From the NCBI RefSeq assembly GCF_019278565.1, contig NZ_CP058988.1, positions 2,666,001-2,730,000 of the forward strand: DNA of 64,000 nt, written 5' to 3'. Positions 1 to 64,000 of the stretch are shown here, in pieces. Below the pieces are notes generated by a model. The model did not search any database. It was not told the origin of the DNA and saw nothing but the letters and a program-made list of their open reading frames with translations. Within the stretch, counting starts at the first letter, position 1; every line of letters starts with the position of its first letter. The translations under genes and the position numbers were made by a program. The stretch is from Cellulophaga sp. HaHa_2_95. Lineage in GTDB: Bacteria > Bacteroidota > Bacteroidia > Flavobacteriales > Flavobacteriaceae.

Positions 1-282
1 AGAGCCTTAAAACCTTTTGGCATTTCAATAACTACTATTGCTCCAGGGTATGTTGACACCTTAAAATTAAGAGTATTAAACAACAACGACTTGAGTAAAA
101 AACCTTTTTTAGTACCGCTTGATGTGGCTACAAAAAAAATTGTAGCAGCTATTGTTGCTAAAAAAAAGCTAGTTATTTTTCCTTTAAAAATGAAATGGAT
201 GATGACATTTTTATCGCTACTCCCTGCTCCTATTCTTAATCTTATTATGTATAAAAAAGCCAAATGGATGAAACAAGAATAG
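1..282 (+). CDS. Short-chain dehydrogenase/reductase, C-terminal part (5' end outside window)
   Basis: The reading frame is open from base 1 to the TAG at 280-282, about 93 residues. It contains the SDR C-terminal signature PGYVDT shortly after the strand ISITTIAPG, which in SDR enzymes follows the Rossmann-fold beta-6 strand next to the nicotinamide. The nucleotide-binding and YxxxK parts lie upstream of the window. The tail is hydrophobic and basic (MKWMMTFLSLLPAPILNLIM, then KKAKWMK), as in membrane-associated SDRs acting on lipids or sterols. The next gene starts inside it (19-bp overlap), so they are co-transcribed. The substrate is unknown; a lipid-linked ketone or alcohol is inferred only from the neighbours. 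Confidence 0.8.
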   Translation, partial: RALKPFGISITTIAPGYVDTLKLRVLNNNDLSKKPFLVPLDVATKKIVAAIVAKKKLVIFPLKMKWMMTFLSLLPAPILNLIMYKKAKWMKQE

Positions 283-1574
283 CAATAGGGACAAGAATAA
301 AGCTAGTGGCGCTGTGTGCTACGGTATTTAGTCTGTTCTATAATGTGAATGCTTGGTATGCGTCTACATTAGATTACGTGCCTTCATTTATTTTTAGTTT
401 TGAGCAGTACATTCCCTTTATTCCTTGGACAGTAATACCTTATATGACTAGCGGAATATTTTTTGTCCTAGTATTTTTTTTATGTAAAACAAGGCAAGAA
501 TTACAAACCTTGACAAAACGGGTCGTATTTGTGAGTGTTGCTGCTGGGTTATTTTTCCTATTATTTCCTTTGAAATTTTCATTCATAAAACCAGAAACGA
601 GTAGTGCTTTATTTAATTTTTTCTTTCAATTTATAAAAAAAGTAGATTCTCCTTTCAATGAAGCTCCATCATTACATATTGCTTTTGCTTTTGTGTTTTG
701 GTCGGTCTTTAGAAACTTTACAGCTTCCGTGCGTCAGATATCGGTCGTATGGTTGGTGTTGTTGGGTCTCGCTACGCTGACCACGTATCAGCATCATTTA
801 CTAGATGTAGTTACTGGAGCCATATTGGGGCAATTCAGCTTTATCGTTTTTCCTGCGGAGAAAAACAATTTTAAATTACGGAACTTTTACCTCGCCAACT
901 ATTATTTTTTAGGTGGCTGGCTCGTGATTCTGTTAAGTCTGATGGTCTTTGAATTTTATCATGCAAGCGGACTCATTTTGTTATGGCCTGCATTGGTTTT
1001 ATTTTTAGTGGGGTACCATTACCAAAAAAATAGCGTATATTTTTTAAAAAATAATCAGGGGACTATTTGGTGGTATAAAAAAATAGTTTATTTCCCATAT
1101 ATTGGGCTCTACTGGTTCTTCTGGAAATTTTTGAGGAAAAATAAAAAGCCCATAGAACTTATTCCAAAGCTGTATATTTCTTCCAGGCTTGATCATTTGG
1201 AATTTCAAAATTTCAATGGCAATCAAAACACTTCAGTATATGATTTTTCGGCAGAATTGGAAGAAAATAATGCAATTAAGAGTAATTGTGTGTATCATGC
1301 TGTTCCCTTATTGGATATCGGAGCATTTGATACTATCAAACTTAAAAGAATCGTCTTAGAGATAACAACCCATTACAAGGAATTACCTAAAGATGGAAAA
1401 ATACTAATTCATTGTACTATGGGGCTTAGCAGAAGCACATTTATTGGGATTCTTGTTGTAAAAAATATTCTATCTTTACCTTTAGACGAAGCACTAATAA
1501 AAATAAAAACCACCCACAAAAATGCTGTAATACATAGCTATGTACAGGATTTTTTAAAGACAATCAATATATGA
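264..1574 (+). CDS. PAP2-type lipid phosphatase fused to a dual-specificity (Cys-based) phosphatase
   Basis: 436 aa. The N-terminal ~290 residues are strongly hydrophobic, with several membrane segments. They carry two PAP2 signatures, PSLH (residues 135-138, catalytic-type His) and HxxxD (177-181), as in the inositol-phosphorylceramide-synthase-like PAP2 branch. The Arg expected in the SRx5H motif is not present. The C-terminal ~130 residues are a cytosolic dual-specificity phosphatase with the P-loop HCTMGLSRS (C384, R390, the CX5R motif). Two unrelated phosphatase chemistries are thus joined in one polypeptide. The start ATG overlaps the SDR gene by 19 bp and the stop overlaps the next start (ATGA). 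A likely role is dephosphorylation of a phospholipid head-group intermediate at the inner membrane, comparable to phosphatidylglycerophosphate phosphatases; this is inference from domains and operon. Confidence 0.85.
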   Translation: MDETRIAIGTRIKLVALCATVFSLFYNVNAWYASTLDYVPSFIFSFEQYIPFIPWTVIPYMTSGIFFVLVFFLCKTRQELQTLTKRVVFVSVAAGLFFLLFPLKFSFIKPETSSALFNFFFQFIKKVDSPFNEAPSLHIAFAFVFWSVFRNFTASVRQISVVWLVLLGLATLTTYQHHLLDVVTGAILGQFSFIVFPAEKNNFKLRNFYLANYYFLGGWLVILLSLMVFEFYHASGLILLWPALVLFLVGYHYQKNSVYFLKNNQGTIWWYKKIVYFPYIGLYWFFWKFLRKNKKPIELIPKLYISSRLDHLEFQNFNGNQNTSVYDFSAELEENNAIKSNCVYHAVPLLDIGAFDTIKLKRIVLEITTHYKELPKDGKILIHCTMGLSRSTFIGILVVKNILSLPLDEALIKIKTTHKNAVIHSYVQDFLKTINI

Positions 1575-3265
1575 GCAATGGACATTTTAATAGTTTTGAT
1601 GGAAGCGAAATTTTTTATCGTAAATGGAATTTCAAACCATCTCAGAAGAGTGTTATCATCATTCATCGTGGACATGAACATTCTGAGCGCTTAAATGATA
1701 TTGCTACTTCTTCTCAATTTTCAGAATATAATATTTTTGCTTTTGATCTTAGGGGTCATGGCCATACGAAGACGGAAACATCTTCTGTTTTTATGGATTA
1801 TGTGAGAGATTTAGATGCTTTTGCGCACTATTTAAAATCAGCGTACACTATAGCTAGTAGAGATATTTTTGTAATAGCTAATAGTATTGGTGGTGTCATT
1901 GCTTCTGCATGGGTTCATGATTACGCGCCTAATATTGCCGGTATGGCACTGCTTGCTCCTGCTTTTAGAATCAACCTTATTGTACCTTTAGCCAATGAGA
2001 TGATTACGTTGGGCACTAAGTTGAAGAAGGATTTGATAATTAAAAGTTATGTAAAATCTACCATGCTAACGCACGACGTAGCGCAGCAAAAAGCTTATGA
2101 TACAGATTCTTTGATTACACGATCTATTGATGCAAAATTATTGATAGATTTAGCAGATGCTGGTAAACGCTTGGTAGAAGATGCAGCGGCTATAGATACA
2201 CCAACGCTTATTTTGTCTGCAGAGAAAGACAAGGTGGTATTTAATAAGGATCAAAAAATATTTTTCGATAAGTTAGACACTAATTTAAAGCAACTTGAAG
2301 TATTGCCAGACTTTTTTCATGGTATTTTGTTTGAAACCGAAAAAGAACTGGTCTATGACAAGATGAAAGCTTTCGCAGTGCAGAGTTATAATCATCCCCA
2401 GAAAAAGCTTAACCTTGAGGCGGATCAATTTTCAATGGTAGAACATAAGAGTCTACAAAATAAAGAAGGAAATAACTTAAATTTCAAGTTTCAAAAATGG
2501 TCCTTGAGTAAAATAGGAAAAATTAGTGATGGGATGGCTATTGGCTTAGAACATGGTTTTGATTCTGGGGCATCTCTAGATTATGTCTATCATAATAGAC
2601 CTAAAGGAAAATTAGGTTTTGGTACCATGATGGATAAAAATTACCTTGAAGCAATAGGTTGGCGAGGTATTAGAATACGAAAGCAGCATTTGCTGCAACT
2701 TTTAGAAAAGAATATAGAGCACTTAATAAAAGCAGGCCGCAGCATTAAAATTTTAGACGTTGCTGGGGGTACCGGAAATTACCTGTTTGATATTAAAGAT
2801 AGATACCCTGAAGCAGAAATTGTAATCAATGAATTTGTAAAAGAGAATATTGAAATAGGACAGAAAGTTATTGATGCCAAAGGCTATAAGAACGTACGAT
2901 TTACAGATTTTGATTGTTTTGACCCAGAAACGTATACGAAAATCAATTTTGAGCCAACTATTATTATTGTGTCCGGGATATTAGAACTCTTTGGTGATAA
3001 TGAAATGGCGAGTAAAGCGCTTGCAGGAATACAGTCTGTAGCAGAAAAGAATGCAAAGGTGGTCTACACGGGTCAACCTTGGCATCCACAATTGAAAATG
3101 ATTGCCTATGTGTTAAATAGTCATCAAAAGAAAAATTGGGTGATGAGAAGAAGATCTCAGAAAGAATTAGATCGATTGATGGCGTATAATGGAATCTATA
3201 AAGAAACCATGCTCATTGATGATTTTGGAATTTTTACCGTTTCGTCAGCTAAAGTGAATTTTTGA
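1571..3265 (+). CDS. Bifunctional alpha/beta hydrolase (lysophospholipase-like) / class I SAM-dependent methyltransferase
   Basis: 564 aa. Residues ~1-270 are a serine hydrolase of the monoacylglycerol-lipase/S33 type: oxyanion segment HRGHEHSER, nucleophile elbow ANSIGG with Ser105, a candidate acid in SAEKDKVV, and a candidate His in FFHGILFE. Residues ~330-564 form a class I methyltransferase-like domain with the SAM-binding glycine loop DVAGGTGNY starting near residue 396. The start overlaps the PAP2/phosphatase stop by 4 bp, so translation is probably coupled. A terminator follows at 3341-3371. The fusion suggests acyl removal and methyl transfer on the same lipid, but neither substrate can be read from the sequence. 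Three multi-domain lipid-type enzymes in a row point to synthesis or remodelling of an unusual membrane lipid. Confidence 0.85.
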   Translation: MSNGHFNSFDGSEIFYRKWNFKPSQKSVIIIHRGHEHSERLNDIATSSQFSEYNIFAFDLRGHGHTKTETSSVFMDYVRDLDAFAHYLKSAYTIASRDIFVIANSIGGVIASAWVHDYAPNIAGMALLAPAFRINLIVPLANEMITLGTKLKKDLIIKSYVKSTMLTHDVAQQKAYDTDSLITRSIDAKLLIDLADAGKRLVEDAAAIDTPTLILSAEKDKVVFNKDQKIFFDKLDTNLKQLEVLPDFFHGILFETEKELVYDKMKAFAVQSYNHPQKKLNLEADQFSMVEHKSLQNKEGNNLNFKFQKWSLSKIGKISDGMAIGLEHGFDSGASLDYVYHNRPKGKLGFGTMMDKNYLEAIGWRGIRIRKQHLLQLLEKNIEHLIKAGRSIKILDVAGGTGNYLFDIKDRYPEAEIVINEFVKENIEIGQKVIDAKGYKNVRFTDFDCFDPETYTKINFEPTIIIVSGILELFGDNEMASKALAGIQSVAEKNAKVVYTGQPWHPQLKMIAYVLNSHQKKNWVMRRRSQKELDRLMAYNGIYKETMLIDDFGIFTVSSAKVNF

Positions 3266-3340
3266 GTAGTAATAGTTAATTTGTTGTAAATCAAATGATA
3301 GTGTATAGCTTTTTTTAGATAAATTTTACTTGTAAACATA

Positions 3341-3371
3341 AAAAAAAAGTCCAAATAGGACTCTTTTTTTA
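3341..3371. terminator. Bidirectional intrinsic terminator
   Basis: An A-run leads into the inverted repeat AGTCC-AAATA-GGACT, followed by a T-run. It lies between the convergent methyltransferase-fusion gene (+) and symporter gene (-), and A/T runs on both sides allow it to serve both. Confidence 0.7.
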
Positions 3372-3387
3372 TATGAATAATTAATAT

Positions 3388-4689
3388 CTAAGCTTTATAA
3401 TTATCATCCCATTTTCTTTCTTTGGGATCATGTAGTTTGTCTACAGATTTAGCGACCATCATAGATACCGCAGCGTCACCTGTAACATTAACCACTGTTC
3501 TACACATGTCTAACGGCCTGTCTACGGCAAAAATTAAGGCTAAGCCCGCTTCTGGTATTCCTGCTTGTGAAAGAACAATAACTAGCATTACCATACCGGC
3601 TCCGGGAACCGCAGCGCTACCAATAGAAGCCAAAGTTGCTGTAACAATTATTCCTAATTGCGCCCATAAATCTAGATCCATACCAAAGGCTTGTGCTATA
3701 AAAATAGCAGCTACAGCTTGATATAAACTGGTACCATCCATATTAATAGTGGCACCTATAGGTAATACAAAACTGGTAACTTCTTCATCTACACCTAAAT
3801 GCTCTTCTACTCGTTCCATTGTAACAGGTAAGGTAGCGGCACTAGAACTTGTAGAGAAAGCTAAAAGTTGTGCAGGAGACATCCCTTTTAAGAAAAATGA
3901 AGGTGATTTTTTAGTGAATATCCACACAAAACCAAGGTATACACATATCATTAAAAATAATCCAACAATAACACATAAGGCATACCAAGCTAAGGCCTTA
4001 AACAAGTCCAGGCTAGGAGATTCTACTACCAGCGCTGCTAATAATGCAAATACACCAAACGGGGCAGCAAGCATTATTAAATCAATTAATTTTAGAATTA
4101 CTTCATTGAAGCCGTCAAAGAATTTTTTTACTGGTGTGGACTGTTCTTCTGGGATAAGGATTAATCCAATACCGAAGAAAATAGCGAAGAATATAACTTG
4201 TAGCATATTACCATTATCACTTGCGGCTTTAAAAATATTGCTAGGGACAATATCTTCAAGAGCTTGTAATGGGCCCGATTCTTCCTGCTTATGTGCTTGT
4301 TCTATTCTAGAATCAGCATCACCTTTATAGTTTTCAACAAGCTGAGTTCTTGTTTCCTCCGATATAGATTTTCCAGGTTGTATAATGTTTACAACAGCTA
4401 AACCTATAGAAACGGCTATGATAGTGGTAACAATATAAATTCCTATAGTTCTACCTCCCATTTGTGAGAGTTTAGAAATATCTTTTAAGTCTGATACTCC
4501 TTTTATTAGGGAAGCGAGTATTAAAGGAACTGCAATAAGTTTAAGTGAGTTGATGAAAATATTACCGAAAGGTTTTATCCAATCTGAAACAAATTTTGCT
4601 CCCCAATTAAATTGAACCATTATGAATGCAAATAATACTCCGGCTAACATGCCTATTAAAATTTGCCAATGCAATTCCAATTTCTTCAT
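3388..4689 (-). CDS. Dicarboxylate/amino acid:cation symporter (DAACS, SLC1/GltP-DctA family)
   Basis: 433 aa, the usual length for the family. It shows the serine-rich re-entrant loop motif TSSSAATLPVT, the NMDGT cation-site motif, and the C-terminal segment beginning CRTVVNVTGDAA where the substrate carboxylate is bound. Multiple membrane segments run through the protein, which acts in the inner membrane to import C4-dicarboxylates or acidic amino acids with Na+ or H+. In place of the aspartate-binding Arg region it has RPLDMCRTVVNVTGD, typical of the family. Substrate (glutamate, aspartate, or succinate/malate) cannot be decided. The gene lies 61 bp downstream of aroC on the same strand, so it could be read through from it. 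Confidence 0.92.
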   Translation of the reverse strand: MKKLELHWQILIGMLAGVLFAFIMVQFNWGAKFVSDWIKPFGNIFINSLKLIAVPLILASLIKGVSDLKDISKLSQMGGRTIGIYIVTTIIAVSIGLAVVNIIQPGKSISEETRTQLVENYKGDADSRIEQAHKQEESGPLQALEDIVPSNIFKAASDNGNMLQVIFFAIFFGIGLILIPEEQSTPVKKFFDGFNEVILKLIDLIMLAAPFGVFALLAALVVESPSLDLFKALAWYALCVIVGLFLMICVYLGFVWIFTKKSPSFFLKGMSPAQLLAFSTSSSAATLPVTMERVEEHLGVDEEVTSFVLPIGATINMDGTSLYQAVAAIFIAQAFGMDLDLWAQLGIIVTATLASIGSAAVPGAGMVMLVIVLSQAGIPEAGLALIFAVDRPLDMCRTVVNVTGDAAVSMMVAKSVDKLHDPKERKWDDNYKA

Positions 4690-4750
4690 AAAATAATTAG
4701 TTTTAGGACAGAAAGATACAGTTTTGAACCTTAATCTACCAAATCCCTAA

Positions 4751-5815
4751 CTATAATTTTATGGTTCTGTTCAGTAAAGTGAAGTCTGCCAAGACTATAG
4801 CGGCCATTGCTTCTACGATAGGCACCGCTCTAGGCACTACACAAGGGTCATGACGCCCTTTTCCTTGCGTCTTGATCATATTACCTTCTTTGTCGATGGT
4901 CTCGTAGGGTTGTATTACGGTAGCTACGGGTTTAAAGGCTACATTGAAGTAGATGTCCATTCCATTAGAGATGCCTCCTTGAATACCTCCGCTATAGTTT
5001 GTTTTTGTCGTACCATCCGGATTGTATTGATCATTGTGATCGCTACCTTTTTTAGTAACGCCATCAAAACCACTTCCGTATTCAAAACCTTTCACCGCAT
5101 TAATAGAAAGCATCGCTTTACCCAACTCCGCATGTAATTTATCAAAAACAGGTTCTCCTAAGCCGATAGGGACATTCTGAATAACACAAGTCACAATCCC
5201 GCCAATAGTATCACCTTCTTTTCTTATTTCTTTGATGTAATCTTCCATTTTTGCCGCAGTTACAGGATCTGGACAACGTACTGGGTTGCTTTCTATTAGG
5301 GAGAAATCTAAATCTTGGTAATTTTTATCCAATCGCAGTGTACCTACTTGCGATACAAATGCATTTATTTTAATAGCACTTATAAATTGCTTAGCAATAG
5401 CACCGGCTACTACTCTACTTGCGGTTTCTCGAGCAGAACTTCGTCCACCACCACGGTAGTCACGAAAACCATATTTTTGGTCATACACATAATCGGCATG
5501 TGAGGGCCTGTAAGAATCTTTTATATGTGTATAGTCATGGGACTTCTGATTGGTATTATGGATAGCAAAACCTATTGGTGTTCCTGTGGTAACGCCTTCA
5601 AAGATTCCTGAATAAAATTCGACAGTATCTGGCTCCTTTCGCTGGGTAACAATAGCAGATTGTCCTGGTTTACGTCGGTTTAATTCATTCTGAATTGCAT
5701 CTAAGTTTATGGCAATACCTGCTGGGCAACCATCTATAACTCCACCAATTGCAACACCATGAGATTCTCCAAAAGTGGAAAGTTTAAAAATAGTTCCGTA
5801 TGTATTTCCTGCCAT
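4751..5815 (-). CDS. aroC: Chorismate synthase
   Basis: 354 aa, full length. It catalyses the last step of the shikimate pathway, converting EPSP to chorismate with reduced FMN. Family signatures are visible: GESHG near the N-terminus (residues ~15-19), RRKPGQS, the [18 protein letters not shown]/substrate loop, and [17 protein letters not shown] near the C-terminus. The start is an ATG at 5813-5815. The upstream 190 bp separate it from the divergent LpxH-like gene and hold the regulatory region for both. Confidence 0.97.
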
Positions 5816-5984
5816 TTCTTCTTAAAATTTAACAGTTTCAAAGGTAATTCTAAAATCATATAAACCCAAACTTACAGTGGTCTTAATCTAAAATTTACCT
5901 TGTAGGAAATTACATAATAAATATTTAACATTTATCTGATATAATGTTGATTTTCAATTGATGATAACTTTATAGTCTCTGCTT

Positions 5985-5992
5985 TAATTTTG
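5985..5992 (+). promoter_or_regulatory. Promoter -7 element (TAATTTTG) for the LpxH-like gene
   Basis: It matches the Bacteroidota TAnnTTTG element. With start near 5998-6000 the mRNA leader would be only about 8-10 nt before the TTG start, so the transcript would be almost leaderless. A TTG lies 24 bp upstream, slightly further than the ideal -33 spacing. Confidence 0.5.
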
Positions 5993-6007
5993 TAAAAACG
6001 AGAAAAT

Positions 6008-6880
6008 TTGAAAAAGAGAAAAATAGATGTAGTTGTAATATCAGATGTGCATTTGGGCACCTATGGTTGTCATGCCGATGAATTAATTTCATATCTGAGC
6101 AGTATTCAGCCCAAGAAGCTCATACTTAATGGAGATATCATTGACATCTGGCAGTTTAGTAAGCGATATTTTCCACCTTCTCATTTAAAGGTGCTAAAGA
6201 AAATTATAGGCATGGCTTCTAACGGTGTTGAAGTTACGTATATTACTGGAAATCACGACGAAATGCTTCGTAAGTTTAGCGATACTTCAATAGGGTACGT
6301 GAGTATTGTAGATAAGCTAGTATTAGATTTGAATGGAAAAAAAACTTGGTTTTTTCACGGAGATGTTTTTGACGCTTCGATACAAAATGCAAAATGGTTA
6401 GCGAAGCTTGGAGGTTACGGTTATGATTTTCTAATATTGATTAACCGGTTCATGAATTGGTGTTTAACACGTATGGGTAGAGAAAAATATTCGCTATCTA
6501 AACGAATTAAGAATAGCGTAAAAGGCGCTATCAAGTATGTCAACGATTTTGAGAAAACAGCGGCAGATTTAGCTATAGAGAATGGGTATGATTATGTAGT
6601 ATGCGGACATATTCACCAGCCTAAAAAAGAGCAGTATGAGAATAAAAATGGAGTATGTACATACTTAAACTCTGGAGATTGGGTAGAAAACTTAACAGCA
6701 CTAGAGTATTCTTTTAAAAGATGGAAAGTCTACCACTATAACAATGATAAACTTTCTCCTTTTTATGCTGATGAAGAATTGAAAGAATTAGACATCAATG
6801 AATTAATTGCTTCTATTACTTTTAATCAAAACAAGAAAAAAGATTCTTCTTCGTCTTTAGAAGAAAGCTCCTTAGAGTAG
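6008..6880 (+). CDS. LpxH-like metallophosphoesterase (UDP-2,3-diacylglucosamine diphosphatase family)
   Basis: 290 aa. It has the full calcineurin-like metal-binding set: SDVHLGTYG (block I), GDIIDIW (II), GNHDE (III), FHGDVFD (IV) and CGHIHQP (V). In E. coli LpxH, such a protein cleaves UDP-2,3-diacylglucosamine to lipid X in lipid A synthesis, at the inner face of the membrane. Bacteroidota carry LpxH-like proteins of this longer type. The start is a TTG at 6008; no better ATG precedes the conserved block I. The acidic, Ser-rich C-terminus overlaps the convergent YdiJ-like gene by 9 bp. Confidence 0.85.
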   Translation: MKKRKIDVVVISDVHLGTYGCHADELISYLSSIQPKKLILNGDIIDIWQFSKRYFPPSHLKVLKKIIGMASNGVEVTYITGNHDEMLRKFSDTSIGYVSIVDKLVLDLNGKKTWFFHGDVFDASIQNAKWLAKLGGYGYDFLILINRFMNWCLTRMGREKYSLSKRIKNSVKGAIKYVNDFEKTAADLAIENGYDYVVCGHIHQPKKEQYENKNGVCTYLNSGDWVENLTALEYSFKRWKVYHYNNDKLSPFYADEELKELDINELIASITFNQNKKKDSSSSLEESSLE

Positions 6881-9781
6881 TGCTTCCTTTAAAATTGTAA
6901 TAGGATGCTTGGCTTGCCTTTTGGTGCCATCATAGATCTGATGACGACAACTTGTCCCATTGGCAGAAATAATGGTGTCTTCTGGAGACTTACGCACTGC
7001 GGGAAATAGTTTTAACTCCCCTATCTGCATGCTTACTTCATAATGTTCTTTTTCGTAGCCAAAAGATCCTGCCATTCCGCAACACCCTGACGTTATAATA
7101 GATACTTCGTAATTCTTTGGAAGGTTTAGAATGTCAAACGTAACTTTTTGGTTTGATAAAGCCTTTTGGTGGCAATGTCCGTGAATCTTAACCTTTTTAG
7201 TTTCAGCAGTAAATACCTCAGAATTTAAAACTCCAGCTGTAATCTCATTCGCTAGAAACTCTTCAATTAGATAACAGTTCGTTGCTATTTTTGCAATGGT
7301 TTCTTTATCTGTTGTAAAACGTCTATACTCATCTCTAAAGGTTAGAATAGCAGAAGGCTCCAATCCAATTACCGGGATATTCTTATCTGCAAATACCTTT
7401 AATTTCTCAATGTTGTCTAGCGCTAGTTTTTTAGCCTGCTTTAAAAAGCCTTTGGAGATATAGGTTCTGCCACTTTCTGCATAAAATAATTCTACATCAT
7501 AGCCTAACTTTGTTAATACCTCTATAGCGTCTTTTCCTAGTTCTACATCTAAGTAATTGGTGAATTCATCAATGTATAAGGCAATACTTTTATTGTTTTT
7601 AGTATTCTTATTATCAAATATTTGAAGGTGCTTATCGAAATTAAAACTATAAACCTTAGGCATAGTTCGTTCTTTAGCAACCCCAGCACTGCTTTTTAAA
7701 AGTCCGCCAAAGAAACTAGAATCATATATCGCATTAGTTAAGCCAGAAACTTTACTTCCTAATTTATTTAATTTCGTATTGTAAGCAAATAATTTACCTC
7801 GTAGAGGGTATCCGTTTGCTTCTTGATATTGGTATAAAAATTCGGTTTTTAGGGTAGCTACATCTACGTTACTTGGACATTCACTTGCACAAGCTTTACA
7901 GCTTAAGCATAGATCAAATACTTCTTTTAATTCTTTCTGATTAAACTTGTTTGGTGCCTCAGAAGTAGTTAGAAACTCTCTTAAGGCATTTGCTCTACCT
8001 CGTGTGGTATCTTTTTCATTTTTTGTGGCGTGATAACTTGGGCACATACCACCTGCACTTTGGTGAGTTTTTCTGCAATCTCCACTTCCATTACACTTTT
8101 CTGCCGCTTTTAAGATTCCTTCACTATCAGAAAAATCTAAGAGTGTCTTTATCTCTGGCTCTTTTCTATCGATCGTATAGCGTAACGATTCATCCATAGC
8201 AAATGCATCTACAATTTTACCAGGATTAAAAATATTTGTAGGGTCAAAGTATGATTTTACGCGCTTTAATAGTTGGTAGTTTTTATCTCCGATCATTAAA
8301 GGGATAAATTCTGCTCTTACAATTCCATCTCCATGTTCTCCACTAAAAGAGCCTTTATATTTTTTAGTCAGTTTAGCTACATCTGTCGTGATGGCTCTAA
8401 AAAGGTGAACATCATCAGATTTTTTTAGATTAAGCATAGGTCTTAAGTGCAATTCTCCTGCACCAGCGTGTGCATAGTATACGGCACTCTGCTTGTAACC
8501 GGCCATGATTTGTGTAAATTCTCCAATAAAATCTTTTAAATCTTCAACGGCAACGGCCGTATCTTCAATACACGCAACCGCTTTTTTATCTCCTACTATA
8601 TTTCCTAAAAGTCCCAATCCGGCTTTGCGCAATTCGGCAGCCATTTTTCCTTCTTGGGCATTTAGAATGGAATTGGAATAACTTAATCCAGAAGCTTCTA
8701 TAGTCGCTAAAAGTGCCTCAATTTGCTTTTGTAGATCTTCTTCAGTATCAGATTTTACCTCAAGCATTAAAAGAGCGGCAGGATCACCTGCAACAAAGAA
8801 TCTATTTTTTAATTGGTCTCTATTGTTTTTAGTGCAGTCAAGTATCACCTTGTCCATCATTTCGCATGTATGCAAATTGTGTTTCATGGTAGGAGCCACG
8901 TCCGTAAGGCAATCTTCCAGAGTGCGGTAGTGCGGTACTACCATTGCGGAAAGTTTTGGTGGAATTGGCATTAATTGTAATGTAATTTCTGTAGTAAATG
9001 CTAAGGTACCCTCACTCCCACTCAATAATTCGCAGACATTAATTAAATCTTTTTTACCACCGAAAACCTCACTTTTAAGTAATTCGTCTATAGCGTACCC
9101 CGTATTTCTTCTGTGAATTTGTGGTTTAGGAAATTCTCTTATAATTTCTTCCTGAATTTCTTTATTTGAAAGTTCTTTATGTAAACTTCTGTAAATAGAC
9201 CCTTCAAAGGAATCTAACTTGGTTTTGGCTAAAAATTCATCTGTAGTGAGCGCCTTAAACTCCGCCTCTTCTCCGTTAGATAAAATAGTTTTTAAGCTAG
9301 ACGTATACTCCCTAGTTATTCCGTAACGTATAGATGTAGTTCCTGAAGAGTTGTTCCCAACCATTCCGCCAATCATACAACGGTTTGCTGTGGACGTATT
9401 GGGGCCGAAAAATAAGCCATATGGCTCTAAGTAGGTGTTTAATTCATCACGTATCACTCCTGGTTGTACTGTGACTTGCATTTTTTCTTTGTCAACAGAA
9501 ATGATTTTCGTAAAATGTACAGAAACATCTACTACAATTCCATCACCTACACATTGCCCTGCTAGAGAAGTACCTGCCGTTCTAGGTATTAATCCGATAT
9601 TGTGTTCTTTAGCAAATAAAATTAATTTTTGAAGGTCAGAAGTGCTTTTCGGGAAAGCAACAGCTAAAGGTGTTTTTCTATAAACCGATGCGTCAGTGGC
9701 ATATAGGGCTTTTGATAGTTTGTCTATTCTTAATTCTCCTTCTAAACGCTCTTTGAGGTCGTGTAATGATGCAGTTTCCAA
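6872..9781 (-). CDS. FAD-linked oxidase / 4Fe-4S / CCG-domain fusion dehydrogenase (YdiJ/GlcD-GlcF type)
   Basis: 969 aa. N-terminal FAD_binding_4 domain (PRTAGTSLAGQCVG around residue 60; NRCMIGGMVGNNSSG near 135), then an FAD-oxidase C domain (HAGAGELHLRP; SGEHGDGIVR), a ferredoxin-type Cys cluster CLSCKACASECPSNVDV (~630), and C-terminal Cys-rich CCG-type segments (HGHCHQKAL; SGCCGMAGSFGYE). The order matches E. coli YdiJ, shown to oxidise D-2-hydroxyglutarate; related fusions oxidise D-lactate or glycolate. The protein joins in one chain what GlcD and GlcF do as subunits, passing electrons from a 2-hydroxyacid to quinone. The start codon at 9781 is TTG. The 3' end overlaps the LpxH-like gene convergently. 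Confidence 0.88.
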   Translation of the reverse strand: METASLHDLKERLEGELRIDKLSKALYATDASVYRKTPLAVAFPKSTSDLQKLILFAKEHNIGLIPRTAGTSLAGQCVGDGIVVDVSVHFTKIISVDKEKMQVTVQPGVIRDELNTYLEPYGLFFGPNTSTANRCMIGGMVGNNSSGTTSIRYGITREYTSSLKTILSNGEEAEFKALTTDEFLAKTKLDSFEGSIYRSLHKELSNKEIQEEIIREFPKPQIHRRNTGYAIDELLKSEVFGGKKDLINVCELLSGSEGTLAFTTEITLQLMPIPPKLSAMVVPHYRTLEDCLTDVAPTMKHNLHTCEMMDKVILDCTKNNRDQLKNRFFVAGDPAALLMLEVKSDTEEDLQKQIEALLATIEASGLSYSNSILNAQEGKMAAELRKAGLGLLGNIVGDKKAVACIEDTAVAVEDLKDFIGEFTQIMAGYKQSAVYYAHAGAGELHLRPMLNLKKSDDVHLFRAITTDVAKLTKKYKGSFSGEHGDGIVRAEFIPLMIGDKNYQLLKRVKSYFDPTNIFNPGKIVDAFAMDESLRYTIDRKEPEIKTLLDFSDSEGILKAAEKCNGSGDCRKTHQSAGGMCPSYHATKNEKDTTRGRANALREFLTTSEAPNKFNQKELKEVFDLCLSCKACASECPSNVDVATLKTEFLYQYQEANGYPLRGKLFAYNTKLNKLGSKVSGLTNAIYDSSFFGGLLKSSAGVAKERTMPKVYSFNFDKHLQIFDNKNTKNNKSIALYIDEFTNYLDVELGKDAIEVLTKLGYDVELFYAESGRTYISKGFLKQAKKLALDNIEKLKVFADKNIPVIGLEPSAILTFRDEYRRFTTDKETIAKIATNCYLIEEFLANEITAGVLNSEVFTAETKKVKIHGHCHQKALSNQKVTFDILNLPKNYEVSIITSGCCGMAGSFGYEKEHYEVSMQIGELKLFPAVRKSPEDTIISANGTSCRHQIYDGTKRQAKHPITILKEALL

Positions 9782-9842
9782 TCTAAAAATAATTTGAATG
9801 CTAAATTAAGTTTTTATTAACTACAGAACGCAAGTAAAATCC

Positions 9843-9850
9843 TATTTTTG
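9843..9850 (+). promoter_or_regulatory. Promoter -7 element (TATTTTTG)
   Basis: It matches TAnnTTTG and lies 24 bp before the ATG of the small outer-membrane protein gene. No clear -33 TTG is visible. Confidence 0.5.
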
Positions 9851-9874
9851 GTGTTAATATTTAAATAAAAAAGA

Positions 9875-10387
9875 ATGAAATTGTTAAAATTAAGCCTCTT
9901 GGCTCTTTTGATTTTTCCAGCATTAGTAAGTGCTCAAAGCATGTCTGATCATACTATTGGTTTAAGACTCGGAGATAGTGATGGTTTAGGAGCCGAAATA
10001 TCGTATCAAAAATCATTAAGCAGAAATAATCGTTTAGAGGTAAACTTAGGTTTCCGAGATAGTCGTGCTTATGATGCTTTTAAATTATCAGGTTTGTACG
10101 AATGGGTTTTACCTTTAGAAGGTGATTTTAACTGGTACTATGGTGTTGGTGGTGGTTTAGGAAATGTAAACTTTGAGCGGAGACCTTCAGATACAAATCC
10201 TAATGGAGAAGAAGTAGATGGCGGACTCTTTGTTTTTGCTGCAGGTAATATTGGTGTGGAATATAATTTTGATTTTCCGCTGGTAATTTCTTTAGATATG
10301 CGCCCTGAAATTGGGTTATTAGGATATAGTGAATTTTCAGATAGTTTTGATTTTGATATTGGATTAGGAATTAGATATCAGTTTTAA
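9875..10387 (+). CDS. Small outer-membrane beta-barrel-like protein
   Basis: 170 aa. A clear Sec signal peptide (MKLLKLSLLALLIFPALVSA, cut before QS) is followed by alternating polar/hydrophobic strands with Gly and aromatic residues. The last residue is Phe in the strand GLGIRYQF, the classic C-terminal signature of outer-membrane barrels inserted by BamA. The length fits an 8-stranded barrel. Function is unknown; no enzymatic motif is seen. The gene appears to stand alone, with its own -7 element. Confidence 0.75.
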   Translation: MKLLKLSLLALLIFPALVSAQSMSDHTIGLRLGDSDGLGAEISYQKSLSRNNRLEVNLGFRDSRAYDAFKLSGLYEWVLPLEGDFNWYYGVGGGLGNVNFERRPSDTNPNGEEVDGGLFVFAAGNIGVEYNFDFPLVISLDMRPEIGLLGYSEFSDSFDFDIGLGIRYQF

Positions 10388-10457
10388 ACGGTAAATATTA
10401 TTAAAGCTAAGAATATGAATGTATTAGATTGTCTTTTTTTTAATAACAATATATAAT

Positions 10458-10465
10458 TACATTTG
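10458..10465 (+). promoter_or_regulatory. Promoter -7 element (TACATTTG)
   Basis: It matches TAnnTTTG, 24 bp before the ATG at 10490. It also shows that the in-frame TTG at 10463 lies inside the promoter and is not the start codon. A TTG further upstream is 26 bp away, longer than ideal. Confidence 0.5.
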
Positions 10466-10489
10466 CGAGAATTAAATTTAGAAATCATA

Positions 10490-11602
10490 ATGAGAAAAGT
10501 AATATTAGGATTATTTGCCACTGCCCTATTAGTATCTTGTAATAGTAATCCTGACGGATTTTCTATTGAAGCTACAGTCAATGGAGAGATAGAAAATGGA
10601 ACAAAAGTATTTCTTAAAAAAATAAACGAAGTAAACCAACCTGTAGATGTAGATACGACTACAGTAGAAAATGGAAAGTTTGTTTTTAAGGGTACAGCAG
10701 ATTCTTTAGACTTACAATATATTTTCATAGATAAACTTCAGGGTAATATTCCTGTAATGATTGAGAAAGGAACTATTGATGTCGTTTTTCAAAAAGATAG
10801 CTTAGGTTTTGCTAAAGTTGAAGGAACGGAGCAAAATGAATTGTTTGGTAAATTCTTAGACAATAGTAGATCATTCTCTAAGAGAGCAATGTCTATGCGA
10901 AGTGATTTTGAAAAAGCGAGAGCTTCCGGAGATCTTGCGACACAAGAAGCGTTACAGGCAGAAAGCATGGAAATGCAAGAACAAGCTAAGAATTTTGAAC
11001 TTACGTATATCAAAGAGAACCCGAATGCGTATGTTTCTGTCTTAATTTTAGAGCGCGTATTAATGAGTAAGGGGTTAGCTGAAGATGAGATTTCTAAAAT
11101 CTATGAGGCATTTACTCCAGAAATTAAAGCTACTGCTACCGCAAAAAGAATAGAAAAACAATTATCGCTTACGAAAAGTACAGCGATAGGTTCTAAAGCT
11201 CCTGATTTTTCTGCGCCAACTCCTGATGGAAAACAATTGGCTTTGAAAGATGCTTTAGGAAAAGTTACTATCGTAGATTTTTGGGCTGGATGGTGTAGAC
11301 CATGTAGAGCAGAAAATCCTAACTTGGTGCGTGTTTACAATAAGTATAAAGAAAGCGGATTAAGTATTCTAGGGGTGTCTTTAGATAAAACAAAAGAAGA
11401 ATGGACAACTGCTATTGCTGCAGATAGCTTAACATGGAACCATGTTTCTAATGTTCAATATTTTGATGAAATTGCTAAATTGTACAATGTAAGAGCTATT
11501 CCTGCAATGTTCATTTTAGATGAAAATGGTGTAATTATCGCAAAAGACTTAAGAGGTCCAGAATTAGAAAGTAAGATTGCTGAACTTATGGGGAATATCT
11601 AA
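10490..11602 (+). CDS. TlpA-like thiol:disulfide oxidoreductase lipoprotein with DUF4369 domain
   Basis: 370 aa from the ATG at 10490. It starts with a lipoprotein signal (MRKVILGLFATALLVSC; Cys17 lipidated), then a DUF4369-type beta domain (residues ~20-120), a helical linker, and a thioredoxin-like AhpC/TSA-TlpA domain with active site WCRPC in DFWAGWCRPCRAENP and cis-Pro region RAIPAMFI. Such proteins sit in the periplasm on the membrane and reduce or exchange disulfides, for example in cytochrome maturation or for outer-membrane proteins. The actual partner is unknown. A strong terminator follows. Confidence 0.9.
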   Translation: MRKVILGLFATALLVSCNSNPDGFSIEATVNGEIENGTKVFLKKINEVNQPVDVDTTTVENGKFVFKGTADSLDLQYIFIDKLQGNIPVMIEKGTIDVVFQKDSLGFAKVEGTEQNELFGKFLDNSRSFSKRAMSMRSDFEKARASGDLATQEALQAESMEMQEQAKNFELTYIKENPNAYVSVLILERVLMSKGLAEDEISKIYEAFTPEIKATATAKRIEKQLSLTKSTAIGSKAPDFSAPTPDGKQLALKDALGKVTIVDFWAGWCRPCRAENPNLVRVYNKYKESGLSILGVSLDKTKEEWTTAIAADSLTWNHVSNVQYFDEIAKLYNVRAIPAMFILDENGVIIAKDLRGPELESKIAELMGNI

Positions 11603-11623
11603 ACCCTTAAAAGTTTTTACTAT

Positions 11624-11667
11624 AAAAAAAAGCTCCAATTTGAAATTCAAATTGGAGCTTTTTTTTA
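11624..11667. terminator. Strong bidirectional intrinsic terminator
   Basis: A 12-bp perfect stem AGCTCCAATTTG / CAAATTGGAGCT with loop AAATT spans 11631-11659, flanked by an A-run before and an 8-T run after. It serves the TlpA-like gene (+) and the propeller lipoprotein gene (-). Confidence 0.9.
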
Positions 11668-11685
11668 TCTTACTAAAAGATCAAA

Positions 11686-13323
11686 TTAAAATCTATTTAG
11701 CATATCGTTAAACTCTCCTTTTACCACAGCGGTGTCAGCTTTAGTAACTTCACCCGTTATGTACGCTCTAGAGCTAGCACCCAAGAATTCAATAGTAGCA
11801 CCATCGCCTAAGATTAAATCACCGTAAATAACTAAGTCGCCCTCTATAACCAGCGTTGCATTACTAGCAACAGTAATATCTTTAGTACTTCTATTGTTTC
11901 CTACGATAATAGCGCCTTTCATTTCAAATAAACTATCCGTATTTAACGCTACACCAGTACTTACTGTCCAGCTACCACATAGCAATAAATCTCCAGAAAC
12001 ATCTACTTGTCTTAATCGCTTAGAACCTTGGTAAGCCATAGTTTCATTAGCAGGCACTGTTATATTAGAACTACCTCTGTATGAGGTTAAATCTTCACAT
12101 TTACTTTCTAAGCTCTGATTTGGTTTGTTCATTTTAATAATCTGTAAACCAGCGGTACCAGAAGCTGCAAAAATATAATCTCCTTTAGAGGCGACGAAGT
12201 TAATAGAGCCATCTAAATCTATAATTCCAACGGGAGTTGTACTTCCGCTAGATTCTTCGGAAAGAGAAAGTCCAGCGCCACCATTAGCCATTAAGATAGC
12301 ACTTTCATTTACGGCAACGGCATTAGTTACATTATCTGAAACATCAGACCCTTCAGGGTTTATTAAAATTGGAATGTATTCTACAAAAGCTCCAGTACTA
12401 GCATTGTAAATACCCGCGCCTTTAGAGCCTTCAGAAACAAATAGTTTATCATTAGAAAAATCTAAGGTTCTTTTAGAAGCAATACCAAAATCAGAAGAAA
12501 TAGCAATTTCTTTTACAAGAGAAAAATTAGCATCAAAAATAGAAACTCCCTTACTCGCATCTAATACAGCGATATTGTTATTTGCCATTGTTACCGAACG
12601 TAAATCAGATAATGGCAGTTCATTTAAAAGTGCTACAGTATTTTTATCATATACCGCTAATACGCCATCTTCACCACTTGTTACATATATATTATTACCG
12701 TTGATAGCGATATCGGTAGCAATAAAACCTTCTTGGAAACCGTAAGTAATTCCGTTATTCACGTCAATACTTCCGTTAGAGGATGGTATTTTTGCTACAA
12801 AAGAGTTTGTTCTTGCAGTTGCAGAATTTTCGGCATCTACACCCCCAACAATATAAATATATCCACTGTCATAGGCGATAGCATTGATATCAGCATTACT
12901 ATAATATAACCTAGAAGTTATTTTAGGGCTATAAGGATCGCTAACGTCTACCGCATCAATGGCACCTACATAATCAGATTCAACTGTATTATAAGATACA
13001 TATGCAATATCATCTACAATGTTTACATGCGTTGCGGTTAAATTTTCTCCACCAGAAAAACTAGGAGGTGTAATTTGAGCAATTAAAGAAAGAGGATAAT
13101 CTCCGGCTAAAGGGTCTCCGTCTTTACTTGTTTTACCTGATAAATCCTCTTCACTAGATATATCAATAACTCCAGCATTTTCATAGCTGATACTTCTATT
13201 TAAAAAATCTTGATTATTTTCTGAACTTACATTACTCTGCTCATCTTCAAAAACAGTTGTTTCTTCAGAACATGATGCAATAAAAACTAGCGAAAAAGCC
13301 AGTAGTAGGGAAACTTTTCTCAT
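11686..13323 (-). CDS. LVIVD-repeat (beta-propeller-like) surface lipoprotein
   Basis: 545 aa from the ATG at 13321-13323; the frame runs 15 codons further upstream, but that would bury the signal peptide. The signal MRKVSLLLAFSLVFIASC is followed by acidic residues SEE, like the lipoprotein surface-export signal of Bacteroidota. The middle has repeated blocks of the LVIVD/propeller kind (VNIVDDIAYVSYNT; IAINGNNIYVTSGEDGVLAV; GDYIFAASGTAGLQII). The last ~130 residues (VPANETMAYQGSKRL onward) form short repetitive strands as in beta-helix or bactofilin-like folds. It is probably a cell-surface binding or adhesion protein; the ligand is unknown. Confidence 0.75.
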   Translation of the reverse strand: MRKVSLLLAFSLVFIASCSEETTVFEDEQSNVSSENNQDFLNRSISYENAGVIDISSEEDLSGKTSKDGDPLAGDYPLSLIAQITPPSFSGGENLTATHVNIVDDIAYVSYNTVESDYVGAIDAVDVSDPYSPKITSRLYYSNADINAIAYDSGYIYIVGGVDAENSATARTNSFVAKIPSSNGSIDVNNGITYGFQEGFIATDIAINGNNIYVTSGEDGVLAVYDKNTVALLNELPLSDLRSVTMANNNIAVLDASKGVSIFDANFSLVKEIAISSDFGIASKRTLDFSNDKLFVSEGSKGAGIYNASTGAFVEYIPILINPEGSDVSDNVTNAVAVNESAILMANGGAGLSLSEESSGSTTPVGIIDLDGSINFVASKGDYIFAASGTAGLQIIKMNKPNQSLESKCEDLTSYRGSSNITVPANETMAYQGSKRLRQVDVSGDLLLCGSWTVSTGVALNTDSLFEMKGAIIVGNNRSTKDITVASNATLVIEGDLVIYGDLILGDGATIEFLGASSRAYITGEVTKADTAVVKGEFNDMLNRF

Positions 13324-13365
13324 AATTACGTAGGTTGAATAAGAGTTTGGGCACTCTAACAACGG

Positions 13366-13373
13366 CAAAACTA
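13366..13373 (-). promoter_or_regulatory. Promoter -7 element (TAGTTTTG on the minus strand)
   Basis: It matches TAnnTTTG about 43 bp upstream of the lipoprotein ATG at 13323. It supports the shorter start, because the longer frame start at 13368 falls inside it. Confidence 0.45.
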
Positions 13374-13426
13374 TGAATTTATGTTTCTGTAAGTCAGAAA
13401 TTTCGACGAACGACGCTTTTTCTATC

Positions 13427-13454
13427 GTTTATCGGTAGAATATTACCGATAAAC
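13427..13454. repeat. Perfect 11-bp inverted repeat between rhomboid and lipoprotein genes
   Basis: GTTTATCGGTA - 6-nt loop - TACCGATAAAC. The outer base touches the rhomboid stop codon. On the minus strand it is not followed by a T-run, so it is not a typical terminator in the gene's direction; on the plus strand TAAATTTTT follows. It could be an mRNA 3'-end structure or an operator. Confidence 0.6.
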
Positions 13455-14089
13455 TAAATTTTTCCCAACTTCTGAAGCACAAACAAGGCAATAATAGGAA
13501 TAGCGAGCAATCCTACCATCAAAGGATCTTGCAGTGCTAGGCCTGGCATGAGTATTAAGGTTGTAGCATACCCACCAACGGCACCACCAAAATGAGCGGT
13601 GTGTCCAATATTACCTAGTCTACTCTTCATTCCATAAATAGAATAGATAAGATAGCCTATTCCAAAAACCCAACCTGGAATAATAAAATTTATTTGCATC
13701 CAAGGATCTAATAAAATAGCAGCATATAAAATTCCTGTTACAGCTCCACTTGCTCCAACAGCTGTGTAATAATCTTCATCCTTATGAAATACCATGGATA
13801 GTAAACTACCTGCAATTAAGCTAATCACATAAATAATTACAAACTTTACAGCTCCCAACCATGCGATTACGATGGGTGCAAAAAAGAACAAGGTGAACAT
13901 GTTAAAAAATAAATGCGAAAAGTCTACATGTAAAAACCCAGAAGAAAACATCCGTTCTTTTTGTCCTGCTTTTATAGCACCTACGCTAAATTTATAGCGG
14001 TCAAAAAAATTAACATCATTGAATCCTTTTATGGAAACCAATAAATTTATTGCAATAATACCTACGGTAACTAAATCAATACTATCCAT
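13454..14089 (-). CDS. Rhomboid family intramembrane serine protease
   Basis: 211 aa from the ATG at 14087-14089. The frame extends to a TTG at 14116, but that codon lies in the -7 element, so the shorter start is preferred. Motifs of the family are all present: HVDFSHLFFN (H54, H59, N63), GASGA with nucleophile Ser114, and GHTAHFGG with catalytic His166. Six hydrophobic segments are visible. Rhomboids cleave transmembrane helices of other membrane proteins; the target is unknown. It is divergent from the LpxL-like acyltransferase, with fused promoters. Confidence 0.93.
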   Translation of the reverse strand: MDSIDLVTVGIIAINLLVSIKGFNDVNFFDRYKFSVGAIKAGQKERMFSSGFLHVDFSHLFFNMFTLFFFAPIVIAWLGAVKFVIIYVISLIAGSLLSMVFHKDEDYYTAVGASGAVTGILYAAILLDPWMQINFIIPGWVFGIGYLIYSIYGMKSRLGNIGHTAHFGGAVGGYATTLILMPGLALQDPLMVGLLAIPIIALFVLQKLGKI

Positions 14090-14113
14090 ATAATCAAACG
14101 TTCTGTTTGATTC

Positions 14114-14131
14114 CAAATATAACTATATTTG
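14114..14131. promoter_or_regulatory. Back-to-back divergent -7 elements forming an 18-bp palindrome
   Basis: CAAATATA-AC-TATATTTG. Read on the plus strand, TATATTTG (14124-14131) is a -7 box for the acyltransferase (ATG at 14148). Read on the minus strand, TATATTTG (14121-14114) is a -7 box for the rhomboid gene (ATG at 14089). The two promoters face away from one another only 2 bp apart. Confidence 0.65.
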
Positions 14132-14147
14132 CGGTATAATTATTGGC

Positions 14148-15029
14148 ATGCAGTTATTAGTATTCATTTTAGTTTACCCTATTCTTTGGTTTATTTCCAT
14201 ATTACCATATACCTTATTTTATTGGCTCTCAGATTTTGTTTTTTTCTTGGTGTATACCCTTTTTGGTTACCGCAAAAAAGTAGTGTATTCAAATTTGAAA
14301 CTTGTATTTCCTGATAAAAGCGAACAGGAACTGTTACAAATTCAACGTAAGTTCTATAGTCATTTGATTGATACGTTCATGGAGATGATTAAAACCATGG
14401 CACTATCCAAGGCTCAAGTACAGCAAAGATATACCATCAAAAATATTGAAATCCTTAAAGAATTAGGCAAGACTAAAAGTGTTTTAATAGTCTGTTCGCA
14501 CTACGCCAATTGGGAATGGAATGTGAGTATAAATAACTATGTAGATTTCAAAGGCTATGCTGTGTATCAAAAAGTAGCAAATAAATATTTTGATCATTGG
14601 ATACGTAAAGTAAGAGCCCGTTGGAACACGACCTTAATTACACAAGAAGAAACAGTGAAAACTGTGGTAAGAAATGTTAGAGATGATGTTAGGAGTGCTT
14701 ACGGAATGGTAAGTGATCAATCTCCTCAAGCCCATAGAGCTCCTTATTGGACGGAGTTTATGGGAATTAAAGTTCCTGTTTTTAGTGGTGCAGAAACTAT
14801 GGCACGTAAAATGGATTTAGGAGTGCTGTTTCTAAAAGTAGCTAAAGTAAAAAGAGGCTATTATGAGGCGGAATTTATTCCGATTACGGCAGCAGGAAAA
14901 TCTACTGCGGCTCATGAAATTACCGATAAGTTTCTGCGCTTAACAGAACAACAGATACTAGAACGTCCTGAACATTATTTATGGACTCATCGCCGCTGGA
15001 AACATAGAGATAAAGCAGATCAGCATTAA
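14148..15029 (+). CDS. LpxL/HtrB-like lysophospholipid (lipid A) acyltransferase
   Basis: 293 aa. An N-terminal membrane segment is followed by the acyltransferase motif HYANWE (H118, E123; HX4E) and a SDQSPQAHRAPYWTEFMG block, typical of the LpxL/HtrB family. These enzymes add a secondary acyl chain to lipid A at the cytoplasmic face of the inner membrane. Length and motif order fit the single late acyltransferase commonly found in Bacteroidota. A bidirectional terminator follows. Confidence 0.9.
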   Translation: MQLLVFILVYPILWFISILPYTLFYWLSDFVFFLVYTLFGYRKKVVYSNLKLVFPDKSEQELLQIQRKFYSHLIDTFMEMIKTMALSKAQVQQRYTIKNIEILKELGKTKSVLIVCSHYANWEWNVSINNYVDFKGYAVYQKVANKYFDHWIRKVRARWNTTLITQEETVKTVVRNVRDDVRSAYGMVSDQSPQAHRAPYWTEFMGIKVPVFSGAETMARKMDLGVLFLKVAKVKRGYYEAEFIPITAAGKSTAAHEITDKFLRLTEQQILERPEHYLWTHRRWKHRDKADQH

Positions 15030-15030
15030 T

Positions 15031-15070
15031 AAAAAAAGGAGCATCTAATAGTATTTAGTTGCTCCTTTTT
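15031..15070. terminator. Bidirectional intrinsic terminator
   Basis: AAAAAGGAGCA (15033-15043) pairs with TGCTCCTTTTT (15060-15070), with further CTAA/TTAG pairing inside the loop. It lies between the convergent acyltransferase and glmM genes. Confidence 0.85.
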
Positions 15071-15090
15071 ATGGCAATTTTCACTAGTTT

Positions 15091-16479
15091 TTACAAACCA
15101 GCTACTTTTTTTATTTCACCTATAATTTTATCAGCTAAAGCATCAGCTTCTGATTGTGATTTAGCCTCCGTATAAATTCTAATAATAGGCTCTGTATTAG
15201 ATTTACGTAAATGTACCCAGTTCTCAGCGAAATCAATTTTCACACCGTCAATAGTAGTAATCTCTTCCTTTTTATAAGTATCAGCCATGGCAACTAAAAT
15301 AGCATCCACATCTAAGCCAGGGGTCAATTCAATTTTCTTTTTACTCATGAAGTAAGATGGGTAACTAGCTCTCAATTCAGCAACAGTGCCACCTTTTTCT
15401 GCCATTAGCATTAAAAATAAAGCGGTACCTACAAGAGAATCTCTTCCATAATGACTTTCAGGGTAAATAATACCACCATTACCTTCGCCGCCTATAACGG
15501 CATTATTTGCTTTCATTTTGGTTACCACGTTTACCTCTCCAACAGCTGCAGCTTCATAAGTGCCACCATGTTTTTGTGTGATATCTCTAAGCGCTCTAGA
15601 GGAAGATAAGTTTGATACGGTATTTCCTTTAGTTTTTCCTAAGACATAATCAGCACAAGCTACAAGCGTATATTCTTCTCCGAACATTTCACCGTCGTTA
15701 CTAATGAAGGCCAAACGGTCTACATCAGGATCAACTACAATTCCAAAATCCGCTTTTTCTTCTAGTACTAAAGCACAAATATCTCCTAAATGCTCTTTCA
15801 GAGGTTCTGGGTTATGTGGAAAATGTCCCGTAGGGTCACAATATAACTCCACAACTTCTACTCCTAATTCTTTTAAAAGCTTTGGTATGGCAATACCACC
15901 CGTAGAGTTTACACCATCTACTACAACTTTAAATTTTGCAGCTCTAATGGTATCAGCATCTATTAGATCAAGTTCTAAAACTTCATCAATATGAATATCT
16001 ATATAAGAATCATTTCGTGTGATTTCGCCTAAATCATCAACCTCAGAAAAATTGAAATCCTCTTTTTCTGCAATGGCCAAAATCTTAGCCCCTTGTGCTG
16101 CATCTAAAAATTCTCCCTTTTCATTTAGCAATTTTAAAGCATTCCATTGTTTTGGATTGTGACTAGCGGTTAGAATAATACCTCCATCAGCCTCTTCTAA
16201 GGGAACAGCAATTTCAACAGTAGGGGTAGTAGATAAATCTAAATCAATTACATCTATCCCTAAACCTATTAAAGTAGATACTACAATATTCTGAATCATC
16301 TCTCCAGAAATACGAGCATCTCTACCTATAACTACTTTTAATTTATCTTTCTTAGAATATTCTTTTAACCAAATACCATAGGCTGCTGCAAATTTTACCG
16401 CATCAATGGGTGTTAAGTTATCTCCTGGTTTTCCTCCGATTGTACCACGTATTCCTGAAATGGATTTGATTAGTGTCAT
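15091..16479 (-). CDS. glmM: Phosphoglucosamine mutase (phosphohexomutase family)
   Basis: 462 aa. The active-site serine loop TASHNPKQWNALK (phospho-Ser around residue 102), the metal loop DPDVDRLAF, the sugar-binding loop GEGNGG, and the C-terminal phosphate loop RKSNTEPIIRIYTEA are all seen. The N-terminus SISGIRGTIGG is the family start. It interconverts glucosamine-6-P and glucosamine-1-P on the way to UDP-GlcNAc for cell wall and lipid A. A phosphomannomutase role cannot be excluded from sequence; the length is nearer to GlmM. Confidence 0.85.
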   Translation of the reverse strand: MTLIKSISGIRGTIGGKPGDNLTPIDAVKFAAAYGIWLKEYSKKDKLKVVIGRDARISGEMIQNIVVSTLIGLGIDVIDLDLSTTPTVEIAVPLEEADGGIILTASHNPKQWNALKLLNEKGEFLDAAQGAKILAIAEKEDFNFSEVDDLGEITRNDSYIDIHIDEVLELDLIDADTIRAAKFKVVVDGVNSTGGIAIPKLLKELGVEVVELYCDPTGHFPHNPEPLKEHLGDICALVLEEKADFGIVVDPDVDRLAFISNDGEMFGEEYTLVACADYVLGKTKGNTVSNLSSSRALRDITQKHGGTYEAAAVGEVNVVTKMKANNAVIGGEGNGGIIYPESHYGRDSLVGTALFLMLMAEKGGTVAELRASYPSYFMSKKKIELTPGLDVDAILVAMADTYKKEEITTIDGVKIDFAENWVHLRKSNTEPIIRIYTEAKSQSEADALADKIIGEIKKVAGL

Positions 16480-16499
16480 AATTTATTTGAAAATTTTTA

Positions 16500-16507
16500 C
16501 AAATATA
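16500..16507 (-). promoter_or_regulatory. Promoter -7 element for glmM (TATATTTG on the minus strand)
   Basis: It matches TAnnTTTG, 20 bp upstream of the glmM ATG. No good -33 TTG is visible at the expected distance. Confidence 0.5.
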
Positions 16508-16573
16508 AAGGGTTCAGGCTAAATGCTAGACTTCTTATTTGTAAATTCGATAGGAATAGTTTTTCTTCGGTCT

Positions 16574-17158
16574 ATGAATTTTTTAGCACATATTTACCTA
16601 TCATTTGATGATAATGAAATTACTCTTGGAAATTTTATTGCCGATAGTATTCGCGGTAATAAGTACAAGCATTTACCAGAGCGAGTACAAAAAGGGATCA
16701 AATTACATCGATTTATTGATACCTTTACCGATGCACACCCCACGGTTAGAAAAAGCACTAAAAGATTACATGAAAACTATAGCCATTATAGCGGCGTTAT
16801 TGTAGACATTTTTTACGATCATTTTTTAGCAAAAAATTGGGGTACGTATTCTGATGTTCCTTTGGAGCTTTTTGTAGATAATTTCTACGATCTTTTAGAA
16901 GATAATTATGAAATACTTCCAGATACTACTAAACATATGATGCCGTATATGATTGCTGATAATTGGATTTTTAATTACTCAAAACTAGAAGGTATTGGTA
17001 GGGTACTAAATGGTATGAACAGAAGAACAAAAAATAAATCTAAGATGAACTTTGCTATTTTAGATTTAGAACAGCATTATGATGAGTTTGAAAAAGAATT
17101 TACATCCTTTTTTGAGGAGTTAGTTACCTATTCAAAGCAAAAATACATTTCACTATAA
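16574..17158 (+). CDS. acpH: Acyl carrier protein phosphodiesterase-like (AcpH/DUF479)
   Basis: 194 aa from the ATG at 16574, which gives the conserved family start MNFLAHIYLS; the frame is open 17 codons upstream but that part is not family-like. Conserved metal-binding residues typical of this HD-like family are visible: NFIADSIRG, LHRFIDTFTDAHP and DIFYDHFLAKNW. In E. coli AcpH removes the 4'-phosphopantetheine arm from acyl carrier protein. Related Bacteroidota proteins are short and stand next to unrelated genes, as here. The gene is divergent from glmM and 6-21 bp ahead of ggt. Confidence 0.88.
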   Translation: MNFLAHIYLSFDDNEITLGNFIADSIRGNKYKHLPERVQKGIKLHRFIDTFTDAHPTVRKSTKRLHENYSHYSGVIVDIFYDHFLAKNWGTYSDVPLELFVDNFYDLLEDNYEILPDTTKHMMPYMIADNWIFNYSKLEGIGRVLNGMNRRTKNKSKMNFAILDLEQHYDEFEKEFTSFFEELVTYSKQKYISL

Positions 17159-17179
17159 CCCCATATGATACCTGCGACA

Positions 17180-18865
17180 ATGAAGAAATTTTTTCTCCCT
17201 ATTTTAGTCTTGTTTCTTTTTATACAATGTAAAAATCAGCCAGCAAGACCCACCGGACTTGTGGTAGAAAAAGCAATGGTAGTTTCTGCGCGTGAAGAGG
17301 CCTCTAAAGTTGGTGCTGATATTATGGCAAATGGCGGTAATGCTTTTGATGCGATGGTAGGTACACAATTGGCACTAGCGGTAGCATACCCTCGTGCAGG
17401 GAATATCGGTGGAGGTGGTTTTATGGTCTACAGAGAAGTAGACGGTACCATTGGGAGTTTAGATTTTAGAGAAAAAGCGCCAAAATCTGCCCATAGAGAT
17501 ATGTATTTAGATTCCTTAGGGAGTGTTATTATTAACATGAGTACGCTAGGTGCAACTTCTGTAGGGGTTCCTGGATCTGTAGCGGGAATTTTAGAAGTAC
17601 ATAAAAAATTTGGCAAGCTTCCATTAGCGGCTATTTTTGAACCTGTAATTACTATGGCGGAAAATGGCGTTATAGTTACAGCTAAGCAAGCTGATATGTT
17701 GGCGCAATATCGTGAAGTATTTATGGAAGTGAATGGCGATAGTACAAAATTTGGAGCTGTTTATAAGGAAGGTGATATTATTACGTACCCTAAACTAGCC
17801 GCTACCTTACGTACAATTGTTGAAAAAGGGAAAGACGGATTTTATAAAGGAGAAATAGCACAAAAACTGGCTAATTTTATTCAAAAAAACGGAGGCTTCG
17901 TCACTGAAGAAGATTTGGCAAGTTATGATGTAGTTTGGCGTAAGCCCATAGCATTCAACTATAAAGGATTAAAAATTATATCTATGAGTCCACCTAGCAG
18001 TGGCGGTGTTACCATGAATCAAATTTTTGATATGATAGCGCCTTATGATATCGCAACATTCGGACATAATTCTGAAAAAACTATTCAAGTATTCACTGAA
18101 GCTTCTCGGCGAGCTTATGCAGATAGAAATTATTATTTAGGAGATCCTGATTTTGTAGACATTCCGCTAGATGTATTATTAAAGGATAGTTATCTAGAAG
18201 ATCGTATGTCTGATTTTTCTTTTGATAAAGCGACCAAATCATCTGATGTTGCTCATGGAAAAGTGGAGATAGTGGAAAGTATGGAGACCACCCACTACTC
18301 TATTGTAGATGAAGCAGGGAATGCTGTTTCCGTAACAACTACGTTAAATGGTAATTTTGGATCTAAATTATATTGTGATGAATTGGGTTTCTTTTTAAAC
18401 AATGAAATGGATGATTTTAGTTCCAAGGCAGGAGTTCCTAATATGTTTGGTCTTATTGGTGCAGAAGCAAACAATATTCAGCCTGAAAAACGAATGCTAA
18501 GCAGTATGACGCCAACAATTGTAGAAAAAGAAGGTAAACTTTGGATGGTGGTAGGTACTCCTGGAGGTTCTACTATTATAACTGCCGTAGCACAAACCAT
18601 ATTGAATGCCTACGAATTTGATATGAGCATGCAAAATGCTGTAGATGCGCCAAGATTTCATCATCAATGGTTGCCAGATATCGTAACTTTTGAACCGGAA
18701 GGATTTTCGACAGAATTAAAAACATCACTAAAAACAAAAGGCTATTTTATTAATGAAGAACGCACACCAATTATAGGTAAAGTAGATGCTATTAGAGTAC
18801 TTGCGGATGGTAGCCTAGAAGGTGGAGCGGATAAAAGAGGTGATGATACCGCTGTAGGATTTTAG
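17180..18865 (+). CDS. ggt: Gamma-glutamyltransferase (lipoprotein-like precursor)
   Basis: 561 aa from the ATG at 17180 (an alternative ATG lies at 17165). The N-terminus MKKFFLPILVLFLFIQC is a lipoprotein-type signal. The autoprocessing site is visible as TTHYS with the catalytic Thr at about residue 370, followed by the small-subunit core NAVSVTTTLNGNFGS, LNNEMDDFS and the oxyanion/Gly loop TPGGSTI. The enzyme cleaves itself into two subunits and transfers or hydrolyses the gamma-glutamyl group of glutathione and related peptides in the periplasm. It lies a few bases after acpH and 9 bp before the next gene, so it is probably in one transcript with them. Confidence 0.95.
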   Translation: MKKFFLPILVLFLFIQCKNQPARPTGLVVEKAMVVSAREEASKVGADIMANGGNAFDAMVGTQLALAVAYPRAGNIGGGGFMVYREVDGTIGSLDFREKAPKSAHRDMYLDSLGSVIINMSTLGATSVGVPGSVAGILEVHKKFGKLPLAAIFEPVITMAENGVIVTAKQADMLAQYREVFMEVNGDSTKFGAVYKEGDIITYPKLAATLRTIVEKGKDGFYKGEIAQKLANFIQKNGGFVTEEDLASYDVVWRKPIAFNYKGLKIISMSPPSSGGVTMNQIFDMIAPYDIATFGHNSEKTIQVFTEASRRAYADRNYYLGDPDFVDIPLDVLLKDSYLEDRMSDFSFDKATKSSDVAHGKVEIVESMETTHYSIVDEAGNAVSVTTTLNGNFGSKLYCDELGFFLNNEMDDFSSKAGVPNMFGLIGAEANNIQPEKRMLSSMTPTIVEKEGKLWMVVGTPGGSTIITAVAQTILNAYEFDMSMQNAVDAPRFHHQWLPDIVTFEPEGFSTELKTSLKTKGYFINEERTPIIGKVDAIRVLADGSLEGGADKRGDDTAVGF

Positions 18866-18874
18866 ACTAATTAT

Positions 18875-19588
18875 ATGAAGAGATTATTGAAAGGAGTTCT
18901 AAAAGCTGTTCTAGTGCTTTTAGGACTGTTGATTGCAATTTTTGTTGTGGTATATTTTGTATATAATGAAAAGGTTCCGGAAGGCAAAAATACCCAAGAG
19001 GCAGATGCTTTAGCTTATAAGATGCTCAATGCAATAAATAAAGCAGCGTATCAAGATACAAGATACTTAGAGTGGTCTTTTGCAGGAGGTAATCATAGGT
19101 ATACATGGGACAAAGAAGTAGGTCATGTAACCGTTATTTGGGCGCAATACAAGGTTTTATTGAACTTAAATACGCCTGCTTTGAGTGAAGTTTTTGAAAA
19201 TGGAGCAAAAGTTATTGGTACGGAAAAAACAAAGTTGGTAACCACGGCCACAGATTATTTTAACAATGATTCTTTTTGGTTGGTTGCACCTTTTAAAATT
19301 TTTGATGAAGGCACAAGCAGAAGCTTAGTAACTTTAGATGATGGGACACAAGGCTTAATGATTACCTATAATTCTGGAGGTACCACTCCTGGAGATTCTT
19401 ATGTCTGGAAATTAAAAGAAAACGGAATGCCTACAAGCTACAAAATGTGGGTGAAAATTATTCCTATTGGCGGTTTAGAAGCCACTTGGGATAATTGGAA
19501 AACTATGGAAAATGGTGTTCTTTTGCCTACTTCTCATAAAATTGGTCCTGTATCATTAAGTATGGGAGAAGTTAGGGCGTACAATTAA
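18875..19588 (+). CDS. Membrane-anchored protein of unknown function
   Basis: 237 aa. One N-terminal membrane segment (VLKAVLVLLGLLIAIFVVVYFVY) is followed by a soluble periplasmic domain of about 205 residues. That domain is rich in Trp, with several aromatic pairs (YLEWSF, RYTWDKE, VTVIWAQ, YVWKLKE, ATWDNWKTM), suggesting a beta-barrel or lipocalin-like fold. No catalytic motif is recognised. It starts 9 bp after ggt and is followed 5 bp later by a tiny basic protein, so it belongs to the ggt transcript. Confidence 0.7.
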   Translation: MKRLLKGVLKAVLVLLGLLIAIFVVVYFVYNEKVPEGKNTQEADALAYKMLNAINKAAYQDTRYLEWSFAGGNHRYTWDKEVGHVTVIWAQYKVLLNLNTPALSEVFENGAKVIGTEKTKLVTTATDYFNNDSFWLVAPFKIFDEGTSRSLVTLDDGTQGLMITYNSGGTTPGDSYVWKLKENGMPTSYKMWVKIIPIGGLEATWDNWKTMENGVLLPTSHKIGPVSLSMGEVRAYN

Positions 19589-19593
19589 AACTT

Positions 19594-19746
19594 ATGTCAA
19601 AAAAAGGAAAAGAAAAAAATACAAAGAATAAAGCGAAACATACCAAGCTTATGAATCGTAAAATTAATAAGCTCCGGGACGAGAAAGAAGCACGTAAGCA
19701 ACGACTTAAAGAAATTCAGCAATCAGCGAAGAAACCTATAGAGTAA
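19594..19746 (+). CDS. Small, highly basic 50-residue protein of unknown function
   Basis: An ATG at 19594 opens a 51-codon frame ending in TAA at 19744-19746. Roughly half of the residues are Lys or Arg, mixed with Glu, Asn and Gln, giving a probable charged helix (MNRKINKLRDEKEARKQRL in the middle). It begins 5 bp after the preceding stop. Composition suggests nucleic-acid or ribosome binding, but this is inference. No domain is recognised. The frame could be chance, but spacing and codon use resemble its neighbours. Confidence 0.55.
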   Translation: MSKKGKEKNTKNKAKHTKLMNRKINKLRDEKEARKQRLKEIQQSAKKPIE

Positions 19747-19835
19747 TTAATTACCACAAAAGAAGAGGTCTTTGTGAATATGATTTCTATTCCACTATTT
19801 GTACTTAGTTTTACTTTTTAATTTAGCGCTATATT

Positions 19836-20117
19836 ATGTTTAAGACAAATACATATTTCGAAGAAAAGGTTGTTTCCATTGCTTTTAAAAATTCAGAAGG
19901 CAGAGCTACAGTTGGAGTAATGGCTCCTGGAGCTTATACGTTCGGAACGACAACAGTAGAATATATGACGGTAATTTCGGGCAGTATGGAAGTAAAATTA
20001 AAAAACGCAACAGTTTGGAGCACCTATACTCCTTACCAAACGTTTAAAGTGGATGCCAATAGTTCTTTTGATGTGAAAGTGACAGAAGATACTTCGTATA
20101 AGTGTGTTTATGAATAG
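19836..20117 (+). CDS. ppnP: Pyrimidine/purine nucleoside phosphorylase PpnP (DUF1255, cupin)
   Basis: 93 aa, the exact family size. Family landmarks are visible: NTYFEEKVVSIAF at the N-terminus, TVGVMAPGAYTF, EYMTVISGSMEV, and the C-terminal TSYKCVYE. E. coli PpnP splits diverse nucleosides to free base and ribose-1-phosphate in the cytoplasm. The protein is a single-domain cupin. Its 3' end is only 6 bp from the convergent regulator gene; no terminator is visible in between. Confidence 0.93.
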   Translation: MFKTNTYFEEKVVSIAFKNSEGRATVGVMAPGAYTFGTTTVEYMTVISGSMEVKLKNATVWSTYTPYQTFKVDANSSFDVKVTEDTSYKCVYE

Positions 20118-20123
20118 GGGATT

Positions 20124-20882
20124 CTAGTTCTGAACCCGTAACTGGCTTTTTAGTTCTTCCATAGATTCTTGTAATTGTCTTAATAGGCCTGTTTCTGTGG
20201 TTGCATCTACACCAAAAGTAATCTTACTATTAACCTGCCAAATTTCTTGAATTTGAAAAGGTTTGATTTCATAAGGCGGATAGTTTTCGTTTAAAGAAAC
20301 TAAAGTAACATTATTCGAGTTTGGTTTTTTAATTACTTTTTTCACCAAAACGGCATCTTGAAGTACTACTACATAAATTTTGTTAGGCGTAACATCATCA
20401 ATATGTTCAATAGCTTTTGCGAGTACCCACTCCCCTGGTCTTAAATTTGGCAACATACTGTCTCCTTCTACTTGAAAACCTCTGTAGGTAGCATTTCTAA
20501 ATTCAGGTATAGGCAAATCAAATGCTGGTAATTGTTGATACCAACTTGTATCAGCAATATTTTGTGGATAACCGGCTGCTGCTTTAGCATTCACTAAAAC
20601 CATATTTTCGCGATCTGCAGAATCTACAGTAACTACTTTAGGAATTACACTGGTATGAGAAGTTTCTATATATTTAGAATCACTTTCTCCAAACAACCAC
20701 AACGGATTAATTTTAAATTGCTTTAAAAGCTCTGTAACGACTTTACCAGAAAGCTTGGTTCTTCCGCGTTCTATATCTGCCGTAGTGTTAGAAACACCAA
20801 TCAAAGCCGCAAATTCAGCTTGCGTGAAACCTAAGTCTCTCCTAATTTCTATAAAGCGTTTCAGGGTAATTTCGTTTTCCAT
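20124..20882 (-). CDS. LexA/CI-like repressor: XRE helix-turn-helix plus S24 self-cleavage domain
   Basis: 252 aa from the ATG at 20880-20882. Residues ~6-60 are a Cro/CI-type HTH (LGFTQAEFAALIGVSNTT, ERGRTKLS). The C-terminal half is an S24/LexA-like peptidase: possible cleavage site Ala103-Gly104 in AKAAAGYPQ, nucleophile Ser142 in VEGDSMLPNL, general-base Lys181 in AVLVKKVIKK. The Ala-Gly to Ser distance (39) is close to LexA. The last ~30 residues may form a coiled coil (LLRQLQESMEELKSQL). The gene is divergent from a radical-SAM repair-type gene, and its own -33 TTG lies inside operator dyad O1, so autorepression is likely. By analogy with LexA and CI it should be inactivated by RecA-stimulated self-cleavage on DNA damage; this is inference. 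Confidence 0.88.
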   Translation of the reverse strand: MENEITLKRFIEIRRDLGFTQAEFAALIGVSNTTADIERGRTKLSGKVVTELLKQFKINPLWLFGESDSKYIETSHTSVIPKVVTVDSADRENMVLVNAKAAAGYPQNIADTSWYQQLPAFDLPIPEFRNATYRGFQVEGDSMLPNLRPGEWVLAKAIEHIDDVTPNKIYVVVLQDAVLVKKVIKKPNSNNVTLVSLNENYPPYEIKPFQIQEIWQVNSKITFGVDATTETGLLRQLQESMEELKSQLRVQN

Positions 20883-20900
20883 AATCCTTTCGTAATAAGC

Positions 20901-20929
20901 CAAATATACGCAATTTGGATATAATCCAA
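20901..20929 (-). promoter_or_regulatory. Promoter of the S24 repressor gene (-33 TTG, 18 bp, -7 TATATTTG)
   Basis: On the minus strand, TTG (plus coordinates 20929-20927) is followed after 18 bp by TATATTTG (20908-20901). The ATG at 20882 follows 18 bp later. The -33 TTG is part of dyad O1. Confidence 0.65.
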
Positions 20930-20930
20930 A
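20914..20930. promoter_or_regulatory. Operator-like dyad O1
   Basis: TTTGGAT-ATA-ATCCAAA: perfect 7-bp arms with a 3-bp spacer. It overlaps the -33 element of the repressor's own promoter. Confidence 0.65.
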
Positions 20931-20936
20931 ATATTT

Positions 20937-20953
20937 TATGGAAAAATTCCATA
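20937..20953. promoter_or_regulatory. Operator-like dyad O2
   Basis: TATGGAA-AAA-TTCCATA: perfect 7-bp arms with a 3-bp spacer, the same architecture as O1 (GGA...TCC core). It covers the -33 region (TTC at 20947-20949) of the radical-SAM promoter. Confidence 0.65.
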
Positions 20954-20977
20954 TTTAGGAATATTTCCATAATTTTG
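20947..20977 (+). promoter_or_regulatory. Promoter of the radical-SAM operon (-33-like TTC, 20 bp, -7 TAATTTTG)
   Basis: TAATTTTG at 20970-20977 matches TAnnTTTG. The expected -33 position carries TTC in place of TTG, a weak promoter by this criterion. A start near 20983 would leave a leader of about 15 nt before the ATG at 20998. Dyads O2 and O3 occupy the promoter, so bound repressor would block RNA polymerase. Confidence 0.55.
20955..20971. promoter_or_regulatory. Operator-like dyad O3
   Basis: TTAGGAA-TAT-TTCCATA: the GGAA/TTCC core is symmetric and two outer positions mismatch. It lies between the -33 and -7 elements of the radical-SAM promoter, touching the -7 box. A further half-site TTTGGA follows at 20974-20979. 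Confidence 0.6.
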
Positions 20978-20997
20978 GAGTAATTACAATTTGAACT

Positions 20998-22260
20998 ATG
21001 TCTTTCGAAAGAATAAAAGAAAAATTAAATATTTTGGCCGATGCGGCAAAGTACGATGTCTCGTGCTCTAGTAGTGGAAGTACTAGGGGGAATAAAAATA
21101 AAGGTCTCGGTGATAGTACGGGTATGGGTATTTGTCATACCTATACGGAAGATGGGCGTTGTGTGTCGCTCTTGAAGATATTGCTCACTAATCATTGCAT
21201 TTTTGATTGTGCCTATTGTGTGACCAGAAAAAGCAATGATATAAAAAGAGCCGCTTTTAAAATTCAAGAAGCCGTAGATCTTACTATTAATTTTTACCGC
21301 CGTAATTATATAGAGGGACTTTTTTTGAGCTCAGGAATTTTTAAAAGTCCTGATTATACCATGGAGCGTTTGGTGGCCGTGGCTAAGAAATTAAGATTAG
21401 AAGAGAATTTTAACGGTTATATTCATCTTAAATCTATTCCTGGAGCAAGTGATGAATTAATGTATGAAGCTGGCTTATATGCAGACCGATTATCAGTGAA
21501 TATAGAGGTGCCAACCATTTCTGGTTTAAAATTATTAGCTCCAGATAAAAAGCACGAAGACTTTACGAAGCCCATGTTAAAAGTCAAGAACGAAATTCTG
21601 ATTTACAAAGCGGAAAAAAAGATTACTAAAAGCACGCCAATATATGCTCCTGCGGGCCAAAGTACACAAATGATTATAGGTGCCACAGGAGAATCAGACA
21701 AAGATATTATGTACTCGGCAACACATTATTACAAAAACTACAACATGAAACGGGTGTATTATTCAGGCTATGTACCCGTCGCAGATGATAGTAGGCTCCC
21801 GGCTATAGGTTCACAAGTACCTATGCTGCGCGAAAATAGATTGTATCAGACAGATTGGTTGCTTCGTTTTTATGGCTTTGGTGTTAAAGAAATTTTGAAT
21901 GATACGCATCCAAATTTAGATATAGATGTGGATCCTAAATTAAGTTGGGCTTTGCGTAATTTGTCACAGTTTCCTATAGATGTAAATACTGCAGAACCTA
22001 GAATGCTAGCAAGAATTCCCGGTTTAGGAATGAATTCTGTATATAAAATTATTAATGCTAGAAAATATAGAAAACTAACATTTGACCATCTTAAGAAAAT
22101 TGGAGTAGCCTTAAACCGGGCTAAATATTTTATGGTATGTAGTGGTAATGATTGTGCTCATAAGGATTTGCAAGCCATTCAAATAAAAGGATTAATTCTT
22201 CAAAATTCTCAGGGAAAGTTCAGGAATAATTATAGCTCACAATTATCCTTATTCAATTAG
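20998..22260 (+). CDS. Putative DNA modification/repair radical SAM protein (rSAM_link_UDG type) with helix-hairpin-helix
   Basis: 420 aa. The radical-SAM cluster motif CX3CX2C is at C67, C71, C74 (NHCIFDCAYCVTRK). The end of the core carries a helix-hairpin-helix DNA-binding region (around residues 325-380: VNTAEPRMLARIPGLGMNSV, then FDHLKKIGVALNRAKYF). This matches the family TIGR03916, named for its linkage with a uracil-DNA-glycosylase-like partner; its reaction is not established. The partner-family gene (TIGR03915/DUF4130) follows at 22535. The protein binds [4Fe-4S] and S-adenosylmethionine and probably acts on DNA. Expression is likely repressed by the divergent S24 regulator. Confidence 0.9.
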   Translation: MSFERIKEKLNILADAAKYDVSCSSSGSTRGNKNKGLGDSTGMGICHTYTEDGRCVSLLKILLTNHCIFDCAYCVTRKSNDIKRAAFKIQEAVDLTINFYRRNYIEGLFLSSGIFKSPDYTMERLVAVAKKLRLEENFNGYIHLKSIPGASDELMYEAGLYADRLSVNIEVPTISGLKLLAPDKKHEDFTKPMLKVKNEILIYKAEKKITKSTPIYAPAGQSTQMIIGATGESDKDIMYSATHYYKNYNMKRVYYSGYVPVADDSRLPAIGSQVPMLRENRLYQTDWLLRFYGFGVKEILNDTHPNLDIDVDPKLSWALRNLSQFPIDVNTAEPRMLARIPGLGMNSVYKIINARKYRKLTFDHLKKIGVALNRAKYFMVCSGNDCAHKDLQAIQIKGLILQNSQGKFRNNYSSQLSLFN

Positions 22261-22266
22261 TTCAAA

Positions 22267-22497
22267 ATGAGCGCAACCAAACCAACCATAGCAAACCTCG
22301 GAAGTATGAAACAATCATGGTCTTCTCTAGAAAAAAGACGAAATACAATTCTAAATATTGGATATGGCATGATTGCATTTAAAAGCAGCCTAAAAAGGGC
22401 TCTTAGAAAGAAGTTTAATAGCTTGTTTTTTCGGAGAAATGCACCAGAAAATAGCATCGATGATGCAGTGATAAAAGAAAGGGATAGTCCCGTTTAG
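22267..22497 (+). CDS. Possible small basic protein inside the radical-SAM operon
   Basis: 76 codons from an ATG 6 bp after the radical-SAM stop to TAG at 22497, 37 bp before the DUF4130 gene. The product is basic (KRALRKKF, FFRRN), with no recognised domain. A frame of 66 codons also exists on the other strand, so coding by chance is possible. Its favour is the operon-like spacing on both sides and an otherwise unexplained 274-bp gap. It may be a poorly conserved accessory protein. Confidence 0.42.
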   Translation: MSATKPTIANLGSMKQSWSSLEKRRNTILNIGYGMIAFKSSLKRALRKKFNSLFFRRNAPENSIDDAVIKERDSPV

Positions 22498-22534
22498 TAG
22501 GTTCCAAGTCAGAATATAAAATAAATTATATAGT

Positions 22535-23311
22535 ATGAACGAAGCAAAAATTTTAGTTTACGATGGAAGTTTTAACGGATACTTAACAGCTGTTTTTCAA
22601 GCTTTTGAGCAGAAGTTAACTATTGCAGATATTCAGAAAGAGGAAAGCGCACAAAGTGGTTTATTTTCTGATGCAGAATTAGTTTATACGGATGTTTTAA
22701 AATCAAAGCGGGTTTGGAATGGCATTCAGAAAAAGAATAATACAGCCATTAAGAATATATACTTTGCTTTTCTTAGTGAAACAAAAGGAATAGAGCTACT
22801 ACTCTATCGGTATATTCAAAAATTGTTTTCAGAAACAGAACTCTTGCATCTTAATTTTTCTGATGATATTGTTTTAAAAATAAGTCAACTTGCTAAATCT
22901 GTAGGAAGAGAAAAACATCGCATGGAAGCATTCGTCCGATTTCAATTAACAAAAGATGCTATCTATTTTTCTAATATAGAGCCAGATTTTGATGTGCTAC
23001 CCTTAATTTCTAAACATTTTAAAAGCAGGTACGCAGACCAGCAATGGATTATTTATGATGTAAAACGCAAATACGGCATCTATTATAATTTAGACACCGT
23101 TGAGTTCATTACCTTAGATATGGCAGAAATTCATAACAATAAAACGAAAAAAAGTAGTGTTTTTACAGACGAAGAATATGAGTTTCAGGATTTATGGAAC
23201 AACTATTTTAAAAGTACGAATATTGCTTCAAGAGTTAATTTAAAGTTGCATACACAGCATGTGCCAAAGCGCTACTGGAAATATTTGAGTGAGAAAAAAG
23301 CAGTGTCCTAG
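22535..23311 (+). CDS. TIGR03915-family putative DNA repair protein (DUF4130)
   Basis: 258 aa. The start ILVYDGSFNGYLTAVF and the central VGREKHRMEAFVRFQ are the hallmarks of the DUF4130/TIGR03915 family, which accompanies the TIGR03916 radical-SAM protein in many bacteria and is sometimes fused to a uracil-DNA-glycosylase domain. Here no UDG domain is fused: the protein ends after the DUF4130 part (RYWKYLSEK). The molecular role is unknown; a partner in DNA repair or modification is inferred. It is the last gene of the operon that begins at 20998. Confidence 0.9.
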   Translation: MNEAKILVYDGSFNGYLTAVFQAFEQKLTIADIQKEESAQSGLFSDAELVYTDVLKSKRVWNGIQKKNNTAIKNIYFAFLSETKGIELLLYRYIQKLFSETELLHLNFSDDIVLKISQLAKSVGREKHRMEAFVRFQLTKDAIYFSNIEPDFDVLPLISKHFKSRYADQQWIIYDVKRKYGIYYNLDTVEFITLDMAEIHNNKTKKSSVFTDEEYEFQDLWNNYFKSTNIASRVNLKLHTQHVPKRYWKYLSEKKAVS

Positions 23312-23354
23312 CAAATTACATTATCGTTTAATACGAACAGATGTATGCTTTTAG

Positions 23355-23882
23355 TTATTTAGATTTATCGCCCACAAAATGGTCATTTTGATTTTTAAAC
23401 AGTACATTAAATGTGGTTAAGCTTCCATATATTCTAGTAATGTATTGTTGTAGATCAATTTTTTCTTGATCATCGAGATTCTTGCTTGCATTTATTTTTT
23501 GTTCCATTACCCTAATACGGTCACGAACCATGACTATTTTATGAAAAAAGGTGTCAATAGGTACAATTTTATCACTCAAATTAGAATCACCCGGTTGCAT
23601 CACAATCGTTCCGCCACGCCATTTATCAGCAATAGGGGTAACAGAGCTAGCATCACTCCATTTTCTTAAAATTGAAATCAGAGATTGTTCCACTTCAGAA
23701 AAACTAATGGTATCCACATCATCTTCTAAAGCTTCAATTACCTCAAAATCAGCAGTTATGTCTATTGTTTCTAGTCCGTTTTCCATGAAAGTAACCCAGT
23801 AATGTTTTGAAGTTACATTGGTAACAGCTCCAAGTCCATATTCCGCATGTTTTATTCTTGAACCGATTCCTAATATTTGCAT
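23355..23882 (-). CDS. Unknown protein with UvrD-Tudor/CarD-like N-terminal domain
   Basis: 175 aa. Residues 1-50 (IGSRIKHAEYGLGAVTNVTS, then YWVTFMENGLETI) resemble the small beta-barrel at the C-terminus of UvrD/PcrA; compare INHTRFGRGTVVKI in this window's own helicase at 40406-42736. In PcrA/UvrD this domain contacts RNA polymerase. Residues ~60-100 are a mixed segment. The last ~60 are a likely helical/coiled-coil part (MVRDRIRVMEQKINASKNLD). It lies between the DUF4130 gene and uvrA, both repair genes, on the opposite strand. A role linking repair to transcription is inference only. Confidence 0.7.
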   Translation of the reverse strand: MQILGIGSRIKHAEYGLGAVTNVTSKHYWVTFMENGLETIDITADFEVIEALEDDVDTISFSEVEQSLISILRKWSDASSVTPIADKWRGGTIVMQPGDSNLSDKIVPIDTFFHKIVMVRDRIRVMEQKINASKNLDDQEKIDLQQYITRIYGSLTTFNVLFKNQNDHFVGDKSK

Positions 23883-23981
23883 AATTCTTAAAATTGAAAG
23901 TTTGAAATGCTAATTTATGTTAAGCTTTTCAAATCACAAAAAACTAAATATAGCCAGTTATAAAATTAACTATCAAAATTG

Positions 23982-23989
23982 TATTTTTG
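23982..23989 (+). promoter_or_regulatory. Promoter -7 element for uvrA (TATTTTTG)
   Basis: It matches TAnnTTTG, 18 bp before the ATG at 24008, so the in-frame TTG at 23993 is too close to be the start. No GGA...TCC dyad like those at 20914-20971 is seen here. Confidence 0.5.
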
Positions 23990-24007
23990 TAGTTGCAGAA
24001 AAAGAAA

Positions 24008-26842
24008 ATGATAAATTACGAAGAGAATATAGAGGTGAAAGGCGCACGCGTTCATAACCTTAAAAATATAGACATTACAATCCCTCGAGAAAAGTTAGTG
24101 GTCATCACAGGACTTTCAGGAAGTGGTAAATCATCCTTAGCATTTGACACTATTTATGCAGAAGGGCAAAGAAGGTATATAGAAACCTTTTCGGCCTATG
24201 CAAGACAGTTTCTTGGAGGCTTAGAGCGCCCAGATGTGGATAAGATAGATGGTTTATCTCCGGTAATTGCCATTGAGCAAAAAACTACTTCTAAATCACC
24301 GCGATCTACCGTAGGTACTATTACCGAAATTTATGATTTTTTACGATTATTATATGCTCGTGCAGGAGATGCATACAGTTATAATACTGGAGAGAGAATG
24401 GTGAGTTATAGTGACGATCAAATTCGGAGTTTAATAAAAAAAGATTATGACCAGAAGAAAATTAATATTCTGGCGCCTGTTATCAAATCTAGAAAAGGGC
24501 ATTACCGAGAATTATTTGAACAAATAGCAAAACAAGGCTTTGTTAAAGTTCGCGTAGATGGCGTAGTCGTAGATATTACCAAAGGGATGAAAGTGGACCG
24601 TTACAAGGTGCACGACATTGAAATAGTAATAGACCGATTAAAAGTTATTGATACAGAAGATTTTGATAAACGATTATCAGAAACGATAAACACGGCTATG
24701 TATAGCGGTGAGAATGTACTAATGGTTTTAGAAGAAGGACAGAAAATTGCGCGTTATTTCAGTAGAGATTTAATGTGTCCCACTACAGGTATTTCTTATC
24801 CTAATCCAGAGCCTAATACATTTTCATTCAATTCTCCAAAAGGGATGTGTTCTCATTGCAGTGGCTTAGGACATGTCTATCAGGTAAATGAAAAGAAGAT
24901 TTTTCCAAATAAAAAACTAACGATTAAAGCAGGTGGTATTGCTCCTCTTGGAGAGTATAAAAGTTCTTGGGCTTTTAAACAAATAGATACTATTGGCCAA
25001 CGTTATAAATTTGATATCAACACTCCTATTGAAAAAATTTCTGAAGAAGCTATCCATGTACTGTTAAACGGTACGGTCGAGAGTTTTGATTTAGATTCTA
25101 AAACACTGGGTGTTAAGCGTACTTATAAAATTGATTACGAAGGGATATCTAATTTCATTACCAATCAATTTAATGAAGCAGATTCTACCTCTATTAAACG
25201 TTGGGCAAAAGAGTATATGGACAAGATTACCTGCCCTACTTGTGATGGTTCTCGTTTACGTAAAGAGTCTTTAAATTTTAAAGTTGATGAAAAGAATATT
25301 GCAGAATTAGCGCATTTAGATATTTCTGAATTAGCAGAATTCTTTAAAAAGCTGCCTAAGAAAATTGGAGGTAATCAACTCAAAATTGCAGAAGAAATTA
25401 TTAAAGAGATCAGCACTCGAGTTCAATTTTTATTGGATGTTGGTTTAGATTATTTATCTCTTAATAGAAGCTCTAAATCGCTCTCTGGTGGTGAAGCACA
25501 GCGTATACGTTTAGCCACACAGATAGGCTCTCAATTAGTGGGTGTATTGTATATTTTAGATGAGCCTAGTATCGGATTACATCAACGTGACAATGAGCGT
25601 TTGATAAAATCATTAGAAGCCCTGAGGGATTTAGGTAATTCTGTGATTGTGGTTGAGCATGATAAAGATATGATTGAGCGTGCAGATCATGTCATAGATA
25701 TTGGTCCCAAAGCGGGAAAATATGGTGGAGAAATTATATCAGAAGGGAAACCGGAAGATCTTAAAAATTTCAATACGCTGACGGCAGATTATATTTCCGG
25801 TAAAAAACAAATTGAAGTACCTAAGCAACGCAGAAAAGGAAATGGCAAAAAAATCACCCTATCTGGTTGTACTGGAAATAATCTAAAAAATGTAACTGCA
25901 AGTTTTCCTTTAGGAAAATTAATTGGTGTTACAGGTGTTTCGGGAAGTGGAAAATCTACTTTAATAAATGAAACACTCTACCCTATCATGAATGCCTATT
26001 ACTTCAATGGGGTAAAAAAACCAATGCCATATAAGAAAATAACGGGATTAGAGCACATTGATAAGGTTATTGATATTAATCAATCTCCCATTGGAAGAAC
26101 TCCACGCTCAAATCCTGCGACATACACAGGCGTTTTTAGCGAAATTCGTTCTCTTTTCACCAAAACTCCAGAAGCGGCTATTCGCGGATACAAACCAGGA
26201 AGATTTAGTTTTAATGTAAAAGGTGGCCGTTGTGAAACCTGTCAAGGTGGTGGTTTGCGTGTTATTGAAATGAATTTCCTGCCAGACGTCTACGTAGAAT
26301 GCGAAACATGTAATGGAAAACGTTTTAATAGAGAAACTTTAGAGATTAGGTATAAAGGTAAGTCTATAGCAGATGTTTTGGAAATGACCATCAATGAAGC
26401 AGTAGATTTCTTCGAATTGATTCCTAAAATACACAGAAAACTTAAAACTATTAAAGAAGTAGGCTTAGGCTATATTTCTTTAGGACAGCAGTCTACAACA
26501 CTTTCTGGTGGAGAAGCGCAACGGATTAAATTAGCAACAGAGCTGTCCAAAAGAGATACTGGCAATACTTTTTATATATTAGACGAACCAACAACAGGCT
26601 TGCATTTTGAAGATATTAGAGTCTTAATGGAAGTTTTGGAGCGTTTAGTAGATAAAGGAAATACTATCCTGGTCATAGAACATAACATGGATGTTATAAA
26701 AATGGCAGATTACATTATAGATATAGGCTATGAAGGTGGTAAAGGTGGCGGTAAGCTCGTTGCAAAAGGAACACCTGAAGAGGTATGCAAAGATAAAAAG
26801 AGTTATACGGCAAAGTTTCTCAGAAAAGAATTAGGTTTGTGA
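24008..26842 (+). CDS. uvrA: Excinuclease ABC subunit A
   Basis: 944 aa from the ATG at 24008, typical UvrA length. Two ABC ATPase halves are visible: Walker [10 protein letters not shown] (N half) and GVSGSGKST (C half), signatures SLSGGEAQR and TLSGGEAQR, and Zn-finger pairs CSHCSG, CPTC, and [14 protein letters not shown]. UvrA dimers find bulky or UV lesions and load UvrB in nucleotide excision repair. The promoter has its own -7 box. A LOG-family gene follows after 63 bp. Confidence 0.98.
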
Positions 26843-26905
26843 ATAGTGGAATAAGCAGTAAAAAGATTAAAATATAAGCATAGTAATAAAGATTATAAAG
26901 ATAGA

Positions 26906-27592
26906 ATGAGAAAAGAACAACATCATAAGGGTTGGAATGAGATAAAGACAAATGATTCTTGGGCCTTATTTAAAATAATGGGTGAATTCGTAAACGGATT
27001 TGAAAAAATGAGTCAAATCGGGCCCTGTGTTTCCATATTTGGGTCAGCAAGAACTAAAGAAGAAGATAAATATTACCAATTAGCTATTGAAGTCGCTAAA
27101 AGTATTGCAGAAGCTGGTTATGGTGTTATTACTGGAGGAGGCCCAGGTATTATGGAAGCTGGTAATCGTGGAGCTAATTTAGCCGGAGGAACTTCTGTAG
27201 GTTTAAATATTGATTTACCATTTGAGCAGCATGACAATCCTTATATCGATAGCGATAAAAGTTTAGACTTTGATTACTTCTTTGTTCGTAAAGTCATGTT
27301 TGTTAAGTACAGTCAGGGTTTTGTGGTAATGCCAGGAGGCTTTGGTACATTGGATGAACTTTTTGAAGCAATAACACTAATTCAAACCAATAAAATTGAG
27401 AAATTCCCAATTATATTAGTAGGAACGGAATTTTGGAGTGGCCTAATGGATTGGATTAGAAATACCATGCTTACCATGGCTACCATTAGTGAGAAAGACT
27501 TAGATTTAATTAAAATTGTAGATACAAAAGAAGAAGTAGTAGATATTATAGATTCTTTCTACAAAGGACATTTACACAGTCCAAACTTTTAA
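26906..27592 (+). CDS. LOG family (lysine decarboxylase-like) nucleotide 5'-monophosphate phosphoribohydrolase-type protein
   Basis: 228 aa. Both family signatures are visible: GGGPGIMEAGNRGA and the active-site PGGFGTLDELFE. Such Rossmann-fold proteins cleave cytokinin or purine nucleoside 5'-monophosphates to base and ribose-5-P; the bacterial physiological role is often unclear. The start ATG at 26906 follows uvrA. The next gene starts 8 bp after its stop, so the two are co-transcribed. Confidence 0.88.
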   Translation: MRKEQHHKGWNEIKTNDSWALFKIMGEFVNGFEKMSQIGPCVSIFGSARTKEEDKYYQLAIEVAKSIAEAGYGVITGGGPGIMEAGNRGANLAGGTSVGLNIDLPFEQHDNPYIDSDKSLDFDYFFVRKVMFVKYSQGFVVMPGGFGTLDELFEAITLIQTNKIEKFPIILVGTEFWSGLMDWIRNTMLTMATISEKDLDLIKIVDTKEEVVDIIDSFYKGHLHSPNF

Positions 27593-27600
27593 TTAAGTAT

Positions 27601-30441
27601 ATGCGGATAAGGAAATTTAATTTCTTAATTGCGGTGTTGAATTTTACTGTATGCCTTTTGGCATGCAGTAAAGTTTCATGTCAACATTACAATAAAGTTA
27701 CTGCAAAACTGAATGATCAGGATAAAACGCTGAACATCATACAAGAGTTTAAATTTCATAATAGTTCCAAAGATACTTTAGAGGTTCTGTATTTTAACGA
27801 TTGGGCTAATGCCTATAGTAACAAGAAAACACCCCTAGCAAAACGATTCCAAGAAGAGTTTAAAAAGAATTTTCATTTAGCAAAAGATGAGGAACGGGGT
27901 TATACAAAAATCTATAGCATTATAGATGAGAAGTTTTCTGTAATTAATTGGGAACATACTCCAGAAAGCGATATTCTAAAGCTAGAATTAAACAAGCCTA
28001 TCGGGCCTGACGAGTATGCTACGTTTTCAATGACCTATCAGGTGAAACTTCCGCAAAATAAATTCACCCTCTTTGGATACAATACCAAGGGCGAATATTA
28101 CTTAAGAGATTGGTACTTAACACCAGCGGTGTATGACGGTTCATGGCATTTATACTCCAATAAAGATTTAGAAGATCTATACACGGGTATTACAAATACA
28201 GATGTAATGCTTACACTTCCAAATAATCTTTTTGTAATTTCTAATTTTGAAAAAGAAAACGAAATTAAAAAAGAAACCTATAAAGAGCTCAACTTAAGAG
28301 GAGACTATAGAAAAAGCTGTAGTTTAATTTTATCTCCTACCTCTTACTTTACCAAGCACATTACAGATTACGCTACAGTAGTTACTGATATTAATGTATC
28401 TAAATTTGATGAAATATCTAGAACTATAGCTATAGATAAAGTTTCTGAATACATTTATAAGCATTTAGGGAGCTATCCTCACACAGAATTAGTGGTAAGT
28501 ACTATAGATTATAATAAAGATCCGTTATATGGATTAAATCAGCTACCTTCATTTGTACGCCCTTACGATAACCAGTTTCAGTTTGAATTAAAGTATCTAA
28601 AAACAGCATTGAATAACTTTTTCAACGAAACTTTATTTCTAGATCCAAGAAAAGAACGCTGGGTGATGGATGCGCTGATTAATTACATGATGATATCCTA
28701 TGTAGAGGAGAACTATCCAGATCAAAAATTATTAGGGAAATTATCAACGATTTGGGGCTTCAAAAATTTTAACCTTGCAAAAATGAAATTTGAGGAGCAA
28801 TATCCCCTACTCTATATGTATGCTGCAAGAAAAAATATAGATCAACCTTTAATAACACCCAATGATTCTTTAATAAAATACAACCATAAAATTGGGAACC
28901 GTTATAAGGCGGGTGCAGGGCTATCTTTTCTAGCTAATTACGTCGGCAAGGAAAAAGTAGATGAGAGTATTAAGGATTTTTATGCTAATTATAAATTAAG
29001 ACCAGTATCCTCACAGGATTTTGAACGCATCTTAGCAAATAATGTAAACAAAGATATTTCTTGGTTCTTAGATGAGTATGTGACAACAAATGATCGCATT
29101 GATTTTAAAATTAAGAAAGTTGTAAAAGTGGGGGATTCTTTGGGGGTTACCTTAAAAAATAAGAGTGGTACCAATGTGCCTATTTCAATGTTTGGACTGC
29201 AAAAAGATTCTGTAGTTTCTAAATATTGGTTTACAGGAATAGACAGTACCAAAACATTTTATATCCCACAAAATGGGGAAGATAAATTAGTTCTTAATTA
29301 CGACCAAAAAATACCAGAGTTTAATCAAAGAGATAACTGGAAATCTTTAGGCGGATTCTTATCTAGTAATAAAAAATTAAAATTTCAGTTTTTCAAGGAT
29401 ACAGAAGACCCTTTTTACAATCAAATCTTTTATGTGCCTACGATACGTTTTAACATTTATGATGGTATTACTCCGGCCATGCGTATTTACAATAAAACAT
29501 TTTTAGAGCGCCCATTTCTGTTTGACATATCTCCGGCCTATGCTTTTAAAGAAAGATCACTGGTAGGTTCGGCAGGCTTTAAGTTTAGAAAGTATCATAA
29601 TAAGACGGGATTTTATTTATCTAATTATAGCCTTAGTGGATCAACCTATCATTTTCAAGAGAATTCTAGGTATGTGTCAATAACACCAGCGGTAAGTTTT
29701 GGTTGGCGTCCAGATGATTTCAGATCTAATAAGAGAGATTTTTTAAACATTAGATACGTAAATATCTACAGATCATTAGATGAAAATGTTGAGGAACTTG
29801 AAACTACTCCTGACTACAGTGTTTTAAATGCACGATATGGTAGTTTTAAAAACGGAATAATTGATTATTATTCTTGGTTTGCAGATGCTCAATATGCCGG
29901 TAATTTTAGTAAAATAGCTTTTAATTTTGAGTACAGAAAACTCTTTGCGAATAACATGCAACTGAATACTCGTTTTTTTGCGGGTAAATTTATCTCTAAT
30001 ACAAGTGATACGGATTTTTACAGTTTTGCATTAGATCGTCCTACAGATTATTTATTTGATTATAATTATTTAGGGAGGTCAGAATCTTCCGGTTTATATA
30101 GCCAGCAGCTAGTTATTGCGGAAGGTGGATTTAAATCTAAATTAGCGAACCCTTTTGCTAATGATTTTTTAGCAACCACCAACACAAGTATTAGTGTATG
30201 GAGATGGATAGAGTTGTACGGTGATCTGGGATTGACTAAAAACAGGAATGAGAACGCTCGTTTTGTATATGATTCAGGTGTGCGCCTGAATTTGGTAACC
30301 GACTATTTTGAGCTCTATTTTCCGCTATATTCCAATAATGGATGGGAAGTGGCGCAACCAGATTATAGTCAGAAAATACGATTTATAGTAACCTTAAGTC
30401 CAAGAACACTTACGCGACTTATTACTAGAAAATGGTTCTAA
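27601..30441 (+). CDS. Degenerate M1 aminopeptidase-like protein with C-terminal beta-barrel-like domain
   Basis: 946 aa with a signal peptide (VLNFTVCLLACSKVSCQ). Residues ~25-530 follow the M1 aminopeptidase layout (N-domain beta sandwich, central helical domain). However the HExxH...E zinc site is absent: the aligned segment reads LKTALNNFFNETL, then WVMDALINYM. Compare the active copy at 50039-52129, HELAHQWFGN ... WLQEGFATY. Residues ~560-946 are a long run of amphipathic strands ending in Trp-Phe (LITRKWF), as in outer-membrane barrels of the surface-antigen type. The protein is thus probably outer-membrane embedded, with a non-catalytic periplasmic domain. It starts 8 bp after the LOG gene. 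Confidence 0.78.
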   Translation: MRIRKFNFLIAVLNFTVCLLACSKVSCQHYNKVTAKLNDQDKTLNIIQEFKFHNSSKDTLEVLYFNDWANAYSNKKTPLAKRFQEEFKKNFHLAKDEERGYTKIYSIIDEKFSVINWEHTPESDILKLELNKPIGPDEYATFSMTYQVKLPQNKFTLFGYNTKGEYYLRDWYLTPAVYDGSWHLYSNKDLEDLYTGITNTDVMLTLPNNLFVISNFEKENEIKKETYKELNLRGDYRKSCSLILSPTSYFTKHITDYATVVTDINVSKFDEISRTIAIDKVSEYIYKHLGSYPHTELVVSTIDYNKDPLYGLNQLPSFVRPYDNQFQFELKYLKTALNNFFNETLFLDPRKERWVMDALINYMMISYVEENYPDQKLLGKLSTIWGFKNFNLAKMKFEEQYPLLYMYAARKNIDQPLITPNDSLIKYNHKIGNRYKAGAGLSFLANYVGKEKVDESIKDFYANYKLRPVSSQDFERILANNVNKDISWFLDEYVTTNDRIDFKIKKVVKVGDSLGVTLKNKSGTNVPISMFGLQKDSVVSKYWFTGIDSTKTFYIPQNGEDKLVLNYDQKIPEFNQRDNWKSLGGFLSSNKKLKFQFFKDTEDPFYNQIFYVPTIRFNIYDGITPAMRIYNKTFLERPFLFDISPAYAFKERSLVGSAGFKFRKYHNKTGFYLSNYSLSGSTYHFQENSRYVSITPAVSFGWRPDDFRSNKRDFLNIRYVNIYRSLDENVEELETTPDYSVLNARYGSFKNGIIDYYSWFADAQYAGNFSKIAFNFEYRKLFANNMQLNTRFFAGKFISNTSDTDFYSFALDRPTDYLFDYNYLGRSESSGLYSQQLVIAEGGFKSKLANPFANDFLATTNTSISVWRWIELYGDLGLTKNRNENARFVYDSGVRLNLVTDYFELYFPLYSNNGWEVAQPDYSQKIRFIVTLSPRTLTRLITRKWF

Positions 30442-30551
30442 ATCTTTATTAAATTCTCATAATAGACGATTTTAATTACGAATTTGATAAATCAATTATT
30501 GAATATTTACTAAAATTTAAAAATTCTTTAGTATTTGTAACGATTTATAGA

Positions 30552-30582
30552 TTGCAAAATTCAATCTGTTTTGATATTTTTG
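30552..30582 (+). promoter_or_regulatory. Complete Bacteroidota promoter (TTG, 20 bp, TATTTTTG)
   Basis: The -33 TTG is at 30552-30554 and the -7 TATTTTTG at 30575-30582, exactly at consensus spacing, 19 bp before the ATG of the E1 gene. It is one of the best promoters in the window. Confidence 0.7.
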
Positions 30583-30601
30583 CGAAAATGAAATTCTAAC
30601 G

Positions 30602-33013
30602 ATGAAAGTAAATCTGCAAGACAATAACGACATTTCTTTTGAAGACTTTAAGGAGCAAATTCTTAATGATTATGAAATCGCTGTATTAAGCAGGGAGTGT
30701 AGTTTGTTAGGAAGACGAGAAGTACTTACGGGTAAAGCAAAATTCGGAATTTTTGGTGATGGTAAGGAATTACCACAACTAGCAATGGCACGGTCTTTTA
30801 AAAATGGTGACTTTAGAAGCGGCTATTACAGAGATCAGACATTTATGATGGCCTTGGGGCATTTAAATGCAAAGCAATTCTTTCATGGCTTATATGCCAC
30901 TACAGATATTAAAAAAGAACCAATGTCTGCTGGTAGGCAGATGGGTGGGCACTTTGTGACACCTAGTTTAAATGAAGATGGGACTTGGAAAGATTTAACT
31001 GCTCAAACAAATAGTAGCGCAGATATTTCACCTACTGCAGGCCAAATGCCTAGACTTCTAGGTTTAGCACAAGCATCTAAAATATATAGAAACGTTGAAG
31101 GTATAGATACAACTAATTTCTCTAAGAACGGAAATGAAGTAGCATGGGGAACCATTGGAAATGCCAGTACAAGTGAGGGACATTTTTTTGAAACTATTAA
31201 CGCTGCAGGAGTATTACAAGTTCCTATGGTTATTAGTGTTTGGGATGATAATTACGGAATATCCGTTCATGCAAGACATCAAACTACAAAAGAAGACATT
31301 TCTGAAATACTAAAAGGTTTTCAACGTACCGAAGAAGCCAAAGGGTATGAAATATTAATCGTAAATGGTTGGGATTATACGGCATTAATTCACGCCTATG
31401 AGAATGCTGCAGATATTGCAAGAGAAGAACATGTACCTGTTTTAATTCACGTTAAAGAACTTACACAACCACAAGGGCACTCAACTTCAGGTTCTCATGA
31501 AAGGTATAAAAGCGAAGAACGCTTAGAGTGGGAACGAGAAAATGATTGTAACAAACGTTTTAGAGAATGGATTCTTGAAATAGGTATCGCTACAGACGAT
31601 GAGTTAAAAGTATTAGAAAAAGACATTCGTAAAAACGTTAGAACAGCAAAGAAAGAAGCTTGGAATGAGTTCTTGGACTCACATAGAGCCGCTAAAGAAG
31701 AATTACTTGCTTTATTGGATAAAGTTTCAGGAAGCAGTCCAAATAAAGTATTTATTACGCGAATTAAGAACGATTTAATTGCTATTGATGAGCCTATCAA
31801 AAAAGATATAGCATCAAAGGCAAGAAGAGCATTACGTTATTTAATAGGAGAAGATACCAACGCTAAAAATGAATTGATAGCATTTATAGATCGCTATTAC
31901 AAAGAGGTACAACCAAAATTCAGTTCTCATTTATATAGTGAGCTACCAAACAATGCGCTAAGTATTAAAGAGGTAAAAGCAGTTTACGATTCAGAAGCTG
32001 AAAAAGTGGACGGAAGAATCATATTAAAGGAGAATTTTGATAAGCTCTTTACAAATAATCCTGAAGCGCTAATTTTTGGAGAAGATACTGGAGCTATAGG
32101 TGATGTAAATCAAGGTTTAGAAGGGCTACAGAAAAAATTTGGGGAATTAAGAATCGCAGATACCGGTATTCGCGAAGCAACCATAGTAGGCCAAGGAATT
32201 GGACTAGCAATGAGAGGGTTACGTCCTATCGCTGAAATTCAATATTTAGATTACTTATTATACGGACTTCAAACCTTAAGTGATGATTTGGCTACCCTAC
32301 TCTACAGAACAGTTGGGAAACAAAAAGCGCCTTTAATTATAAGAACTCGTGGACATCGTTTGGAAGGAATATGGCACTCAGGTTCACAAATGGGAGGAAT
32401 TATTAATCTTTTAAGAGGAATGTATATTCTAGTTCCTCGTAATATGGTGAAGGCTGCGGGTTTTTATAATACACTAATGAAAAGTGACGAACCGGCTATA
32501 GTTATAGAAAGTTTAAATGGATATCGCTTAAAAGAAGAGTTGCCAACTAATTTAGGGGAAATTTGTACTCCTATTGGTATCGTTGAAACCGTAAAAGAAG
32601 GTTCAGATCTTACGGTGGTTTCTTATGGTTCTACATTGCGAATAGTAATGCAAGTTGCTCAAGAGCTTAATGAAGTAGGTATTGATGTAGAAGTCATTGA
32701 TGCGCAAACCTTGCTTCCTTTTGATGTGAATAAAGATGTTGTGGAGAGTGTAAAGAAAACTAATAGATTACTTGTCGTTGATGAAGACATGCCTGGAGGT
32801 TGTTCGGCTTATTTAATTCAAGAAATAGTTGAGAACCAAGAAGGCTATAAATATTTAGATAGTGCACCTCAAACATTAACAGCCAAGGCACATAGACCTG
32901 CTTATGCTACAGATGGTGATTATTTTTCTAAGCCAAATGCAGAAGATATTTTTGAGAAGATTTATGGTATTATGCATGAAGCAAACCCTGTGAAATTTTC
33001 TAAATTAAGATAA
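30602..33013 (+). CDS. 2-oxoacid dehydrogenase E1, alpha and beta subunits fused (branched-chain type)
   Basis: 803 aa. Residues ~20-390 are the E1-alpha TPP domain (GQMPRLLGLAQASKIYR, IGNASTSEGHFFE, WDDNYGIS). Residues ~470-803 are the E1-beta transketolase domains (FGEDTGAIGDVNQG, AEIQYLDYLLYG, RTRGHRLEGIWHSGS, VIDAQTLLPFD). The enzyme decarboxylates a 2-oxoacid and passes the acyl group to lipoyl E2; sequence flavour suggests 2-oxoisovalerate/branched-chain or a broad substrate. In place of the textbook GDG...NN metal/TPP motif the alpha part has GNA...DD, a reciprocal Asp/Asn exchange. E2 and E3 are not adjacent. Confidence 0.88.
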   Translation: MKVNLQDNNDISFEDFKEQILNDYEIAVLSRECSLLGRREVLTGKAKFGIFGDGKELPQLAMARSFKNGDFRSGYYRDQTFMMALGHLNAKQFFHGLYATTDIKKEPMSAGRQMGGHFVTPSLNEDGTWKDLTAQTNSSADISPTAGQMPRLLGLAQASKIYRNVEGIDTTNFSKNGNEVAWGTIGNASTSEGHFFETINAAGVLQVPMVISVWDDNYGISVHARHQTTKEDISEILKGFQRTEEAKGYEILIVNGWDYTALIHAYENAADIAREEHVPVLIHVKELTQPQGHSTSGSHERYKSEERLEWERENDCNKRFREWILEIGIATDDELKVLEKDIRKNVRTAKKEAWNEFLDSHRAAKEELLALLDKVSGSSPNKVFITRIKNDLIAIDEPIKKDIASKARRALRYLIGEDTNAKNELIAFIDRYYKEVQPKFSSHLYSELPNNALSIKEVKAVYDSEAEKVDGRIILKENFDKLFTNNPEALIFGEDTGAIGDVNQGLEGLQKKFGELRIADTGIREATIVGQGIGLAMRGLRPIAEIQYLDYLLYGLQTLSDDLATLLYRTVGKQKAPLIIRTRGHRLEGIWHSGSQMGGIINLLRGMYILVPRNMVKAAGFYNTLMKSDEPAIVIESLNGYRLKEELPTNLGEICTPIGIVETVKEGSDLTVVSYGSTLRIVMQVAQELNEVGIDVEVIDAQTLLPFDVNKDVVESVKKTNRLLVVDEDMPGGCSAYLIQEIVENQEGYKYLDSAPQTLTAKAHRPAYATDGDYFSKPNAEDIFEKIYGIMHEANPVKFSKLR

Positions 33014-33176
33014 CGTGTTTATAAATAAATAGAATTTTCTTACATATTTATTGATTTTATTTACAATTTTAAATAAATAGAAACAATAGAAGCACGTTTG
33101 GTCAAAAACTGAAGCTAATTTTTAATATAGTAATAAATTATTGTTACTTTTAATTAAAATTATCCCCAATATTACG

Positions 33177-33557
33177 ATGCAAAAAAAACTATTTAATGAA
33201 ATAGGACTGGCGTTACTTCGCATAGTTCCTTCTGTTATGATGATAACAATACATGGTATTCCAAAATTTCAAAATTTAATTGCTGGCAAAATGAAGTTTT
33301 CAGACCCTATTGGTATAGGTGAAGCTCCTTCATTATTTTTGGCTGTTATTGGAGAGTTAGTATGCCCTATATTGATAGTTTTAGGTTTTAAAACTAGATG
33401 GGCCGCATTACCTGCAGCAATAACTATGGGGGTAGCAGCTTTTATTAAACATGGATCGGATCCTTTAGCAACAAAAGAACTAGCGCTCCTTTATCTTACC
33501 TTCTTTTTGGTTATTATGTTCGTAGGTCCAGGAAAATATAGTTTCGATAGAAAATAA
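33177..33557 (+). CDS. DoxX family membrane protein
   Basis: 126 aa from the ATG at 33177; the frame extends to a TTG at 33141 but the family start is MQKKLFNEIGLALLR. Four membrane segments are expected, with the DoxX motif RIVPSVMMITIHGIPKF and the later GFKTRWAALPAAITMGVAAFI. The role of such small inner-membrane proteins is poorly defined (quinone or redox related). It is convergent with holA, whose stop is adjacent. Confidence 0.85.
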   Translation: MQKKLFNEIGLALLRIVPSVMMITIHGIPKFQNLIAGKMKFSDPIGIGEAPSLFLAVIGELVCPILIVLGFKTRWAALPAAITMGVAAFIKHGSDPLATKELALLYLTFFLVIMFVGPGKYSFDRK

Positions 33558-34556
33558 TTACATAATTCTCACAAGAAGCTCCTTTAGAAGGTCTTCTTGT
33601 GATAAACTTGCTCCTACTCCTTTGCCCTTTACATCCAACTCACGCAGGTGCGCTATAATCATACTTACTTTTTTCATAGGGTAATTTTTTGCTGCAGTTT
33701 GGTATTCTCCAACAAAGTAAGGACTTATCCCTAAGGCACTAGCGACTGTTTTTGGATTGTGATCTTTCAGTCCATGATATTGTAGAAGTTGTGTAAAAAA
33801 ACTATTGAGCAAGGTAACCGTTAAGACAAACGGATTGTCTTTAGGATTTTGTGCAAAATAATTTAATATACGTGTAGCTTTTAGTACGTTACGTTCTCCT
33901 AATGCTTTTTTTAGCTCAAAATTATTGTAGTCTTTACTAATTCCTATATTCTCTTCAATAGCTTGAGGCGTAATTTCTTGGCTTTTTGGAATTACTAATT
34001 TCAGTTTTTCCAACTCATTATTAATCTTGCTCAAATCTGTTCCTAGAAATTCTACAAGAAGAATAGCCGCTTTAGGAGTTATTCCGTATCCACTACCCGC
34101 TAGTACCTTTCGGATCCAATCAGAAACTTGATTCTCATATAATTTTTTACTTTCAAAAAGTACACCTGCTTTTTGCACCGCTTTATATACTTTCTTGCGT
34201 TTGTCTAGTTTGGCATATTTGTAACAAATCACCAAAACCGTAGTAGGTTGTGGATTGTCAGCATAGGCAGCTAAATTATCTATGGTTCTAGATAAATGTT
34301 GTGCTTCTTTTACAATAATTACTTGATGCTCCGCCATCATGGGATAGCGTTTGGCATTGCTTATAATATCATCTATAGTAACATCTTTTCCATACAACGT
34401 CATTTGATTAAAACCTCGTTCTTCTTCAGCAAGAATATTGTTCTCAATATATTCGGAAAGCTTATCAATGTAATATGCCTCTTCCCCCATCAGAAAATAA
34501 ATGGGCTTTATCTTCCGTGATTTTATATCGCTAACAATCTTTTTTACTTCATCCAT
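33558..34556 (-). CDS. holA: DNA polymerase III subunit delta
   Basis: 332 aa, the usual size. The N-terminal AAA-like fold shows IYFLMGEEAYYIDKL and a segment around VIIVKEAQHL, with the helical C-domain collar at the end (LSQEDLLKELLVRIM). Delta opens the beta sliding clamp in the clamp loader. The start ATG at 34554-34556 is 26 bp from the divergent HSDR_N gene. That head-to-head pairing with an HSDR_N gene recurs in Bacteroidota as far as I know. Confidence 0.93.
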   Translation of the reverse strand: MDEVKKIVSDIKSRKIKPIYFLMGEEAYYIDKLSEYIENNILAEEERGFNQMTLYGKDVTIDDIISNAKRYPMMAEHQVIIVKEAQHLSRTIDNLAAYADNPQPTTVLVICYKYAKLDKRKKVYKAVQKAGVLFESKKLYENQVSDWIRKVLAGSGYGITPKAAILLVEFLGTDLSKINNELEKLKLVIPKSQEITPQAIEENIGISKDYNNFELKKALGERNVLKATRILNYFAQNPKDNPFVLTVTLLNSFFTQLLQYHGLKDHNPKTVASALGISPYFVGEYQTAAKNYPMKKVSMIIAHLRELDVKGKGVGASLSQEDLLKELLVRIM

Positions 34557-34582
34557 TCAGAAAAAATCATCAAATTTGTGTC

Positions 34583-35029
34583 ATGCAAGTATTGAATTTT
34601 CCTGCTTATGACTTTCGATTCAAAAATAGCGAAAATAAAGTCTATATTTTTGATGTTGTCCGTAAAAAATTTGTGGTTCTACAGCCAGAAGAATGGGTGA
34701 GACAACATATTGTACATTACCTAATTACAGAAAAAAAGTATCCTTTAAGTCTTGTAAATGTTGAAAAGCAATTAAAAGTTAACGGCTTGGTGAAACGATA
34801 TGATGTGGTTATTTTTAATTCTGATGGAACTATAAAAGTACTTGTAGAATGCAAAGCTCCAGAAATCAACATCACTCAAACTGTTTTTGATCAAATTGCC
34901 AGGTATAACATGCAGCTTCAAGCAGAATATTTAATGGTAACAAATGGCTTGTCCCATTTTTACTGCGAAATGGATTTTCAGAAAGAAAAGTATGCTTTTT
35001 TGCGTGATATTCCTGAATTTAGCCGTTAA
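34583..35029 (+). CDS. Stand-alone type I restriction HsdR N-terminal-like (PD-(D/E)xK) protein
   Basis: 148 aa, a single HSDR_N_2 domain. The nuclease core is visible as RYDVVIFNSDG (Asp) followed by VLVECKAPE (Glu-x-Lys), then the QITRY-like helix FDQIARYNMQLQAEYLMVTNG. There is no helicase, methylase or specificity gene near, so it is not a restriction system. Its constant partner holA suggests a DNA maintenance role, but this is inference. Confidence 0.85.
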   Translation: MQVLNFPAYDFRFKNSENKVYIFDVVRKKFVVLQPEEWVRQHIVHYLITEKKYPLSLVNVEKQLKVNGLVKRYDVVIFNSDGTIKVLVECKAPEINITQTVFDQIARYNMQLQAEYLMVTNGLSHFYCEMDFQKEKYAFLRDIPEFSR

Positions 35030-35128
35030 TTTGTGAACTTCAAAAATAATCGTAACACTATCGTACTTTGTTGTACTAGCTGTTCTTAATTGAAAAAATA
35101 TCCAGCAAATTAGTTTGGTACTTAGTTA

Positions 35129-36133
35129 ATGTCGAAAATTGCAGTTGTTATACTTAATTGGAACGGAGAAGAATTATTAGAAAAATTTCTACCTTCCGTT
35201 CAAAATTTCTCCAAAGGCGCCGCAATTTATGTGGCTGATAATGCTTCAACAGACAATTCAATTGCATTTATTAGAAAAAACTATCCTGAAGTAAAAATCA
35301 TTGAGAATGATAGCAATGGAGGTTATGCAAAGGGTTATAATGATGCTTTACAACATGTAGAGGCGGATATCTTTTGTTTACTGAATTCTGATGTCGAAGT
35401 TACTGAGAATTGGTTAACACCCATTTTAAACCATTTTGACGAACATCCGGAAGTTGCCATTATCCAACCTAAAATCTTAGATTATAAACGCAAAGAATAT
35501 TTTGAGTATGCTGGTGCTGCTGGAGGTTTTATAGATCAGCTAGGGTATCCTTTTTGTAGAGGTCGAATTTTTCAAGCGCTGGAAAAAGACAAAGGTCAGT
35601 ATGATGATGTCAAAGAAATTTTTTGGGCAACAGGCGCTTGTTTATTTATTAAGAGTGCCGTTTTTAAGGAATTAAAAGGATTTGATGAAGATTATTTTGC
35701 ACACCAAGAGGAAGTAGATTTATGTTGGCGGGCACATAATCATGGATATAAAATTTTTTATGTAGGTACTTCTAAGATATATCATTTAGGAGGTTCTACC
35801 TTGAGTAACATGAATCCGAAGAAAACATTTTTAAACTTTAGAAATTCCTTGTACTCTATCACTAAAAATTTACCGCGTAAAAAAGCATTTCCTATTATAT
35901 TTTTCCGATTGCTTTTAGATGGTGTTGCTGGGATACGGTTTATTTTTCAAGGAAAATTCAGTCATTGTTTCGCTATATTGAAAGCGCATTTAAGCTTTTA
36001 TGTGAACTTTTCGAAAATTTTTAAAAAGCGAGAGAAAACGAAATATATGCCTAATTATTATACAGTGAAGTCCATTGTATGGTCTCACTTCGTATATCAT
36101 AACAGAAAGTTTAAGAATTTAGTAAAACATTAA
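35129..36133 (+). CDS. Glycosyltransferase family 2 (rhamnosyltransferase-like)
   Basis: 334 aa, GT-A fold. It begins with KIAVVILNWNGEELL, has the nucleotide-sugar DNASTDNS site, the metal DxD-like LLNSDVEVT, and the acceptor region FDEDYFAHQEEVDLCWRAH typical of the WbbL/rhamnosyl type. The C-terminal ~70 residues are basic and hydrophobic, suggesting membrane association. It probably adds a sugar to an envelope polysaccharide; donor and acceptor are unknown. No other glycan genes are adjacent. Confidence 0.9.
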   Translation: MSKIAVVILNWNGEELLEKFLPSVQNFSKGAAIYVADNASTDNSIAFIRKNYPEVKIIENDSNGGYAKGYNDALQHVEADIFCLLNSDVEVTENWLTPILNHFDEHPEVAIIQPKILDYKRKEYFEYAGAAGGFIDQLGYPFCRGRIFQALEKDKGQYDDVKEIFWATGACLFIKSAVFKELKGFDEDYFAHQEEVDLCWRAHNHGYKIFYVGTSKIYHLGGSTLSNMNPKKTFLNFRNSLYSITKNLPRKKAFPIIFFRLLLDGVAGIRFIFQGKFSHCFAILKAHLSFYVNFSKIFKKREKTKYMPNYYTVKSIVWSHFVYHNRKFKNLVKH

Positions 36134-36166
36134 CGAAAGCGAAATGTTAACGTATCGCTTTTTGTA

Positions 36167-36174
36167 TAATTTTG
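36167..36174 (+). promoter_or_regulatory. Promoter -7 element for the OmpA lipoprotein gene (TAATTTTG)
   Basis: It matches TAnnTTTG, 36 bp before the ATG at 36211. A TTA lies 17 bp upstream. Confidence 0.5.
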
Positions 36175-36210
36175 CTATGAATTAACAAATTAATTTAAGC
36201 ATTAATAATT

Positions 36211-37062
36211 ATGAACAAAATCATTTTAGGCTGTTTAGGGGTTACTTTATTATTATCCTCTTGTGTGTCACAAAAAAAATATGCCGACTTAGAGGCAAAA
36301 AGTAAAGAAACTCAAGATTTATTAAACTCTGCAACTGTAAAATTAAACACTTGTTTAGAAGAAAAAGCATCTGCTTCTTCAAGATTAAAAACTTTAGAGG
36401 ATCAAAATGCATTCTTAAAAAGTAACAATCAGGATTTAATAAACAACATGGGTAATTTAACTACCTTATCATCTAAAGGTGCTCAAAACCTTGAGAAGTC
36501 TTTAGAGAGTTTGCAAGAAAAAGATTTAACCATCAGAAAATTAAACGACGCTATTACTCGTAGAGATTCTGTAAACTTATCTTTAGTACAAAGTTTAAAA
36601 GGTGTACTTGGTAATTTAGATGATCAAGACATTGAAATTAGCGTTGAAAAAGGTGTTGTTTTCGTATCTATTTCTGATAAATTGTTATTTAGCAGCGGTA
36701 GTTATAATGTAACTAATAGAGCTAAAGAAGTTTTAGGTAAAGTTGCTAAGGTGGTTAACAATAAACCAGATTTCGAATTTTTAGTTGAAGGTCATACTGA
36801 TGATGTTCCTTACAGAAAAGGTATTTTATTAGACAACTGGGATTTAAGTGCTAAACGTGCAACTGCTGTTGTTCGTATCTTACAAAACGATTACAATGTT
36901 GATCCTAAGCGTATGACTGCTGCAGCAAGATCTTCTTATGTTCCTTTATCTACAACAGATAAAGCTAAAAATAGAAGAACTCGTATTGTTGTTCTTCCAA
37001 AAATCGATCAGTTCTATGAAATGATTGAAGAAGGAATGAAAGATCCAGCTATCAATAACTAA
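36211..37062 (+). CDS. OmpA family peptidoglycan-binding lipoprotein
   Basis: 283 aa. Lipoprotein signal MNKIILGCLGVTLLLSSC (Cys18), then a long coiled coil (residues ~22-125), then an OmpA C-terminal domain (~150-270). That domain has the intact peptidoglycan-binding motif: VEGHTDDVPY, DNWDLSAKRATAVVRIL (Asp and Arg that hold diaminopimelate) and NRRTRIVVLP. It should anchor the outer membrane to the cell wall. A paralogue with a decayed OmpA domain lies at 46432-47199. It has its own promoter and a strong terminator. Confidence 0.92.
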   Translation: MNKIILGCLGVTLLLSSCVSQKKYADLEAKSKETQDLLNSATVKLNTCLEEKASASSRLKTLEDQNAFLKSNNQDLINNMGNLTTLSSKGAQNLEKSLESLQEKDLTIRKLNDAITRRDSVNLSLVQSLKGVLGNLDDQDIEISVEKGVVFVSISDKLLFSSGSYNVTNRAKEVLGKVAKVVNNKPDFEFLVEGHTDDVPYRKGILLDNWDLSAKRATAVVRILQNDYNVDPKRMTAAARSSYVPLSTTDKAKNRRTRIVVLPKIDQFYEMIEEGMKDPAINN

Positions 37063-37083
37063 GAAATTGATATCATATTATAC

Positions 37084-37112
37084 AAAAGGCGACCAATTGG
37101 TCGCCTTTTTTT
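37084..37112. terminator. Strong bidirectional intrinsic terminator
   Basis: A perfect palindrome AAAGGCGACC-AATT-GGTCGCCTTT with flanking A and T runs, between the convergent OmpA and YciO-like genes. Confidence 0.9.
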
Positions 37113-37137
37113 ATGCTCAAAATCTAAATAGTTTCGT

Positions 37138-37758
37138 TTAGAAAATATCAATAGATCCTTTACCATCTCTAATAACCACGGGTTCACCTTCAGACAAATC
37201 AATTACAGTAGAAGCGGTATTGTCACCATAGCCCCCATCAATAACTAAATCAACAAGGTTTTGCCATTTTTCAAAAATTAATTCAGGATCTGTAGTGTAT
37301 TCTAAAAGCTCATCTTCATCCCGTATAGATGTAGATACAATTGGATTACCTAGGGCTTCTACAATGGCTTTAGCGATGCTATTGTCCGGTACACGAATAC
37401 CTACAGTCTTTTTCTTTTTAAATTCTTTAGGAAGATTGTTATTGCCAGGTAGTATAAAAGTATAGGGTCCTGGTAAAGCTCGCTTTAATATTTTAAAAGT
37501 GGGTGTGTCTATTTGACGAACATAATCTGATAAATTACTTAGGTCGGCACAGATGAAAGACCAGTTCGCTTTTTCTAGCTTAATTCCTTTAATTCTGGCT
37601 ATTTTTTCTAACGCTTTTGTATTGGTAATATCACAGCCCAAACCATATACCGTATCGGTAGGGTAAATTACAAGTCCCCCCTTTTTTAGTACCTGAATAA
37701 CCTTTTTTATTTCTTTGGTATTTGGGTTTTCAGGGTATATTTTAATAAATTCAGCCAT
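37138..37758 (-). CDS. Sua5/YciO/YrdC family protein, YciO-like
   Basis: 206 aa. The YrdC fold shows KKGGLVIYPTDTVYGLGCD, ALPGPYTFIL and VGIRVPD. Where TsaC/Sua5 have the SAN motif used for threonylcarbamoyl-AMP synthesis, this protein has STSIRDEDE, as in YciO. Thus a tRNA t6A role is likely only partly retained, or the protein is a YciO-type relative. The start is an ATG at 37756-37758. It stands alone. Confidence 0.85.
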   Translation of the reverse strand: MAEFIKIYPENPNTKEIKKVIQVLKKGGLVIYPTDTVYGLGCDITNTKALEKIARIKGIKLEKANWSFICADLSNLSDYVRQIDTPTFKILKRALPGPYTFILPGNNNLPKEFKKKKTVGIRVPDNSIAKAIVEALGNPIVSTSIRDEDELLEYTTDPELIFEKWQNLVDLVIDGGYGDNTASTVIDLSEGEPVVIRDGKGSIDIF

Positions 37759-37842
37759 AATTTAAAGTTGTATATTAAAGGTACTATTTTTTATTCAGGT
37801 ACTATTAATTCAACTGGTTGTAATACTAATGCTATTGAAAAT

Positions 37843-37877
37843 AAAAAATCCATTAGCAATTACTAATGGATTTTTAA
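37843..37877 (-). terminator. Intrinsic terminator of the phoD gene
   Basis: On the minus strand, AAAAATCCATTAG - 6-nt loop - CTAATGGATTTTTT is followed by more T. The stem is perfect over 13 bp. Confidence 0.85.
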
Positions 37878-37898
37878 ACTCTTATATAAGAGCTTGTC

Positions 37899-39596
37899 TT
37901 AAGAATATGTAATGCTGTGCCCTACGGTTGCGGTGTATGATGATGATAGTATAGTATCTACATAAATCCATTCAGAGGTTACTGATGTTTGATTAAATGT
38001 AGTCATCATATACCCTCTTCTTGAGGCATCAAAATAGTTTAACCCATCTATTAATGTTGTTAATGCTTGCTCAAAGCCACTGATAAATGCAGCATCTGTA
38101 GTACCCAAGTACGTTTCAAAACCTGGAGAACTAACACTAGAAGTGGCTAACTCTACGCCTACTTCCGTTCCATTTTTATCAAACAGTGTATTGTTCCATG
38201 CGTTATGGGTGTCACCAGCGAAGGTTATTATTTTTTTTCCATTTAAAGCTTGGTAAATCTCCTCTCTATCTCCTGGGTAACCATCCCAAGCATCTAAGTT
38301 GTATGGAATTGTGTTAAGAACTTTAGCCTTTTCCTCTGCAGTTAATGTAGGGTCGTCATTTTGCATTCTCGTTTTTATAGTAACTAATTCCGTTAATATT
38401 TCTCCAAAATTAGCTGCACCGAAAGCAGTTAGCATAGCAATAGGAATATACATTTGTCCCATTAAGACTTGTTGCCCAAGTACCTGCCATTTGCTGCTAC
38501 TACCTGCTAACTCACTTAATAGCCATTCTTTTTGTGTAGATCCTAAAATTGTTCGTGTTGTAGCATTTAAATCGCTTTCTAAGGCTTCTGTATTTAAGCC
38601 TGTTACCGTAAAGTAGTCAGATATATTTAACTGCTTGTCCCTTCCAATAAGTCGTGTATCTAGCATCATCATATGCACTAGATTGCCAATATTTATACTT
38701 CTATAAATAAGGCTATTATTCTCTTTATTTATTCGAGAAAAAGGTAAAAATTCGCTGTAAGATTGTAAGGCATTTTGCTTTCTTAATTCAAAACTTCCTT
38801 CTGTGGTGTCATCATGGTTTTCTGCACCATCTTTATAAGTGTCATTAGCAATTTCATGATCATCCCAAATGCATATAAAAGGTTTTTTTTGATGAGCTAA
38901 TTGCAAATCTATATCGGATCTATATTGTTTGTAACGTGTTCTATAATCCTCTAAAGTGATGATTTCTCCTGCGGGTTCATGTTGCCGATTTAAAAAAGCA
39001 TTCTCGGCCGTAGATCCGTAACCTCCGGCTTCATACTCATAAAAATAATCGCCCAAGTGTATAATAATATCTGCATCTGATTTTGCCATGGCATTATACG
39101 AAGTGAATAATCCCGCTTGATAGTTAGAACAAGAACAAACAGCAAGTTTAATGGATGTTGCGTCTTCAGGAAGTGTTATGGTTTCTCCTACTACAGATAT
39201 TGCGGAATCTGTGGTGTTGGCAAATCTATAATATAGTTTCAGATGCTCTTCTAACTCTGTTACTTCAATAGCTAAGGTGTTATCTCTTGATGCTTCTGTA
39301 GTAATTTTACCGCTTCTTAAAATAGATGAAAAAGAGGCATCTGTAGCTAATTCCCAAACTATTTCGGCATTTGCAGTCGCATAGCGCGTCCATAAAATAA
39401 CAGACGAACTACTTGGATCAAAACTTGCAATACCTTCATTGAAGTTTTTGATAGTTAGTTGGTTAGTATCCAACTCAGAAACCATTAGGTCATCGTCTTT
39501 TTTACAGCTAATAAAATTGGGAGCTAAGATGATGCCTCCAGAGGCTAATAATGCTTTTTGAATAAAATTTCTTCTCGTAGTGTTCTTGGTTGCCAT
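37899..39596 (-). CDS. PhoD-type alkaline phosphatase, Tat-exported lipoprotein-like
   Basis: 565 aa from the ATG at 39594-39596 (the frame reaches 7 codons higher). The N-terminus TTRRNFIQKALLASGG is a twin-arginine signal, and NFISCKKDDD after it looks like a lipobox with acidic export residues. The PhoD catalytic region shows CSCSNYQAGLF, HLGDYFYEY, WDDHEIANDTY and FAGDTHNAW, the Fe3+/Ca2+ ligand set. Folded export through Tat fits a metal enzyme. It releases phosphate from phosphomono- or diesters in the periplasm or at the surface. Confidence 0.9.
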   Translation of the reverse strand: MATKNTTRRNFIQKALLASGGIILAPNFISCKKDDDLMVSELDTNQLTIKNFNEGIASFDPSSSSVILWTRYATANAEIVWELATDASFSSILRSGKITTEASRDNTLAIEVTELEEHLKLYYRFANTTDSAISVVGETITLPEDATSIKLAVCSCSNYQAGLFTSYNAMAKSDADIIIHLGDYFYEYEAGGYGSTAENAFLNRQHEPAGEIITLEDYRTRYKQYRSDIDLQLAHQKKPFICIWDDHEIANDTYKDGAENHDDTTEGSFELRKQNALQSYSEFLPFSRINKENNSLIYRSINIGNLVHMMMLDTRLIGRDKQLNISDYFTVTGLNTEALESDLNATTRTILGSTQKEWLLSELAGSSSKWQVLGQQVLMGQMYIPIAMLTAFGAANFGEILTELVTIKTRMQNDDPTLTAEEKAKVLNTIPYNLDAWDGYPGDREEIYQALNGKKIITFAGDTHNAWNNTLFDKNGTEVGVELATSSVSSPGFETYLGTTDAAFISGFEQALTTLIDGLNYFDASRRGYMMTTFNQTSVTSEWIYVDTILSSSYTATVGHSITYS

Positions 39597-39711
39597 AAAT
39601 AGTAAATTTTCATCCAAAAATGATACTATTATCTGACGCCACGGTTAGCAAAACTTTATGGAATTGTTATCTAAAAATTTTAAAAAAGTTACATGGTGAA
39701 AAACTAAGAGG

Positions 39712-40098
39712 TTATTGTTCATAAAGCTCTAAAGGCAAATTATCCGGGTCTGCAAAAAAGGTGAATTTCTTTCCAGTATACGGGTCTATTTTTATCGCTT
39801 CAACTTCTACCCCCTTCTCTTTAAGTTCTGTTGCTGTGCGTTCTATATCTGCTACTTCAAAGACTAGATGACGCAGCCCGCATGCCTCTGGATAAGAAGG
39901 TCTCTCAGGAACATTGGGAAATGAAAATAATTCAATACAATAATGTTCGCTTATGGCGAGGTCTAACTTATAGGAATCTCATTCTTCACGGTACACTTCT
40001 TGCAGTATTTCTAATCCTAAAATTTGCGTATAAAAAGCTTTAGATCTGCTGTAATCTGAACAAATTATAGCTACATGGTGAAGCGCTTTAAATGTCAT
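39712..40098 (-). pseudogene. VOC family protein (YaeR/GloA2-like) interrupted by an in-frame TGA
   Basis: The 129-codon frame from ATG (40096-40098) to TAA (39712-39714) is a complete VOC protein: ALHHVAIICSDYSRSKAFYT, then after the stop DSYKLDLAISEHYCIELFSF, ERPSYPEACGLRHLVFEV and FADPDNLPLELYE. Codon 40 (39979-39981) is TGA, where E. coli YaeR-type proteins have Arg (YREARDS versus YREE-stop-DS here). One base change from AGA or CGA explains it. The metal/substrate His and Glu residues are otherwise intact. The start overlaps the preceding gene's stop (TAATG). It is either a young pseudogene, a sequencing error, or a read-through gene. Confidence 0.85.
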
Positions 40099-40388
40099 TA
40101 GGCTATTAGTGTTGATTTCACTAAGACGGATTCAGAAGCTAGTTTATCCTCAAATAAAACGGCTAACTCTTTAATATAAGGCATGGTGTTGTGCCTATCT
40201 AGAGCTTCTTGACTCTCCCAAACTTCGTAAAACACAAAAGTGTTAGTATCTTCAATACCTTGGTGTAAAGTGTATTGAATACAACCTTTCTCTTGTAACG
40301 TTTGTACAACTAAATTTTGTAAAATAGCTTTTACTTCCTGTTGCGCTTCTTCTTTACTCTGAATATGGACACTCAAATATATTTTCAT
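40098..40388 (-). CDS. Antibiotic biosynthesis monooxygenase (ABM) domain / YgiN-like protein
   Basis: 96 aa, one ferredoxin-like ABM domain: a beta strand start IYLSVHIQSK, the helix EEVKAILQNLVVQTLQEKGC, then FVFYEVWESQEALDRHNTMPY, the family's most conserved block. Small dimeric ABM proteins include quinol oxygenases such as YgiN. It lies 17 bp after uvrD and its stop overlaps the VOC start, so the three share one transcript. Possibly the ABM and VOC products act on a common reactive carbonyl or quinone; this is inference. Confidence 0.85.
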   Translation of the reverse strand: MKIYLSVHIQSKEEAQQEVKAILQNLVVQTLQEKGCIQYTLHQGIEDTNTFVFYEVWESQEALDRHNTMPYIKELAVLFEDKLASESVLVKSTLIA

Positions 40389-40405
40389 AATAGTAATGTA
40401 TAATA

Positions 40406-42736
40406 TTAACCTAGTACTTCTAATTTAGCAAAGCGCAACAGTAATTTTTTAATGCCAGCAGTATCAAACTGAATCTCTGCCTTACGGTCATTACCAATCC
40501 CATCTATTTTTACAACAGTACCCCGACCAAAACGGGTATGATTAATTAAACTTCCTTCTGCTAAATTGGGATCTACAGTATTCGTATTTCCAATGGGTTG
40601 CGCCAATTCTGGCTTTAATTTTCTAAGCTTTCTAAGCTGATTTTCGTTTGGTTTTGCTGTGCTAGGCGGGATACCGCTTTTAGGTTTTATTTGACGAAGT
40701 TTACTTTTATCAACTTCACCAAAAATATCCGTATCAATGGTAGATTTATAGCGGTATGCTGGTTTTTCTATCGGCGTTAAGTTTTCAATAAATTTCTCAT
40801 CAATTTCCTCTAAAAACCGACTAGGTTCAGCATCAATTAATTTACCCCAACGGTATCTATTTTGTGTATATGTTAAATAGGCTTGTTTTTCAGCTCTAGT
40901 CAATGCTACATAAAACAACCTACGCTCTTCCTCTAATTCACTACGGGTACTCATACTCATGCCTGACGGGAATAGATCTTCTTCCATCCCTACAATATAC
41001 ACATGTGGAAACTCTAATCCTTTTGCTAAGTGAATAGTCATTAGAGCTACTCTGTCATCATCACCAGTGTCATTATCTAAATCTGTAGCTAAGGCAACGT
41101 CTTCTAAGAATTCACTGATATTACCTGTAGCATCGGCAATTTCTCGCTGTCCTTCAACAAAATCCTTGATACCGTTTAAAAGCTCCTCAATATTGTCCAT
41201 TTTGGCAATACCTTCTGGAGTACCATCTTTTTTAAATTCTAAAAGTAACCCAGATTTTTTAGCAACATGCTCAGAAATCGCGAAAGCATCCGTAGTTTCA
41301 TTCATGATTTGAAAACTCTTAATCATGTTGGTAAAATCTACTAGTTTTCTTTTAGTACCGGCATTAATTTTTAAATTTATTCGATCTAGATTCTGAATAA
41401 CTTCAAAGATCGATCTACCATAATGGTTCGCTGCTACCGTAAGTTTATCTAAAGTACTCATCCCTATCCCTCTTGCAGGAAAATTAATGACACGCTTTAA
41501 AGCTTCCTCATCTTTAGGATTAATTACAAGACGTAAATAGGATAATACATCTTTTATCTCTTTTCTTTGGTAGAAAGACAAACCACCATAGATGCGGTAT
41601 GGAATATCACGTTTACGCAAAGCGTCTTCTATTGCTCTTGATTGTGAGTTGGTGCGATAAAGTACAGCAAAACTACCATTTGACATTTGGTGTTGCATGC
41701 GGTTTTCAAAAATTGAACCAGCAACAAACCTACCTTCTTCTGCATCCGTAGGACTTCTATGTACTTTTATAGCAGGACCATCATCATTATCTGTCCACAC
41801 TACTTTCTCTAATTGATTTGTATTTTTTGCAATAATAGAATTCGCGGCATTTACAATATTTCGGGTAGAACGGTAATTCTGTTCTAGGCGATACATAATT
41901 ACATTATCATAATCTTTTTGAAAGTTTAGAATATTGCTAATGTTTGCACCACGGAAAGAATAGATACTTTGCGCATCATCCCCTACCACACAAATATTTT
42001 GAAATTTGTCTGATAATGCTTTAATAATTAAATATTGCGAGTGGTTGGTATCTTGGTACTCATCTACTAATATATACCTAAATCTATCTTGATACTTTGC
42101 TAAAACTTCAGGAAATTTATTTAATAACTCATTGGTTCTTAGTAATAAATCATCAAAATCCATCGCTCCCGCCTTAAAACAACGATCTACATAATTTTGA
42201 TAAATATCTCCCATTCTTGGCCGTTTAGCCATGGCATCTGCCTCTTGCATCTCGGCATCATTAAAATAAGCTCTTACCGTAATAAGGCTATTTTTATAGG
42301 ATGATATTCTATTTTGGACTTGCTTGTATTTATAAACATCTTTATCAAGTCCCATTTCTTTGATAATAGAAGCTATTAAGCGCTGAGAATCTTGCGTGTC
42401 ATAAATGGTGAAGTTGCTGGGATACCCCAATTTGTCACCATCATACCGTAATAGTCTAGCAAAAACCGAATGGAATGTTCCCATCATCAGGTTTTTTGCT
42501 TCCGTATTCCCTACAATAGCAGCAATCCTGGCTTTCATCTCACGGGCGGCCTTATTTGTAAATGTAAGTGCAAGAATATTAAAGGAATCAATTCCTAGAC
42601 TCATTAAATAGGCTATCCTGTAGGTTAATACCCGTGTTTTTCCAGACCCCGCTCCCGCAATAACAATTAACGGTCCGTCTTTATGTAAAACTGGTGCTCG
42701 TTGAGCATCATTCAATTGATTTATATAGTTTTCCAA
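40406..42736 (-). CDS. uvrD: UvrD/PcrA superfamily 1 DNA helicase
   Basis: 776 aa. Helicase motifs in order: Q motif LNDAQRAPV, Walker A VIAGAGSGKTRVL, ILVDEYQDTN (II), VVGDDAQSIYSFRGA (III), LEQNYRST (IV), VALMTIHLAKGLEF (V) and VALTRAEKQ (VI). The C-terminus INHTRFGRGTVVKI is the Tudor-like domain that binds RNA polymerase in PcrA. It unwinds DNA 3'-5' in excision and mismatch repair. The start codon is TTG at 42734-42736, giving the family N-terminus. The downstream ABM and VOC genes ride on its transcript. Confidence 0.95.
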   Translation of the reverse strand: MENYINQLNDAQRAPVLHKDGPLIVIAGAGSGKTRVLTYRIAYLMSLGIDSFNILALTFTNKAAREMKARIAAIVGNTEAKNLMMGTFHSVFARLLRYDGDKLGYPSNFTIYDTQDSQRLIASIIKEMGLDKDVYKYKQVQNRISSYKNSLITVRAYFNDAEMQEADAMAKRPRMGDIYQNYVDRCFKAGAMDFDDLLLRTNELLNKFPEVLAKYQDRFRYILVDEYQDTNHSQYLIIKALSDKFQNICVVGDDAQSIYSFRGANISNILNFQKDYDNVIMYRLEQNYRSTRNIVNAANSIIAKNTNQLEKVVWTDNDDGPAIKVHRSPTDAEEGRFVAGSIFENRMQHQMSNGSFAVLYRTNSQSRAIEDALRKRDIPYRIYGGLSFYQRKEIKDVLSYLRLVINPKDEEALKRVINFPARGIGMSTLDKLTVAANHYGRSIFEVIQNLDRINLKINAGTKRKLVDFTNMIKSFQIMNETTDAFAISEHVAKKSGLLLEFKKDGTPEGIAKMDNIEELLNGIKDFVEGQREIADATGNISEFLEDVALATDLDNDTGDDDRVALMTIHLAKGLEFPHVYIVGMEEDLFPSGMSMSTRSELEEERRLFYVALTRAEKQAYLTYTQNRYRWGKLIDAEPSRFLEEIDEKFIENLTPIEKPAYRYKSTIDTDIFGEVDKSKLRQIKPKSGIPPSTAKPNENQLRKLRKLKPELAQPIGNTNTVDPNLAEGSLINHTRFGRGTVVKIDGIGNDRKAEIQFDTAGIKKLLLRFAKLEVLG

Positions 42737-42908
42737 CAGCTTTTTCTTTGATTTTTTGGAACTGTGAATTTAACCATAATTGCTAGCATACTAAAATGAT
42801 GCTTCTAATAATTATAAACAAAAAACTTAAACGCTAAAATCATTTTGAATATATTTGAAGATAATGGGATAATATCCTCTGAATATGCAACACTTTATTT
42901 AAATCACC

Positions 42909-43448
42909 ATGAAATCTATACGAAATTCTCTAATTCTATCTATTATTCTAGTAAACTTAAGTTTTGGACAAGAAAAAGCTACCGGGCCAGTTATTAAAGA
43001 ATTCGGAGCAGTCTATAGCGTAGAAAACCCAGATTTTAAGGTAGATTTAGAGGGTGAGTACAAAGCGGTTTTTGACGTAGCTAATAGTCCTAAAGAACAT
43101 TCAAAAATTAACCCTTACCTTGAAACTGGTGCCCGCTTTTTAAATATGCATGCACAAGCTGGTGTCCCTGAAAAACAATTAAAAGCCGCATTAGTTATTC
43201 ACGGTTCTGCTACAAAAGATATCTTGACAGACCTAGCTTATGAAGAACGTTATGGTACTAAAAATCCCAATTTGGCATTAATCAAGGCTTTACTTGCGGC
43301 AGATGTTCAACTAATTTTATGCGGACAGTCTGCAAATTCAAGAGAGATAAAAAAGATTGAAATGATCAAAGGAGTTCAACTTTCTTTGTCAGCTATGACC
43401 GCTCTTGTTTTATTGCAGAATGAAAATTATAGACTAATTAAATTTTAA
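42909..43448 (+). CDS. Periplasmic DsrE-family protein
   Basis: 179 aa. A signal peptide (SIRNSLILSIILVNLSFG, cut near QE) is followed by a DsrE/F-like fold: KAALVIHGSATKDIL, a helix of LALIKALLAADVQLILCGQSAN with the single Cys, and VQLSLSAMTALVLLQ. DsrE proteins bind sulfur or small redox groups; the periplasmic form is common in Bacteroidota but unexplained. It is followed 3 bp later by an M20 peptidase gene, clearly one operon. The 172-bp gap upstream to uvrD shows no feature I can name. Confidence 0.8.
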   Translation: MKSIRNSLILSIILVNLSFGQEKATGPVIKEFGAVYSVENPDFKVDLEGEYKAVFDVANSPKEHSKINPYLETGARFLNMHAQAGVPEKQLKAALVIHGSATKDILTDLAYEERYGTKNPNLALIKALLAADVQLILCGQSANSREIKKIEMIKGVQLSLSAMTALVLLQNENYRLIKF

Positions 43449-43451
43449 TAT

Positions 43452-44729
43452 ATGAATAAACTTGTACTCAAAGGTTTTCTGCTTTTTGGGTTTTGCGCAT
43501 TTGCTCAAAACGCAGTTTCAGAAAAAGATTTTAAATCAGTAGAACAGAAAGTAATAGATTGGCGAAGAGACTTTCATCAGTACCCGGAGCTTTCTAATAG
43601 GGAATTTAAAACCGCAGAAAAAATAGCTAAACATTTGAAGTCTTTAGGAATAGAAGTTCAAACTGGAGTTGCTAAAACCGGAGTTGTTGGCGTATTAAAA
43701 GGGAATACTCCTGGAAAAGTAGTTGCGTTACGAGCGGATATTGATGCTTTACCAGTAACGGAACGGAATGATTTATCTTTTAAATCGGAAGTTGTAGGAG
43801 AGTTTCAAGGAGAAGAAGTTGGAGTGATGCATGCTTGTGGTCATGATACGCATATCGCGATACTCATGGGTGTTGCAGAAATTTTATCAAAAAATAAAGA
43901 TAAGATTAAAGGTACCGTAAAATTTATTTTTCAGCCTGCAGAGGAAGGTCCGCCACCAGGAGAAGAAGGTGGTGCAGCATTAATGATAAAAGAAGGAGCC
44001 TTAAAAAATCCGGATGTAGATGCTATTTTTGGATTACATATTAACAGTGGGACTCCCGTAGGAACTATTGGATACAAACCCGGAGGTACAATGGCTGCCG
44101 TAGAACGGTTTGTGGTTAATGTAAAAGGAAAACAAACACACGGTTCTCAGCCTTGGGGCGGTGTAGATCCCATTTATATCGCTGCAAAAATTATAGATGG
44201 GTATCAGTCTATAATTAGTAGAGAATCTAATTTGCTTGTAGAACCGGCAGTAATTACTGTTGGCAAAATTGCGGCTGGAGTTCGTTTTAATATTATTCCT
44301 GAAAGTGCAGAAATGGTAGGAACCGTACGTACGTTAGACCCAGATATGAAAGCATTAATTATTAGACGTATGACTGAGATGACCGAAGGATTAGCAAAAA
44401 CATATGGAGGGTCTGCTACCATAGAGTTTCAAAATAATACAGCAATCACCTATAATGATGAAAAATTAACAGAAGCGATGTTACCTACCTTACAAAAAAC
44501 TGCAGGGATAGAAAATGTAGTGTTAATTAAAGCAACAACCGGAGGAGAAGATTTTAGCTTTTTCCAAGAAAAAGTACCAGGATTTTATTTCTTTTTAGGA
44601 GGAATGACTCCAGGGAATACCGAGGCTTTTCCGCATCACACGCCAGATTTTAAAATAGATGATAGTGGTATGCTTTTAGGTGTAAAAACCTTAACAGCAA
44701 TGAGTTTAGATTATTTGAATAATAAATAA
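43452..44729 (+). CDS. M20 family amidohydrolase (IAA-amino acid hydrolase/hippurate hydrolase-like), exported
   Basis: 425 aa with a signal peptide (KLVLKGFLLFGFCAFA). Metal-site and motif blocks: DWRRDFHQYPELSN, LRADIDALPV, MHACGHDTHIA, FQPAEEGPPP and TTGGEDFSFF. The family cleaves amide bonds of N-acyl amino acids. Exported to the periplasm, it probably trims acyl-amino acids or peptides for uptake. It starts 3 bp after the DsrE gene and ends at a terminator. Confidence 0.92.
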   Translation: MNKLVLKGFLLFGFCAFAQNAVSEKDFKSVEQKVIDWRRDFHQYPELSNREFKTAEKIAKHLKSLGIEVQTGVAKTGVVGVLKGNTPGKVVALRADIDALPVTERNDLSFKSEVVGEFQGEEVGVMHACGHDTHIAILMGVAEILSKNKDKIKGTVKFIFQPAEEGPPPGEEGGAALMIKEGALKNPDVDAIFGLHINSGTPVGTIGYKPGGTMAAVERFVVNVKGKQTHGSQPWGGVDPIYIAAKIIDGYQSIISRESNLLVEPAVITVGKIAAGVRFNIIPESAEMVGTVRTLDPDMKALIIRRMTEMTEGLAKTYGGSATIEFQNNTAITYNDEKLTEAMLPTLQKTAGIENVVLIKATTGGEDFSFFQEKVPGFYFFLGGMTPGNTEAFPHHTPDFKIDDSGMLLGVKTLTAMSLDYLNNK

Positions 44730-44748
44730 AAAAGATTATTAGTTATTT

Positions 44749-44793
44749 CGAGTTCAATTTTAATAAAAATTAATTTTGAACTCGTTTTTTTTT
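44749..44793 (+). terminator. Intrinsic terminator after the M20 gene
   Basis: CGAGTTCAA (44749-44757) pairs with TTGAACTCG (44776-44784), then 9 T. The -7 box of the following gene lies directly downstream. Confidence 0.85.
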
Positions 44794-44794
44794 A

Positions 44795-44802
44795 TAGGTT
44801 TG
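44795..44802 (+). promoter_or_regulatory. Promoter -7 element (TAGGTTTG)
   Basis: It matches TAnnTTTG, 34 bp before the ATG at 44837. The upstream promoter part would overlap the terminator hairpin, so termination and initiation are packed in 60 bp. Confidence 0.45.
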
Positions 44803-44836
44803 TTGTAGTTTAAATTTTAATTGAAACTTTCTTTAC

Positions 44837-46393
44837 ATGATTGACTTTATTACAAGTATTCCATGGTATGCATGGCTATTGCTAGTGGTTTTTGCTGTTG
44901 CTATTCGCGATGTTTTTTTTCAGAAAGCGCATACCATCTCACACAATTTTCCAATTGTAGGTCATTTTAGGTATTGGTTAGAGAGTATAGGACCAGAAAT
45001 GCGTCAATATTTCGTGGCAAACAATAGAGAAGAACTTCCTTTTAATCGTATAGAACGTGGTTGGATTTATGCCTCTGCAAAAAAAGAGAACAACTACGAA
45101 GGATTTGGGACGGATCGTGATATTTATGCACACCATCATATTTTTGTAAAAAACCAAATGATGGCCTATGAGGTACCCGATAATCATCCAAATACGGAGG
45201 ATAAAAGTTTTGTTCCTTGTGCTAAAGTTATGGGTGCCTATAACAAACGTGCAAAACCATATAGACCGGCTTCTGTTATAAATGTATCTGCAATGAGCTT
45301 TGGATCGCTTTCCGCCGCGGCAGTAGAAGCGATGAATAAAGGTGTTCAAAAAGCAGATGCTTACCACAATACAGGAGAAGGCGGACTTTCTCCATACCAC
45401 AAACAAGGCGGTGATGTTATATTTCACTTTGGTACTGGATATTTTGGAGTACGTAGTGCTGAGGGAAGTCTATCTATGGAGAAACTTAAAACTTTAGTGG
45501 AGAATAACCCTTGTATTAAAGCCATTGAAATAAAACTATCTCAAGGAGCTAAACCTGGAAAAGGTGGTGTATTACCTGGCGCAAAAATAACTCCAGAATT
45601 AGCGGAGATTAGAGGCGTAGAAGTAGGTAAAGATGTATTATCTCCTGCAACGCACAAAGCATTTAAATCTGTTCCTGAATTATTGCAACTAATTGAAAAA
45701 ATAGCGGAAGCAACTGGCTTACCGGTGGGCATCAAAGGAGCTATAGGAAAGTTAGATCAATGGGAACAATTAGCCGATTTAATGCTAAAAACAGGAAAAG
45801 GTCCTGATTTTATTACTGTAGATGGCGGTGAAGGTGGTACAGGTGCGGCTCCACCAAGTTTTGCGGATCATGTGTCTTTACCTTGGGTATATGGATTTTC
45901 TAGTGTGTATAAGGTATTTTTAAATAGAGAACTTACAGACAGAATTGTATTTATAGGAAGTGGGAAATTAGGTTTTCCAGCCAAAGCGGCAATGGCTTTT
46001 GCTATGGGTGCAGATTGCATCAATGTTGCTCGTGAAGCCATGATGAGCATTGGTTGCATTCAAGCACAAGTATGTCATACTAACCGCTGTCCTACAGGTA
46101 TTGCTACCCAAAGTCAATGGTTGCAAAACGGAATTGATGTTACTTTAAAATCGGAACGTCTAGCACAGTATTTTAAATCTTTTCGGAAAGAATTTTTAGA
46201 AATTACGCATGCTGCTGGTTATGAGCATCCATGTCAATTTCATATGGAAGATATTCAAGTGAATGTAGATGATACCGATTTGAATAGAGACTTAAGGTCT
46301 ACCTATAAGTATCAAAAAAATCCTATTCCTTTTAATGGAGTACAAGAATTATATGATTGTATTCACCTAGGAGGAAAAAGCGTTACCAAATAA
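44837..46393 (+). CDS. FMN-binding glutamate-synthase-like protein (GltB2 domain only)
   Basis: 518 aa. An N-terminal membrane segment (WYAWLLLVVFAVAIRDVFF) precedes a stand-alone glutamate-synthase FMN domain: NTGEGGLSPYHK, FGTGYFGVR, TVDGGEGGTGAAPPSF, and the 3Fe-4S-type Cys run CINVAREAMMSIGCIQAQVCHTN with later CPTG. The glutaminase and GXGXG domains of full GltB are missing. Similar proteins are annotated as FMN-binding glutamate synthase family, with the electron partner unknown. Membrane anchoring suggests a redox role at the membrane. Confidence 0.9.
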   Translation: MIDFITSIPWYAWLLLVVFAVAIRDVFFQKAHTISHNFPIVGHFRYWLESIGPEMRQYFVANNREELPFNRIERGWIYASAKKENNYEGFGTDRDIYAHHHIFVKNQMMAYEVPDNHPNTEDKSFVPCAKVMGAYNKRAKPYRPASVINVSAMSFGSLSAAAVEAMNKGVQKADAYHNTGEGGLSPYHKQGGDVIFHFGTGYFGVRSAEGSLSMEKLKTLVENNPCIKAIEIKLSQGAKPGKGGVLPGAKITPELAEIRGVEVGKDVLSPATHKAFKSVPELLQLIEKIAEATGLPVGIKGAIGKLDQWEQLADLMLKTGKGPDFITVDGGEGGTGAAPPSFADHVSLPWVYGFSSVYKVFLNRELTDRIVFIGSGKLGFPAKAAMAFAMGADCINVAREAMMSIGCIQAQVCHTNRCPTGIATQSQWLQNGIDVTLKSERLAQYFKSFRKEFLEITHAAGYEHPCQFHMEDIQVNVDDTDLNRDLRSTYKYQKNPIPFNGVQELYDCIHLGGKSVTK

Positions 46394-46431
46394 TACAACA
46401 ATTAATATTTAATTTAAAAATCGTTTTAAAA

Positions 46432-47199
46432 ATGATAAAGTATTCTTTATTCCTACTCGTTTTAACTCTAAGTTTAACAAACCTTCAAGCACAAAAAAAG
46501 TCTGATTTATTAGTTGAAATTCAGAATTTAAAAGCATCTAGAGATTCCATTAATAACCTGTACGTAGTCTCTAAGAAACGAGAAACTGTTAGTAGAACAG
46601 AAGCAGAATCTTACAAAGCACAGGCAGATGAGCTATTAGAAACCAATGGCCAGTTAATGCAAAACATTAATAATTTTACCAAAGCCTCAATTGAAAAGTC
46701 TGAGAATATTGGAAAAACTTTAGAAAGCCTACAAGAAAAAGAAGCTAAGCTTAAATTTATAAACGATAAGTTTGGTAGTCATGATTCTATTGCTCTTGCT
46801 ATTCTAACCGATTTAAAGAAAACTTTAGGCGAAAATAGTGCCATTAATGTAGCAAACGGTGCGGTGGTTATCTCTTTAAATGAAGCAACTAGAAATGGTA
46901 TAGCAGCTAAAAATGCTGCTGCAGATGCACAATTAACAAAAATTGCTACTGTTTTGAATAAATATTCAGAGGCACTAGTAATCATAGAAGGTGTTTCCAA
47001 TACAGGAGAGTTTGATGTCGCTTTAAATCAGGCTACCGTATTAGCAAATAAATTTCAAAAGCAATTTACTATCAGTAATGCCCGTTTAACGGCGGTTACA
47101 AAAGATGGTGGTTTTACAGAAGGCTTGAACATCCGTATTTCTCCCAAGTTTGATGCGTTTTATTTTCAAGTTAGAGAACTAGTTAAAGAGAATAAATAA
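46432..47199 (+). CDS. Secreted coiled-coil protein with degenerate OmpA-like domain
   Basis: 255 aa from the ATG at 46432; the open frame extends upstream but only from there is a signal peptide seen (IKYSLFLLVLTLSLTNLQAQ). It is a paralogue of the OmpA lipoprotein at 36211-37062: both have a coiled coil with TLESLQEKE/SLESLQEKD, then SINVANGAVVISLN/EISVEKGVVFVSIS, and end with PKFDAFYF/PKIDQFYE. The OmpA domain here lacks the HTDD and DLSAKRA motifs (VSNTGEFDVALNQATVL instead), so the peptidoglycan-binding Asp and Arg are lost, and no lipid Cys is present. It is probably a soluble periplasmic relative. Confidence 0.8.
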   Translation: MIKYSLFLLVLTLSLTNLQAQKKSDLLVEIQNLKASRDSINNLYVVSKKRETVSRTEAESYKAQADELLETNGQLMQNINNFTKASIEKSENIGKTLESLQEKEAKLKFINDKFGSHDSIALAILTDLKKTLGENSAINVANGAVVISLNEATRNGIAAKNAAADAQLTKIATVLNKYSEALVIIEGVSNTGEFDVALNQATVLANKFQKQFTISNARLTAVTKDGGFTEGLNIRISPKFDAFYFQVRELVKENK

Positions 47200-47298
47200 A
47201 GTTTGATTTTGGTATTGGGAATTAATAATACTAATTCCTTATCATCCAGTATATTTTTAGCTACTTTCGCGCGAAATACATAAATAGTATTTACAGTT

Positions 47299-47625
47299 AT
47301 GGAACAACAAGAATTTTTAGAGAAAAATGTATTTGTCGATTTAAAAAATGTAAATGAGAATTTTGAGGCAGATAACATCCACCAATTTTCAGAAGTAGAA
47401 TTTGCGACAGTACTTCAAAAATGTGAATATTTTGGAATCGGAATTTATACCATTGAAGCTTTTTTAAATGGAGCCTCTTTTGGAGTTTCTAGTCATGATA
47501 CTCATAACAAAAAAGCAACAGATCCAAAATGGTTTAAGAAGGCATTTTCAAACTTTAAAAACGGTGAAACAGGGATGACCTATGCGGCAACTTATAAAGT
47601 TTCTCCTAAACTTTTAGCGAGATAA
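47299..47625 (+). CDS. Small protein of unknown function
   Basis: 108 aa, no signal peptide, no recognised domain. It contains the segment HQFSEVEFATVLQKCEYFGIGIYTIEAF with two central strands, and ends in basic residues (KVSPKLLAR). Its ATG follows a 99-bp gap. It is separated by 70 bp from the next gene on the same strand. Confidence 0.65.
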   Translation: MEQQEFLEKNVFVDLKNVNENFEADNIHQFSEVEFATVLQKCEYFGIGIYTIEAFLNGASFGVSSHDTHNKKATDPKWFKKAFSNFKNGETGMTYAATYKVSPKLLAR

Positions 47626-47695
47626 TTTTAGGCTTCATACTTTTTTAAAAAATACTTCGTTTTACATTCAATAACCAAATAAAACCACAAGTATC

Positions 47696-48211
47696 ATGAA
47701 CGGAGAACAGATTCTACAGGCTTTCGCTTATTTATTACCAACAGTAGTTACAGGTGTTGTAGCTTTTTATTTTTTTAAAATGCACACAAAAAATGAAGAA
47801 GGCCGTAGAAGGTATTTGTTACAGAAAGATACTCAAAAACACACATTACCTATTAGGTTGCAAGCATATGAGCGAATGGCACTATTTTTAGAGCGTATTG
47901 CTATTCCTAGTTTAGTGGTTAGAGTAGCTCCCTTATCCACAAGCAAGAACGATTATGAATCACTTTTGATACGTACGATTGAAACAGAATTTGATCATAA
48001 TTTATCGCAGCAAATATACCTAACAGATGATTGTTGGAATATTATCAAAGCGGCAAAAAGTGCAACGATACAATCTATTAGAAAGGCTGCTTTGAGTGCA
48101 GAAAATGCAGATAAATTTAGAGAAGACGTACTAAGTGATACTATGGATAAGGCCTCTCCTTCTGCCACTGCACTATCTTTCGTGAAAAAAGAAATTAGTA
48201 ATCTTTGGTAA
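47696..48211 (+). CDS. Membrane-anchored protein of unknown function
   Basis: 171 aa. One N-terminal membrane segment (FAYLLPTVVTGVVAFYFF) is followed by a cytosolic helical domain, with LPIRLQAYERMALFLERIAIP as the most conserved-looking stretch and a second helix LTDDCWNIIKAAKSATIQ. I recall such proteins as common, unnamed members of Flavobacteriaceae, but assign no function. It is convergent with the patatin gene, 8 bp away. Confidence 0.7.
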   Translation: MNGEQILQAFAYLLPTVVTGVVAFYFFKMHTKNEEGRRRYLLQKDTQKHTLPIRLQAYERMALFLERIAIPSLVVRVAPLSTSKNDYESLLIRTIETEFDHNLSQQIYLTDDCWNIIKAAKSATIQSIRKAALSAENADKFREDVLSDTMDKASPSATALSFVKKEISNLW

Positions 48212-48219
48212 ACGATTGT

Positions 48220-49107
48220 CTATTTACCTTTAAACTTTTCCTCGGCGTAACTAAACCCTTGTAGCCACCATTCTCGCATCAACTTTTTATTAAATACCAA
48301 AGAGTTCTCTGTAAGCCTTGTTGGCGTATAATATAAGTTTAACTTAACTCCGTTGTGTTTGGCTGCAAGCACCCCTTCAGAAACGTCATGGTATTCTATT
48401 TGATCCAATACAAAGCCATAAATGCTTAGCATTAAAGAAAAAGGATTTTTACCTAATACTTTGTTCTGATTCAAATTTTCAGATTCTAAAATAATAGCAT
48501 CTACTTCTGTAGCACCTCTGCGAATGGCCTCTCGGATAGGCACAACACAACCCAAACCTCCATCACCATACTCATATCCATTACGTTTTACTAAAGACAT
48601 AAACGGAATATAATTACAAGAGATCCAAATCCAATCACAAAACTCTTCGTAGGTAAATTCACTAAGTTCCTTGTACTCTACTCTATTTTTTGATAAATTA
48701 GAAACGGTAACGATTACTTTTTTGTTTGAGGCTTTTATTTTAGTAAATTCTTCTGGAGAGAAATTCTTTTTAATGGTTCTACGCAATGCACCACTTTCTC
48801 CAAAAGTTCTCTTTCGTTTTAAAAACTGTAAAAATGTAGTAAAATAGTTGATGGTTACAAATTCACGACCATCTCTTTTCTTAACAATAAAAGGATTTAA
48901 ACTAAATATAGAAAGTTGATTAACATTGGTATAAATATCATACAGTTTGCCCACATTATTAAGCGATAATTGTGGTATTAATAGACTACCTGTAGAGGTA
49001 CCAAGGAATAGGTCATATTCCTTTTTTTCTATCTCCATCAAGTATTGTGCGACCCCACCAGCAAAAGCTCCTTTACTCCCACCGCCACTTATTACTAATG
49101 CCTTCAA
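48220..49107 (-). CDS. Patatin-like phospholipase, copy A
   Basis: 295 aa. The oxyanion loop GGGSKGAFAGG, nucleophile GTSTGS (Ser-Asp dyad) and acid motif DGGLG are all present; the dyad is intact. Patatins hydrolyse acyl esters of phospholipids. There is no signal peptide, so it acts in the cytosol or at the inner membrane face. The start is TTG at 49105-49107, 15 bp after copy B. The two copies are clearly paralogous, arising by tandem duplication. They follow the M1 peptidase gene in one operon. Confidence 0.9.
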   Translation of the reverse strand: MKALVISGGGSKGAFAGGVAQYLMEIEKKEYDLFLGTSTGSLLIPQLSLNNVGKLYDIYTNVNQLSIFSLNPFIVKKRDGREFVTINYFTTFLQFLKRKRTFGESGALRRTIKKNFSPEEFTKIKASNKKVIVTVSNLSKNRVEYKELSEFTYEEFCDWIWISCNYIPFMSLVKRNGYEYGDGGLGCVVPIREAIRRGATEVDAIILESENLNQNKVLGKNPFSLMLSIYGFVLDQIEYHDVSEGVLAAKHNGVKLNLYYTPTRLTENSLVFNKKLMREWWLQGFSYAEEKFKGK

Positions 49108-49122
49108 ATTTCAATATTTTAG

Positions 49123-50037
49123 TTAGTTGGTTATTTCTGGTTCTAATTGGCTGCTCTCAGAACTTTTAAATTTTGCGTAATTAAACCCGCTTTTCCACCA
49201 AGCTGCCATTTTAGTTTTGTCAAAAATAAGTGAATTTGTAGTTAAAACAGTAGGAGTATAATAAAAGTTAATGATTGCATTATTATGCTTAGCCACATAC
49301 TTTCCTATTCTAATATTTTGGTGTTCGATACGATCTAACATAAAAGCAAACATATTGGTCAGTAAAGAGAACACATTTTTTGATGGCATACGGTTTAAAT
49401 GTGTCACTTCGGTTTGCAAAATTATAGCATCTACAATAGTTGCGCCTCTTTTTATAGCTTCTTCGATAGGAACCATGGTTCCTAAACCACCATCAGCATA
49501 TTCACAACCATCCTTTTTTACCAAGCTCATAAAAGGTGTGTAATTACAAGAAATCCATACCCATTCACAAAATTCATCATATGAAAAATCATTAATAGAT
49601 TTATACTCCACCTGATTAAGTGATAAGTTAGATACGGTTACTACAATATCTTTTGGACCGTTCTTAAGGGTATTAAACTCTTCTAGGGTAATCGTATTTT
49701 TTATAAGTTGCAATAGATTGTGGCTTTCTCCAAAAGTTTTACTTCCTCTATAAAAATTTTTGAGCACATTAAAATGATGTATACCAATAGTTTCTACCCC
49801 ATGTTTTTTATGAGTAGAAAAAGGGCAGTTACTAAAAATATCTTTCTGATGTACGGAGGTATAAATTTCTTTGATTTTGTCTATTTTATGTAAGCCTAAA
49901 TGTGATATCAAAAGACTTCCGGTAGAGGTGCCTAAGAATAAATCGTAATGTTGTAGTTCTTCTTCAATCAGATATTGCGCAACGCCACCTGCAAAGGCCC
50001 CTTTGCTCCCACCTCCTGAAATTACTAATGCTCTCAT
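49123..50037 (-). CDS. Patatin-like phospholipase, copy B
   Basis: 304 aa from the ATG at 50035-50037, which sits right at the M1 gene's stop (the frame extends upstream but is not family-like there). It has the same motifs as copy A (GGGSKGAFAGG, GTSTGS, DGGLG) and much shared sequence (SNLS, CNYTPFMSLVK versus CNYIPFMSLVK). The C-terminus carries a short acidic/Ser tail absent from copy A. Both probably act on related acyl lipids. Confidence 0.9.
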   Translation of the reverse strand: MRALVISGGGSKGAFAGGVAQYLIEEELQHYDLFLGTSTGSLLISHLGLHKIDKIKEIYTSVHQKDIFSNCPFSTHKKHGVETIGIHHFNVLKNFYRGSKTFGESHNLLQLIKNTITLEEFNTLKNGPKDIVVTVSNLSLNQVEYKSINDFSYDEFCEWVWISCNYTPFMSLVKKDGCEYADGGLGTMVPIEEAIKRGATIVDAIILQTEVTHLNRMPSKNVFSLLTNMFAFMLDRIEHQNIRIGKYVAKHNNAIINFYYTPTVLTTNSLIFDKTKMAAWWKSGFNYAKFKSSESSQLEPEITN

Positions 50038-50038
50038 A

Positions 50039-52129
50039 CTACTCCAGTTTACTAGTAAGATACAGTTTTTCTTTTTCATTTAGTTCAGGCAATAATGCAA
50101 TAATTCGATCTTTATAGGCTTCATCTTTTAGCAACTCATCAAATAAGGCTCTAGCAAATTTTTTAAACTGCCAACTATGATGGATACTGGCCTTTGCTAA
50201 ATCTCCTAAATTGGTATCTGTTAATCCAAAAGTTTGAAACAAATATTGAAAAGCTGCTTCACGTGTTTTAGGATCATATTGTTCTTGTGTGTAACTCCCT
50301 AGTTCATCAAAATAGTCTTTGGTTTTTAAGCTATTATAATCTTCGGTGACTAAGGCGAGTGTAAGCCATAATAATCTAACATTTTTATCAGAAAAACCAA
50401 TGATATCTTTTGTTTGGTCCAAATACGTTTTCCTTTGCTCAGGAAAGTTTAAAAAGAGGCGGTATAAACTGTTTTCAATAGTACTGTAGCTTTGATCTTC
50501 TAAGAGTGATTCAAAATCTGTCTGCAATTCTGAGGGAATTTGAATGGTTTTTAAACTTAATGCCTGCCGTAACATCAAATCATTTGAAGCTATAATCTTC
50601 TTCATAAAGTCTATGGAGAACAATTCTGCATATGTTAATATTAATCGCTTCTTAAATTCTATAGAATTAGATTCATCATAGGCATTTTCAATCAAAGATA
50701 ACTGAACTTTTTTATCAGCAACCTTATTTATTGATTCCTGTAGACTTATAAAATCGGAAATACTGGATGAATTATTTTTTAAATAATCAAATGCTACAGC
50801 CATTGGAAATTCTGTATCTCCTAGCCATATATCATCATAATCATTTAATGATTGCCCACTCGCTTTTTCTATTTCAACAAGAAAATCATTTATTTTTACA
50901 TTCTTAAATTTATATTTTTCTAGATAGTTCTGTATTCCCTTTTTAAATGAAGCGGTTCCTACTTCTTCTTTTAATAAGGCTAAAGCCCATGCTCCTTTTT
51001 CATAAAAAGTAAGACTGCTTGCTTTTGGATTTTTTAATGATTCTCCTTTTCCTTCTTTAGACTGTTGCGTTAAGGTTTCTGCAGTATCAAATAATTTCCA
51101 AAAATGATATTCAGATCCAAAAAGTTCTTTTTCTGCAAGTTGTGCGTAGTAGGTTGCAAAACCTTCTTGTAGCCAATGATGCTGACCATTAGCTTCTGTA
51201 ACAAGGTTTCCAAACCATTGGTGCGCTAATTCGTGTGCATTTATATTTATATAATTTTTATCAACAAAAGCAATGGAATCTATCATATACCCATCGGAAA
51301 AAATAGTCGTTGTTGTATTTTCCATTCCTGCATATAGAAAATCTTTAACAGGTACTTGTTTGTAATTTTGCCAAGGGTAATCCAATCCGATTTCACGTTC
51401 TAAAAAATCGAAAATTTCTTTAGAATAGCGATAGGTTGGTTCAAACTTTATACTGTCTTCAGGATAATAAAATAGCTCTAGAGGAACACCTCTATTACTG
51501 GCTACCGTTTTTTTGTCATATTTTGCAATAGCAAAAGCTAAGAGATAACTACTCATAGGCTGTTTCATATCATAGGACCAAGTAGTGATATCGTTTGCGT
51601 TTTTTTTGGCGTCAATTAATTTACCACTGGCAATTACCTGATACGTAGAATCAAAAGTGATTTCTGTATCAAATACTACTTTTTCATTCATATCATCAAA
51701 GCTAGGAAGCCAATGACTCGTATATTTTCCTTGCCCTTGTGTCCAAATTTGCTTGTTCTTACTGGCATCATCTTCCCAACCAATAAAATAAACCGTTTGT
51801 GTAGGTTGGACTTCATAAGAAAGATGTAGTGTCTGTGATTTTCCTTTCTTAAACCGTTTTTTTATAATAATATGTTTTTCATCATTAACATACTTAACTT
51901 TTTTACCATTAAGTTTTAGGGCTGTAAAATTGATGTTTTTAGCATCTAGAAAAATACTATCCACCGGTTTTAAGATATCAAAAGTGTAAGTTACGGTTCC
52001 ATTTACCTGCTTCTGCTCAGGAAAAACGGTTATGGAGAGGTCTCCAGAAATAAAATCTACCGATTTCTGTTCTTGAGCTGATAGCGTAATTGCAAGGAAA
52101 AGACAAAAACTTAAAAATAAATGACGCAT
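50039..52129 (-). CDS. M1 family metallopeptidase (aminopeptidase N-like), exported
   Basis: 696 aa with a signal peptide (MRHLFLSFCLFLAITLSAQ). The zinc site is intact: HELAHQWFGNLV with the third ligand in WLQEGFATYYA, and the exopeptidase motif GMENTTTT. A helical C-domain follows. It removes N-terminal residues from peptides in the periplasm. The two patatin genes follow without gap, one operon. It serves as an in-window reference for the degenerate M1 protein at 27601-30441. Confidence 0.93.
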   Translation of the reverse strand: MRHLFLSFCLFLAITLSAQEQKSVDFISGDLSITVFPEQKQVNGTVTYTFDILKPVDSIFLDAKNINFTALKLNGKKVKYVNDEKHIIIKKRFKKGKSQTLHLSYEVQPTQTVYFIGWEDDASKNKQIWTQGQGKYTSHWLPSFDDMNEKVVFDTEITFDSTYQVIASGKLIDAKKNANDITTWSYDMKQPMSSYLLAFAIAKYDKKTVASNRGVPLELFYYPEDSIKFEPTYRYSKEIFDFLEREIGLDYPWQNYKQVPVKDFLYAGMENTTTTIFSDGYMIDSIAFVDKNYININAHELAHQWFGNLVTEANGQHHWLQEGFATYYAQLAEKELFGSEYHFWKLFDTAETLTQQSKEGKGESLKNPKASSLTFYEKGAWALALLKEEVGTASFKKGIQNYLEKYKFKNVKINDFLVEIEKASGQSLNDYDDIWLGDTEFPMAVAFDYLKNNSSSISDFISLQESINKVADKKVQLSLIENAYDESNSIEFKKRLILTYAELFSIDFMKKIIASNDLMLRQALSLKTIQIPSELQTDFESLLEDQSYSTIENSLYRLFLNFPEQRKTYLDQTKDIIGFSDKNVRLLWLTLALVTEDYNSLKTKDYFDELGSYTQEQYDPKTREAAFQYLFQTFGLTDTNLGDLAKASIHHSWQFKKFARALFDELLKDEAYKDRIIALLPELNEKEKLYLTSKLE

Positions 52130-52209
52130 ATTTTAATAAAATTCAAAATGAATACCAAAATAAGCAATTTGGTTTTTGTTCCTTTGTTTCTAAGGAGTAT
52201 TTTAGTCGC

Positions 52210-54315
52210 ATGAATGCAAATTTTTTACAAACTCCCATTGCTTATTTAAAAGGTGTTGGTCCTAATAGGGCTAATAGTTTGCAGTCAGAGCTTGGCATTC
52301 AAACCTATCAAGATCTTATCAATCTATTTCCTCATCGCTATATTGATAAGACACAGTACTATAAAATTAAGCTATTACAGCAAAATTCTTCAGAGGTTCA
52401 GGTAGTTGGAAAAATTACCCATATTAAATCTGTAGCACAAAAAAAAGGGAACCGCTTAGTTGCAACCTTTATAGATGATACAGGGAAAATGGAATTGGTA
52501 TGGTTTAGAGGGCAGAAATGGATTCGTGAGAATTTGAAGATCAATGTACCCTATGTAGTTTTCGGAAAAACTAATTTTTACAATGGCACTTTTTCAATGC
52601 CACACCCAGAAATGGAATTACTTGTGGATCATGAAAAGGGTTTAAAGATATACATGCAACCCGTGTATCCTTCTACAGAGAAACTGACTAATAAAGGGAT
52701 TACCAATAGAGTACTAAGTAAGTTAATTCAGCAGATATTTGTAGAACTGAATGGTAAGTTTGCAGAAGCACTTTCGCCTAAAATTATAGAAGGGCTTCAT
52801 TTAATTTCTAAGAGTGAAGCGATGTTTAATATTCACTTCCCTAAAAATCAAGAACTTTTAGCCAAAGCTCAATTCCGATTAAAATTTGAAGAGCTTTTTT
52901 ATATTCAGTTGCAACTCATTGCTAAGAATATGTTGCATAAAAAGCGTATTAAAGGCTTTCCTTTTGACAAGGTAGGTACTATTTTTAATGATTTTTACAG
53001 CAACCATTTGCCATTTGATCTTACTAATGCACAAAAACGAGTTCTGAAAGAAATTCGGGCAGACTTAGGGAGCAATGCACAAATGAATAGGCTATTGCAA
53101 GGTGATGTTGGATCAGGTAAAACAATCGTTGCTTTAATGGCGATGTTATTAGCAATTGACAATGGATTTCAAGCCTGCTTGATGGCTCCTACAGAGATTT
53201 TAGCGAATCAACATTTTGTAGGTATCCAAGAACTGTTAGAAGGTGTAGGTATTACGGTTTCGCTATTAACAGGTTCCGTTAAAAAATCTTCTCGGAAAGT
53301 CATACACGAGCAGTTAGAAAGTGGGGAACTTCAAATTTTAATAGGCACCCATGCGCTCTTGGAGGATAAAGTGCAGTATAAAAATTTAGGCTTGGCCATT
53401 GTAGATGAACAGCACCGATTCGGTGTAGCACAGCGTTCTAAATTATGGCATAAAAATACGATACCACCACATGTCTTGGTAATGACAGCCACACCAATCC
53501 CTAGAACCTTGGCGATGAGTTTGTATGGCGATTTAGATATTTCTGTGATTGATGAATTACCTCCAGGAAGGAAACCTATAAAAACGGTGCATCGGTATGA
53601 TTCTAACCGATTAAAAGTGTTTCAGTTTATCCGGGATGAAATTAAAAAAGGTAGACAGATTTATATAGTCTATCCTTTAATCCAAGAGTCTGAAGCCTTG
53701 GATTATAAGGATTTAATGGATGGCTATGAAAGTATTGCACGAGATTTTCCACAGCCCGAATATCAGATTTCAATTGTACATGGGCAAATGAAACCTGTGG
53801 ATAAAGAATATGAAATGCAGCGTTTTGTAAAGGGTGAAACGCAAATAATGGTGGCGACAACAGTTATAGAAGTGGGCGTTAATGTGCCCAATGCTTCTGT
53901 GATGATTATAGAAAGTGCGGAACGCTTTGGATTATCGCAATTGCACCAATTACGCGGGCGTGTTGGCCGTGGAGCAGACCAAAGTTTTTGTATTCTGATG
54001 ACCAGTTTTAAACTATCTACCGAAGCAAAAACACGGTTGGAGACGATGGTCCGTACCAATGATGGTTTTGAAATTGCAGAAGTGGACTTAAAACTCCGTG
54101 GTCCTGGAGATTTAATGGGAACCCAGCAAAGTGGTATGCTAAATCTAAAGATTGCAGATATCGTCCGAGACAATGACATTCTAAAAACAGCCCGTTACTA
54201 TGCTTTACAACTTTTAAAAGACGACCCCACCCTCGCTAAAGATGAGAATGCAGTAATTAATTATACCTATGCACAATTAGTTACGCACAAGAATATTTGG
54301 AAGTATATTAGTTAA
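52210..54315 (+). CDS. recG: ATP-dependent DNA helicase RecG
   Basis: 701 aa from the ATG at 52210, which gives the family start NANFLQTPIAYLKGVGPNRA and the usual RecG length. The wedge/OB domain is followed by helicase motifs: Walker A LLQGDVGSGKTIVA, DEQH box VDEQHRFG, TATPIPRT, and LRGRVGRG. RecG reverses stalled forks and processes recombination intermediates. A purine stretch AAGGAG lies 13 nt before the ATG. The frame is open 40 codons further up, but that part is AT-rich noise. It is convergent with the surface-protein cluster, 6 bp away. Confidence 0.97.
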   Translation: MNANFLQTPIAYLKGVGPNRANSLQSELGIQTYQDLINLFPHRYIDKTQYYKIKLLQQNSSEVQVVGKITHIKSVAQKKGNRLVATFIDDTGKMELVWFRGQKWIRENLKINVPYVVFGKTNFYNGTFSMPHPEMELLVDHEKGLKIYMQPVYPSTEKLTNKGITNRVLSKLIQQIFVELNGKFAEALSPKIIEGLHLISKSEAMFNIHFPKNQELLAKAQFRLKFEELFYIQLQLIAKNMLHKKRIKGFPFDKVGTIFNDFYSNHLPFDLTNAQKRVLKEIRADLGSNAQMNRLLQGDVGSGKTIVALMAMLLAIDNGFQACLMAPTEILANQHFVGIQELLEGVGITVSLLTGSVKKSSRKVIHEQLESGELQILIGTHALLEDKVQYKNLGLAIVDEQHRFGVAQRSKLWHKNTIPPHVLVMTATPIPRTLAMSLYGDLDISVIDELPPGRKPIKTVHRYDSNRLKVFQFIRDEIKKGRQIYIVYPLIQESEALDYKDLMDGYESIARDFPQPEYQISIVHGQMKPVDKEYEMQRFVKGETQIMVATTVIEVGVNVPNASVMIIESAERFGLSQLHQLRGRVGRGADQSFCILMTSFKLSTEAKTRLETMVRTNDGFEIAEVDLKLRGPGDLMGTQQSGMLNLKIADIVRDNDILKTARYYALQLLKDDPTLAKDENAVINYTYAQLVTHKNIWKYIS

Positions 54316-54321
54316 TATAAT

Positions 54322-57012
54322 TTATAGATTAGGTGTTATGGAGCCATAATTATTATTAACCCCGACAAATGTACCTTGTAATACGTATGTATAGATTCCA
54401 GGAGGAATTAGATCAGTAGCTCCAGAAGAATTTTCATTAACTTCGGCTCCTATTTGATAACTCGCCACACCTTCAATATTAAAATAGATAGAAGAAGTTT
54501 CCACACCATTTGGGCCTGCTGTTCCACCAAAAGCATTTAATGTGAAGCCGACGGCACCATTTGATATTGTTAGAGTTCCTGTTACAAACTCTATTTCTCC
54601 ACTTCTTACTTCTTTTTCACTACTGAATATAGCGGTAGGCTCATTAATAATTACATTAATTGTCAACATTTCAGAATCACTTAAAACTGGAATTCCATTA
54701 TCGGTAACAGTCAAGGTAACCGTATATGTTCCCGCGGTTGTATAACTATGTGTTGGATTTATTAAGTTAGAAGTGGTTGTATCTCCAAAATCCCACATAT
54801 AAGTTAGATTGTGTCCATCAGGATCTGACGATGAATCGGCATAAAAATTTTCTATAGCACCTATAGTTGTAGTTGTTGGCCCTGAGGCAACTGCTACTGG
54901 TGCTTGGTTAGTCGGACCTGTAACAGTTACAGTAATTGATCCGCTAGCCATTCCTCCATTACCATCACTTATTTGGTATCCAATTTGATCCATTCCAACG
55001 AAATTTATATTTGGGCTATAACTGACCTGATTACCTGACATCGTTGCTGTACCGTTAAGAGGAAAGAGCTCAAGAGTAACCGTAAGCGTGTCCCCATCTG
55101 GATCAGAGTCGTTTACAATAACATTAAATAGATTGTTATTAGTTCCTTTTATGACTGAATAGTTATCTGCCACAGCTATTGGAGCTTGATTAGCAGGAGT
55201 ATTTACGGTTATAGTTATTGTCACCTCCGAACTTGACAAAGCTGGTGTTCCATCATCCGTAACTGTAAGCGTTACGTCATATGTTCCAACTGTAGTGAAG
55301 GTGTGAGCAGGATTGGCAGTTGTTGCTGTAGTTCCATCTCCAAAATCCCAAGCATAGGTTAATACATCGCCTGCATCTGGATCCGTTGAAGTATCTCCTG
55401 TAAATTGTACGTCTAAAGAAGCTTCTCCAGAAGTGATATCAGAGGTTGCTATTGCTGTTGGAGCTTGATTAATAGGAGCATTTACGGTTATGGTTATTAT
55501 AACCTCAGAACTTGACAACGCCGGTGTTCCATTATCTGTAACGGTAAGTGTCACGTCATAAGTTCCGGCTGTTGTAAAGGTGTGAGTAGGATTGGCAGTT
55601 GTAGCTGTGCTTCCATCTCCAAAATCCCAGGCATAGGTTATTACGTCTCCAGTATCTGGATCCGTTGAAGTATCTCCTGTAAACTGCACGGCTAAAGAAA
55701 CTTCTCCAGAAGTAATATCTGAAGTCCCTATAGCCGTTGGAGCTTGATTTGCATCTGTTACAATTATCGTGATTGTATCCGTACTGTTTAGAGCTGGAGT
55801 TCCATCATCGGTAACGGTAAGTGTTACCGTGTATGTTCCTGCGGTTGTGAAGCTATGAGAAGGGTTGGCCGTTGTAGCTGTGCTTCCGTCTCCAAAATCC
55901 CAGGCATAGGTTAATACGTCTCCAGTATCTGGATCCATTGAAGTATCTCCTGTAAACTGTACATCTAAAGAAGGAGCGCCAGAAGTTACATCTGAAGTTG
56001 CTATAGCTGTTGGAGATTGGTTTTCGGAAGGAACTGTTACGTTTACCGTATAACTTTGAATGGTTTGATCTTGAGCAGTAACGGTATAAATTACAGGATT
56101 TGTAAAGTCTTGACTTGTTTCTGATTCTGGCGAAATACTTGCTCCATTATGTATAATAACTGGTGACAATGTAGTTAAGTCAGTTCCTTCAGGAAGTTCT
56201 ATAGTAATATCTGTTCCAACTATGGTACCTTCTACTCCATTTACTATAAATGAAGTAATTTCTTTTTCGGTAGAAAGCTCATTAACTACTTCAAAGCTTA
56301 CGGTTTGAACTATTTCTTGTCCGTTTGAATCTTTCAATAAAAACTCTAAAGTTGTTTGTCCTAATTCTGTAGATACATAGGTTAAGACGTACGTTCCAGG
56401 TGTAATACTTACAAATTCGTTTAAGGTCTCATTTGCTCCACTTGGAGAAGAAGTTATAGTTCCTGTTCCTTGTGTAAAGGAATAATTACGTTCATAGGTA
56501 ACTCCTGTAGTGGTAGTTTCACTCCCTAGAGTGACGGTGATATCTTGTGATGTACCTAATAAAACTTGGCCGGAAGGACCTGTTGCCGTCCAAGTAACAG
56601 GAACATCACTAATAACATAAGATACAGTAACCTGCTCCTGAAAACCAAAAGTATCTTCTGCGGTAAAAGTGATCGAGTGATCGCCTATTTTTGTGGCTAT
56701 ATAATTCAGTGAGGCTGACAATGGACTCAAACCTATTTTATCTGCTTCGGCAATTGTATTTCCTGCTATATCTTGAAAATACCCTTCACCTGTATTAATT
56801 TTATAGGAATAAGTATACGCATATCCTTCTACAAGTTCTTCTGGAGTAACGGTAATAGAAGTAGAAAGAAGCGTATTAATAAAGCCATCTACTACATGTG
56901 TTTCTGAAATTTCAAATTCTACCTCTGTATAAAGACCAACCTCCTTGGTACAGGCTATAATTATAGTGAGGACTAAGCTTAGATATATCGCTAAAGTTTT
57001 GAACTTCTTCAT
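54322..57012 (-). CDS. Multi-domain PKD/DUF5018 surface lipoprotein (first of cluster)
   Basis: 896 aa from the ATG at 57010-57012 (an upstream TTG is poor). Lipoprotein signal ending LTIIIAC, mature start CTKEVGLYTEVEFE. Order: ~220-residue N-terminal region shared with the next gene, one DUF5018 repeat (~250-330), three near-identical PKD domains (each with WDFGDGSTATTANP and TGDTSTDPDTGD), one cadherin-like Ig domain (ADNYSVIKGTNNNL), a fourth PKD (WDFGDTTTSN), and a ~100-residue C-terminal part. No T9SS sorting tail is seen, so lipid anchoring is the likely attachment. It is probably a surface adhesin or glycan/protein-binding protein. Confidence 0.85.
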   Translation of the reverse strand: MKKFKTLAIYLSLVLTIIIACTKEVGLYTEVEFEISETHVVDGFINTLLSTSITVTPEELVEGYAYTYSYKINTGEGYFQDIAGNTIAEADKIGLSPLSASLNYIATKIGDHSITFTAEDTFGFQEQVTVSYVISDVPVTWTATGPSGQVLLGTSQDITVTLGSETTTTGVTYERNYSFTQGTGTITSSPSGANETLNEFVSITPGTYVLTYVSTELGQTTLEFLLKDSNGQEIVQTVSFEVVNELSTEKEITSFIVNGVEGTIVGTDITIELPEGTDLTTLSPVIIHNGASISPESETSQDFTNPVIYTVTAQDQTIQSYTVNVTVPSENQSPTAIATSDVTSGAPSLDVQFTGDTSMDPDTGDVLTYAWDFGDGSTATTANPSHSFTTAGTYTVTLTVTDDGTPALNSTDTITIIVTDANQAPTAIGTSDITSGEVSLAVQFTGDTSTDPDTGDVITYAWDFGDGSTATTANPTHTFTTAGTYDVTLTVTDNGTPALSSSEVIITITVNAPINQAPTAIATSDITSGEASLDVQFTGDTSTDPDAGDVLTYAWDFGDGTTATTANPAHTFTTVGTYDVTLTVTDDGTPALSSSEVTITITVNTPANQAPIAVADNYSVIKGTNNNLFNVIVNDSDPDGDTLTVTLELFPLNGTATMSGNQVSYSPNINFVGMDQIGYQISDGNGGMASGSITVTVTGPTNQAPVAVASGPTTTTIGAIENFYADSSSDPDGHNLTYMWDFGDTTTSNLINPTHSYTTAGTYTVTLTVTDNGIPVLSDSEMLTINVIINEPTAIFSSEKEVRSGEIEFVTGTLTISNGAVGFTLNAFGGTAGPNGVETSSIYFNIEGVASYQIGAEVNENSSGATDLIPPGIYTYVLQGTFVGVNNNYGSITPNL

Positions 57013-57220
57013 ACTCAATTTTTAAATTAAAGATTAATGCTCTATCTCAATTATCCTTCTTTTACACTTTATACATATAAAAAATACCTCGTATTCTAGC
57101 CAGCTAATTATTATACCCTGATAAACTTTAAATATCAGTCTTAATAATTTTATCGTTTCTAACTGAAATTCTAAGAGTTTAATATCTTTACTAGAACATC
57201 AATAGTAGCTTTAAAAAGTG

Positions 57221-57248
57221 TATTATTATTATTATTATTATTATTATT
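57221..57248. repeat. Trinucleotide repeat (TAT/ATA, 9.3 copies) at the 3' end of the large surface gene
   Basis: 28 bp of TAT repeat, on the minus strand AATAAT... . The stop codon of the 57244-61995 gene is the first TAA of this run, so in that frame the repeat is a ladder of stop codons. Confidence 0.9.
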
Positions 57249-60200
57249 GGGGCATTGCAATATTACGGTCCATACTGAAGCTAATAGCTGATGGTCCTCC
57301 TTGATTATTAAAAATATTAACATTGGAAGAACCAAACGAAAAATTAAATGTATCAAAATGATTTCCTTCAAAAGTTACAACACCAGAAGCAGGCATAATG
57401 AAAGAATCTGTATCACTTTCTAGAAATATTTCATCTTCTAAGCCATTCCAGCTCGTATTGATATTTAAACTACTCTCTACTATATTAACCCATGCACTAC
57501 CTTTTCCCACACCCTGTGTATCCAAATATACAGTTACTGTCGATCCAGCAGGTGCAGTATAAACACCCGTTGTTGGATCAAAAGTAATAGGTATACTAAC
57601 TGTAATATTAATTAAACCAGAATCAGTACCTCCATTTCCATCATTGATAGTATACGTAATTTGATCACTACCTGTAAAATCAGGATTTGGAGTATAAGTT
57701 ATTACTGTTCCTAAAATTGTTGCTTCTCCATTTGTGGGAGTTTCAATAGCTATCGTAAGTGGATTACCATCAGGATCTGAAATTTCACTAGCCAAATTAA
57801 TTGAATTATTAGTTGAATTGGTGTTTACAGTAAAATTAAAATTATTTGCTACAGGTATTTGATTGGGAATATTAACAGAAATTGTTATTGTAGCAGAATC
57901 AGTTCCTCCATTTCCATCACTTATGGTATAATTTAATTGATCATTACCTACAAAGTTAATTGTAGGCGTATAGTTAATAAGAGTCCCCGAGATTGTTGCT
58001 TCTCCATTAGCGGGAGTTCCAATAGTTACCGTAAGTGGATTACCATCACCATCTGATATTTCACTAGCAACATCAATTGAATTATTAGTTGAGTTACCTA
58101 CTACAGAATAATTAAAATCATTCGCAACAGGAACTTCATTAACAGCAGAAGGATTAACTGTAATTGATATTATTCCCGAATCAGTCCCTCCGTTTCCATC
58201 ATTAATAGTATATGTAATTTGGTCATTACCGGAATAACCTGTAGTTGGAGAGTAGGTAATTACGGTACCAGAAATAGCTGCGGTTCCATTTAAAGGAGAA
58301 CCGATGGTAACGGTAAGGGTATCGCCATCACCATCTGATATTTCATCAGCAACATCAATAGAATTATTACTTGAATCTTGTTCTGCAGAATAATTAAAAT
58401 CATTCGCAACAGGAACTTCATTGACAGCAGAAGGATTAACTGTAATTGATATTATTCCCGAATCAGTTCCTCCATTTCCATCATTAATAGTATATGTAAT
58501 TTGATCATTACCGGAATAACCTGTAGTTGGAGAGTACGTAATTACGGTACCAGAAATAGCCGCGCTTCCGTTTAAAGGAGAACCAATGGTAACTGTAAGT
58601 GTATCGCCATCACCGTCTGAAATTTCACTAGCAACATCAATAGAATTATTACTTGAATCTTGTTCTGCAGAATAATTAAAATCATTCGCAACAGGAACTT
58701 CATTGACAGCAGCAGGATTAACTGTAATTGATATTATTCCCGAATCAGTTCCTCCATTTCCATCATTAATAGTATATGTAATTTGATCATTACCGGAATA
58801 ACCTGTAGTTGGAGAGTAAGTAACTATGGTACCAGAAATAGCCGCGCTTCCGTTTAAAGGAGAACCAATGGTAACTGTAAGTGTATCGCCATCACCGTCT
58901 GAAATTTCACTAGCAACATCAATAGAATTATTATTTGAATCTTGTTCTGCAGAATAATTAAAATCATTCGCAACAGGAAGTTCGTTTACAGCAATCACAG
59001 TAACGGCATATATTTTAGTACTTGCATCAGCTGCGGTAACTGTATAATCAACAGGACTTGTAAAATCTTGAACTACACCTGAAGCAGGGTTGATAGAAGC
59101 TCCAGTATGTGTAATAGATGGCGAGAGTGCGGTAACATCAGTTCCCGCAGGAAGTGTAATCGTAAATGCTGTTGCAGGATTGTTCACCGTTTCTCCATCA
59201 ATAGTAAATGATGTAATGTCCTTATCACTGCTAAGGGCTGGAGCTAAACTCACTGTAATCGTATACACTTGCGTAGTTCCATCAGCAGCGGTAACCGTAT
59301 AATCAACAGGACTTGTAAAATCTTGTGCTACACTTGAAGCAGGATTGATTGAGTTTCCTTCATGTACTATAGTGGGACTTAATGCCGCAACATCAGTTCC
59401 CGCAGGAAGGGTAATGGTAAATGCTGTTGCAGGATTGTTTACCGTTTCTCCATCAATACTAAATGATGTAATGTCCTTATCACTGCTAAGGGCTGGAGCT
59501 AAACTCACTGTAATTGTATACACTTGCGCAGTTCCATCAGCAGCGGTAACTGTATACTCAACAGGACTTGTAAAATCTTGCGCTACACCTGAAGCAGGAT
59601 TGATAGAAGCTCCAGTATGTATAATAGATGGCGAAAGTGCGGTAACATCAGTTCCTGCGGGAAGTGTAATCGTAAATGCTGTTGCAGGATTGTTTACCGT
59701 TTCTCCATCAATACTAAATGATGTAATGTCCTTATCACTGTTAAGGGCTGGAGCTAAACTCACTGTAATCGTATACACTTGCGTAGTTCCATCAGCAGCG
59801 GTAACCGTATAATCAACAGGACTTGTAAAATCTTGAACTACACCTGAAGCAGGATTGATAGAAGCTCCAGTATGTATAATAGATGGCGAAAGTGCAGTAA
59901 CATCAGTTCCTGCAGGAAGGGTAATGGTAAATGCTGTTGCAGGATTGTTCACCGTTTCTCCATCAATAGTAAATGATGTAATGTCCTTATCACTGCTAAG
60001 GGCTGGAGCTAAACTCACTGTAATTGTATACACTTGCGCAGTTCCATCAGCAGCGGTAACCGTATACTCAACAGGACTTGTAAAATCTTGTGTTACACCT
60101 GAAGCAGGACTGATTGAGTTTCCTTCATGTACTATGGTGGGTCTTAATGCAGTAACATCAGTTCCCGCAGGAAGTGTAATCGTAAATGCTGTTGCAGGAT

Positions 60201-61995
60201 CATTCACCGTTTCTCCATCAATACTAAATGATGTGATGTCTTTAGTACTACTAAGAGGAGCAGCTAAATTCACCGTAACGGTATATACTTGCGCAGTTCC
60301 ATCTGCTGCGGTAACTGTATAATCAACAGGACTTGTAAAATCTTGTGCTACACCTGAAGCAGGATTGATAGAAGCTCCAGTATGTGTAATAGATGGCGAG
60401 AGTGCGGTAACATCAGTTCCCGCAGGAAGTGTAATCGTAAATGCTGTTGCAGGATTGTTCACCGTTTCTCCATCAATAGTAAATGTGGTGATGTCTTTTG
60501 AATCACTCTGAGCAACAGTTACTGTAACGGTGTACTCTTGCGTAGACGCATCTTCAGCACTAACCGTATAAATTACAGGATTTGTAAAATCTTGCGCTAC
60601 GCCTGAAGCAAGACTTACAGTAGCGCCAGTATGAGTTACAGTGGGCTCCAGTGCAGTTACGTCTGTTATAGAAGGTAATGTTATAGAAATATCAGTCCCT
60701 GTAATAGTTCCATTTATACCATCAATTGAAAATGCTGTAATATCTTTTGAATCACTGGGAGCAACAGTTACTGTAATGGTGTACCCTTGCGTAGATGCAT
60801 CTTCAGCAGTAACCGTATAAATTACAGGATTTGTAAAATCTTGTGCTGCATCTGAAACAGGGCTTATAGTTGCACCAGTATGAGTTACAGTAGGCTCGAG
60901 TGCAGTTACGTCTGTTCCTGCAGGTAAGGTGACCGAAATGTTAGTCCCTGTAATAGTTCCAGGGATACCATTGATTGCAATATCAGTGATATCTTTTGAA
61001 TCATTACCCTCAATACTACAATTCACCGTATACGCTTGTATCGTTTCATCTTGAGCAGTAACCGTATAAATTATAGGACTAGAAAAGTCTTGATTTGTTT
61101 CTGATTCCGGAGAAATACTTGCTCCATTATGTATAATTACTGGAGCTAAAGCAGTCAAATCGGTTCCTTCAGGAAGTACAACATCAATAGTAGTTCCCGT
61201 AATTGTCCCTGCTACTCCATTTACTATAAAGGAAGTAATTTCTTTTTCAGTAGAGAGTTCATCCACAACTTCAAAGGTAACGGTAGCTATTAATTCTTGC
61301 TCATTACTATCTCTTAATAAGAACTCAATCGTTGTAACCCCTAATTCGTTAGAAATATATTCCAATTGATAGGTTCCTGGTTCAATGCTTACAAAATCAT
61401 TCACCGTAATAGTATTGCTTTCAGGAGCTGCGGTATATAAATTACCAGAGCCTTCAGAGAACGAATAATTTCTTTGGTAGGTTGCTCCTGTTACAGCCGC
61501 TTCATTTCCTAAGGTCACCGTAATACTTTGAGAGCTTCCTAATAGCACTGGGTCTGTAGGTCCTTCGGCGGTCCAGGTAACTGGAATATTGGTAATGGTA
61601 TAGGTAAGGGTTATTTCTTCTGTAAATCCAAAAGTATCGGATGCAGTAAAGGTTACCGAATGATCTCCTATAGCTGTTGGAATATAATCTAATGAAGCTG
61701 ATAGTGGATTAAAAGAAGCCTTTTCTCCTTCTTGAATTATACTTCCATCAACAGCTTCAAAATACCCCGCTCCAGAATTTATTTTATACGAAAAAGAATA
61801 ACTAAGATCTTCTAGTAGTTCTTCTGGAGTAATTGTTAGAAAAGTTGCTAGAGGTGTACTGATAAACCCATCAACTTCATGTTCTTCCGTGATTTCAAAT
61901 TCTACTTCTGTATACAAGCCAACTTCTTTGGTACAGGCTATGATTAAAGCTAGTAAGGCTAAAAATCCGAAAGTGTATTTGTAAAGTTTATTCAT
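57244..61995 (-). CDS. Giant repeat surface lipoprotein: nine DUF5018 repeats plus five cadherin-like domains
   Basis: 1583 aa. Lipoprotein signal ending LALIIAC with mature start CTKEVGLYTEVEFE, same N-terminal region as the previous gene. Then nine DUF5018-type repeats (~82-85 aa each; KDITSFSIDGETVNNP, LPAGTDVTALSPS, YTVTAADGT), of which the last six are almost identical. Then five cadherin-like Ig domains (94 aa; VANDFNYSAEQDS, ISDGDGDTLTVTIGSP, YTINDGNGGTD). The C-terminal ~110 residues (GVYTAPAGSTVTVYLDT) look like a carbohydrate- or calcium-binding beta domain. The Asp-rich DGDGD motifs suggest calcium stiffening of a rod. It is probably an adhesin. The stop lies in a TAA repeat. Confidence 0.88.
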   Translation of the reverse strand: MNKLYKYTFGFLALLALIIACTKEVGLYTEVEFEITEEHEVDGFISTPLATFLTITPEELLEDLSYSFSYKINSGAGYFEAVDGSIIQEGEKASFNPLSASLDYIPTAIGDHSVTFTASDTFGFTEEITLTYTITNIPVTWTAEGPTDPVLLGSSQSITVTLGNEAAVTGATYQRNYSFSEGSGNLYTAAPESNTITVNDFVSIEPGTYQLEYISNELGVTTIEFLLRDSNEQELIATVTFEVVDELSTEKEITSFIVNGVAGTITGTTIDVVLPEGTDLTALAPVIIHNGASISPESETNQDFSSPIIYTVTAQDETIQAYTVNCSIEGNDSKDITDIAINGIPGTITGTNISVTLPAGTDVTALEPTVTHTGATISPVSDAAQDFTNPVIYTVTAEDASTQGYTITVTVAPSDSKDITAFSIDGINGTITGTDISITLPSITDVTALEPTVTHTGATVSLASGVAQDFTNPVIYTVSAEDASTQEYTVTVTVAQSDSKDITTFTIDGETVNNPATAFTITLPAGTDVTALSPSITHTGASINPASGVAQDFTSPVDYTVTAADGTAQVYTVTVNLAAPLSSTKDITSFSIDGETVNDPATAFTITLPAGTDVTALRPTIVHEGNSISPASGVTQDFTSPVEYTVTAADGTAQVYTITVSLAPALSSDKDITSFTIDGETVNNPATAFTITLPAGTDVTALSPSIIHTGASINPASGVVQDFTSPVDYTVTAADGTTQVYTITVSLAPALNSDKDITSFSIDGETVNNPATAFTITLPAGTDVTALSPSIIHTGASINPASGVAQDFTSPVEYTVTAADGTAQVYTITVSLAPALSSDKDITSFSIDGETVNNPATAFTITLPAGTDVAALSPTIVHEGNSINPASSVAQDFTSPVDYTVTAADGTTQVYTITVSLAPALSSDKDITSFTIDGETVNNPATAFTITLPAGTDVTALSPSITHTGASINPASGVVQDFTSPVDYTVTAADASTKIYAVTVIAVNELPVANDFNYSAEQDSNNNSIDVASEISDGDGDTLTVTIGSPLNGSAAISGTIVTYSPTTGYSGNDQITYTINDGNGGTDSGIISITVNPAAVNEVPVANDFNYSAEQDSSNNSIDVASEISDGDGDTLTVTIGSPLNGSAAISGTVITYSPTTGYSGNDQITYTINDGNGGTDSGIISITVNPSAVNEVPVANDFNYSAEQDSSNNSIDVADEISDGDGDTLTVTIGSPLNGTAAISGTVITYSPTTGYSGNDQITYTINDGNGGTDSGIISITVNPSAVNEVPVANDFNYSVVGNSTNNSIDVASEISDGDGNPLTVTIGTPANGEATISGTLINYTPTINFVGNDQLNYTISDGNGGTDSATITISVNIPNQIPVANNFNFTVNTNSTNNSINLASEISDPDGNPLTIAIETPTNGEATILGTVITYTPNPDFTGSDQITYTINDGNGGTDSGLINITVSIPITFDPTTGVYTAPAGSTVTVYLDTQGVGKGSAWVNIVESSLNINTSWNGLEDEIFLESDTDSFIMPASGVVTFEGNHFDTFNFSFGSSNVNIFNNQGGPSAISFSMDRNIAMPQ
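57600..58990 (-). repeat. Cadherin-like domain repeats, 282-bp unit
   Basis: Five units; the same 8-mer in the unit boundary recurs at 58121, 58403, 58685 and 58967, spaced exactly 282 bp. The middle three units differ by only a few bases, so they duplicated recently or are kept alike by gene conversion. Confidence 0.85.
58990..60510 (-). repeat. DUF5018 repeats, 255-bp unit, nearly identical
   Basis: Six consecutive units of about 255 bp within the giant lipoprotein gene share long identical stretches (for example repeated KDITSFSIDGETVNNP codons). Three more diverged units lie at 60510-61250. Confidence 0.85.
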
Positions 61996-62005
61996 TTATT
62001 TTTAA

Positions 62006-64000
62006 TTAGTTTCCTTCAGCTTCACAAAGAATTGCAACAGGTCCAGAAGTATTTACGCAGGAACATATGTTAGTTGCAGGATCGTAGCATCTACTTTCTC
62101 CGGTTGAACAACTGTCAGGACATTGAACAACGGTTACTTCTATTATATCGGAACCTACGCCACCCAGATTATCTATAACTGTCAATTTATAAATATAAGT
62201 GCCACCTAAAGTAATGGTAACGTTGGTATTAAAAGAGTTAGGAGATGATATGGTCGAGGATCCAGTACTTATTTCTTCCCATAAAATCGAAGATACAGTG
62301 GTCGATCCACTAAAATTACCTTCAAGTCTAAACTGATAATCAAATGGACCCACTAAAATATCTTCACCCGCATCCACAAAAGCAGAAATGTTTGGTTTAC
62401 CTACTGTTATGGTTATGGTATCTGTATTATTTAATATTGGTGTTCCATTATCGGAAACCGTTAAAGTTACCATATAAGTTCCTGCTGTGGTAAAAGTGTG
62501 AGAAGGATTGGCGGTTATGGCTGTGGTTCCGTCTCCAAAATCCCATGAATAACTTAATATATCACCATCATCAGGATCATAAGAAGTACTACCGGAAAAT
62601 TGAACTTCCAAATCAATAAGACCTGAACTTATATCCGATGTTGCCTCTGCGGATGGAGCTTGGTTGACAGCTGGAACTATAACTGTAACAGTATATACTT
62701 GTGTGCTTCCATCTGCTGCAGTAACAGTATATGCTACGGGATTAGTGAAATTCAGGCCTACACTAGTTAGCGGACTCACAGAAATACCCGTATGGGTCAC
62801 ATTAGGTATTAATGTTGTTACATTAGTTCCCGCGGGCAAGGTCACTGAAATATTAGTTCCTGAAATAGTTCCATTTACTCCACCAATTGTAAATGCGGTG
62901 ATTTCTTTTGTTGTACTAGCCTCTAAACTAACCGTAATAGTATAGACTTGTGTGCTTCCATCTGCTGCAGTAACAGTATATGCTACGGGATTAGTGAAAT
63001 TCTGGCCTACATTAGTTAGCGGACTCACAGAAATACCCGTATGGGTCACATTAGGTATTAAGGTAGTTACATTAGTTCCTGCGGGCAAGGTTACCGAAAT
63101 ATTAGTTCCCGAAATAGTTCCATTTACTCCACCAATACTAAATCCAGTGATTTCTTTTGTTGTACTAGCCTCTAAACTAACCGTAATAGTATAGACTTGT
63201 GTGCTTCCATCTGCTGCAGTAACAGTATATGCTACGGGATTAGTGAAATTCTGGCCTACATTAGTTAGCGGACTCACAGAAATACCCGTATGGGTCACAT
63301 TAGGTATTAAGGTAGTTACATTAGTTCCTGCGGGCAAGGTTACCGAAATATTAGTTCCCGAAATAGTTCCATTTACTCCACCAATTGTTAATGCGGTGAT
63401 TTCTTTTGTTGTACTAGCCTCTAAACTAACCGTAACAGTATAGACTTGTGTGCTTCCATCTGCTGCAGTAACGGTATAAGTAGTAGGACTAGAAAAATTT
63501 TGAGCTACTCCTGAGGCGGGATTTACAAAAACACCCGTATGGCTTAGGTTTGGTGATAAGGCCGTTACATTAGTTCCTGCGGGCAAGGTTACCGAAATGT
63601 TTGTTCCTGAAATAGTTCCATTTACTCCACCAATTGTAAATGCGGTGATTTCTTTTGTTGTACTAGCCTCTAAACTAACCGTAACAGTATAGACTTGTGT
63701 GCTTCCATCTGCTGCAGTAACGGTATAAGTAGTAGGACTAGAAAAATTTTGAGCTACTCCTGAGGCGGGATTTACAAAAACACCCGTATGGTTTAGGTTT
63801 GGTGATAAGGTAGTTACATTAGTTCCTGCGGGCAAGGTTACCGAAATATTTGTTCCTGAAATAGTTCCATTTACTCCACCAATTGTAAATGCGGTGATTT
63901 CTTTTGTTGTACTAGCCTCTAAACTAACCGTAACAGTATATACTTTTGTACTTCCATCTGCTGCAGTAACGGTATAAATAGTAGGACTAGAAAAATCTTG
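62006..64000 (-). CDS. DUF5018-repeat/PKD surface protein, N-terminus outside window
   Basis: The frame is open from the stop at 62006 to the window edge (at least 664 aa). From the edge inward: one partial and five full DUF5018 repeats (83 aa; KEITAFTIGGVNGTISGT, LPAGTNVTTL, YTVTAADGSTQVYTV), one PKD domain (WDFGDGTTAITANP), a second Ig-like domain (NISAFVDAGEDILVGPFDY), and a Cys-rich tail with six Cys (CPDSCSTGESRCYDP, CSCVN, ILCEAEGN) that may form disulfides or bind a ligand. It sits 10 bp upstream of the giant lipoprotein gene, so the three are an operon or tandem family. Its N-terminus probably is another lipoprotein signal, not visible here. Confidence 0.85.
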   Translation of the reverse strand, partial: QDFSSPTIYTVTAADGSTKVYTVTVSLEASTTKEITAFTIGGVNGTISGTNISVTLPAGTNVTTLSPNLNHTGVFVNPASGVAQNFSSPTTYTVTAADGSTQVYTVTVSLEASTTKEITAFTIGGVNGTISGTNISVTLPAGTNVTALSPNLSHTGVFVNPASGVAQNFSSPTTYTVTAADGSTQVYTVTVSLEASTTKEITALTIGGVNGTISGTNISVTLPAGTNVTTLIPNVTHTGISVSPLTNVGQNFTNPVAYTVTAADGSTQVYTITVSLEASTTKEITGFSIGGVNGTISGTNISVTLPAGTNVTTLIPNVTHTGISVSPLTNVGQNFTNPVAYTVTAADGSTQVYTITVSLEASTTKEITAFTIGGVNGTISGTNISVTLPAGTNVTTLIPNVTHTGISVSPLTSVGLNFTNPVAYTVTAADGSTQVYTVTVIVPAVNQAPSAEATSDISSGLIDLEVQFSGSTSYDPDDGDILSYSWDFGDGTTAITANPSHTFTTAGTYMVTLTVSDNGTPILNNTDTITITVGKPNISAFVDAGEDILVGPFDYQFRLEGNFSGSTTVSSILWEEISTGSSTISSPNSFNTNVTITLGGTYIYKLTVIDNLGGVGSDIIEVTVVQCPDSCSTGESRCYDPATNICSCVNTSGPVAILCEAEGN
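62660..64000 (-). repeat. DUF5018 repeats, 249-bp unit
   Basis: The unit recurs every 249 bp (for example the TGTGTGCTTCCATCTGCTGC box) to the window edge, with two of the units identical over more than 200 bp. Confidence 0.85.

Follow-up and report, generated by a model that had tools for sequence, protein, structure and literature searches.

Non-canonical LexA repressors in Bacteroidetes

Non-canonical LexA proteins of Bacteroidetes have been divided into groups according to their operators (PMC8565304, NAR 2021). According to the parts of this source that deal with the GGA-N5-TCC group, the repressors are found mainly in Flavobacteriaceae, the operator was established by EMSA and mutation, and binding was demonstrated for the Salegentibacter agarivorans repressor (WP_075324850.1). 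In S. agarivorans, mitomycin C induces the repressor and other target (SOS) genes. The predicted regulon includes dinB, umuDC, COG1533 SplB and a COG1573-COG4277 operon. A second group, marked by CTAA-N5-TTAG, is described in the same source as widely distributed in the phylum. DUF4130 proteins have been linked with SplB-like radical SAM proteins and uracil-DNA glycosylases, and predicted to be mutagenesis-related enzymes, in passages of PMC3765255 (2013).

The locus analyzed here resides in a window of 64,000 nucleotides of the Cellulophaga sp. HaHa_2_95 genome (NZ_CP058988.1, positions 2,666,001 to 2,730,000), and coordinates refer to this window. It encodes an S24 repressor, a radical SAM protein and a DUF4130 protein. 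The repressor is very probably the non-canonical LexA of this genome, autoregulated via three to four tandem operators, which represses the radical SAM-DUF4130 pair, umuDC, dinB and an SplB-like gene until RecA-triggered cleavage derepresses them.

The S24 repressor and its divergent neighbours

The repressor, a protein of 252 aa assigned to the GGA-N5-TCC type, is encoded at 20124-20882 on the minus strand. A radical SAM gene of the TIGR03916 family (20998-22260, plus strand) is transcribed divergently from it, and beyond this gene lies a TIGR03915/DUF4130 gene (22535-23311, plus strand). In the list of open reading frames the repressor starts at a TTG at 20903, the limit that corresponds to position 20904 in the original prediction. 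The ATG at 20882 is the likely translation start, and the residue numbering used in that prediction agrees with it.

In profile searches the repressor matched PF01381 (HTH_3; 32.1 bits, cut-off 23) and PF00717 (49.6 bits, cut-off 23.3). No match to PF01726, the LexA_DNA_bind winged helix, was found at E<=1, and by this criterion the protein is not a canonical LexA. The putative cleavage site Ala103-Gly104 and residues Ser142 and Lys181, all singled out in the original prediction, are invariant in 27 of 27 aligned repressors, own sequence included, the most distant of which is 53% identical to the HaHa_2_95 protein. The repressor divergent from the pair in a Mesonia-titled record (L112) is 58% identical to it. 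In a weak full-length structure model (pLDDT 61.5) the S24 C-terminal fold resembles LexA and CI, and the HTH resembles P22 c2 and other lambda-type domains. A PDB sequence search returned no useful relative for the repressor, the radical SAM or the DUF4130 protein. PF00717 matches are limited, in the whole genome, to the repressor and UmuD. RecA is encoded in the HaHa_2_95 genome.

Both neighbours had been correctly assigned to their families from the sequence. The radical SAM protein scores 661.1 bits with TIGR03916 (cut-off 343.5) and 30.4 bits with PF04055. Residues C67, C71 and C74 of its CX3CX2C motif are invariant (12 of 12 aligned), and its HHH-like C-terminal part scores 23.3 bits with PF12836 HHH_3, under the cut-off of 27. 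The DUF4130 protein matches TIGR03915 (274.9 bits, cut-off 112.25) and PF13566 (181.6 bits); just DUF4130/TIGR03915 are above cut-off, and no uracil-DNA glycosylase domain was found. TIGR03914 has no match anywhere in the HaHa_2_95 genome. DUF4130 is tentatively predicted to be DHH/RecJ-like, and may have a RecJ/Cdc45-like fold. The DHH/RecJ-like prediction is possibly new; the terms 'DHH' and 'RecJ' are absent from the main text of PMC3765255. The term TIGR03916 was not found in the literature searched. We take COG4277 to be the TIGR03916 family. The COG1573-COG4277 operon, as it appears in the regulon predicted in PMC8565304, is almost certainly the radical SAM-DUF4130 pair.

Operators between the repressor and radical SAM genes

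Three palindromes and a degenerate fourth, all putative operators predicted from sequence, occupy the space between the divergent genes. Operator 1, TTTGGA-N5-TCCAAA (20914-20930), and operator 2, TATGGA-N5-TCCATA (20937-20953), have perfect 7-nt arms; operator 3, TTAGGA-N5-TCCATA (20955-20971), is an imperfect dyad. The fourth site, TTTGGA-N5-TACAAT (20974-20990), overlaps the radical SAM promoter, and sites resembling it were found in several relatives. Pattern searches placed -7-like promoter boxes at TATATTTG for the repressor gene (20901-20908, minus strand, the pattern being read from 20908 down) and at TAATTTTG for the radical SAM gene (20970-20977, plus strand). The pattern behind both boxes is TAnnTTTG, presumably the -7 promoter consensus.

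Upstream of 23 orthologues, from -260 to +10, operator sites average 2.30 per region, versus 0.007 in dinucleotide shuffles. This difference, and the presence of the strict operator pattern at just 8 distinct places in the 4.54 Mb genome, indicate that the intergenic dyads exceed chance.

Repressors next to the pair in related bacteria

The divergent arrangement proposed for survey is conserved in relatives. Among 100 genomes searched, 29 carry TIGR03916, and the S24 gene is adjacent and divergent in 21 of them, own genome included. No S24 gene is adjacent in the other eight, none of which features either published motif within 300 bp. Of 80 records containing the radical SAM gene, 24 also have, in divergent orientation to it, an S24 repressor of type A, the type found in HaHa_2_95. 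A script recognized 23 of these repressors, and the KAAAGY motif revealed the one in L121. Twenty regions were fetched, and GGA-N5-TCC was found upstream of all 16 other type A repressors that they contain; the start used in the search was not an ATG for the L071 repressor. The remaining regions encode another XRE-S24 protein with no GGA-N5-TCC upstream of its gene (L074), a LexA-domain S24 protein (L078), or no GDSM protein that the script could find (L076, L079). No operator was detected by script in the type A records L104, L107 and L115, and GGA-N5-TCC sites were recognized in all three on reading the sequence. Of the 54 records devoid of an adjacent S24 gene, 23 carry CTAA-N5-TTAG before the radical SAM gene (reversed control, 0 of 54); these 23 stem for the most part from related organisms, and do not count as 23 independent cases. 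Neither published motif was found in 27 of the 54.

In five congeners, as in G031, the pair is adjoined by an S24 repressor unrelated to type A. These type B repressors measure 200 aa, feature a Cys-Gly site, and have their own dyad, ATATCAT-N3-ATGAnAT. No significant similarity between the HaHa_2_95 repressor and a type B repressor was detected by BLASTP. The type B dyad pattern, derived from the type B loci themselves, has one or two matches also in certain congeners that lack type B (G000, G001, G008, G016, G017). In five genomes S24-DUF4130 is retained and TIGR03916 has no match. The text pattern used for DUF4130 missed 5 of the 80 records; DUF4130-like frames adjoin in four, and the L147 frame lies about 2.5 kb downstream. 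The presence of type B, with another dyad, beside the pair in five congeners, and the retention of S24-DUF4130 without a TIGR03916 match, are both possibly new.

A broader reading is offered tentatively, and may well prove wrong. SOS control of the pair could be exerted by exchangeable, unrelated S24 repressors. Type B, a third kind besides the two published motifs, would have displaced the resident repressor beside the pair in part of the genus, and would act as a truly local switch alongside a global one that persists. A DNA-binding radical SAM enzyme and a degenerate DHH/RecJ-Cdc45-like protein would make up the pair, and would point to lesion processing at stalled forks.

Operators elsewhere in the genome

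Three of the 8 strict sites reside in the repressor-radical SAM intergenic region, one before umuDC, one before dinB, and three inside genes. Since the intergenic dyads and the umuD site found earlier served to construct this pattern, only the dinB site and the three intragenic sites are independent hits. Looser sites include a second dinB site, two tandem sites where the SplB-like gene begins, and a site some 35 nt ahead of a gene for a UvrD-type helicase (G000:C1:2864388), kept as a lead only. Across the genome the relaxed pattern shows scarcely any enrichment (48 sites versus 42 for the control); for this reason lone weak sites were not counted as targets, and how far the regulon extends is uncertain. 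The search for TATGGA-N5-TCCATA with two mismatches was discarded, as swamped by chance (271 matches per strand versus 384 for the control); the exact site of the locus was not in that listing, and emerged from a stricter exact search.

Eleven genomes of the genus possess dinB2, and all but G005 have GGA-N5-TCC before it. The motif also precedes the 122-aa-type umuD in all six congeners examined, and the SplB-like gene at 9 of 10 loci, own locus included, the site being missing in G009 only. The motif was found upstream of none of the umuC genes of the other class present in five congeners (0 of 5). In HaHa_2_95 no GGA-N5-TCC was found upstream of recA or uvrA. The uvrA promoter does lack the dyad, as originally stated, but this absence cannot show that the locus stands apart from a general SOS regulon; further sites are situated elsewhere in the genome. 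From its sites, the repressor appears to control several damage genes, beyond the radical SAM-DUF4130 pair.

A compact switch dedicated to the pair, and separate from any general SOS regulon, would fit the repressor-radical SAM locus, where the genes are divergent and operators are most densely clustered, as well as the type B repressors of the five congeners and G031, which may be local; the like operators before umuDC, dinB and the SplB-like gene of HaHa_2_95 make it very improbable. What survives of the damage-inducible switch envisaged in the original prediction is damage control, which is likely, together with an autoregulated-looking S24 repressor that has the self-cleavage residues and a divergent, operator-linked pair. 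Such control does not appear to be dedicated. Nor is it undescribed: the repressor class, the operator, mitomycin C induction and a predicted regulon including COG1573-COG4277 are all found in the relevant sections of PMC8565304.

Proposed regulation of the pair

According to the mechanism favoured here, a non-canonical LexA dimer would occupy the three to four tandem operators across both divergent promoters. As the operators cover both, the bound repressor would shut down its own gene and the radical SAM-DUF4130 genes, and like operators would extend repression to umuDC, dinB and the SplB-like radical SAM gene. Upon DNA damage, RecA loaded on single strands would stimulate cleavage of the HaHa_2_95 protein at Ala103-Gly104, catalyzed by Ser142/Lys181. 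Cleavage would lead to derepression, and autoregulation to shut-off afterwards. The pair would be induced in the process, and might repair or process a replication-blocking lesion. Layout, residues, operators, regulon sites and conservation are read from the DNA, while operator binding and mitomycin C induction are expected by analogy with S. agarivorans. A CI-like repressor of the same genes, responding not to RecA filaments but to something else (a partner protein, for example) and using S24 for dimerization only, is hardly credible, given the invariance of the cleavage bond and Ser-Lys dyad in the 27 aligned proteins, targets that are classic SOS genes, and the induction of a relative's regulon by mitomycin C, as documented in parts of PMC8565304.

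The TIGR03916/TIGR03915 pair is thereby predicted to belong to an SOS regulon, mitomycin C or UV being the expected inducer, and its function becomes testable as a consequence.

Comparison with known systems

The modelled C-terminal S24 fold is like that of E. coli LexA and phage lambda CI, and the modelled HTH is like that of P22 c2. In contrast to lambda CI and P22 c2, the HaHa_2_95 repressor shows no sign of a prophage role; E. coli LexA has a winged HTH, which is not matched in the HaHa_2_95 protein. The CTAA-N5-TTAG group is likewise predicted to control COG1573-COG4277 in the pertinent part of PMC8565304, but its operator differs from the type found at this locus. The passages of PMC3765255 on SplB-like radical SAM proteins, DUF4130 and uracil-DNA glycosylases do not treat an S24 repressor.

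The closest known counterparts are the repressors of the GGA-N5-TCC group, an SOS regulator class known in Bacteroidetes since 2021. As described for this group in sections of PMC8565304, the HaHa_2_95 repressor combines a CI-type HTH with S24, an Ala-Gly site and a Ser-Lys dyad, carries GGA-N5-TCC in its own promoter, at three sites, and has the same operator before umuDC, dinB and the SplB-like gene. The partner gene, called COG1573 uracil-DNA glycosylase in that source, is DUF4130 in HaHa_2_95, which suggests that the label may not fit the operon in genomes of this kind. A difference from what those sections present is the physical arrangement in HaHa_2_95, where the repressor and radical SAM genes are divergent neighbours.

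Organization of the repressor locus

The repressor gene (20124-20882, minus strand) encodes an HTH plus S24 protein (PF01381 and PF00717, both above cut-off). It lies divergent from a TIGR03916 radical SAM gene (20998-22260, 661 bits), with a TIGR03915 gene (22535-23311, 275 bits to TIGR03915) completing the pair; the profile scores bear out the three genes as first described. The likeliest start is the ATG at 20882, with which the residue numbering of the original prediction agrees, while a mechanical ORF call opens further out, at a TTG at 20903. The cleavage-site and Ser/Lys residues singled out in that prediction (Ala103, Gly104, Ser142, Lys181) are unchanged across 27 aligned repressor sequences, own included. 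Three dyads (20914-20930, 20937-20953, 20955-20971) and a degenerate one (20974-20990) separate the divergent genes. They sit between or overlap two -7-like boxes that fit the promoter consensus TAnnTTTG, one from 20908 downwards, the other at 20970.

Profile search identified the second gene of the pair as DUF4130, and found no UDG domain above cut-off in it; TIGR03914 had zero matches in the genome. Residues 1-213 of the DUF4130 protein are predicted to adopt a DHH/RecJ-Cdc45-like fold, the metal-binding Asp motif being degenerate. A 76-aa reading frame (22267-22497) between the two genes has no Pfam match at E<=0.1. A 175-aa protein (23355-23882) adjoins uvrA, and recurs by the pair or a type A repressor (the kind found in the window) in several relatives; its sole profile match, PcrA_UvrD_tudor, is sub-threshold.

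Operators outside the window

A near copy of operator 3 was spotted, first by eye, in the umuD promoter. When a strict pattern was fitted to this site plus the three dyads of the window, it marked 8 distinct places genome-wide: the three dyads themselves, one upstream of umuD, ending 10 bp short of the gene, one before dinB and three inside genes. Because of this fitting, only the dinB and intragenic sites are independent. Hits number 6 and 6 on the two strands, versus 1 and 4 for the reversed control. A looser pattern, which genome-wide barely exceeds its control (48 vs 42), adds a second site at dinB, a tandem pair (C1:241002/241021) where a radical SAM gene (PF04055), SplB-like by eye, begins, and one site ahead of a UvrD-type helicase gene. 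Against a wider regulon, GGA-N5-TCC was not found upstream of recA and uvrA, as already noted for the latter. The genome encodes one RecA, and its two PF00717 matches are the window repressor and UmuD. With like operators at umuD, dinB and the SplB-like gene, the repressor seems not to be reserved for the pair, contrary to the original proposal.

Across the genus, 11 genomes have dinB2, and 10 of them (all but G005) carry GGA-N5-TCC ahead of it. The motif also precedes the 122-aa-type umuD in all 6 congeners examined, and the SplB-like gene at 9/10 loci, own included. Pointing the other way, it was found upstream of the other umuC class in none of five congeners.

Conservation of the divergent layout

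With 100 relatives searched, TIGR03916 is present in 29 genomes, own included. The layout is largely kept: in 21 of the 29, the TIGR03916 gene has a divergent neighbour encoding an S24 protein with GDSM (15 type A, 6 type B, another S24 kind). Within the genus (18 genomes), the pair has a divergent type A repressor in 10, whereas in 5 the divergent repressor is of type B; G008 carries the radical SAM gene without adjoining S24, and G006 and G007 have no TIGR03916 match. Among the best 80 of 583 radical SAM records, type A adjoins in 24, type B in 2, and no S24 in 54. The type A records comprise 23 assigned by script, plus L121, scripted as 'other' and carrying the KAAAGY motif; the 23 average 2.30 operators, versus 0.007 after dinucleotide shuffling.

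In the 54 records without adjoining S24, CTAA-N5-TTAG, the second motif published in PMC8565304, precedes the radical SAM gene in 23, many akin to one another, GGA-N5-TCC in 4, and neither motif in 27; the reversed CTAA control gave 0/54. On these counts, the pair falls under SOS-type operators in many of the records but not in all. Five Chryseobacterium-titled records (L143, L147, L149, L161, L162) share by eye a promoter element, approximately TTGA-N6-TCAA, ahead of the radical SAM gene; it may be a further operator that has diverged. In L104 and L107 (Aquimarina-titled) a small reading frame lies between operators and radical SAM gene, that of L107 matching DUF559 (PF04480, 53.7 bits vs cut-off 20.6). 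L109, titled as a Saccharospirillaceae MAG, holds a Flavobacteriaceae-like version of the locus, and is probably a binning error.

Variant loci

Type B repressors (200-201 aa, VACGLP) show no significant BLASTP similarity to type A. They are divergent from the pair, with their own dyad, in five congeners and G031. In the five congeners the dyad pattern, derived from the type B loci themselves, marks the repressor plus 0 to 2 further places per genome; some congeners that lack type B have one or two matches to it as well. G002, G003 and G005 also encode type A elsewhere, with GGA-N5-TCC upstream, and G011 and G015 have elsewhere an S24 frame of type A length. GGA-N5-TCC is retained ahead of dinB in G003 and of the SplB-like gene in G002. 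In these congeners, unlike in the window's genome, the pair may thus have a local repressor. A type B repressor with its own dyad beside the pair may be new.

Five genomes with no TIGR03916 match (G035, G043, G047, G049, G054; loci L067, L068, L069, L071, L072) have a type A S24 divergent from a lone DUF4130 gene, an arrangement which may also be new. Their DUF4130 proteins are more divergent (PF13566, 62 to 143 bits), and in G047 and G049 the match falls short of the profile's 146 positions, reaching 103 and 111 respectively. In L074 (G025) a gene DnaE-like by eye, with dinB next in line, has a divergent S24 regulator. In L077 (G027) the divergent neighbour of a type A S24 is an SRAP gene (PF02586), dinB lies just past it, and the radical SAM gene is a few kb away.

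Relation to known systems

Bacteroidetes S24 repressors with CI-like HTH domains have been described (PMC8565304). One group, primarily from Flavobacteriaceae, binds GGA-N5-TCC, as demonstrated by EMSA and site-directed mutation with a Salegentibacter protein, and induction by mitomycin C was demonstrated by RT-qPCR. The predicted regulon comprises dinB, umuDC, COG1533 SplB, the repressor itself (COG2932), and an operon of two genes, COG1573-COG4277 (PMC8565304). This repressor class and its operator were already reported there, although control of the pair by a dedicated S24 repressor had been put forward as not known to be described. The same study found no LexA homologs in Bacteroidetes; in contrast, an S24 protein with LexA_DNA_bind (PF01726, 31.1 bits) adjoins a SMODS (CD-NTase-like) gene in one relative (L078 of G053, 5914-7575). 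The window locus has every tested sequence feature of the GGA-N5-TCC group of PMC8565304, and the repressor is well supported as a new member of this published family. The pair is one of its several likely targets; we infer RecA cleavage of the repressor, induction of the pair and the chemistry of the pair. PMC8565304 labels COG1573 a uracil-DNA glycosylase, whereas in the window the second gene is DUF4130.
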